NCBI GenBank assembly: GCA_002780175.1
Contig: PEVT01000008.1
Span: forward strand, 1 to 37,081
DNA: 37,081 bases
Reading direction: 5' to 3'
Source: Candidatus Moranbacteria bacterium CG06_land_8_20_14_3_00_40_12
GTDB taxonomy: Bacteria; Patescibacteriota; Minisyncoccia; Moranbacterales; UBA2206
In this document: positions 1 to 37,081 of the stretch, in pieces
How the letters are laid out: each line of letters starts with the position of its first letter
How positions within the stretch are numbered: the stretch's first letter is position 1
The notes under the pieces: generated by a model
Told to the model about the DNA's origin: nothing
The model's input: only the letters and a program-made list of their open reading frames with translations
Database searches by the model: none
Made by a program: the position numbers and the translations under genes

Positions 1-200
1 TAATCTGTAGACAAATCCCAAAACTAGGAGCCTTGGGGAAGAAACAGTGTCGAGGAATAGTCCAGCCGAAACCGAACTACCCGTATCTTGGCAAAAAAGT
101 TCCCAAAATTGATGACAAAAGATAGAAGCCACCAATTGTCTACAGTTTACTGCTAATCATCTGAAAAGGCTCTTGGTATAAGGCTTTTCAAAGATGACTC
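1..200. ncRNA. possible structured RNA of unknown class, possibly truncated by the window edge
   Basis: Nested helices CTGTAGACAA (5-14)/TTGTCTACAG (136-145) and TTGGGGAA (33-40)/TTCCCAA (100-106), then hairpin TCATCT-GAAAAG...CTTTTC-AGATGA (157-197). No convincing ORF. Confidence 0.3.
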
Positions 201-268
201 GCCATACTAGCATAACTTCCAAAATTTGTCAAATTGTGCTATTATGAGCATACCCTGAAGAAACTATT

Positions 269-411
269 GAAGAATATGAATTTTTGAGAAATTCCTGTTT
301 GAAAACTCGAATTTTCTCCAAAAATTTTCCAAGGCTGCCGTCGAGTGTGGGGAAATTTTTGGCCAGAAAATTCCGGGTTCGAGTTTAATTTCGAGAAAAT
401 TTATATTCTTC
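269..411. repeat. long imperfect inverted repeat upstream of ruvB
   Basis: Left arm GAAGAATATGAATTTTTGAGAAATT (269-293) pairs with AATTTCGAGAAAATTTATATTCTTC (387-411); inner arms AAACTCGAATTTTCTCCAAAAATTTTCC (303-330) and GGAAATTTTTGGCCAGAAAATTCCGGGTTCGAGTTT (350-385). Confidence 0.8.
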
Positions 412-441
412 AGCTATTTATATAAAATAACCTCTTTTTTT

Positions 442-1497
442 ATGACCGTTATTGAATCCGAAGAAAAAAACTTATCCCCTTTAAAAACCGCTCTTTCCAA
501 AAGCGCCACGGCTGTAGATAAAAACTTAGATTTGACGCTGCGTCCGCAAAATTTTAAGGAATATATCGGCCAGGAAAAAATCAAAAAGAGTTTAGGCATT
601 CTTTTGGGCGCGGCTAAAAAAAGACAAGAACCGATTGAACACATTTTGCTTTATGGTCCGGCCGGATTGGGGAAAACCACGCTGGCTAACATTATCGCCA
701 AAGAAATGGGGGCTAACATCAAAACCACTTCCGGACCGGCCATTGAAAGAGTGGGAGATTTCGGTTCGATTCTGACTAATTTGCAAGACGGCGACATTTT
801 GTTTATTGACGAAATCCATCGGCTCAACAAATTGATTGAAGAAATTCTTTATCCGGCGATGGAAGATTTCAAACTGGATATTATTATCGGCAAAGGGCCG
901 TCCGCCCGGACCATCCAGCTGGACTTGCCCAAATTCACTTTGATCGGAGCCACCACTAAATTAGGCTCGCTTTCCAATCCTCTGCGCAATCGCTTCGGCG
1001 CCACTTACCGCCTGGATTTTTATCAAGACGCTGAAATCGAAAAAATACTTAACCGTTCCAGCCGGATTCTGGGCGTTGATATTGATCCTTCCGGCTTAAA
1101 AAAAATTTCCAGTTGCGCGCGCTGCACGCCCCGGGTGGCCAATCGCTTGCTCAAAAGAGTCCGGGATTTTTGCCAAATAAAAAACAAAAGGTCCGTTGAC
1201 AGCGCGGCGGCTTCGGAAGCGCTGGAAATGATCGATATAGATCACATCGGCCTGGAACAAGCCGACCGGGAAATTCTAAAAACCATCATTGAAAAATTCC
1301 AAGGCGGGCCGGTGGGCATCAACTCCATTGCCGCGGCTTCTTCGGAAGAAATTAAAACCATTGAAGATGTTTACGAGCCCTATCTGCTCCAGATCGGCTT
1401 TCTCAACCGGACTGCCAAAGGACGCGTCGCCACCCAAAAGGCTTACGAGCATCTGGGCTTATCCTTCCCGCATAAACAAGAACCTCTAACTTTATGA
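442..1497 (+). CDS. ruvB: Holliday junction branch migration ATPase RuvB
   Basis: Walker [19 protein letters not shown], RuvB-type C-terminal winged helix [16 protein letters not shown]...[20 protein letters not shown]. Confidence 0.97.
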
Positions 1498-1718
1498 TTC
1501 AGTCGGTTATTACAATTTTATACGGCATTATCGTCCTGTCTTATGTTTTAGTTTCGCTTTTTATCATTTATCATATTTTCAACTATTCTTTTAATTCGGG
1601 CTTTAAGTTTTTCTCCCTTCTTATTTTTACGCTGGTTTCCGCCAGTTTGTTAATCACCAACTTAATGTTTTTTTGGGCGATTAATTGGTCAGAAATATTT
1701 TCCAAAATCATTACCTGA
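1494..1718 (+). CDS. small hydrophobic membrane protein
   Basis: 74-aa ORF with two hydrophobic stretches; start overlaps the ruvB stop. Confidence 0.6.
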
Positions 1719-1723
1719 ATTTT

Positions 1724-2278
1724 ATGCCTAATTACGAAAAATTTCATTTTTCCGGACAAAAAGCCAACGAACAAATTATACTGATGGTCCGGCGGCACTG
1801 GTTTAACATTTTAGAGCAGTTTTTTATCGTGTTTTTAATGATTTTGCTTCTCTTGGGCAGTTGGATAATCTTGCCCCTCTTTTTTCCCGGTGTCATCGCT
1901 TCTTCATTGAATGTTCTTTTTAATTTTCTGCGGAATCTTTTCGGCATGTTTGTTTGGATAACTTTTTTTCTCATCTGGATCGATTATTATTTTGATGTCT
2001 GGATTATTACCAATAAACGGGTGGTGAATATTGAACAAAAGGGGCTGTTCAACCGCCAAGTGAGCGAGTTGGAATTGGCGCGCATCCAGGACATTACCAC
2101 GGAAGTCACCGGCGTCATTCCGACGATGCTCAATTACGGCGATGTTTTCATTCAGACCGCGGGAGAAAATCCGCGCTTCATTTTCCGCCAGGTTTCCGAT
2201 CCTTACGGCATCAAAGACACTTTAATGAATTTGCAAAAGAAAAGGAATCGGGAAGAAGCCAAAAATTCCAGAATTTGA
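1724..2278 (+). CDS. PH-domain-like (bPH2-type) membrane protein
   Basis: ORF 1685-2278; likely start is MPNYEKFHF at 1724. Two TM segments then DVWIITNKRVVNIEQKGLFNRQVSELELARIQDIT, typical of bPH2 proteins. Confidence 0.75.
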   Translation: MPNYEKFHFSGQKANEQIILMVRRHWFNILEQFFIVFLMILLLLGSWIILPLFFPGVIASSLNVLFNFLRNLFGMFVWITFFLIWIDYYFDVWIITNKRVVNIEQKGLFNRQVSELELARIQDITTEVTGVIPTMLNYGDVFIQTAGENPRFIFRQVSDPYGIKDTLMNLQKKRNREEAKNSRI

Positions 2279-2313
2279 TATTTCCGCTAAATATGAAGAA
2301 ATAAAAAAATTTT

Positions 2314-4476
2314 GTGAAGAGGAGGGCAAAAATTTTATTTTTTTTGTTTTTAATCCTGCTTTTTTTGGGAGGATTTTTTGGTTTTAGAAAAAATGTTTTG
2401 GCTAGTGATGCTTGCAATAATCATATTATAATCAGCGAAATTTATGGCGGAGGGGGAAATAGTGGCGCTACTTATAAAAATGACTTCATTGAATTATATA
2501 ATCCTACAACATCGGATATTGTTATTGATGGTTGGTCGGTGCAATACAACACTTCAGCATCTTCTGGAAACTTTTTAATTACAAAGTTAGATACAAAACT
2601 AGAGAATAATATTATAAAAGCTGGCGAATATTATTTAATTCAAGAGGCAAGTGGTAGTAGCGGCGTTGATTTACCAACAACCGATGCCAAGGGCAATATA
2701 GCTATGTCAGCAACTGCTGGAAAAGTTGCATTAGTTGATAACGCAGAAAAGATATCTACTATGAACGATGAAAATGTTGTGGATTTTGTCGGATATGGAG
2801 GTGCGGCAAATGAATTCGAAGGATTAAAATCAGCTCCTTCTCCAAATAATACACAGAGTATAGCCAGAAAAAGCAGCGTCTGTTTGGACAGTAATAATAA
2901 TGGCACTGATTTTACCGCACAAGATCCAACCCCTGGTGGTGAAAATGAAAAAATAATACCCGTTTGCGTAGATAAAATTATTTTATCTGAAATATATCCT
3001 TTTACCGGTGAATTTGTAGAAGTGGAAAATATTGGAGCTGAAACATGCAATTTGGCTGGGTGGAAAATAAGTGATGAGAAAAATAGCCCGCATGCATTTC
3101 CCGTAAATTCCCCCATTGAACCCGGCGGATATGTTGCACTTATAAAGGATTTTAATTTAAATAGTACTAGTGCAGATTCGGCACAATTATTTAATCCGAC
3201 TAATAGCGAACCAGTTGAAATTCGTTCGTATAAAACCCCCGAAAATAATAAATCCTATAGCAATGAAAAATCTGATGTGTGGAAATGGACATCTAAATCA
3301 ACATCTGGATTGGAAAATGTTTTCGATGAAGAAACGCCACCAACCATACCACCAAAAGACAATGATTACGCTGGAAAAATAAAAATCAATGAGGTTTTTC
3401 CTGCGCCAAAAGACAAAAATGCCGGCAAAGAATTTGTGGAAATAATCAATATTTCCAACGAGAATATTAACCTTTCTGGAATGCGGATTGAAGATGAAAA
3501 AAATCATAAAGTTTATTTTACTGAAAAAATATTAGCGCCAGGAGAAATAACTTATCTCGAAGGAAATTTTGAATTGAATAATACTACTCCGGATACAGCT
3601 TTTTTAATTGATAAAGATGGCATTAAAGAAAACTCTATAGATTCAGTGACCTATGAAAAGTCCCAATATGATTACGCCTATGCTTTTGACGGCACAACTT
3701 GGCGCTGGAACAATCTGTTAACGCCTGGCGAAAAAAATGAATTCGAAAAAAAATTGAAAGTATCTATCGTTAAAATTAAGGCCAATCCCAAGGGAAAAGA
3801 CGCTGATTTGGAAGAAGTTTATCTCCAAAATAAATCCCAGAAAAAAATCAATTTGAAAACTTGGAGTCTTGCCACCGGTTCCAAAACTTTATACAATCAT
3901 CCAATCACGAAAAATTTTATCCTTAAGCCGGGAAAAACGAAAAAAATCACTCGCAAATATTCGCTTTTTACTTTGAACAATAAAAAAGGCGCCATTGAAC
4001 TGCGTTATCCCAACGGCGCGGTGGCTTCCCGTGTCAAATACGATAAGAAAAAGGAGTCCGTCAAAGACGATGAGGTTTATGAGCTCTCCGGAAAAGATTG
4101 GCAATGGAACGCCCCCGTTGAAGAAATTCCGCAAGAAGAAACCGCCCGGATGGAAAATATTTCTCCTTCTGAAGAAAATCCGGAAAATATTAATCCAGAA
4201 ATTGCACCAGAAATATCCGAGGAAGAAATCACTCTTAACCTTGGAAAGTATTCGGCGGAAAATAAATTAGCTTTGGCGGAAATGGGATTTTTACCTGCTT
4301 CAGAAGATTTTCTCCAAAGCCGGGAAGCTCCAGGCGTAGTGCTGGGCGCTTTTTCTGCTCGCGCTGAAGTCCGCAAATCCATAGAAATAAAGTCAACTAC
4401 TGTTTGGCAAAGGGCTATGCAAAAAAGCAATCGGTTTTTTAATTTTTTAATCAATCGACTTGTAAATTTAATTTAA
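2314..4476 (+). CDS. secreted multi-lamin-tail-domain (LTD) protein
   Basis: GTG start, signal-peptide-like N-terminus, repeated IIISEIYGGGG.../IILSEIYPF...EFVEVENIG/IKINEVFPAP...EFVEIINIS modules. Confidence 0.85.
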   Translation: MKRRAKILFFLFLILLFLGGFFGFRKNVLASDACNNHIIISEIYGGGGNSGATYKNDFIELYNPTTSDIVIDGWSVQYNTSASSGNFLITKLDTKLENNIIKAGEYYLIQEASGSSGVDLPTTDAKGNIAMSATAGKVALVDNAEKISTMNDENVVDFVGYGGAANEFEGLKSAPSPNNTQSIARKSSVCLDSNNNGTDFTAQDPTPGGENEKIIPVCVDKIILSEIYPFTGEFVEVENIGAETCNLAGWKISDEKNSPHAFPVNSPIEPGGYVALIKDFNLNSTSADSAQLFNPTNSEPVEIRSYKTPENNKSYSNEKSDVWKWTSKSTSGLENVFDEETPPTIPPKDNDYAGKIKINEVFPAPKDKNAGKEFVEIINISNENINLSGMRIEDEKNHKVYFTEKILAPGEITYLEGNFELNNTTPDTAFLIDKDGIKENSIDSVTYEKSQYDYAYAFDGTTWRWNNLLTPGEKNEFEKKLKVSIVKIKANPKGKDADLEEVYLQNKSQKKINLKTWSLATGSKTLYNHPITKNFILKPGKTKKITRKYSLFTLNNKKGAIELRYPNGAVASRVKYDKKKESVKDDEVYELSGKDWQWNAPVEEIPQEETARMENISPSEENPENINPEIAPEISEEEITLNLGKYSAENKLALAEMGFLPASEDFLQSREAPGVVLGAFSARAEVRKSIEIKSTTVWQRAMQKSNRFFNFLINRLVNLI

Positions 4477-4526
4477 ATATTTTCCTTGAAATAAAGGTCT
4501 TTAAATGATAACATTGAAATGTAAAT

Positions 4527-4580
4527 TAGATTGCCACGCCCCTTTAGGGCTCGCCTACCTACCGGCAGGCAGGCAATGAC
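4527..4580. repeat. partial palindromic repeat element (right half of the TGTCAT family)
   Basis: ATTAGATTGCCACGCCCC...CCTACCTACCGGCAGGCAGGCAATGACA; near-identical to the right halves of 31551-31680 and 32182-32272. Confidence 0.8.
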
Positions 4581-4597
4581 AAAATAGAAATATTCGA

Positions 4598-4613
4598 TCC
4601 GCCAGTTGGCGGA
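4598..4613. repeat. short palindrome TCCGCCAGTTGGCGGA
   Basis: Perfect 6-bp arms around AGTT, immediately upstream of yebC. Confidence 0.6.
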
Positions 4614-4635
4614 CTAAATTCACAATTCTAAAACT

Positions 4636-5358
4636 ATGTCCGGACATTCTCATTGGGCTGGGATCAAGCATCGCAAGGGAATCAATGACGCCAAAAAGGG
4701 CCAGATTTTTACCAAGCACGGAAAATTAATTTCCATCGCGGCGAAAAATGGCGGTAGCGGCGATCCGGATTCTAATTTCCAGTTACGGCTGGCGATTGAA
4801 AGAGCGCGTCAAGATAATATGCCCAAAGAAAATATTGAAAAAGCTATCAAAAGAGGTACCGGCGAAATCAAGGGTCAATCTGAAATTCAGGAAATTATTT
4901 ATGAAGGCTACGGTCCGGGACAAGTCGCCTTGCTCATTAAAACCGCCACGGACAATAAAAATCGCGCTTTAGGAGAGATCCGCACGATTTTAATGAAAGC
5001 CGGCGGTAAATTGGTGCCGGCAGGTTCGGTAAGTTTTCTGTTTAACTTAGTCGGTGGCCTGGAAATAGCCATTGAGGATGAAAAGAAGGCTCCGGAAATG
5101 GAAATGAAAATTATTGAAGCCGGAGCGGATGATATGGAACGGCTGGAAAACAGCTTTTTAGCCATAACCGGGGCTTCTGAACTGCAAAGAGTTAAATATC
5201 TTTTGGAAAAAAATAGCTTAAAAATTGAAGGCGGCGGTTTAATATATCTGCCCCGGCAAAAAATTCAACTTAACGAAAAAGATCAAGCCGCTTACGAAAA
5301 ACTTCTGGAAGAACTGGATAATCAGGAAGATGTGCAAGAAATATATGACAATTTGTAA
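4636..5358 (+). CDS. yebC: YebC/PmpR family protein
   Basis: MSGHSHWAGIKHRKGINDAKKGQIFTKHGKLI N-terminus is diagnostic. Confidence 0.96.
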   Translation: MSGHSHWAGIKHRKGINDAKKGQIFTKHGKLISIAAKNGGSGDPDSNFQLRLAIERARQDNMPKENIEKAIKRGTGEIKGQSEIQEIIYEGYGPGQVALLIKTATDNKNRALGEIRTILMKAGGKLVPAGSVSFLFNLVGGLEIAIEDEKKAPEMEMKIIEAGADDMERLENSFLAITGASELQRVKYLLEKNSLKIEGGGLIYLPRQKIQLNEKDQAAYEKLLEELDNQEDVQEIYDNL

Positions 5359-5490
5359 AATAAAGTTTACAAATTGTAAATGTCAAAATCCAAATTTCCA
5401 ATGACAAATAAAGCTCCAAATCTAAAGTTCAAAATTTTTGACATTTAATCATTGGGATTTTATTGGAAATTTGTCATTTGTTATTTGAAA
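5351..5490. repeat. AT-rich imperfect inverted-repeat element between yebC and ruvC
   Basis: ATTTGTAAA (5351-5359)/TTTACAAAT (5366-5374); AAATTTCCAATGACAAAT on the left versus TTGGAAATTTGTCATTTG on the right. Confidence 0.6.
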
Positions 5491-5521
5491 TTATAAAACT
5501 GAACCTATTTATTAAAAGCCT

Positions 5522-6025
5522 ATGAAAGAAAAAATCAAAACATACCCCGCTAAAACACTCCGAGTTATCGGCATCGATCCCGGCACCGCCACGACCGGCT
5601 GGGCGGTAGTGGAAAAAAGACAGGATCGGCTTTTTCCTCTGGGCTTTGGTTTTATCCAGACCGCCAAAGAGAAGACTGAATCGGAAAGACTCCTGGAAAT
5701 CAGCCTGGATTTAGAAAAAATCATTGATAAATTCCAGCCGCAAGAATCGGCGACCGAAAGAATTTTCTTGTTTAAAAATCAAAAAACCGTCATTCAGATT
5801 GGACAGGCCAGAGGAGCGATCTTATTGACTTTAGAGAAAAAAAACGTTAAGCTTTGGAGTTATACTCCGCTCCAAATCAAGCAAGCGGTAACCGGCTACG
5901 GCAGAGCGGAAAAAAAACAAGTTCAATTTATGGTGAAAAAAATCCTTAATCTAAAGTCCACGCCCAAGCCGGACGATGTGGCCGATGCTTTAGCTATCGC
6001 CATCTGCCATCTCAATAATCGCTAA
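5522..6025 (+). CDS. ruvC: crossover junction endodeoxyribonuclease RuvC
   Basis: IGIDPGTATTGWAVVE, ATERIFLFKN and DDVADALAIAICH catalytic motifs. Confidence 0.95.
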   Translation: MKEKIKTYPAKTLRVIGIDPGTATTGWAVVEKRQDRLFPLGFGFIQTAKEKTESERLLEISLDLEKIIDKFQPQESATERIFLFKNQKTVIQIGQARGAILLTLEKKNVKLWSYTPLQIKQAVTGYGRAEKKQVQFMVKKILNLKSTPKPDDVADALAIAICHLNNR

Positions 6026-6060
6026 TTTTTATTCGGGCCCAAAGCCCGGCAATTAAAAAT

Positions 6061-6717
6061 ATGGAAAACGACATTCATCCTATTATCAGCTTTTTTATCC
6101 GGGAAGGCGTGCCCCTGAAAACGGTTATTCTGATTTTAATGCTGCCGCTTATCGCCACCCTTATCGCTCTTTTGCGGCAAGTCTTTGGCGTCAAGGCTTT
6201 TGGAATTTACACGCCCCTCATTATCACTTTCGCTTTTTTAGCCACTAATGGCATCCGTTATGGCATTTTCATCTTCGTGGCCGTAATATTGTCCGGAATG
6301 ATTATGCGCTTCGTATTGAAACCTTTCCGCCTGCTCTATCTGCCTCGCGTCGCCATCATGATTTCCGTCGTAGCCATGGTGATCTTAATTATGCTTACTT
6401 TGGGGGGTAGTTTAAAAAGAACAGGACTGGCCGCGGTTTCTATTTTCCCAATCCTTATTATGATCACCTTAGTGGAAAAATTCATTGCTGTCCAAATCGA
6501 AAAAGGCAATAAGATCGCTTTCAAATTGGCCTTGGAAACTTTAGTCATTTCGATTGCCGGCTACTATCTGGCCAGCTGGGAATTCTTGATAAAATTTCTG
6601 GCAATCTATCCCTGGACGATTCTTTTCACTTTGCCGATTAATGTGCTGTTAGGCAAGTGGACTGGATTGCGCGTCAGCGAATATTTAAGATTTCGAGAAA
6701 TAATCAAAAAATCTTAA
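6061..6717 (+). CDS. 7TM membrane protein of the type linked to RimK/ATP-grasp loci (7TM transglutaminase family, without the transglutaminase domain)
   Basis: Polytopic; IALLRQVFGVKAFGIYTPLIITFAFLATNGIRYGI motif; directly upstream of an ATP-grasp gene. Confidence 0.75.
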   Translation: MENDIHPIISFFIREGVPLKTVILILMLPLIATLIALLRQVFGVKAFGIYTPLIITFAFLATNGIRYGIFIFVAVILSGMIMRFVLKPFRLLYLPRVAIMISVVAMVILIMLTLGGSLKRTGLAAVSIFPILIMITLVEKFIAVQIEKGNKIAFKLALETLVISIAGYYLASWEFLIKFLAIYPWTILFTLPINVLLGKWTGLRVSEYLRFREIIKKS

Positions 6718-6732
6718 TTTCTTTTTTGTTTT

Positions 6733-8217
6733 ATGTTTGAATTTTTCCAAAAAAGCCGTTCGGTGCTGGGAATGAATGCCCGCAATTTGGAGTTTATTCG
6801 CCCCCACAATCCCAAGCGCGCTAAGGAAATCGCCGACAACAAGTTGCTTTGCAAAAGCGTTTTGAAAAAGAATGGCATTTTTGTATCCGGGTTGATCGCC
6901 AAGATTAAAACGGCCACAGAGTTAGAGGCCTTTGATTGGCAAACCCTGCCCAATAGTTTTGCCCTCAAGCCTAACCGCGGTTTTGGCGGTGAAGGCATTA
7001 TCGTGGTTTACGGCAAGAAAAAACCTGCCCGCCCGTCTGCTTCGATGAGCGAAACACTGCGGGCAGGTAATGGCTTCGCCACAGGCGACGCGGGCGGGAA
7101 CCATAATGATGCCTGGATCAAAGCCGACGGATCTTTGATAACCATTGATGATTTGAAAAATCATATCCGCAATATTATTGACGGCTCTTTTTCGCTTTCT
7201 AATATTCCCGACATTGCTTTTTTTGAAGAACGGCTGCAACTGCTTAGATTTTTTAAGCCTTATACTTACAAAGGCATTCCGGATATCCGGGTGATTGTTT
7301 TTAACAAAGTTCCGGTGATGGCTATGTTGCGGCTGCCCACCAAGGAATCTTCCGGCAAAGCCAATCTCCAGCAAGGCGCCATCGGCGCCGGCATTGATAT
7401 GTCTTCCGGCACTACCACGACCGCCATCCAAGGCAAAAGTGGATTTATCGACACCGTTCCCGGAACCAGACTGCTTTTAAGCGGTCTCAAGATTCCCTAT
7501 TGGAAAGATATTCTGACCTTATCCGTTAAAGCCCAAGAAGTTTCCGGTTTGGGTTTTTTAGGCGTGGATATCGCCATTGATAAAGAAAGAGGTCCGATAA
7601 TTTTGGAAATTAACGCCTACCCCGGTCTCTCTATCCAACTTTGCAATAAAACCGGCCTCAAGGAGCGCCTGGAGCGTGTGAGGGGCCTTCAGATAAAAAC
7701 TGTCGAAAAGGGCGTGCGCGTCGGCATGGAACTTTTTGGAGGAGAAATTGAGGAAGAAATGGAAAATATTTCCGGCAAAAAAATAGTCGGGTCTTCGGAA
7801 AAGATAAAATTTACGCTCCCGGACGGAAAAGAAATCGAAGTTTTGGCCAAAATCGATACCGGAGCCTATTCGACCTCCATAGATATAGAATTAGCCAAAC
7901 AATTGGGTTTTGGACCAACTCTGGAAAGTTTTTCTCAAATTGACCTTTCCGCCTATAAGCTTCTACCGGAAAATGAAAGCTTGATAAAAAAAGATTTTTT
8001 GGAAAAACATAAGGAAAAAATTCCTTTCTTGGAAGATGTGGCGGTTATTTTTTCTTCCAGTGGTTCTTCGCTTAGGCCGGTAGTAAAAATAGAATTTAAA
8101 TTGGACAATGAAATTGTTTCTTCTTCAGCCAACATTACTGATCGGAAAAACTTGAAATATCCAGTCATCGTCGGTAAAAAAGATCTAAGAAAATTTTTAA
8201 TTGATGTGAACAAATGA
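6733..8217 (+). CDS. ATP-grasp (sugar-transfer/alpha-L-glutamate ligase-like) fused to a RimK-associated retropepsin-like (putative ATP-dependent zinc protease family) domain
   Basis: N-terminal ALKPNRGFGGEGIIVV, GFLGVDIAIDKERGPIILEINAYPGL; C-terminal KIDTGAYSTSI and ITDRKNLKYPVIVGKKDLRKFLIDV. Confidence 0.88.
   Translation: MFEFFQKSRSVLGMNARNLEFIRPHNPKRAKEIADNKLLCKSVLKKNGIFVSGLIAKIKTATELEAFDWQTLPNSFALKPNRGFGGEGIIVVYGKKKPARPSASMSETLRAGNGFATGDAGGNHNDAWIKADGSLITIDDLKNHIRNIIDGSFSLSNIPDIAFFEERLQLLRFFKPYTYKGIPDIRVIVFNKVPVMAMLRLPTKESSGKANLQQGAIGAGIDMSSGTTTTAIQGKSGFIDTVPGTRLLLSGLKIPYWKDILTLSVKAQEVSGLGFLGVDIAIDKERGPIILEINAYPGLSIQLCNKTGLKERLERVRGLQIKTVEKGVRVGMELFGGEIEEEMENISGKKIVGSSEKIKFTLPDGKEIEVLAKIDTGAYSTSIDIELAKQLGFGPTLESFSQIDLSAYKLLPENESLIKKDFLEKHKEKIPFLEDVAVIFSSSGSSLRPVVKIEFKLDNEIVSSSANITDRKNLKYPVIVGKKDLRKFLIDVNK
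7024..7098. repeat. GC-rich palindromic insertion inside the ATP-grasp coding sequence
   Basis: CCTGCCCGC (7024-7032)/GCGGGCAGG (7059-7067); CCCGCCCG (7028-7035)/CGGGCGGG (7091-7098); interrupts the ATP-grasp domain in frame. Confidence 0.75.
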
Positions 8218-9170
8218 AAAGAGTTTTAATTTTATTTGGAAAATGCAATTGGACTAAAAGCCGGCCTTTTGATAATCCGGATTATATGTATTCTTATGAA
8301 TATTTTTACGATCTTTGCAGAAAAAATGGAGTGCAAATGTATCGCGCTTCATATCAATGGTATGATTACAAAAAACATATCTTTAAATATGCCTGGATAT
8401 TCCAAAGCAAGGGCGCTAATTGGAAAAGAGTTTATAATATTAAACCGGATTTAATCTACGACAAAACAAAAGCAGGGCTTGAGGTATATCATAAAAAGGA
8501 GTTGGTAGCTAAAAATTATGATTTTATTAATGATTTAAATTTTACTCGAATCATTGATGATAAGTTTATCACTGGCACTCTCTTCAATAAGTGGAGTAAA
8601 AAAAGTTGGTTTATAAAAAATTCACTTGAACTTAAAAAAATTCTTAGATTTTTATCATCAGAAAAAATCGTTATCAAGCCCAATAGCGAAAGCGGGGGAA
8701 ATGACATTCAAATTGTTAATAAGAAAGTAGCCTTAAAAAAGGCAGTCATTGATAGAGAGTATCTGGTCCAAGAATTTATTGATTCTTCCGGAGGTGTTCC
8801 GGGAGTCAGTCATTCTATGCACGATCTACGGCTAGTTTGCGTCAATAAAAAAATTATCTATTGCTATATCCGAGAACCTAAACAGGGAAGCTATTTGGCC
8901 AATCTGGCTCAGGGAGGATCTTTGATTATTGTTCCTATCAAAAAACTACCCGCTTCCTTGCGGCCGATAGTGGCCTATGCTAGTGATATTTTTAAAATTT
9001 TCAATCCCCGGATTTATTCTATCGACTTTATGTTTGATGAAAAAAGAAAACCTTGGATAGTCGAACTAAATTCGATGCCAGGACTTTATTTTACTCCTCA
9101 AGAAAAACCCTATATGGTAAAAATGTATAAAGAACTTATAGAAGTGTTTAAAAAAAGACTTGGTGTATAG
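8214..9170 (+). CDS. RimK/YheC-like ATP-grasp ligase
   Basis: IVIKPNSESGGNDIQIV, YLVQEFID, DLRLVCVNKKII, IYSIDFMFDEKRKPWIVELNSMPGL; start overlaps the preceding stop. Confidence 0.85.
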   Translation: MKRVLILFGKCNWTKSRPFDNPDYMYSYEYFYDLCRKNGVQMYRASYQWYDYKKHIFKYAWIFQSKGANWKRVYNIKPDLIYDKTKAGLEVYHKKELVAKNYDFINDLNFTRIIDDKFITGTLFNKWSKKSWFIKNSLELKKILRFLSSEKIVIKPNSESGGNDIQIVNKKVALKKAVIDREYLVQEFIDSSGGVPGVSHSMHDLRLVCVNKKIIYCYIREPKQGSYLANLAQGGSLIIVPIKKLPASLRPIVAYASDIFKIFNPRIYSIDFMFDEKRKPWIVELNSMPGLYFTPQEKPYMVKMYKELIEVFKKRLGV

Positions 9171-9172
9171 TT

Positions 9173-9818
9173 ATGCCTAAAAAAAGACATCTAACAAAAA
9201 AAAATTATAAATGCTGATGATTGGGGATTATCGCCTCTTTTTAATAAAGGAATTTTCGAATTGGCCAAGAGAGGCGTTGTTACCAGCACAACCGTAATGA
9301 TTAGAAAAAAATTTATAGAATCCGAAAAGCTTCTTTCTCTTAAAAATATTTCCATTGGACTTCATTTAGATTTATCGGAAAAATCTTCTTTAAAAGAAGT
9401 TGAAAATCAGTTAAAATTATTTGAAAAAAAATTCAAAAAAACTCCCTCCCACTTAGACGGCCACCGGCATTGCCATTTGTCTAAAAATAATCTTCTGCTG
9501 GTTTTAAAAATAGCTAAAAAATATAACTTGCCCATAAGATCTCGATTTCTGAAAGATAGAAAAAAAATAAAGAAATTTTGTTTAAAAACTCCTGGAAGCT
9601 TTATTAGCTGGCACCCCGATCGCCTCTCTATTTTAAAAGAGCGTCTAGCTAAAATAAAAACGGCTGCCGCCGAATTAGTCTGCCATCCGGGTTATTACGA
9701 TAAAAAATCAACCTATCCTTACAATCAAAAAAGGAAAAAAGAATTAAACTTTCTAAAAAGTCGCCAATTTAATATTTTACTAAAAAAATTTAAACCTATT
9801 AATTATAATGAACTTTGA
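9173..9818 (+). pseudogene. ChbG/YdjC-like carbohydrate deacetylase, frame interrupted near the N-terminus at an A9 tract
   Basis: ATG at 9173 reads MPKKRHLTKK then shifts at 9196-9204; the +1 frame reads IINADDWGLSPLFNKGIFELAKRGVVTSTTVMI...HLDGHRHCHLS...CHPGYYD. The ORF track only sees 9261-9818. Confidence 0.8.
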
Positions 9819-11134
9819 AGTGCCTCAATTTGAAGCTAAAAAGCCAGATCTAGAATCCTTGGATGATGTTTGGTATGAAAGACTTAAAAATTTGGCTGCT
9901 TTCATGGATTTTGAATATCTGTCAGGCAATAAAGAAGTTAGAGAATTGGAAAAACAAAAATTTTTAAGCAACAAGGTTAAAAACCCAAGCCTTGATTATC
10001 CGGAGATTGAAAAAATGAACTTTGCGCAAAAAGAAAGCGGCCTGCTGGATTTAAAAAAAGATATCCTGCAAAATGAAAGAAATGAGACCTTAAAGCAAGT
10101 TTACCGCTGGAAAATAAACGAAAAATTAGCTGAGCTTCGAATGTTGACTGCAACAAAAAATGGAAACGATCATCGAGTTTCTCATTATTCGAGATTTATC
10201 TATGGAAGTCCGGAAAAAGAAATTTATAATTATACTCTTTCTCAAATTAAAAAAATTGTAGATGAAAAAATTCTAAGTTCTGATTTCGAAATAAAAGCGG
10301 CGGTGGTAAAAATTAAAGAAACTTTACTACAAAATCTATCTTCAGAAACTTCTATTAGCGCCGAGGATTTTAAATCCAAATCAACCATACTAGCAGGGGA
10401 AGAAACTATGTATGGAGCAGAAGAAATAAAAACGGCTTTTGAAGCTGCCCTAGAAAAATACTGCCTTTTCGGCTGGAAAATAGTCATAGAAAAAGAAAAA
10501 ACTGGAGGCATAAGTACGAGCCAAGAAAAAAAAAGAAGTTTCCATTCCAGAAGAAAGAAGACTAAAAAAACTCGATCTTTAATCATTAATTGAACATGAA
10601 ATTGGAACTCACGCATTACAAAGAGAGAATGGGGAGAGGTCAAAATTAAAATTATTAGGCTTGGGATTAGATAGATCCTTAAGAGGCGAGGAGGGAGTTG
10701 CTACCTATCGAGAACAAAGAATTTTGGGGATGGAAGATTTTGCCGGACTAGACGGACATCTGGCAATTTCTTTAGCTTCTGGAATAAATGGTAAAAAAAG
10801 AAATTTTAGAGAGGTTTTTGAAATATTAAAAGCTTTCTATTTCATCTCTTCCAAGAAAGAAAAGTCTGAAGCTTTAAAATCGGCGGTTAATTCGGCCTGG
10901 GATCAATGCGTGAGAACTTTTCGAGGAACAACCTGCCAAACCCCCGGGGCTTGTTTAACTCGGGACATTGTCTATCGGGAAGGAAATATTGGCATCTGGA
11001 ATGTGGCAAAAAATAATCCGGCAGAAATTAAAAGGTTTTCGATTGGTAAATATGATCCCGCTAATCCAAGACATATTTGGATTCTTGAGCAATTGGGCAT
11101 AACAGATTCTGATTTGGATTCGCTTGAGAGATAA
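9808..11134 (+). pseudogene. DUF1704/MATCAP-like metallopeptidase, disrupted by a frameshift and a nonsense codon before the HEIGTH motif
   Basis: ORF 9808-10593 carries the N-terminal family features (NPSLDYPEIE, RFIYGSPEKEIYNYT). The frame of ORF 10661-11134, extended upstream, reads EVSIPEERRLKKLDL*SLIEHEIGTHALQRENG...GEEGVATYREQ. Confidence 0.8.
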
Positions 11135-11165
11135 AATTAATCTCACTCATAATCCTCTTTATTTG

Positions 11166-11174
11166 TGCTATAAT
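11166..11174 (+). promoter_or_regulatory. extended -10 promoter (TGCTATAAT) for the PBP gene
   Basis: TGN-TATAAT with TATAAT at 11169-11174; ATG at 11183 leaves almost no leader. Confidence 0.55.
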
Positions 11175-11182
11175 AGCTCTAT

Positions 11183-13726
11183 ATGCCCTATTATAACATT
11201 TTTTCACCGCAAAAATCTCCTAATTTAAGCCCTGGAAAACGTCGGGAGTTTAAATTAAACTTCCCTTGGAAAAAAATCGGCAAAATCTTCGGAATTCTTT
11301 TTATCGGCGGTTTTTTGTTTGTCGCCGGAGTTTTTTTATATTTTGCCAAAGATCTGCCCAGCCCCGGAAAAATCAATACTCGTTTTATCGCCGAATCCAC
11401 TAAAATTTACGACCGCACGGGAGATCACATTCTCTATGATATTCACGGGGAAGAGAAAAGAACGCTTATTCCTTTAAATGAAATTCCCGACAGCATCAAA
11501 TACGCCACGATCGTGCTGGAAGATCAGGATTTTTACAACCACTACGGCATAAAATTCTCTTCCATTGTCCGCGCCCTGCTAAAAGATATTTTGCGCCGGG
11601 GAGTGGCTCAAGGCGGATCAACCATCACGCAACAATTCATTAAAAATTCAGTTCTTTCGCCCGAAAGAACGCTCCCGAGAAAAATTAAAGAAGTGATTCT
11701 GTCTTTGGAATTGGAACAAAAATTTTCCAAAGACGAGATTTTGGGCATGTATCTCAATGAAATTCCTTACGGCTCCAACGCTTACGGCGTCGAGGCGGCC
11801 GCCCTCACTTTTTTCGGCAAGCATGCCCGCGAACTAACTCTGGACGAAGCCGCGCTTTTAGCTTCTCTCCCTCAAGCGCCGAGTTTTTATTCGCCTTTCG
11901 GCTCCCATCCGGAAGAATTAAAAACGCGCCAGGAATTCACCTTGAACAAACTGGCTTCTTTAGGCTATATCACCCCGGAAGAGGCGCGAGAAGCTGTGGC
12001 TGTCAATGTTTTAACTAAAATCAATCCGCAGCAGGAAAATATTTCCGCCCCCCATTTCGTGATGTATGTTAAAGAATATCTGGAAAAAAATTACGGCCAA
12101 GCCTTGATTGAAAAAGGCGGCTTGAATGTTTATACCACCCTGGATTGGGAAAAACAACACCTGGCCGAACAAGCCGTGTGGGAAGGCGCGGAAAAAAATA
12201 CCAAGAATTATAACGCATCCAACGCTTCCCTGGTCGCTATGGATCCCAAAAGCGGACAAATTTTGGCGATGGTGGGATCCAAAGATTATTTCGACAAAAC
12301 AATCGACGGTCAGGTTAATGTCGCTATCCGCGAACGCCAGCCCGGTTCTTCTTTCAAGCCCTATGTTTATCTCACCGCTTTTAAAAAAGGCTACACGCCG
12401 GAAACTATCCTCTGGGATGTCGACACGGATTTTGAAACCGGAGCTGATAAAAAATACAATCCCAAAAATTATGATGGAAAAAACCGCGGTCCGCTAAAAA
12501 TGAAAGAGGCGCTGGCCATGTCGCTTAATGTTCCCGCGGTTAAAACTCTTTATTTGGCCGGAATAAAAAATTCCCTGAATACGGCTAAATCCATGGGCAT
12601 AACCTCCTTAACCGATCCTAATCGGGTGGGACTTTCTTTGGTTTTAGGCGGCGGTGAGATAAAATTATTAGACCATGTTAACGCTTTTTCAACTTTAGCG
12701 ACTGGCGGAATCTACCGGGAAAAAACCGCCATTTTAAAAATTCAGAATTCCGCCGGCAATGTTCTGGAAGAATTTAAAGCCAATCCGGGAGAGAGAGTAG
12801 TTGAAGAAAAATACGTGGCCATGCTGGATTACATCCTTTCGACTAATGATTTGCGCAAGCCGGTTTTTGGAGAAAACAGCCCCTTAAAATTTGAAAATCG
12901 CCCGGTTGCCGTTAAAACCGGAACCACGAATGAATGGCGAGATGGCTGGACGGTTGGTTACACGCCCGCCCTAACTGTCGGCGTTTGGGCCGGCAATAAT
13001 GATAATTCCCCCATGGCGCAGGGTGCCGATGGAGTTTTTGTCGCCGCTCCCATTTTTCGCAATTTCATGGATCAAGCCCTGAAAAATTCCAATATAGAAT
13101 CTTTCCCTAAATACGAAAAGGAAGAAACCGGCAAGCCGATACTTGACGGCACGCTGGAAATGAATGAAAAAATCAAGGTTTGCGAGATTTCCGACGACAA
13201 ATATTGTTTGGCCACCGATGCTTGTCCGGAAAGCACGCGCAAGGAAAAAAAGTTTTTTACGGGGCACGATACCCTGTGGTATGTGAAAAAAGACGATCCC
13301 CGCGGAGATACGCCTAAAAATCCGGAAGATGATCCGCAATTTAAAAATTGGGAAAAGGCCGCGCAAAAATGGGCCCAAAAAGAAAAAGATTTTTCTGATT
13401 CTCAAGCGCCAAAAGATGATTGCGAAGAAAGCGATTTCAAGGATTATTTGCCTTCTGTCAAAATTACCCATCCGGATGACGATGAAACCATTACCAGCTC
13501 GCCTTTTTCCATTAAAGCTTCTCTGAAGGCCGGTTACGGGCTTAAAAGCGCCGTATTATACATAAACGGCTCCAAAAAAGATACCCAGGATTCTTCGGAT
13601 TTTAGCTATAGTTATTCCGTGCCGGATAGTCAAAAAAATACTGATCTGGAAATTAAAATAGAAGTTTTGGACAAAAACGGCAATTCTACTTCTTCGTCTA
13701 TAGAAGTCACCACTAATATTCTTTAA
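11183..13726 (+). CDS. PBP1A-family bifunctional transglycosylase/transpeptidase
   Basis: GT51 motifs EDQDFYNHYGI, RGVAQGGSTITQQFIKN; transpeptidase RQPGSSFKP (SxxK), SLN, KTGTTNEWRDGW; C-terminal Ig-like domain. Confidence 0.95.
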   Translation: MPYYNIFSPQKSPNLSPGKRREFKLNFPWKKIGKIFGILFIGGFLFVAGVFLYFAKDLPSPGKINTRFIAESTKIYDRTGDHILYDIHGEEKRTLIPLNEIPDSIKYATIVLEDQDFYNHYGIKFSSIVRALLKDILRRGVAQGGSTITQQFIKNSVLSPERTLPRKIKEVILSLELEQKFSKDEILGMYLNEIPYGSNAYGVEAAALTFFGKHARELTLDEAALLASLPQAPSFYSPFGSHPEELKTRQEFTLNKLASLGYITPEEAREAVAVNVLTKINPQQENISAPHFVMYVKEYLEKNYGQALIEKGGLNVYTTLDWEKQHLAEQAVWEGAEKNTKNYNASNASLVAMDPKSGQILAMVGSKDYFDKTIDGQVNVAIRERQPGSSFKPYVYLTAFKKGYTPETILWDVDTDFETGADKKYNPKNYDGKNRGPLKMKEALAMSLNVPAVKTLYLAGIKNSLNTAKSMGITSLTDPNRVGLSLVLGGGEIKLLDHVNAFSTLATGGIYREKTAILKIQNSAGNVLEEFKANPGERVVEEKYVAMLDYILSTNDLRKPVFGENSPLKFENRPVAVKTGTTNEWRDGWTVGYTPALTVGVWAGNNDNSPMAQGADGVFVAAPIFRNFMDQALKNSNIESFPKYEKEETGKPILDGTLEMNEKIKVCEISDDKYCLATDACPESTRKEKKFFTGHDTLWYVKKDDPRGDTPKNPEDDPQFKNWEKAAQKWAQKEKDFSDSQAPKDDCEESDFKDYLPSVKITHPDDDETITSSPFSIKASLKAGYGLKSAVLYINGSKKDTQDSSDFSYSYSVPDSQKNTDLEIKIEVLDKNGNSTSSSIEVTTNIL

Positions 13727-13742
13727 GAAAGGATTTTTAAAA

Positions 13743-13780
13743 ATGTGTCATCATCCTACGGCCGTAGATTGATGACACAT
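13743..13780. repeat. 38-bp near-perfect palindrome
   Basis: ATGTGTCATCA-TC-CTACGGCCGTAG-AT-TGATGACACAT. Confidence 0.85.
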
Positions 13781-13853
13781 CTAGTTGAAAATTTTATTAC
13801 GTAATTTTTACCCGCTCTTGGAGGGAAATATGTAATCATTATATCGCTATTTC

Positions 13854-13882
13854 AAAACCCGGCATTGAGCCGGGGTTTTTTT
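13854..13882 (+). terminator. Rho-independent terminator after the PBP gene
   Basis: AAAACCCGGC-ATTGA-GCCGGGG followed by TTTTTTT. Confidence 0.85.
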
Positions 13883-13890
13883 GGGGGGGG

Positions 13891-14175
13891 TTATTTAAAC
13901 TTAATTTCTTCTATTAAATTCCCGCCCAGCTTTTTGTTGATTTTTTTAATAATCTCTTTTTGCGTCAGTCGCAATTCGGAGGCCCAAGCCGAACTGGTAA
14001 ATTTTACAAAAATAGTTTTCTTTTGAAAATAATCCGGAATTAATTTATGAGCTCCTTGATTGCCGAACTCTTCCCTGATAACCTCGCGAAAAATATAAAA
14101 AGCGGTTTTTTCGTCTAAAACCGTTTTTTTAGGGAAAATATCTTTTTTTTGCAGAAGAACTCTTAGCGACTTCAT
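13891..14175 (-). CDS. DUF721/DciA-like protein
   Basis: Small basic protein ending in VKFTSSAWASELRLTQKEIIKKINKKLGG, characteristic of the DUF721/DciA domain; sits in a dnaA-dnaN strand cluster. Confidence 0.75.
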   Translation of the reverse strand: MKSLRVLLQKKDIFPKKTVLDEKTAFYIFREVIREEFGNQGAHKLIPDYFQKKTIFVKFTSSAWASELRLTQKEIIKKINKKLGGNLIEEIKFK

Positions 14176-15110
14176 TCTTTTTTCTTTAAATAACTAAAAA
14201 CGCTCTGCGCCGCAATCGCTCCTTCGGCGGCCGCGGTAATGATTTGGCGTAATTTATTGGATCCGGTGGTGATGTCGCCCGCCGCCCAAATTCCTTCGAT
14301 ATTCGTGGCGCCATCCGCGCTTATTTTAATATAGCCGCCTTCATCAACCGCCAAACCCAGATTCTGGATAAAATCCCCATCGGGATCGGCTCCCACTTCG
14401 ACAAAAAGACCGTCTATCAAAATTTCCAGCTGGCCCTTGATTTTTTTATCCAGTTTTATTTTTTCCACTTTTTCTTTTCCGCTAACCGCCAAAATGTTGG
14501 TGTTATAAATTATTTCTATTTTTTTATTTTCTTTTAATTGTTTTTTCCAATATTCTTCGGCGGGAAGTTCCGCTTTTCGATAAATTAAAAATACCTTGCC
14601 GGCCAATTGAGAAAGATGCACGGCGGCTCCGACCGCGCTGTTGCCTCCGCCCGCCACCGCTACGGTTTTATTTTTATAAAAAAATCCGTCGCAAGTGGCG
14701 CAATAAGAAACTCCTTTGCCCGCCAGTTCTTTCTCCCCGGAAATATTCAATTGCCGGCGCTTGGTGCCGGTGGCTAAGATAACGGCTCGGGCTAGAATAT
14801 TTTCTTTTTCCTGGATTTTTATTTCAAAAAGGCGCCGCGCTTTTATTTTTTTAATGGAGATTGCCCTGCCGATGATCATTCGGGGAGAATATTTTTTAGC
14901 ATGCTCTACCATTTTTTGAGAAAGATCGAAGCCGCTTAAGCCGGTTATTCCCGGATAATTGTCTATTTTATGGCTTTCCGAAATTAAGCCGCCCGGAACC
15001 ATTCCGATCACCGCGTGTTTTATTCCGTAGCGAGAGGCGTAAATAGAAGCCGAGAGCCCGGCTGGACCTGTTCCAATTATGGCCAAATCCCAAAATTTAT
15101 TTTCTTCCAT
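14172..15110 (-). CDS. trxB: thioredoxin-disulfide reductase-like flavoprotein
   Basis: IIGTGPAGLSASIYASRYG, CATCDGFFYKNKTVAVAGGGNSA, GIWAAGDITTG. Confidence 0.93.
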   Translation of the reverse strand: MEENKFWDLAIIGTGPAGLSASIYASRYGIKHAVIGMVPGGLISESHKIDNYPGITGLSGFDLSQKMVEHAKKYSPRMIIGRAISIKKIKARRLFEIKIQEKENILARAVILATGTKRRQLNISGEKELAGKGVSYCATCDGFFYKNKTVAVAGGGNSAVGAAVHLSQLAGKVFLIYRKAELPAEEYWKKQLKENKKIEIIYNTNILAVSGKEKVEKIKLDKKIKGQLEILIDGLFVEVGADPDGDFIQNLGLAVDEGGYIKISADGATNIEGIWAAGDITTGSNKLRQIITAAAEGAIAAQSVFSYLKKKE

Positions 15111-15181
15111 AAAAATTTTTACCCTGTTTATTTTGTTAAGTTTCCGTGAGCAGGCGTTTAAAATGCTTTTCCGGATGATTT

Positions 15182-16348
15182 TTAGTTTTTAATCGGCATA
15201 ATAATATAAATGTAATCTTCCCCGAGAGTTTCTTTTTCCATATTTACCTCTTTGAGCGCCGCCGGAGAAGAACCGCTGTTGATTAACAGGGCTATTCGCG
15301 GAGTATTTAAGGTGTTCAGGCCTTCCAGGAGATATTTGGAGTTAAAAATAATTTCTTGGGATGGTCCTGTTATTTCCAGCTTAAGCTCCGAGGAGTTTTC
15401 GCCTATTTCCACGCTTCTGGCTTCAAAAACAACTTTTTTTTCATCACTATTTATTTTTATGCCGACTTCTCCCGATCTTCCGGAGGTAAAAACACTGGCC
15501 ATTTTAACAACGCCTTGGATTAATTCTTTTTCTCCCTGAATTGTTGTTTTGAATTCTTTAGGAATAATATTTTTATATTCCGGATATTTTCCATTAATCA
15601 GGCGTGAAACAATTTTAATGCCTTCCAGGTCGAAAAAAATCTGGCTGTTTTCTATGGTTATCTTAATTGCGCCCTCTTCGGCTTCATTTTGAATAATTCG
15701 GGATAATTCCAGAAGCGTGGCGGAAGGAATAATAATATTATTTTTTGATTTAATAAACATTTCATAGGCTTCCTTGTTGATATTTTCATTGTTTAATTTT
15801 AACTGACTTTCAGCTAAACGGAAGCTGTCAGTAGCCGCTAAAAAAAATCCCTGCGGATTTAAAATCATATTAACACCAGTAAGCTCCTGCCGGGTTTCGT
15901 TGTAACCAACGCAGGTAATTATTTTAGTAATGGCTTTTTTAAAAATAAAACTGGGAATGTTAATTAAAAAATCAGAGGTTTTTTGCGGAATTAACGGGAA
16001 ATCATCGGCCGGCAAGCCTTTAATGGTGGCCTTAAAATACCCGCTTTTTATTTTTAAACTTTGATCAACCGCCTCCAGGGTGATATTATTCTCTCCTAAA
16101 GAAGGCAGATTAGCGATAAAATTTCCGATTAATTTGGCGGGGATGGTTATTTTTCCTTCTTTTTCTATTTTAGCGCTGATTTTAATTATTACTCCAATTT
16201 CCAAATTAGTCGCCGAGAGTTTAAATATTCCCTTTTCCGTTTCAAAGAGAATGTTATTTAAAATCGGCAAGGTGTTTTGTTTAGAAACCACTCTTTCTAA
16301 ATTAAAAATAGCCTTCTTGAATTTTTCCCGGGTGCAAATAAGTTTCAT
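15182..16348 (-). CDS. dnaN: DNA polymerase III beta subunit
   Basis: MKLICTREKFKKAIFNLERVVSKQNTLPILNNILFETEKG and overall length and architecture; downstream of dnaA. Confidence 0.96.
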   Translation of the reverse strand: MKLICTREKFKKAIFNLERVVSKQNTLPILNNILFETEKGIFKLSATNLEIGVIIKISAKIEKEGKITIPAKLIGNFIANLPSLGENNITLEAVDQSLKIKSGYFKATIKGLPADDFPLIPQKTSDFLINIPSFIFKKAITKIITCVGYNETRQELTGVNMILNPQGFFLAATDSFRLAESQLKLNNENINKEAYEMFIKSKNNIIIPSATLLELSRIIQNEAEEGAIKITIENSQIFFDLEGIKIVSRLINGKYPEYKNIIPKEFKTTIQGEKELIQGVVKMASVFTSGRSGEVGIKINSDEKKVVFEARSVEIGENSSELKLEITGPSQEIIFNSKYLLEGLNTLNTPRIALLINSGSSPAALKEVNMEKETLGEDYIYIIMPIKN

Positions 16349-16413
16349 AAATATTAATTACTATTTTATTTAAATATATTTTTTTAATTATTATTTATTA
16401 GTTTTTTGTAAAT

Positions 16414-16608
16414 AGTGGAAAAAAGCAACTAGGGTTTCATTTAAAACAAAAAATAAATAAATAAAGGGGGAATAATATATTTTTTAAAGAGGATTTTTTT
16501 AATAATATATTTTTTAGGAAAATAATTAACCGTTTAAATTTTAAAATGAGAGGGTTTTTGTCAGGGTTATTAAGTTTTTTTAAGAGATTTTTCCACAAAT
16601 TATCAACC
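16414..16608. promoter_or_regulatory. AT-rich dnaA-dnaN intergenic region with repeats and DnaA-box-like sites (possible oriC sub-region)
   Basis: Direct repeats AATAATATATTTTTTA at 16471-16486 and 16501-16516; TTTTCCACA at 16589-16597; AGTGGAAAA at 16414-16422. Confidence 0.5.
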
Positions 16609-17979
16609 AAGAGAATATAATTGTTTCTTTAAAATATCCATTTCTTTTATGAGTTTTTCGTTAAAAGTCAATTCTTTTTTTATTTTTTCAAAAGCGTAAA
16701 TAGCCGTAGTGTGATCTTTCCCTCCCAGACGCTCTCCGATTCCCGGATAAGAATAATTAAGCTCGCTTCTCATTAAATACATAACGATTTGGCGCGGCCG
16801 GACAATCTCTCTCTTGCGAATTTTTATCAATAAATCATCCGGCTTGATTTCATAAAAATCCGAAACAATCTTAATGATGTGCTTGTAAGTAATACTCCCC
16901 CTTTTACTGCTGGAAACTATTTCTGAAAGAAGCGCTGAAACGAATTTCAGGGTAATTTTTTCTTGAGTAAGCTGGGCGGAAGCGGAAACGCGATTTAGGG
17001 CTCCTTCTAACTCGCGGATATTGCTGGTAATATTGGAAGCGATAAATTCTAACGCCTCGTCTTCTATAATTAATCCTTCATTTAAAGCTTTTTTTCTTAA
17101 AATAGCCATGCGGGTTTCAAAATCAGCTTGGCCGATATCAGCAATCATCCCGCCTTCAAAACGGGAACGCAACCTTTCTTCCAAAGTGGGAATGGCCTTG
17201 GGCGGGCAATCACTGCTTAAAACAATCTGTTTGTTCAGCTGATAAAGAAAATTAAAGATATGGAAAAATTCTTCCTGGGTTTTCTCTTTTCCGGAAAGAA
17301 ACTGAATATCGTCAATGATTAGCAGATCAATTTTTTGATAAAGATCCTTAAACTCGCTCACCCTTTGATTTTTTATGGATTCAATTAAATCGCCGGTGAA
17401 TCTTTCCGAGGAAGTGTATCTTATTTTACAGTCCGGGTCTTTTTTAAACACTTCATTGCCGATAGATTGCAAGAGATGGGTTTTTCCCAGACCCACTCCT
17501 CCATAAATAAAAAGCGGGTTATAAATTTTTCCCAAGTTTTGGGAAACCACGTAGCAAGCGGCCCTGGCCAATTCGTTGCTTCCTCCGACGATAAAATTTT
17601 CAAAAGTGTATTTAGGATTAAGATTGTTTTTTTGATTGATGTCGAAATCTTTTAAAACGGTTTTTTGGGGAGACGGGACTTTGGGAGGAGGTAAAATAGC
17701 GTCTAATTTGTTTTCTTTAAAGCTGTTTTGATAGTTAGTAACAATAGAACAAGAAACTTCTTTGACATCGCTCTGAATATTGCGGAGCGCTCTAAGAATA
17801 TAGAGCTTATATTTGTTTTCCAGCCATTCTTTGGCAAAACCATTGGGAACTCCAATAAAAACCTTCCCGTCTTTATTGGATAAGATGGAAGTATTTTTAA
17901 ACCAAGTGATAAAATTAGCCTTAGAAATAGAAAGCTCTATTTCTCCCAGAACCGCTTGCCAAAGTTCTTCATTAGTCAT
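16603..17979 (-). CDS. dnaA: chromosomal replication initiator DnaA
   Basis: [45 protein letters not shown], C-terminal [38 protein letters not shown]. Confidence 0.98.
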   Translation of the reverse strand: [458 protein letters not shown]

Positions 17980-18015
17980 ATGCGTTTTGTTTGAACCCCC
18001 TTTTACTGTTTAAGA

Positions 18016-18021
18016 AGTATA
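18016..18021 (-). promoter_or_regulatory. putative dnaA -10 element (TATACT, extended TGCTATACT)
   Basis: Minus-strand TATGCTATACT 37 bp upstream of the dnaA start. Confidence 0.45.
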
Positions 18022-18052
18022 GCATAAAAAATAATTCACAGTCTAGAATGAT

Positions 18053-18073
18053 TGGGGATAAAAATGTGGATAA
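18053..18073 (-). promoter_or_regulatory. two tandem DnaA boxes upstream of dnaA
   Basis: Minus strand TTATCCACA (18065-18073, consensus) and TTATCCCCA (18053-18061), same orientation, 3 bp apart. Confidence 0.75.
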
Positions 18074-18130
18074 ACTGTTTATTAAAAACAAAAAAACCAT
18101 TCTAAGTGTCTTTAAAAATCAAATTTTTAA

Positions 18131-18159
18131 TTGACTTAGTTTATGATAATTGATAAGAT
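18131..18159 (+). promoter_or_regulatory. sigma70-type promoter for rpmH-rnpA-yidC-jag
   Basis: TTGACT (18131-18136), 17-bp spacer, TAAGAT (18154-18159). Confidence 0.6.
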
Positions 18160-18204
18160 TTTAAATAGTTAGTTTAATTGGTAATTTTAAGGAAAACAAA
18201 TCCC

Positions 18205-18342
18205 ATGAGTCAAACCTATAAACCCAAAAAGTTGAAAAGAAAAAGAAAACATGGTTTTAAAAAAAGAAGTCAAACTAAAGACGGTCGCGAAGTAATGAAG
18301 CGCCGAAGAAGAAAGGGTCGGAAAAAAATCACCACGGTATAA
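18205..18342 (+). CDS. rpmH: 50S ribosomal protein L34
   Basis: Translated by hand: [45 protein letters not shown]; immediately upstream of rnpA. Too short for the supplied ORF track. Confidence 0.95.
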
Positions 18343-18364
18343 ATCTGTTTAAAAATGCTTTTCA

Positions 18365-18778
18365 ATGCTCCCTTTTAACAACCGTTTATTTAAAAAAAGA
18401 GATTTCGCCAAAGTTCAGAAGATGGGCCGTTTTTTTAATTCCGACCAGATAAGCTTAAAAGTTTTAAAAAATGGCTTAGATGAAACCAGAATCGGTATTA
18501 TTGTCGGTAAAAAATTTTCCGTGAAAGCAGTAGAGCGAAACAATATGAAAAGAAAATTACGGGAAATTACCCGCCAGGAAATTAAGCAGATAAAAAAAGG
18601 CTGGGACGTGGTTATTATGGTTAAAGAAAGCCAAAATAAGGCAAGAACCAGCGAAACGTTAAAAGTAGCTATAAAAAAAATATTAAAAGAAGCCCAAATA
18701 ATTAATTACCTGTCTTCCGGCCCGCTCCGCCGAATCGAGGCGAGCAGGCAGGGCAAAAAAAAGAATGGTTATTTTTGA
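18365..18778 (+). CDS. rnpA: ribonuclease P protein component
   Basis: NRLFKKRDFAKVQKMGRFF...GIIVGKKFSVKAVERNNMKRKLREI; synteny. Confidence 0.93.
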   Translation: MLPFNNRLFKKRDFAKVQKMGRFFNSDQISLKVLKNGLDETRIGIIVGKKFSVKAVERNNMKRKLREITRQEIKQIKKGWDVVIMVKESQNKARTSETLKVAIKKILKEAQIINYLSSGPLRRIEASRQGKKKNGYF

Positions 18779-19544
18779 CCAATTTGTCTATATTCCCATC
18801 TATAATTTATTGGTTTTTGTGTATAATCTGCTTCCTTTTAAGGATTTCGGGGTAGCCATTATTGTAGTTACTTTGATAATCAAGTTTTTACTGATTCCTT
18901 TAAGCCGCAAGCAAATCGAATCCCAGAAGAAAATGACCGAATTACAACCTAAAATCAAAGAACTTCAGAAAAAATACAAAGATGACAAAGAAAAACAAAG
19001 TCGGGCGTTGATGGATCTTTATAAAACCCACAAATCCAATCCCTTTTCCGGCTGTTTGCCCATGATTGTCCAGCTGGTCTTTTTAATCGCTATTTATCGA
19101 GTTCTTTTTAATATTTCCCAGGCTAATTTAATGATAAATGGAAACATTCTTTATGATTTTATTAAAAATCCCGATCAAATAAACAAAATGTTTTTAGGTA
19201 TCATAGATCTTTCTACGGCGGTAAACCTGGGACACATCTCTTTTTCCGAAGCGCCAAAGATTATTTTAGTGCTTTTAGCGGCTCTTTCACAGTTTTTTCA
19301 GAGTAAAATGCTTATGGCTAAGCAAAAAACAGCTTCTAATTTTCCCAAGGATGATAAAATGGACTTTTCTCAAATAATGTCCAAACAAATGCTTTTTTTA
19401 GGACCGTTGCTGACTCTTTTTATCGGAGTGAAATTTCCCTCCGGCTTGGCTCTTTATTGGCTTGTTTCAACAATTTTTATGATTATTCAACAACATTTTT
19501 TGAAAAAAGAAAACGAAGCAATCCTTTTGCAAAAAGTTAAATAA
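18765..19544 (+). CDS. yidC: YidC/Oxa1 membrane insertase
   Basis: ATLIIKFLLIPLSRKQIESQKKM-type motif, NPFSGCLPMIVQLVFLIAIYRVLF, FPSGLALYWLVSTIFMIIQQ. Confidence 0.95.
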   Translation: MVIFDQFVYIPIYNLLVFVYNLLPFKDFGVAIIVVTLIIKFLLIPLSRKQIESQKKMTELQPKIKELQKKYKDDKEKQSRALMDLYKTHKSNPFSGCLPMIVQLVFLIAIYRVLFNISQANLMINGNILYDFIKNPDQINKMFLGIIDLSTAVNLGHISFSEAPKIILVLLAALSQFFQSKMLMAKQKTASNFPKDDKMDFSQIMSKQMLFLGPLLTLFIGVKFPSGLALYWLVSTIFMIIQQHFLKKENEAILLQKVK

Positions 19545-19559
19545 ACTATATTTTTTAAG

Positions 19560-20036
19560 ATGGAAGAATTAAAAATAGATGAAATTAAAGCGCTAATGAA
19601 GGAAGTTATTGAAAAAATGGGTTTTTCCTGCCAGGAAATAGAAATTAATCAACAAAAAAACCAGGAAGAGGAAATGTTTGTTGTTAATATTAAAACCCCG
19701 GATTCAAGCTTTCTGATTGGCCAATATGGAGCGAATTTACAATCATTGCAGCATCTAATGCGCGTTTTAACGCGGAAAAAGATTCAGGAAAGAATTAAGT
19801 TTATTTTAGACATTAATTCCTATCGAAAGAAAAAAAACGATGCGGTAGTTCGCTTAGCTAAAGAAGCGGCCGAACAAGCCCTAAGGGGAAAAAGAGCTAT
19901 TGTTATGCGTCCCATGTCTCCTTATGAAAGAAGGCTTATTCATATGGAATTTTCGGAAAATGACCAAATAAAAACAGAAAGCATTGGCGAAGGCGAAGAA
20001 AGAAAGGTTGTTATTAAGCCTCTAAATTTATTATAG
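19560..20036 (+). CDS. jag: Jag/KhpB-type KH-R3H RNA-binding protein
   Basis: LIGQYGANLQSLQHLMRVL (KH), RPMSPYERRLIHMEF (R3H); downstream of yidC. No N-terminal Jag_N domain visible. Confidence 0.9.
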   Translation: MEELKIDEIKALMKEVIEKMGFSCQEIEINQQKNQEEEMFVVNIKTPDSSFLIGQYGANLQSLQHLMRVLTRKKIQERIKFILDINSYRKKKNDAVVRLAKEAAEQALRGKRAIVMRPMSPYERRLIHMEFSENDQIKTESIGEGEERKVVIKPLNLL

Positions 20037-20041
20037 CTCTT

Positions 20042-21490
20042 ATGGCGGAAATTGTCGGGAGAAAAATAGCTTTAAATGTTTTGGTTAATAGTTGCGCCAA
20101 GGTGCTCTCCACTGTCTTAGCGCTGGTTTCCGTGGGTTTTATCACGCGTTATTTGGGTGCGGAAGGTTTTGGCAACTACGCTACTGCCGTGGCTTTTCTT
20201 TCTCTTTTTTCGGCAATGGCCGATCTGGGCCTGTATAATATTGCTACCCGTGAAATCTCCCGTTTTGGAGCCGACGAGAAAAAAATAATGGGTAATGTTC
20301 TTTCTTTGAGAATTATCACTTCAACCACTGTTCTCGCCCTAACTCCGCTGATCATCTTTTTTTTACCTTATTCGCGAGAGATTAAAGAAGGGATTGTTAT
20401 CGTGGCGATGGCTTTTTTGTTTTCCTCCGGTTATCAATCATTAAACGGAATTTTTCAAAAAAATTTGGCGATGTATAAAGTAGCCATCGGAGAATTAACA
20501 GGAAAGGTGGTTCAAGTGGCTACAGTTATCCTGACGACTGTCAATAACTGGGGATTTGATTGGATAATTATGGCCATGTTGTTCAATATGGCGGTGAGCT
20601 TTGGGATTATTTTTTTCTGGTCCCGGAAATACATTAAAATAAAATTGCAATTTGATTTTACTTACTGGAGAGAATTTTTAACAGAGTCTTTGCCGATGGG
20701 AGCGGTAGCCATTATTTCTTTTGTGTATTTTAAGATGGATACTATTCTACTTTCTATCATGAAAAACGGAACAGAGGTGGGTATTTATAACGCAGCTTAT
20801 AAGGTTTTAGAAAATTCTACTTTTTTCCCGGCGCTTATTTGCGGATTAGTGTTGCCCATAATGTCGCGGGATATCTTTACGAATCGGAAAAGCTTTCAAA
20901 TAATTTCCGACCAAACTTTAAAATTTTTTATTCTCTTAATCGTTCCGCTCACAGTGGCGACCTTATTTCTGGCAGAAGGGATTATTGGTTTAATTGGCGG
21001 AGCGGGCTTTGCTGAATCGGCTCATGTGTTGAGAATCTTAATTTTTGCTTTAGCTTTAATATTTTTCGGGCACTTTTTTAATGCGATTTTAATCGTGGCT
21101 AACCTGCAAAAAAAATTAATGCTAGTTTTGTTGGCAGCCGCGGCGGTTAACATCTCTCTCAATTTTATAGCCATCCCCCGTTTCTCATATCTGGGCGCTG
21201 CTTATGTTTCAGTCGTGACAGAATTGTTGGTCGTTTTTTTGACCGCCTATCTGGTTATTGCCAAAGTAAAATATTATCCCCAAGTAGACAAGCTGGCTAA
21301 AATTCTTTTAGCCGGTCTGCTGATGAGCCTCTTCCTCTTTGTTTTTCGGGGAAAAAACTTTTTTATTTTAGCTTCCGCCAGTTTTTTAATATATTTTCTG
21401 GCTCTTTGGCTGTTGCGGGTAATAAAAAATTCGGAAATTATGAGCTTAATCAGCCGGAAAGGAGTGGAAGAATATGAAGAAACACCCTAA
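20042..21490 (+). CDS. polysaccharide flippase (Wzx/MATE-like)
   Basis: Polytopic; RYLGAEGFGNYATAVAFLSLFSAMADLGLYNIATREISR. Confidence 0.88.
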   Translation: MAEIVGRKIALNVLVNSCAKVLSTVLALVSVGFITRYLGAEGFGNYATAVAFLSLFSAMADLGLYNIATREISRFGADEKKIMGNVLSLRIITSTTVLALTPLIIFFLPYSREIKEGIVIVAMAFLFSSGYQSLNGIFQKNLAMYKVAIGELTGKVVQVATVILTTVNNWGFDWIIMAMLFNMAVSFGIIFFWSRKYIKIKLQFDFTYWREFLTESLPMGAVAIISFVYFKMDTILLSIMKNGTEVGIYNAAYKVLENSTFFPALICGLVLPIMSRDIFTNRKSFQIISDQTLKFFILLIVPLTVATLFLAEGIIGLIGGAGFAESAHVLRILIFALALIFFGHFFNAILIVANLQKKLMLVLLAAAAVNISLNFIAIPRFSYLGAAYVSVVTELLVVFLTAYLVIAKVKYYPQVDKLAKILLAGLLMSLFLFVFRGKNFFILASASFLIYFLALWLLRVIKNSEIMSLISRKGVEEYEETP

Positions 21491-22337
21491 AGTTTTTATT
21501 ATTATCTTGAATTATAACGGACTGGATGTTCTTAAAAAATGTCTTACCAGCGTCTTTAAAATTGATTATTCAAATTTTGAAATTATTTTGGTGGATAATA
21601 ATTCCTCGGACGGTTCTTTGGAAATGGCTAAAACTAATTTTTCCAAAGCTATTTTTATAAAAAACGAAGAGAACCTGGGATTCGCGGCTGGTAATAATGT
21701 CGGGATTAAATTTGCCCTGGAAAGAGCGGCTGATTTCATTTTGCTTCTTAATAGCGATGTGGAAGTTGAAAAAAACTTTCTTACCCAATTGATGGATAAT
21801 GTGGCGGATAAGGAAGAAATCGGCTTGGCCAGCCCGGTTATTTTTGACGGTCAAACCAGGGAAATCTGGTTTTCCGGAGGACATATAAACTGGTGGAGAT
21901 TAAAAACGGTTCATGAAAAAAACATCCGGACTGAAAAAATTTTTAATTCCGGGTTTATTACCGGCTGCGCGATGCTGGTTCGAGCCGCGGTTTTTCAAAA
22001 AATCGGTCTTTTGGATGAAAGATTCTTTCTCTATTGGGAAGACGCCGATTTTAGTTTAAAATCAAAAAAAGCCGACTTTCAAAATGTAATCGTTTCTTCC
22101 AGTTGGATCTACCACTTTGAAAAAAGCCGGGAAAATCCGGAAAATAAAACTTATTGGCTGGTGGTTTCCGGATTGATTTTTTTCCAAAAAAATGCCGGCT
22201 TTTTCTTCAAGGTCTGGGGATTTTTTTACTTAAAAATGCGAAAAATAAAAAATTGGCTGGATGTTAAAATAAAAAAAGACCAGATTTCCTTAATGGTTCA
22301 AAAAGCTTATCGGGATTTTAAAAATGCCCAATTTTAA
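21474..22337 (+). CDS. GT2 family glycosyltransferase
   Basis: VFIIILNYNGLDVLKKCLTSV, LVDNNSSDGS, FLLYWEDADFSLKSK. Confidence 0.92.
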   Translation: MKKHPKVFIIILNYNGLDVLKKCLTSVFKIDYSNFEIILVDNNSSDGSLEMAKTNFSKAIFIKNEENLGFAAGNNVGIKFALERAADFILLLNSDVEVEKNFLTQLMDNVADKEEIGLASPVIFDGQTREIWFSGGHINWWRLKTVHEKNIRTEKIFNSGFITGCAMLVRAAVFQKIGLLDERFFLYWEDADFSLKSKKADFQNVIVSSSWIYHFEKSRENPENKTYWLVVSGLIFFQKNAGFFFKVWGFFYLKMRKIKNWLDVKIKKDQISLMVQKAYRDFKNAQF

Positions 22338-23091
22338 AAAACTTTCCATAATCATTGTTAATTATCAAAGCGAATTGTATTTGCAAAAATGTCTCGCTTC
22401 TCTTTTTCGGTTTAATCCGGGAATAGATTTTGAAATAGTGGTTGTCAATAATGATGAAAAAGAAAAGTTGGAAAAAACAAAAGAAAAATTTCCTTCCGTA
22501 GTTTTGATTAATTCACCCCAAAATAACGGTTTTGGCGCGGCCTGCAATTTGGGAGTCCGGCACGCGAAGGGAGATTTATTATTTTTTTTGAATCCGGATA
22601 CGGAAGTTTTAAGCGATAATCTTTCGATACTTCTGGATAGATTTGTTGAAAACAAAAAAATTGGCGTTCTTGGGCCAAAATTAGTTACGATGGAAGGAAA
22701 GACACAGCCCTGGTGTGCCGGCAAAGATTTTAGTTTTTGGGAATTGATTAAAAATAACTTTGGGGTAATCGCGAGCAGGAAAATTTGGGAATCAGAAAAC
22801 GAAACTCAGGCAGATTGGGTGAGTGGAGCAGCGCTTTTTGTAAGACAGGAGTTGTTTGATAAAATTGGAGGTTTTGACGAAAAATTTTTTATGTATGGCG
22901 AAGATATAGATTTATGCCGGCGGATAAGAGAAGAAAAATACGAAGTAAGATTTTGTCCCCAAGCGTCTATTTTGCATTTGGGCGGAAAAAGCCAAAGAAA
23001 TTTTTTAGAGCAAAAGCGGCAATATTTTAAATCTTTATGTTATTATCTCAAAAAAACCGTGTTCAGAAAAAAACCATATGGAAATATCTAA
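22324..23091 (+). CDS. GT2 family glycosyltransferase
   Basis: SIIIVNYQSELYLQKCL, FLNPDTEV, FFMYGEDIDLCRRIRE. Confidence 0.92.
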   Translation: MPNFKKLSIIIVNYQSELYLQKCLASLFRFNPGIDFEIVVVNNDEKEKLEKTKEKFPSVVLINSPQNNGFGAACNLGVRHAKGDLLFFLNPDTEVLSDNLSILLDRFVENKKIGVLGPKLVTMEGKTQPWCAGKDFSFWELIKNNFGVIASRKIWESENETQADWVSGAALFVRQELFDKIGGFDEKFFMYGEDIDLCRRIREEKYEVRFCPQASILHLGGKSQRNFLEQKRQYFKSLCYYLKKTVFRKKPYGNI

Positions 23092-24352
23092 ACTCCTGTT
23101 TTTTTTAGCCTTTTACCTGCCTTTTCAAATCGCCCTTAATCCCGGCGAGGGTTTCGACTTGGCCTCTGTCCGGGTAATCATCATTATTTTATTTTTTCTT
23201 TGGGCGGCCAGGGGTCTTAAGGAAAAAAAGCTGATCTTTTCTTATAATAAGCAGACCTTATTGGTTATTTCCTTCCTTTTTTTAAGCCTTTTTTCGACAT
23301 TTTTTGCCAGCAACAGCGAGTGGTCGGCGCGAAAAATACTTTTTTTCTTTTCGGTCTTCCCGCTTTATTTTGTGGCGGCGAACGTTTTAGATAGCCAGGA
23401 TAAAATAATAAAAATAATTAAATATCTGGTGCTGGGCGGAAGTTTGGCGGCCTTTTTGGGGATAATCCAGTTTTTTGCGCAATTTATTTTTGGCCTTAAA
23501 GCGGTCTATGGTTTTTGGGCCGATTATTTGGTGGCGCCGTTTTTAGGGAAAACTTTTTCTCAAGCGGTGCTGCAAAATCCCAGCTGGCTGGTCAATATTT
23601 CCGGCGTTACTTATTTTCGCGCGACCGCCACTTTTCCCGATCCGCACATGTTTTCCTTCTTTCTGGGATTACTTCTCCCCCTAGCCTTGGCGTTGCTGAT
23701 AGTCAGCCCTAAAAAAATTTGGCCAAGTCTGGCTCTTTCGGTTTTACTTTTAGCCGATATCCTGACTTTTTCCCGGGGAGGCTATCTGGGACTGGGCGCG
23801 GCTTTGGTGATAGCGCCGGTTATTTTTTGGAAAAAAATCAGCCGGGATTATAAAAAAATAATTCTGGGCACGGCGGTTTTTTTGTTAATTTTTCTGGCGA
23901 TTCCCAATCCTTTTTCCTCTCGTTTTTTTTCTATTTTTAATTTGAAAGAAGGTTCTAATTCAGGCAGAATAGAAACCTGGAAACAAGCGGTAAAGGTTAT
24001 AGGAGAACATCCGGTTTGGGGGGTGGGCATTGGCAATTATCCTCTGGAAATAAAACCGACGGCGTCCTATCGCGAACCAATTTACGCGCATAATACGTAT
24101 TTGGATATTGCCGCTGATTCAGGTATAGCTAATGCTTTGATTTGGACAGGAATATCAATCATAGCGATAGTTAGTTTTTTTAAAAGATCCAAAGAGCATC
24201 TATTATTTTGGGGAGCGGGCTTAAGTTTAATTATTTTTTCCGTTCATTCTTTGGTGGAAACGGCGATTTTTTCTCCGGTAGTGCTGGCGCTTTTTTTGAT
24301 AATCTTGAGTTTTAATAATTGTCCGCCATCTTTAAATGAAAAAAGAAATTAA
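23078..24352 (+). CDS. O-antigen ligase/polymerase family protein
   Basis: Polytopic; GRIETWKQAVKVIGEHPVWGVGIGNYP...YAHNTYLDIAADSGI. Confidence 0.87.
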   Translation: MEISKLLFFLAFYLPFQIALNPGEGFDLASVRVIIIILFFLWAARGLKEKKLIFSYNKQTLLVISFLFLSLFSTFFASNSEWSARKILFFFSVFPLYFVAANVLDSQDKIIKIIKYLVLGGSLAAFLGIIQFFAQFIFGLKAVYGFWADYLVAPFLGKTFSQAVLQNPSWLVNISGVTYFRATATFPDPHMFSFFLGLLLPLALALLIVSPKKIWPSLALSVLLLADILTFSRGGYLGLGAALVIAPVIFWKKISRDYKKIILGTAVFLLIFLAIPNPFSSRFFSIFNLKEGSNSGRIETWKQAVKVIGEHPVWGVGIGNYPLEIKPTASYREPIYAHNTYLDIAADSGIANALIWTGISIIAIVSFFKRSKEHLLFWGAGLSLIIFSVHSLVETAIFSPVVLALFLIILSFNNCPPSLNEKRN

Positions 24353-25532
24353 ATCCATAATTAATCTGGAAAACCTGGTCGGAATTATTTTGGCCCTTTT
24401 GCCCTTGTATTTGATAAAATTTGTTTTTTGGGGGGTGCCTTTGAATTTTTTGGAAATAATGATTATTGGCGCTTTGAGCTGGTGGTTGGCGGAAAAGAGA
24501 TGGCGCCATCCGGACTGGAAAGATTTTTTAAAGAATAATAAGTTTTTTTTTATTTTAATCAGTCTGGTCTTTTTGGGCCTCTTTCTTTCCGTTTTTTTCA
24601 ATGACAATTTAAAAGCGGGATTGGGAATTATCAAAGGCTGGTTTATTTTTCCTCTCGCGTTGGCTCTGATGGCCGTAGATCTTTTTCGGGATAAAAAAAG
24701 CCGAGCCTTGGGTTTTTTTTACGGCAGCGCCGTGGGAGTGGCTTTTTTAGCCTTAGCAGGCTATTTTTTGGGTCAGATGACATACGACGGACGTTTGCGG
24801 GGAATCTTTAATTCTCCCAATTATCTGGCGATGTATCTTTCGCCAGCGATATTAATTGGTTTAACGCTGGCTCAAAATAAAAATGTAAAAATAAAAACTG
24901 AAAATTATAATTTAAGTATAAAAAGTTTTTATGGTTTAAGCTTGGTAATGATGTTAGGGGTTCTTTATTTGACTTATTCTTATGCGGCTTGGATAGCGCT
25001 GGCACTAACTATGGTAATAATTTTTATCTTAAACAAAAAATTTGCGGTGAAACTCGCCTTTTTAGTTTTATTGTTACTAGGCGCTTTATTTTATTTCCAG
25101 GCAGATAAAAGCAAATGGGCGGATTTTGTAAGTTTAAATGAAAGATCTTCCCTGGCTTCCCGCTCAATGATTTGGCAATCAGCCGGAAAGCTTATTCAAG
25201 ATAATCCTTTTTGGGGCGTCGGCTCGGGTAATTTTCAGGAAAAATATCTGGAATATCAAAAATATTTTCCTCCCTATCTGGAGTGGGCCGTCCCGCATCC
25301 GCATAACTTATATCTGGCTTTTTATTTATACGCGGGAATTACGGGTTTGCTGGCCTTCTTGCTGCTGATATTTTTATGGATGAAAAAAATTATTTTACAA
25401 AAAAAAGAGACAATAGCGATAATTGCGCTGGGAATAATAATTTATTTTCTGCTACACGGGTTAGTTGACACGACTTATTTTAAAAATGACCTCGCGGTAA
25501 TATTTTGGTTGGCTTTTTTCTTGCCTCTTTAA
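24336..25532 (+). CDS. second O-antigen ligase/polymerase family protein
   Basis: Polytopic; SRSMIWQSAGKLIQDNPFWGVGSGNFQ...PHPHNLYLAFYLYAGI. Confidence 0.87.
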   Translation: MKKEIKSIINLENLVGIILALLPLYLIKFVFWGVPLNFLEIMIIGALSWWLAEKRWRHPDWKDFLKNNKFFFILISLVFLGLFLSVFFNDNLKAGLGIIKGWFIFPLALALMAVDLFRDKKSRALGFFYGSAVGVAFLALAGYFLGQMTYDGRLRGIFNSPNYLAMYLSPAILIGLTLAQNKNVKIKTENYNLSIKSFYGLSLVMMLGVLYLTYSYAAWIALALTMVIIFILNKKFAVKLAFLVLLLLGALFYFQADKSKWADFVSLNERSSLASRSMIWQSAGKLIQDNPFWGVGSGNFQEKYLEYQKYFPPYLEWAVPHPHNLYLAFYLYAGITGLLAFLLLIFLWMKKIILQKKETIAIIALGIIIYFLLHGLVDTTYFKNDLAVIFWLAFFLPL

Positions 25533-25540
25533 ATTTATCC

Positions 25541-25897
25541 CAACTTTTCTTTGCCGAAAGAAAAGTTGCAAAAGAACTCTCAGCCCGACTTCAGACTTAG
25601 ACGAATTCCAGCCTTATTCGCTAAAGCTCCTGATTTTTGCTCCGCAAAAAAGACTGCGGAGCTTTTTTACGCTCATTTCGGCTGAATTCGTTCCTAAGTC
25701 TTACGTTAAGGCTGAAATTATTTTAAACTTTTCCGCCTTAGCGGAGTAAAGCGCTATAAATTCGAGATGAAGCGAACGTAAAAACTTCTCTTTTAAGCGT
25801 TAGCAGCTTGAGAAGTTTTAGTGAGCGAGTCCGAATTTATCGCTTTACGAGCTGGGCGGGCTTTTCTTGGGCTACTTTCTTTTTAAAAAGAAAGTAG
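25541..25897. repeat. multi-hairpin intergenic element bounded by palindromes
   Basis: CAACTTTTCTTT-GCCG-AAAGAAAAGTTG (25541-25568); AGACTTAGACGAATTCCAGCC / GGCTGAATTCGTTCCTAAGTCT; GCTCCGCA...TGCGGAGC; GTAAAGCGCTATAAATTCG / CGAATTTATCGCTTTAC with inner AAAACTTCTC/GAGAAGTTTT; CTACTTTCTTTTTAAAAAGAAAGTAG (25872-25897). Confidence 0.8.
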
Positions 25898-25904
25898 AAA
25901 AAAA

Positions 25905-27062
25905 CTAAAGACTTATTTGATAAAGCTTTCCGTCAGTCCGGTTGGTAAAGAAAAGCAGGCTTTCATCAGGGCTTAAAAAGAGATTGGTCGCGTCGGCTTC
26001 AACGGTGATTTTTTTTAAATCAATCAAGCGGTTTTTTTCTCCGGTTAAAACATTGACTTTCCAGAAAGTGTCAGTCGTGTTGAATTGGCGGGAAAGATAA
26101 TCATTGGGTAAAATCGCGTTTTCCGGAATAGAGGCGGGCAGGGCGTAATAAACCGTCCGATTGTCCTTCGACCAGGCGCATTTGACGGTTAAGGTGGGAA
26201 TTTCCAGATTTTTGTATTCTCCTCCTTTGTCGTTCATAACAGCCAGCTGCATTTTTCCCCCGGTTCTTTCCACGGAATGGCTGGCGAGGATTAATCTGCC
26301 GTCCGGACTCCACAGAAAATCGGCGCCGAATTTTCCCTGAAAAATAGTTTTATTTTCTCCGGAAATAAGTGAAGCGGATTTAAGAGTGGATTCGTTGTAA
26401 GCGTCCGGATTGTTCCAAAAAGCAATCAGCCCGCTTTGCGGAATGCCGGCGGAAAAAACGGGAGTGAAATTCAAATCGGCGATTTTTTTCCAGTTGTTTC
26501 CGTCCGGATCGGAAAGATTAAGCGTGCGTTCTTTTTTAGCGGGGTCGAAATATTGGTACAGGATTTTATTGCTGTTTTGCCAAAAAATATCATCTATATT
26601 ATCGCCTAGAGCTGTTTCTTTCTGGGTAGAAAAATTAAAAAAAACAAAATTCCAGGTAGCCGGAGTCGGCTGTATCCTAAAAATAGCTTGATTTTTAGCG
26701 GGCGACCAAAGGATATCCGTCAGGCCCGGCAATTCTTTTTTAAGAATAAGATTTCTGACCTTGCCATCGAAAGAAATTTCATAAAATCCCTGATCTTTGG
26801 GTGAATAATATTTTAGAGCCGAACCGTCTTCGTTTAAAACAGGGGCGAAAACCGGCTCATCGGTTAAAAGAATCATTTTTTCCGAAGAAGAAAGCTTTTT
26901 TTCCGGAGATGATTTTGAATCTGAAGATGACGCGGGTGAATTTTTCGAAGCCGGCTTGAAAATAAGAATATAAATTCCTCCCAAAAATAAAAGCAGAGCC
27001 AGGCCCAGAGAAGAAAAAATAAATATTTTTTTCAGAGTAGACATATAAATTAGTTGTCGCAA
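25905..27062 (-). CDS. membrane-anchored beta-propeller-like (TolB/WD40-type) protein
   Basis: N-terminal TM; repeated LWSPDGRLILASHS, CAWSKDNRTVYYALP, LFLSPDESLLFFTNR propeller-like motifs. Confidence 0.65.
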   Translation of the reverse strand: MRQLIYMSTLKKIFIFSSLGLALLLFLGGIYILIFKPASKNSPASSSDSKSSPEKKLSSSEKMILLTDEPVFAPVLNEDGSALKYYSPKDQGFYEISFDGKVRNLILKKELPGLTDILWSPAKNQAIFRIQPTPATWNFVFFNFSTQKETALGDNIDDIFWQNSNKILYQYFDPAKKERTLNLSDPDGNNWKKIADLNFTPVFSAGIPQSGLIAFWNNPDAYNESTLKSASLISGENKTIFQGKFGADFLWSPDGRLILASHSVERTGGKMQLAVMNDKGGEYKNLEIPTLTVKCAWSKDNRTVYYALPASIPENAILPNDYLSRQFNTTDTFWKVNVLTGEKNRLIDLKKITVEADATNLFLSPDESLLFFTNRTDGKLYQISL

Positions 27063-27925
27063 CCGCAGCCGGGCACGCTGACATGGACATGATCGCCTTC
27101 ATCTTCAATGTAGCCGGCGCCGCAACTGGAAGCGGCGCTCATAATGGTTGCGTTGGAAGCGGAACTGCCTTGGTTGGAAAAATCCACCGCGCAGGATTTT
27201 CCAGGACTGCTCGTTCCTCCATAATGGCAGGAGCCCTTTTTATGAAAACAGCAATTAGTTTGTTTGGCGGGAACACCTGGGGATCCGGGAGTGCATTGAA
27301 CCCAGGTTGGATTTTTTTGATAACAATTAACTCCGCCATTGTTGTCAGAAATAGAGGATATTTGAATCGCGTCTCCCAGTTTTTTATGCATGCAATCCAA
27401 AAGAGCGTTGAGTTTATCGGAAGCATCTGCGCATTGTCCGGGAACCTGGCTTTTCATTAATTGGCAGGCGCTCTTTACAGCCGGCGGCAATTCCGCTGGA
27501 GGTCCGGGAATAGTGGGTGTTGTGGGAACCGCGGCGGCCATTTTAGCTTTTACCAGTTCCGGATTTATAGTATAGAGAATTAAATAAGCCAGGAGGGCTA
27601 AAATTAAGCCTATCAGGGCGTCGGTGATAAATCCCTTGGCTTTTTCCATGCTGGCGTTGTTGCCGCCGGAAGCGGCATACATATAGCCGCCGATGACAAT
27701 CATAATCAAAGCGCAAATGCCGACGGTCCAGATGCCGAATTTATAAAGATTGGAAACAAAAGTCGCGAAATCGTTGGTTGTTCCATAACCGGGGATAGGC
27801 TCCATCGGTTCGTAATCCAAATTGGGACCGGTTGTTTCGGCGGCGGAAACAATCAGGAGAGGAAAAATAAAAACAGACAGTAAAACCAGAAAGACGAGAA
27901 ATTTAACCTTAAAATTTTTAGTCAT
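27050..27925 (-). CDS. TrbC/VirB2-like T4SS pilin fused to an M15/LAS-like peptidase domain
   Basis: Signal peptide, two TMs around GGYMYAASGGNNASMEKAKGFITDALIGLILALLAYLILYTINPEL; C-terminal CHYGGTSSPGKSCAVDF and EGDHVHVSV resemble the HxxGxAxD/HxH metal ligands. Confidence 0.75.
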   Translation of the reverse strand: MTKNFKVKFLVFLVLLSVFIFPLLIVSAAETTGPNLDYEPMEPIPGYGTTNDFATFVSNLYKFGIWTVGICALIMIVIGGYMYAASGGNNASMEKAKGFITDALIGLILALLAYLILYTINPELVKAKMAAAVPTTPTIPGPPAELPPAVKSACQLMKSQVPGQCADASDKLNALLDCMHKKLGDAIQISSISDNNGGVNCYQKNPTWVQCTPGSPGVPAKQTNCCFHKKGSCHYGGTSSPGKSCAVDFSNQGSSASNATIMSAASSCGAGYIEDEGDHVHVSVPGCGCDN

Positions 27926-30863
27926 TTTTTTGAACTTGAGGAAATAAAGCGAAAAGGATCCAGATGGCGGCTAAAAGAACGAAAGCGGTAAGAACCAATC
28001 GGAAAAGAAAAGCGAAATAAGCCGGAACGCTGGAAATAAAACTGGCCAATATTCTGCCTTGGCCATTTTGGGCCGCTTCGGATTCATCAATGCTGTCAGC
28101 CAGGGTAAAATCAATTATTTGAGAAAGCGGTTGCTCGTAAAATTCGCCCAGAATTACGCCCCAATATTCGTTCAAAGCTTTTTTGGTGTTATTGTCTTGG
28201 GTGTAAATCCCCTCGGCTTTAAGCGAAAAGGAAGTTTCCATATTTTCAAAAGCCTTAAAAGACAAAGAACGATCCGTAGTTTCTAATTGGATATCATTCC
28301 AATACCAGGTTATGGGCAGATCCTCTTTAGCGGGAAAAGGAACCGAAGCGAAAGGAGCCAAGGCCAATTTAATGGTGGAATCGTCCAGCGCTAAAAATTC
28401 CGTCTGGCTGTAATCGGGCCATTCTTTGCCGTCTAAATCTATGTAATGGCCGAGAGTTTTAGGCTTGCTGGTGGATTCGTCCGCGGAAATAATTTTGAAA
28501 TCCGGTTCGGAAACCAGAAAAGTTTTGTTCAGGCTTATTTTAACGCCGGTTTTTTGATTGGTGGCGACGAGGCTTAAACTTAAAGTGGAGCCCTCAGGCG
28601 CCAGAACCGGAAAAAAAATCAAATTGCCTGGTTCGGTAAAATCAGAATCATATTTATAAGAAAGCGCTTGGCCGTTGAGCGTCCAAAGAAAGTCGTAATC
28701 TTCTCCGGAAGTAATGTTCGCTTTCACCGCCACGATTTCATCCGGAGCCACCGGGCAAATAGCGGCGTCCACCAGCTGTCCCCGGGAGCCGGCGTAAATT
28801 TGGCAAATTTCTTCATCTCCTTTGGCCAGAGTCAAGGAATCGTCAACCAGAGTATGGAAAACGGAAAGGTTGTTATTAAAAGAAGACAACGGAATGATGG
28901 CCTCCGCGTAACCCTTGCGGGTTCCCTCGCCGGCGCCGGAGGTGACTTTTTCCGACACGTTAAGTTTGACTTTAAGATATTTGGGCGCGTCGGAAAAATT
29001 AGCTTTAAATTTAAGATGGGGAATTCCCGCTCCCGTGGTTTGTTCCACTCCGATAAGCTGGCTTTTCAACAAAGGATCGCCCCATTCTTCTTCGGCGTCG
29101 GCCGAATCTCCCATATAAACGGTCCAAGCATAATGCAAAGATTCTTTTTTGGTGGAATTTTCAATCGTGGAAACAACGCTGATCCAATCGGCGTTATCGC
29201 CTTCATTGCTGGTGTCGTTGACCGGATTTTCCGGAGAATAAGAAAGGCTCACCTCTATTTTTTCGTTCTTGCCCCCGCTTTCGGAAGGCTTGAGCATATT
29301 TTCTAGCAAACACTTGTTGAAATAATCTTTGTTCATATTAAAAATAGTGTCCAGCTCTAACTCACTGGAATCAACAATCTCAATGGCGGAGTTGGTAATA
29401 GAGCAAAGAGCTGTTCCATCTTTCTTAAAATCATCAGTTGAGCCACAGCAAGATTGGTTTGTACCTAAGGCTACCTGATATTTTACATTGCTGTCCACTT
29501 GAGCTTGAGTAAAAAAATTTTCAGAAACCAAAGAGTGTGTGTCAATTTCATTGCAAACTGCCGCATCTGGCTTAAAATAATCTTTTGTTTCAGTCGTAAT
29601 TTTTGTGGTTGCGTTCCCTCCCGTCCCTCCCGTCCCTCCCGTCCCTCCTTCTCCCACATCTCCTCCAGTCCCTCCAGTCCCTCCAGTCCCTCCAGTTGCC
29701 GTTCCTGTTGCAGTAGCTATTCTTCGGGAAGCTAAGCTAATAGTTTCTGTTTTTATAAAATATTGATAGTCCCCTATAGTGTAACTGGAGGAAGGAGCTT
29801 GCTGGGCTTCAACCGGTTTTTGTTTAATCAAAGTTCGAGTAAATTCACAGCCATCCGGACAATCCGGCCAAGTAGTGGGATCGAGCTGGGTGCCATAATT
29901 TTTTCCCTCTCCCGGTTCATCAAAATGTTTTTCCAGAACTTTGCAAGTGTTATTGGGAATGGCCCACATTATTTTATAACTGGAATCTTCAAACAGAGTG
30001 GAATCGGCCGCGATGCCTTCCACGGCCACTCCCAGCCGATCTCCCGGTTGGTAGGTCCAGGAAAAATCCTTGGCGCCCAAGCCGGTGACATTCGCTTCGT
30101 CCGGATGGCCGGTTTCGGCGGTATCCGGGTCATCCGGATTGGTGCGCCAAAAATATTCCTCTCCCTTGCTGAAAGCGTTATCGCCGGTTGTATAGCCGGG
30201 CGCGTTGGGGAAAAGATGGAAGCAATCCTGGAATTGATAATCTTTGCCTAATTTAACATCGTAAAAAAAACAAAAATTATTTTTTTTCTTTTGGTCGTCG
30301 CCCCCATAGACGGATTTGTAGGCGCTTTCTCCGTCGGACTTGCCGTAATCGGCTTGCGCGTAATCAAAACCGCTGTTGGCGTAAGTCCGCATAGCCTTGA
30401 TTTTGAAATCTTCCACATCCACCTCGCCGTCTTTATTAAGGTCGCAGCGCGCTTTATTTTCCGCGTTCAAATTTTTTTCCTGGCAAATTTCCGGTTGCAA
30501 ATACCAAGTATAGTAAAGCGTTTCAGGCTGGTTGGCGAAATTGAGCGGCGTGGCCGTGGCGGTCGCTTTTTCTCCCGGCTTGGGATCGGTCGGGGTAAAA
30601 GTGACAGTGACTTGCGGATGAGGTTTTTTTAAACTGGCCACATTCAAATATTGGGCGTTTTCCGTGATCATCGCGTCGTCAATTCCGTATTTTTTAAAAA
30701 TACACATCACCGCTTTAGCGGGATCAATAAGGCCGAGTGCTTTGCATTTGATGTCTTCAAACGGACCCAGGCCGAATGCGGCTAAAGCGCTAGGGATGTT
30801 GAGCAGAGTAAAAAGCGCGATCAGGCAGAGGATTAAACGATTTTGAGGGGAAAATATACGCAT
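27918..30863 (-). CDS. large envelope protein with signal peptide and C-terminal TM; EF-hand/dockerin-like segment and Gly-Thr repeats; T4SS-associated
   Basis: 981 aa; CDLNKDGEVDVEDFKI calcium-loop-like segment; GGTGGTGGTGG tracts; FRLVLTAFVLLAAIWILFALFPQ C-terminal TM; stop overlaps the pilin gene start. Confidence 0.7.
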   Translation of the reverse strand: MRIFSPQNRLILCLIALFTLLNIPSALAAFGLGPFEDIKCKALGLIDPAKAVMCIFKKYGIDDAMITENAQYLNVASLKKPHPQVTVTFTPTDPKPGEKATATATPLNFANQPETLYYTWYLQPEICQEKNLNAENKARCDLNKDGEVDVEDFKIKAMRTYANSGFDYAQADYGKSDGESAYKSVYGGDDQKKKNNFCFFYDVKLGKDYQFQDCFHLFPNAPGYTTGDNAFSKGEEYFWRTNPDDPDTAETGHPDEANVTGLGAKDFSWTYQPGDRLGVAVEGIAADSTLFEDSSYKIMWAIPNNTCKVLEKHFDEPGEGKNYGTQLDPTTWPDCPDGCEFTRTLIKQKPVEAQQAPSSSYTIGDYQYFIKTETISLASRRIATATGTATGGTGGTGGTGGDVGEGGTGGTGGTGGNATTKITTETKDYFKPDAAVCNEIDTHSLVSENFFTQAQVDSNVKYQVALGTNQSCCGSTDDFKKDGTALCSITNSAIEIVDSSELELDTIFNMNKDYFNKCLLENMLKPSESGGKNEKIEVSLSYSPENPVNDTSNEGDNADWISVVSTIENSTKKESLHYAWTVYMGDSADAEEEWGDPLLKSQLIGVEQTTGAGIPHLKFKANFSDAPKYLKVKLNVSEKVTSGAGEGTRKGYAEAIIPLSSFNNNLSVFHTLVDDSLTLAKGDEEICQIYAGSRGQLVDAAICPVAPDEIVAVKANITSGEDYDFLWTLNGQALSYKYDSDFTEPGNLIFFPVLAPEGSTLSLSLVATNQKTGVKISLNKTFLVSEPDFKIISADESTSKPKTLGHYIDLDGKEWPDYSQTEFLALDDSTIKLALAPFASVPFPAKEDLPITWYWNDIQLETTDRSLSFKAFENMETSFSLKAEGIYTQDNNTKKALNEYWGVILGEFYEQPLSQIIDFTLADSIDESEAAQNGQGRILASFISSVPAYFAFLFRLVLTAFVLLAAIWILFALFPQVQKND
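29615..29696. repeat. 9-bp in-frame minisatellite, two variant arrays
   Basis: CCTCCCGTC array and CCTCCAGTC array separated by CTTCTCCCACATCTCCTCC; encodes (GTG)n-type Gly-Thr-Gly units. Confidence 0.9.
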
Positions 30864-30866
30864 AAA

Positions 30867-31526
30867 TTATGGAGTAAGAAAAATTATGCAAGCGTCCAAA
30901 AGAATCAAAAAAATAAGGCCAGGCAGATAGGAAAAAAAGAAAGAGCGGCTTTTGTAGGCGGCCAGTCCGCCGAAAAGCGAAAGGATCACCATAGGCAAAG
31001 TTTCAAAAAAATAAGAGCTGTAAACCAGAAGCGGAAAAAGAAAGACCGTGGACTGGATTAGAATGGACCAGACGCCCAGTCTTTCCCGCAAAACGGAAAG
31101 CAGGAACCCTTTGAAAAAAATTTCTTGCGCCAAAAAGAGCAGATTGACCAAAACCAATTCGTAGAGCAAAAAATAACCGAAGCTCGCTCTGGCGAAAACG
31201 GGAGAGGCGTAAACTTTGTCAAATTCAGTATAGCGGATAAGGAGGAAAAAAAGAACTGCTAAAAAAACAAATAGCGCTCCTCCCCAGAGTAATCCGGCCT
31301 TCTTGTCTCCCCAGCCGATGCCGAAATCGCGGATATTTTTTTGCAGTACCAGTTTGACGTATAACCAAGGAACAATCAGGAGAAAAAAAATGTTTTTGGT
31401 TAAATTTTGCGAATAGTCGTCCGCCGGAAAATAATAAACCATAAAAAAGCAAAAAATCGCCACCAGAAAACTTAAAAATGTTTCTTTCCACTGCTCCAGT
31501 GCTTGCTTTTCGATATTTAAGTACAT
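30867..31526 (-). CDS. CPBP (CAAX-like) family intramembrane protease
   Basis: Polytopic; AQEIFFKGFLLSVLRERLG resembles the EExxFRG motif. Confidence 0.65.
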   Translation of the reverse strand: MYLNIEKQALEQWKETFLSFLVAIFCFFMVYYFPADDYSQNLTKNIFFLLIVPWLYVKLVLQKNIRDFGIGWGDKKAGLLWGGALFVFLAVLFFLLIRYTEFDKVYASPVFARASFGYFLLYELVLVNLLFLAQEIFFKGFLLSVLRERLGVWSILIQSTVFLFPLLVYSSYFFETLPMVILSLFGGLAAYKSRSFFFSYLPGLIFLILLDACIIFLTP

Positions 31527-31550
31527 AATTATTTGGATATTTTATGTGAA

Positions 31551-31680
31551 TGTCATCCCGAGCACCCGTTATACGGGCATAAACTCCGTCGAGGGATCTA
31601 CTTTAAAATTAGAATTAGATTGCCACAGTTGTTCCGAGGCGGAACTCCCTCGCCTGCCTGCCGGCAGGCAGGCAATGACA
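31551..31680. repeat. palindromic intergenic element, TGTCATCCC...GCAATGACA
   Basis: Terminal TGTCAT/ATGACA plus central ATCTA...TTAGAT and CCTGCCTGCCGGCAGGCAGG hairpin. Confidence 0.85.
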
Positions 31681-31688
31681 AAATTGAT

Positions 31689-32153
31689 TTAAGCCGGCGT
31701 TGCGGCCATTTTTTCTTCCTTATCAGCCAGCATCCTTTCCTGAAGCGTCAGATAAAAAACCAAAGCTACCGTCAAAGTTTCAATGGGGAAAAAATTCAAT
31801 CCGAAAAACATTTCCACGGCTGATCCGGCAACCAAGGTCCCGTATCTTTTCGCGAGAGCTTTCGCCATTCTTTGAGCGCTTTTCCTTTTTCCTCCCGATC
31901 CGGTAATAAACATAATCATTCCGATAATAAAGGAAACCCCGAAAGTGACCAATGTGCCGATGACCGGCAGCGAGCCCAAGCCCACAAAATCCGAGATGTC
32001 TTTAAACAGGGCGAAACATAAAGCGATGCCGTAAAGCCAATCCATAAAAGGGTCGAAATATTTCATCAAGGAAATGACAGCGAAAGTATCCTTGATTTTT
32101 TGCGCGTTTGTTCGAGGCGCGCGGGATTGAGTTGTATCGGAAATAGCGGGCAT
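31689..32153 (-). CDS. conserved membrane protein in the T4SS-like operon
   Basis: 154-aa ORF with about three hydrophobic segments; same strand as flanking T4SS genes. Confidence 0.6.
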   Translation of the reverse strand: MPAISDTTQSRAPRTNAQKIKDTFAVISLMKYFDPFMDWLYGIALCFALFKDISDFVGLGSLPVIGTLVTFGVSFIIGMIMFITGSGGKRKSAQRMAKALAKRYGTLVAGSAVEMFFGLNFFPIETLTVALVFYLTLQERMLADKEEKMAATPA

Positions 32154-32181
32154 AGTTTTTATTAAATAATAATACCAAGTA

Positions 32182-32272
32182 TGTCATTCCGAGCGTAGCG
32201 TAGCGAAGCTGAGGAATCTAATTTAATTAGATTGCCGCGGTCGTTCCGAGGCGGAACTCCCTCGCAATGACA
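32182..32272. repeat. palindromic intergenic element, TGTCATTCC...GCAATGACA
   Basis: Two hairpins joined by ATCTAATTTAATTAGAT; same termini as the other copies. Confidence 0.85.
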
Positions 32273-32287
32273 ATTTTTCAAATATTT

Positions 32288-34123
32288 TTAAGCTTCTTCT
32301 TCTTCAGCCAGTTCTTTTTTAGCTTGTTCGATCTCCGCGATTTGCGAAGGATCGGTGGTGATAATCTGGTCTTCGCTGTAAGAAGCCACTACTTTGATGG
32401 CGACATGCTTGGTGCCGGCGAAAAAAATTCCCTCCCCGACATTGCTTTCCAACAGCAGAAATTTTTCCTGGTCGGTGAGGTAAAAGGTTTCCGTGATGAC
32501 ATCGATGGCGGCCGGCGACTGTTTAAGCAGGATCTGAATGGAAGAGTTGGTGACAATCGGCTTGCCGAAGCGGCTCGACAAAAAATCGTTCACATCCTGG
32601 GTAATCGTCGTGAGTCCGGTGTAATACTTGCGGCATCTTTTGGCGATGCCGAAAAGAAAAGAAGCGGCATCGTCGTATTTCATCATCACCCAGGCTTCGT
32701 CAACCAGGACGATTCTTTTGCGGATATTGGTGCGCATTTCATTCCAGATGAATTGCAAAACGACATACATGGCGACGGGGCGCATTTCCTCTTCCATGTC
32801 GCGAATATTAAAAACCACCATCGGGTTATTAATATCCAGGTTGGTGACATTATTGAGAAATCCGGAAAAAATGCCTTCGGTGTATTTTTCCAGCCGGATC
32901 GCCAAATCTTCCCCGCCTTCCATATTGCGCAGCACCTGGTAAAGATCGGACATGGTGGGAAAATCTTCTTTTTTCAAAGCGTTTAAATCAGCTTGGGCGG
33001 TGATGTCTTTAATATCGTAAGTTTCCCGGATGGAACGGTCTAAAATAGAATCTTCTTCCGGCGTGATATTGCCCAGCATCAAATGCAAAAGTCCGATAAG
33101 TCCGGCGATATTATTGCGCATAACATCTACCGGGTCTTCGTCTTCGCCGACTTTGGGCAGGTCAAAAGGGTTCAGATGATTTTTGGAATTTAAGGAAATT
33201 TTAAAGAAGGTTCCGCCGACCGTGTCGCACAGATGCTTGTATTCGTTTTCCGGATCGATAATAATAACTTCGGTTCCCACCATCAAGGAGCGCAAAACTT
33301 CCAGTTTAACCAGATAACTTTTGCCGGCGCCGGATTTGGCGAAAACGACCATATTGCCGTTTTCCATGTTGAAACGATCAAAAATTATCAAACTGTTGTT
33401 ATGGCGATTGATGCCGTAAAGAATCCCTTCTTCACTGGAAAGATTGGAAGAAACAAAAGGAAAAGTGGTGGACAAAGGAGAAGAATCCATGCTGGTGCCG
33501 ACATTCAGCTCGTCATTGGCCAAAGGCAAGGAGGAATTAAAGCCCTGCTCGGTTTTAAAAATGGCCGGTTTGGTGTAAACCAACTGGGCTTCCAGAATGG
33601 CCATAATGGCTTTCACCTGCTTGTCCAACTCTTTTTCCTCTTGCGCGTAAATGGTTATGTATAAGCCGAAGCGGAAAAATTTTTCCGTCCCCTGCTGGAG
33701 CTTGTCGCGCAATTCATCGATGTCGCGCATCGCGGTTTCCAAAACCGGATCGCGCACCATGCCGCGCGCTTCTTCAATGTGAATTTGCGACTGGACCTGG
33801 GTGGCGGTTTTGCGCAGGTTTTTGAGGATGGTGTTGGTGTCGATGGGATGGATGAACATGGAAATATCCATCGGCATATCAATATTGATGATCGGCGAAA
33901 ACCAATTGCTGTGCAGGTAGCGGGGATAGGTAATGACAAAAATAGTTTGCGCCAAAGTTTCGCCCACGCGGATATAGCGGGAAGTGATTTTAATGGCGGA
34001 AGGCGCGATCAGATCCTGCAGCTTGGAGAGGCCTTCCTGGTAATATCTCTCGCTTAAAAGCACCTCGTCGGTCGGCAACGGTTCGGATTTAGGCTCTTTA
34101 TTTTTTTTCAAAAAATCCAGCAT
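32288..34123 (-). CDS. VirB4/TraC-type conjugation ATPase
   Basis: MVVFAKSGAGKSYLVKLEVLRSL (Walker A), VIIIDPENEY, RIVLVDEAWVMM (Walker B), TTITQDVNDFL. Start at MLDFLKK (34123) preferred over 34177. Confidence 0.93.
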   Translation of the reverse strand: MLDFLKKNKEPKSEPLPTDEVLLSERYYQEGLSKLQDLIAPSAIKITSRYIRVGETLAQTIFVITYPRYLHSNWFSPIINIDMPMDISMFIHPIDTNTILKNLRKTATQVQSQIHIEEARGMVRDPVLETAMRDIDELRDKLQQGTEKFFRFGLYITIYAQEEKELDKQVKAIMAILEAQLVYTKPAIFKTEQGFNSSLPLANDELNVGTSMDSSPLSTTFPFVSSNLSSEEGILYGINRHNNSLIIFDRFNMENGNMVVFAKSGAGKSYLVKLEVLRSLMVGTEVIIIDPENEYKHLCDTVGGTFFKISLNSKNHLNPFDLPKVGEDEDPVDVMRNNIAGLIGLLHLMLGNITPEEDSILDRSIRETYDIKDITAQADLNALKKEDFPTMSDLYQVLRNMEGGEDLAIRLEKYTEGIFSGFLNNVTNLDINNPMVVFNIRDMEEEMRPVAMYVVLQFIWNEMRTNIRKRIVLVDEAWVMMKYDDAASFLFGIAKRCRKYYTGLTTITQDVNDFLSSRFGKPIVTNSSIQILLKQSPAAIDVITETFYLTDQEKFLLLESNVGEGIFFAGTKHVAIKVVASYSEDQIITTDPSQIAEIEQAKKELAEEEEA

Positions 34124-34171
34124 AGGTAGTTTTTTTAGATTAGTCAAAATTATTTGTAATTTCTTTGAGAG

Positions 34172-34260
34172 TGTCATTCCGGGCTTGTCGAGCCTGCCTG
34201 CCGGTAGGCAGGGAATCTAATAAATTAGATCCTCACGTCGCTTCGCTCCTCAGGATGACA
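34172..34260. repeat. palindromic intergenic element, TGTCATTCCGGG...AGGATGACA
   Basis: Central ATCTAATAAATTAGAT; left hairpin with GCCTGCCTGCCGGTAGGCAGG. Confidence 0.85.
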
Positions 34261-34272
34261 TTGTAAACAATG

Positions 34273-34959
34273 TCACTTTAAATCCAAATTGCGCGTGTCT
34301 TCCAGTTCCGTTAAATTGAAAACATTGGAATTGTAGGAATTATACAGCAATTCAATGAGCTCTTTGGTTTTAAGCGGAACCATTTTCAAGCCGATGCCGG
34401 AAAGACTGGCGATAATATGGTTCATGCGCTGAAAAAGCTGATTGCGGCAGGTTTCAAAAAGCTCCCGTTTATCCATAATGCTTTTTCTGGGATTAAGCAA
34501 GGTGCTAAAACTGTCGAATATTCCCTTTTCCCGGTTTTCAATGGAAGAAAAGGGAATGATGATGTAAAAATTTTTGTCCATAATATTGGAAACCGAAACC
34601 AGATGCTGGATAAAATTTTTATATTCGGAAATCTGGAAGCGCAGCAGCTCGCTGGGCTGGTCTTTTTCCTTGCGTTCGATGAAATCCAGATATTTTTCAA
34701 TGTTGATCTTGCGAGAATTAATCAGGATTTGCAGGGGGAAATCCAGGGAGTTGAGGAAATTTTTATACTGGTTGATAATGGCTTCCTGCTCCTGGGTTGA
34801 TTTTAAATCGTAATTAATGGCGGAAACGCTTAAAACTCCGCGCAAAGTTCCGTTTTTCAGCACGATGGCGTCATCCTTGACTTCCGCCACGTCCATAAAT
34901 TGCTGGCTGGTGGATTTAGAGCTCGTTTTGGTTATTTTTTGGGAGTTTAATATTTCCAT
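34273..34959 (-). CDS. TraC-like N-terminal-domain protein, T4SS-associated
   Basis: 228 aa; FMDVAEVKDDAIVLKNGTLRGVLSVSAINYDLKS...QEQEAIINQYKNFLNSLDFPLQILINSRKINIEKYL; between PrgI and VirB4. Confidence 0.75.
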   Translation of the reverse strand: MEILNSQKITKTSSKSTSQQFMDVAEVKDDAIVLKNGTLRGVLSVSAINYDLKSTQEQEAIINQYKNFLNSLDFPLQILINSRKINIEKYLDFIERKEKDQPSELLRFQISEYKNFIQHLVSVSNIMDKNFYIIIPFSSIENREKGIFDSFSTLLNPRKSIMDKRELFETCRNQLFQRMNHIIASLSGIGLKMVPLKTKELIELLYNSYNSNVFNLTELEDTRNLDLK

Positions 34960-35366
34960 GTGGTTGTGGAACTATCCAATAAGCTGGAAATTTCCTGAAT
35001 TTTATCTTGATTAAGGGCTTTTTTCCGGATGTTTTCGCCCGTTTCCGGTTTTTTAATCTTCATTTTTTTGAGAGCCATTTTGAGCTGGTTGTCTCTTTTC
35101 CAGACGTAAATTTTGGGGCGCACTCCGAAAAAAACCATCGAAATGAGGAAGCTTAAAAAAGACCGGCCGTTGGGGCGGTAAAAAGCGAAAGCGCCGAAAA
35201 AAGCGACGGTCAGAAGGCCGGCAATCACAAAAGAAGTAAAATCCAGCAGATTCCAGAGAACCAACAGAATACCGCCGGCGCAAAACAGCCAGCCTAATTG
35301 TTTAGCCGTGAGCGGGCCGACGATTTTATCTTCGGTGTCGATAAATTGGGGAACATTGTGCATCAT
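34947..35366 (-). CDS. PrgI family protein
   Basis: MMHNVPQFIDTEDKIVGPLTAKQLGWLFCAGGILL...FYRPNGRSFLSFLISMVFFGVRPKIYVWKR. The ORF track start at 35438 extends into a palindromic element. Confidence 0.88.
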   Translation of the reverse strand: MMHNVPQFIDTEDKIVGPLTAKQLGWLFCAGGILLVLWNLLDFTSFVIAGLLTVAFFGAFAFYRPNGRSFLSFLISMVFFGVRPKIYVWKRDNQLKMALKKMKIKKPETGENIRKKALNQDKIQEISSLLDSSTTTWKY

Positions 35367-35374
35367 ATAGTCGT

Positions 35375-35451
35375 TGTCATTCCCGTGAAAACGGGAATCC
35401 AGAAAACTTATTAATTTATTTACTGGATCCCGCATCAAGTGCGGGATGACA
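35375..35451. repeat. palindromic intergenic element, TGTCATTCCCGTGAAAACGGGAATCC...GGATCCCGCATCAAGTGCGGGATGACA
   Basis: Two strong hairpins with TGTCAT/ATGACA termini. Confidence 0.88.
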
Positions 35452-35575
35452 GTATTTTACAATTATAACACACTTATCCCATTGCAACTCACTGTAAATT
35501 AAATGAAAATTATTAAATTAATTTCAAACGACTGTTTTTTCAGGGTTTAGCATGTCAGTTAATTGCGATGGGAGA

Positions 35576-36808
35576 TTACTGATTTATATTTTTTAAATCC
35601 ACGACATTTTTCGTTGAACCTTGAGGCGTAGTCGGATATCCGGGCAATCTCCAGAGATCGGATTTGTTCGGAGCATTCGGCGGTAAATTTTTAACCGGAG
35701 CGGCGGGAGCAAAAGTTTTTTCTTCGGGCAATCTCCAGGGACTGGATTTGATCGGAGTATTCGGCGGCGGATTTTTAGCCGGAGCGGCCGCCGGAGTTTT
35801 TTCATTAGAGATTTTCCATAAATCCGATTTGTCCCGCGAAACGGGCTGGATGTCCCTGTTTTCAGCCGGAATTTTGACTGGCAAAGCGGGCGCGGCCGGC
35901 GCGAGGTTTTTTTCGTAAGGCATTTTCTGGCGGTAGGAAAACCGCAGGGCATTGATATTTTTTTGTTCTTCTTTGGGAACGGCCGCCGGACGAAATTGGT
36001 CAGTGAGATTTTTCGGCAAGTTGTTTTCATTAACGGGTTTGTCCGCCGAAGCTATGTTCCTGGCATTGCTGGTGGAAAAAACTACCTGTTTCATTCTCTT
36101 ATTAACGGCAATCGGGGAATTTTCATCGAAAGATTTGAGTAAATAAGATAATTTTTGCTTTTCCGGATCGGGTAAATTTTTGGCGTTGGCTCCCTGGAAA
36201 AGATATTGGGAACGAGCCATGGATTCGTGCTTTTCATAGCCCAGATTGAAAGTATAATCCGCCAGCCAATTCTTAATCGACGGCCGGACGGGATAAGGAA
36301 AATTCCGCAGACTGATTTTACTGGAAGTGACCAACTGTTCCCCCACTTCCGGATAAATCCGCAAAGCTTCGGAAAGCGGCAAATTTATTAAACTTGCTTG
36401 AGCGGCTTTTTCATAAGAATCGTCGTCAATAATCCGTTCTTTAATAACTTGAAAAATTTGCCTGGCTTTGGCTAAATCAATGTTCATTTCTTTGGCCAGC
36501 GTAAAAGGAAAATCTTCCAACTTCAACTCGCCGAAATAATAACTGCGAATGGCGCGAGAGATATCTGCTATTTGTAAAAGTTGTAAACCAAATTTTTCCC
36601 CAACTTCTAAAATTTTTGAACCTATTGCATATGAAAAAAACTTGTCTTTTATTTCCTCTGGTAATAAATTGATCTTCTCTAAAATATTTTCAAATTGGTC
36701 ATCCGTTTCATTATCTGGATTTTTTTCCGAAGAAACCAAGAAGAGTATAGAGCAACGGTTTATTTTTATTTTTTCATCAAGGTCGGAAAATTTTATTTTT
36801 TCTATCAT
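35576..36808 (-). CDS. hypothetical protein with Pro/Ala-rich tandem-repeat C-terminus
   Basis: 410 aa; C-terminal repeats KSDLWKISNEKTPAAAPAKNPPPNTP / KSSPWRLPEEKTFAPAAPVKNLPPNAP / KSDLWRLPGYP. Confidence 0.7.
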   Translation of the reverse strand: MIEKIKFSDLDEKIKINRCSILFLVSSEKNPDNETDDQFENILEKINLLPEEIKDKFFSYAIGSKILEVGEKFGLQLLQIADISRAIRSYYFGELKLEDFPFTLAKEMNIDLAKARQIFQVIKERIIDDDSYEKAAQASLINLPLSEALRIYPEVGEQLVTSSKISLRNFPYPVRPSIKNWLADYTFNLGYEKHESMARSQYLFQGANAKNLPDPEKQKLSYLLKSFDENSPIAVNKRMKQVVFSTSNARNIASADKPVNENNLPKNLTDQFRPAAVPKEEQKNINALRFSYRQKMPYEKNLAPAAPALPVKIPAENRDIQPVSRDKSDLWKISNEKTPAAAPAKNPPPNTPIKSSPWRLPEEKTFAPAAPVKNLPPNAPNKSDLWRLPGYPTTPQGSTKNVVDLKNINQ

Positions 36809-36816
36809 CTTTTTGT

Positions 36817-37044
36817 TTATATTATTCCACCACTTCTTAATGCGTTTATATTTTTTCTGTTATAACTTGATTGCCCCTTTGCTATATCTTTTTTGGCATC
36901 ATCAGCCAATCCGGCAAACATTCTTCTTGTTGCTCTTTTTATATCAGGCGTTGCTGTGTCCAAGATGTCACCCCAATATTGGCTCTTAATGTCTTCTGGG
37001 TTTAATTTTTTCATTTCATTTTCTGCTATTTTAGATTTTGCCAT
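36817..37044 (-). CDS. small hypothetical protein
   Basis: 75-aa ORF MAKSKIAENEMKKLNPEDIKSQYWGDILDTATPDIKRATRRMF; same strand, adjacent to the 410-aa gene. Confidence 0.5.
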   Translation of the reverse strand: MAKSKIAENEMKKLNPEDIKSQYWGDILDTATPDIKRATRRMFAGLADDAKKDIAKGQSSYNRKNINALRSGGII

Positions 37045-37081
37045 GTTATCGGTAATTGTGCTTAGTGGACGGCTAGTTTTG

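Follow-up and report, generated by a model that had tools for sequence, protein, structure and literature searches.

A type IV secretion pilin fused to a predicted LAS/Hedgehog-type domain in a Moranbacteria VirB4 operon, a member of a widespread class of pilin fusions with wall-hydrolase-type tails

The window, i.e., the whole stretch of 37,081 nucleotides analysed here, comes from a very small, probably parasite-like bacterium and carries a type IV secretion system (T4SS) operon (Table 1). A TrsD-type gene ahead of virB4 is also described in Patescibacteria by a 2025 survey (PMC12102498). In relatives, the genes follow each other in the order VirB4, 154-aa protein, CPBP protein, 981-aa protein, muramidase-pilin, LAS-pilin and propeller protein, and the interval between the 981-aa and propeller genes is often occupied by two pilin fusions, one with a muramidase and one with a LAS domain. 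The 981-aa protein, which lies between the CPBP protein and the pilin fusions across the order, contains GGTGG repeats; it has no informative Pfam match, and its matches in the PDB are of low complexity or look spurious. A class A PBP is also encoded in the window, indicating that the cell builds peptidoglycan. A row of dnaN-like, dnaA, rnpA-like and yidC genes (15182-19544), some 15 kb away from this operon, probably marks the replication origin region; a T4SS close to dnaA is reported for some Patescibacteria in the same survey (PMC12102498). Two adjacent short ORFs on the plus strand (9808-10593 and 10661-11134), the second of which matches the end of PF08014 (MATCAP) with an E-value of 2.3e-5, just below the cut-off, may represent the two pieces of a single disrupted gene.

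Table 1. Features of the T4SS operon and of the pilin fusion protein (window coordinates; residue numbers refer to the fusion protein)
Feature	Coordinates	Strand	Basis
PrgI (VirB3-like)	34947..35438	-	PF12666, E 1.2e-8
TrsD/VirB4-N-like protein, by position only	34273..34959	-	before virB4; no Pfam match
VirB4 ATPase	32288..34177	-	NF045971 (CD1110 family), E 2.4e-113
154-aa multi-TM operon protein	31689..32153	-	syntenic in relatives
CPBP/Rce1-like membrane protein	30867..31526	-	PF02517, E 1.1e-4; syntenic
981-aa operon protein, N-terminal signal-like segment, one C-terminal TM	27918..30863	-	syntenic in relatives
Pilin-LAS fusion protein, 291 aa	27050..27925	-	open for all 291 codons
Signal-peptide-like hydrophobic N-terminus, residues 1-29	27839..27925	-	hydropathy; SAAE at 27-30; cleavage inferred
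T4SS_pilin domain (PF18895), residues 54-119, with a GGNN...AKG loop between two TM helices	27569..27766	-	Pfam
Pro/Ala-rich linker, residues 128-148	27482..27544	-	sequence; low pLDDT at start of first model
C-terminal Cys-rich LAS/Hedgehog-type domain, residues 149-291	27053..27481	-	PDB profile, AF2 model, Foldseek
H234, predicted zinc ligand (Shh H141)	27224..27226	-	invariant in 27 relatives; Shh alignment
D248, predicted zinc ligand (Shh D148)	27182..27184	-	invariant in 27 relatives
H281, predicted zinc ligand (Shh H183)	27083..27085	-	Shh alignment; at least 90% conserved
WD40/PD40-like propeller protein, last in the conserved gene order	25905..27062	-	PF07676, E 0.004, below cut-off; syntenic

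The ORF of the fusion protein had been placed correctly, in position and strand, by an earlier note on this DNA made from the letters alone; its start codon lies within the 8 bases by which it overlaps the preceding gene of the operon. Hydropathy reveals three hydrophobic segments (residues 2-33, 59-88 and 96-125), the last two framing the short polar GGNNASMEKAKG loop, in agreement with the signal peptide, whose cleavage is predicted, and the two transmembrane helices around a loop that the note had described. Its proposal that the N-terminal half is a TrbC/VirB2-type pilin is borne out by the Pfam T4SS_pilin model, which matches residues 54-119 above the curated cut-off (E-value of 1.6e-6, 28.5 bits for a cut-off of 26.6; E-value of 1.8e-7 in the search of the own genome). 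Both VirB4 and PrgI are encoded in the same gene row, which is syntenic in relatives. The window protein is thus of T4SS pilin type by sequence, predicted topology and operon, its polymerization into a pilus being putative.

The C-terminal half contains both CHYGGTSSPGKSCAVDF and GYIEDEGDHVHVSVPGCGC, the motifs previously likened to the HxxGxAxD and HxH zinc ligands of M15/LAS metallopeptidases. We aligned this half over 17 sequences at first and over 27 later. The columns of H234, D248, H279 and H281 are invariant in 19 relatives; in the wider alignment of 27 relatives, H234, D248 and H279 (two residues before H281) are invariant, and E276 and H281 are conserved in at least 90%. The conservation of these His and Asp columns across relatives argues that the motifs are not due to chance. 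The resemblance to HxxGxAxD holds for the conserved His and Asp but not for their spacing, which a short stretch inserted between GG and S-x-A-x-D extends to 14 residues instead of 7.

A profile of the C-terminal half retrieved 23 PDB chains at E-values up to 10, all of them Hedgehog N-domains, with a best E-value of 0.0038, a weak but specific signal. In this profile alignment, residues H141, D148 and H183 of the Shh zinc site correspond to H234, D248 and H281, and Shh E177 corresponds to E276, the likely general base (Shh numbering as in PMC6027127). A first AF2 model of the domain (19 sequences, pLDDT 77) gave no significant or relevant Foldseek match near the top. With the second model (27 sequences, pLDDT 81, pTM 0.79), the search of 350,542 PDB chains placed ShhN at rank 1 (probability 0.96, TMq 0.51, E-value of 0.17) and an M15 endolysin at rank 20, while the named top matches among the viral proteins of BFVD include a cell wall hydrolase, several M15A peptidases and murein endopeptidase K (probability 0.99). 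Structure prediction followed by Foldseek, a check proposed in the earlier note, therefore leads to Shh in the PDB and mostly to murein/M15 peptidases among named viral proteins. Of the HMM searches that had also been proposed, the one with the T4SS_pilin model gave a match, but no M15/LAS model of Pfam did, and neither HH_signal nor any hydrolase model of Pfam or NCBIfam, M15, VanY and M23 included, matched the window protein. Each of the lines of evidence on the fold is weak by E-value, yet they are mutually consistent, and we take the domain to be a member of the fold, by profile and predicted structure, that lies outside the named Pfam peptidase families. Neither an unrelated fold nor a lack of conservation of the His/Asp residues, the two outcomes named beforehand as telling against a LAS-type C-terminal half, was observed. 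This assignment is therefore supported with an amendment, the nearest solved relative being the Hedgehog signalling domain rather than a standard M15 peptidase. Taken as a whole, the C-terminal half looks like a LAS/M15-Hedgehog fold in alignment and model. Hedgehog belongs to the LAS/M15 zinc-peptidase fold, and Shh has a zinc site, yet is often regarded as a pseudo-peptidase, so that the fold alone is no proof of activity. We infer from motifs and model that the window domain may cut peptidoglycan.

The window protein, used as a query, has matches in 139 of 142 related genomes. From the fetched loci we obtained 154 non-redundant pilin ORFs, of which 124 extend beyond the pilin by 90 residues or more. 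Group HMMs and Pfam detect a wall-hydrolase-type tail in 107 of these 124 long ORFs, a proportion that is not a population frequency, since the sample was drawn with the window protein and favours long ORFs, and the HMMs were built from sample members. These tails comprise 39 SLT or lysozyme-like and 64 LAS-like domains, with VanY-like, M23, C39 and DUF2272/CHAP domains found once each; E-values in pilin-fused relatives are as good as 4.6e-29 for SLT, 1.1e-10 for M23, 3.1e-17 for DUF2272/CHAP and 2.3e-13 for C39. The LAS-like tails fall into four groups, a (the window type, 22 ORFs), b (16), c (15) and d (11), groups b to d being assigned by their H...D...H motifs. Groups b and d reach Hedgehog in the PDB (E-values of 0.01 and 0.06) and group d aligns with the window tail type in hhalign; for group c, no LAS relative was found in the PDB. 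One relative from another tail group matches HH_signal at 0.0077.

A search for the same fusion in other genomes, suggested in the earlier note, thus recovered the window-type LAS tail on 22 sampled pilin ORFs. The pilin-LAS fusion, regarded there as a potentially unusual one-protein solution, is no isolated oddity; it belongs to a widespread class. Two other explanations were discarded. An assembly-fusion artefact is contradicted by the finding of this architecture in 22 distinct sequences, many of which share their gene neighbours, and the idea of a pilin with merely some generic Cys-rich tail by the predominance of hydrolase-type tails. Among the loci examined in 99 genomes of the order, at least one hydrolase-tailed pilin occurs in 83 genomes, and a muramidase-pilin and a peptidase-pilin occur together in 18, counts to which the same bias of the sample applies. 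SLT matches are found at 67 places in 118 genomes of the order, 21 of them (coordinates compared by hand) within ORFs that also hold a pilin. A profile search of contigs with the narrower C-terminal alignment gave 11 loci, mostly from Moranbacteria where informatively named, which would place the window's organism in this group as well.

The tails are exchanged on a stable pilin base. In the pilin-domain tree, the window pilin groups with others of its family in a clade of 13 members (support 0.95), which carry five tail types (SLT in four, LYS2 in three, LAS_c in three, LAS_b in two and LAS_a in one). In the own genome, the window protein is the only long pilin fusion found. The genome has no SLT match, so that a partner muramidase is either absent or replaced by another enzyme; it encodes three M23 proteins elsewhere and has no PF01427 match. 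About eight small T4SS pilins, none with a hydrolase tail, are arrayed on a separate contig (C31:3828-6978), away from the VirB4 operon.

In a phylum-wide sample, pilin-SLT fusions matching most of the profile are present outside the class (loci L170 and L173-L177), and other pilins carry GH18 (E-value of 8.3e-22) or M15-like tails, once adjoining a pilin-SLT fusion (L198). L193:1300-2877 encodes a pilin with a GH18 tail, and L181:538-2310 a pilin-SLT fusion that bears an additional GDSL-like domain. The window tail type is rarer, being found in 8 of 381 genomes, the own genome included. In five loci from other classes (L062 and L064 to L067), this tail type is carried by non-pilin membrane anchors with long charged N-termini, directly after virB4 in L064.

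We propose from these architectures that the VirB1 function may have been fused to pilins. The explanation that we hold to be fairly probable is that the window protein is a pilin-anchored, outward-facing zinc peptidase of LAS/Hedgehog type that would open the wall locally for the T4SS, in the role of VirB1. Judging from hydropathy, Sec export would leave the short pilin loop in the cytoplasm and the C-terminus outside; tethered to the secretion channel by its pilin half, the enzyme could cut peptide cross-links there and so create a local opening for the channel or the pilus. In many relatives, the work of VirB1 would be divided between a muramidase fusion and a peptidase fusion, both on pilins and side by side, reminiscent of the muramidase and endopeptidase that monoderm VirB1 proteins combine in a single chain. 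We regard the cell's own wall as the most likely target, to be opened locally, given that the core operon encodes the fusions and that peptidoglycan is made by the cell; a host wall may also be attacked.

The alternative that survives best, although we consider it rather unlikely, concerns only the role of the pilin half and shares the function proposed above. The two-helix N-terminal domain would be a pilin-related membrane anchor and not a working pilin, the protein being a membrane-bound VirB1-like enzyme, as the occurrence of the same C-terminal domain on different anchors in other classes, once directly downstream of virB4, would suggest; against this, the T4SS_pilin cut-off is passed, some of the pilin-fusion relatives also match TrbC/VirB2, and the same pilin type recurs with one tail after another.

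In another reading, unlikely in our opinion, the fusion would form part of an extracellular pilus or of the pilus tip, and its enzyme would attack the wall of the host bacterium colonized by the cell. The presence of a pilin domain agrees with such a role, and the T4SS, widespread in Patescibacteria, whose cultured members are epibionts, is essential in the sole species tested (PMC12102498 and PMC11665869). The diversity and swapping of tails, with GH18 and GDSL-like domains among them, would also suit varied host walls, and one may imagine an armed wall-borer whose interchangeable hydrolase-pilins, in the pilus or its tip, cut the host wall with a tail repertoire tracking its chemistry, an idea to which we give the same low credence. 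However, the genes for the fusions are part of the core VirB4 operon, whereas the small tailless pilins form the separate array on C31, and a folded tail of 140 residues on each subunit may hinder the packing of a pilus. Finally, it is quite improbable that the C-terminal domain is a non-catalytic zinc-binding module serving, through contacts with peptidoglycan or a partner protein, as a wall anchor of the T4SS, as its nearest solved relative, Hedgehog, and the inactive VirB1 homologues proposed as adhesins in Gram-positive systems (PMC12857230) could suggest, since the ligands and the position of E276 are conserved and bona fide hydrolase families occupy the same place on other pilins.

A pilin-anchored enzyme that opens the wall would have its closest functional counterparts in the VirB1-type hydrolases of monoderms, such as PrgK of pCF10, TraG of pIP501 and Orf14 of Tn916 (PMC12857230). 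These are also membrane-held, extracytoplasmic wall hydrolases encoded with VirB4 and have muramidase and peptidase activities, which are predicted in the present case. They differ in having ordinary transmembrane anchors and both activities joined in one chain, whereas in the present fusions every predicted activity has a T4SS pilin of its own, and their CHAP or LytM domains contrast with the Hedgehog/LAS-type domain of the window protein. Pfam found no SLT/muramidase domain of the VirB1 family in the latter, which may perform VirB1-like work but is not a member of that family.

The pilin half resembles the PF18895/VirB2-like pilins of Patescibacteria in its domain, operons and tandem copies. 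The 2025 survey reports VirB2-like pilins together with VirB4 in 1,948 assemblies, and finds VirB1 missing from most VirB2-bearing genomes, pilus biogenesis seemingly having no need of it; it allows that other glycosidases might play this role and refers to a Saccharibacterium in which genes for peptidase and lysozyme, located downstream of virB4, are essential, and its parts considered here do not mention hydrolase tails on pilins (PMC12102498). Wall hydrolases on pilins would fill this gap and revise the inference that the VirB1 function is dispensable. We found no literature on pilin-hydrolase fusions in open-licence full texts, and public domain-architecture listings may already include them; the components are known ones, and the arrangement appears to be new.

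The C-terminal domain shares with the Hedgehog N-domain and the bacterial Hh-DD-peptidase (PMC6027127), as well as with LAS enzymes (M15, MepA), an H...D...HxH zinc site with an E177-like base, the S-x-HY-x-G and HxHxS motifs and, by AF2 and Foldseek, the predicted fold. It differs from them by the 14-residue spacing between His and Asp (7 in theirs), by several invariant cysteines and by the pilin at the N-terminus of the protein, which lacks the autoprocessing domain of the animal type. With these fusions, the Hedgehog/LAS family would gain a bacterial branch tethered to the membrane, with a bearing on the origin of the animal Hedgehog signalling domain.
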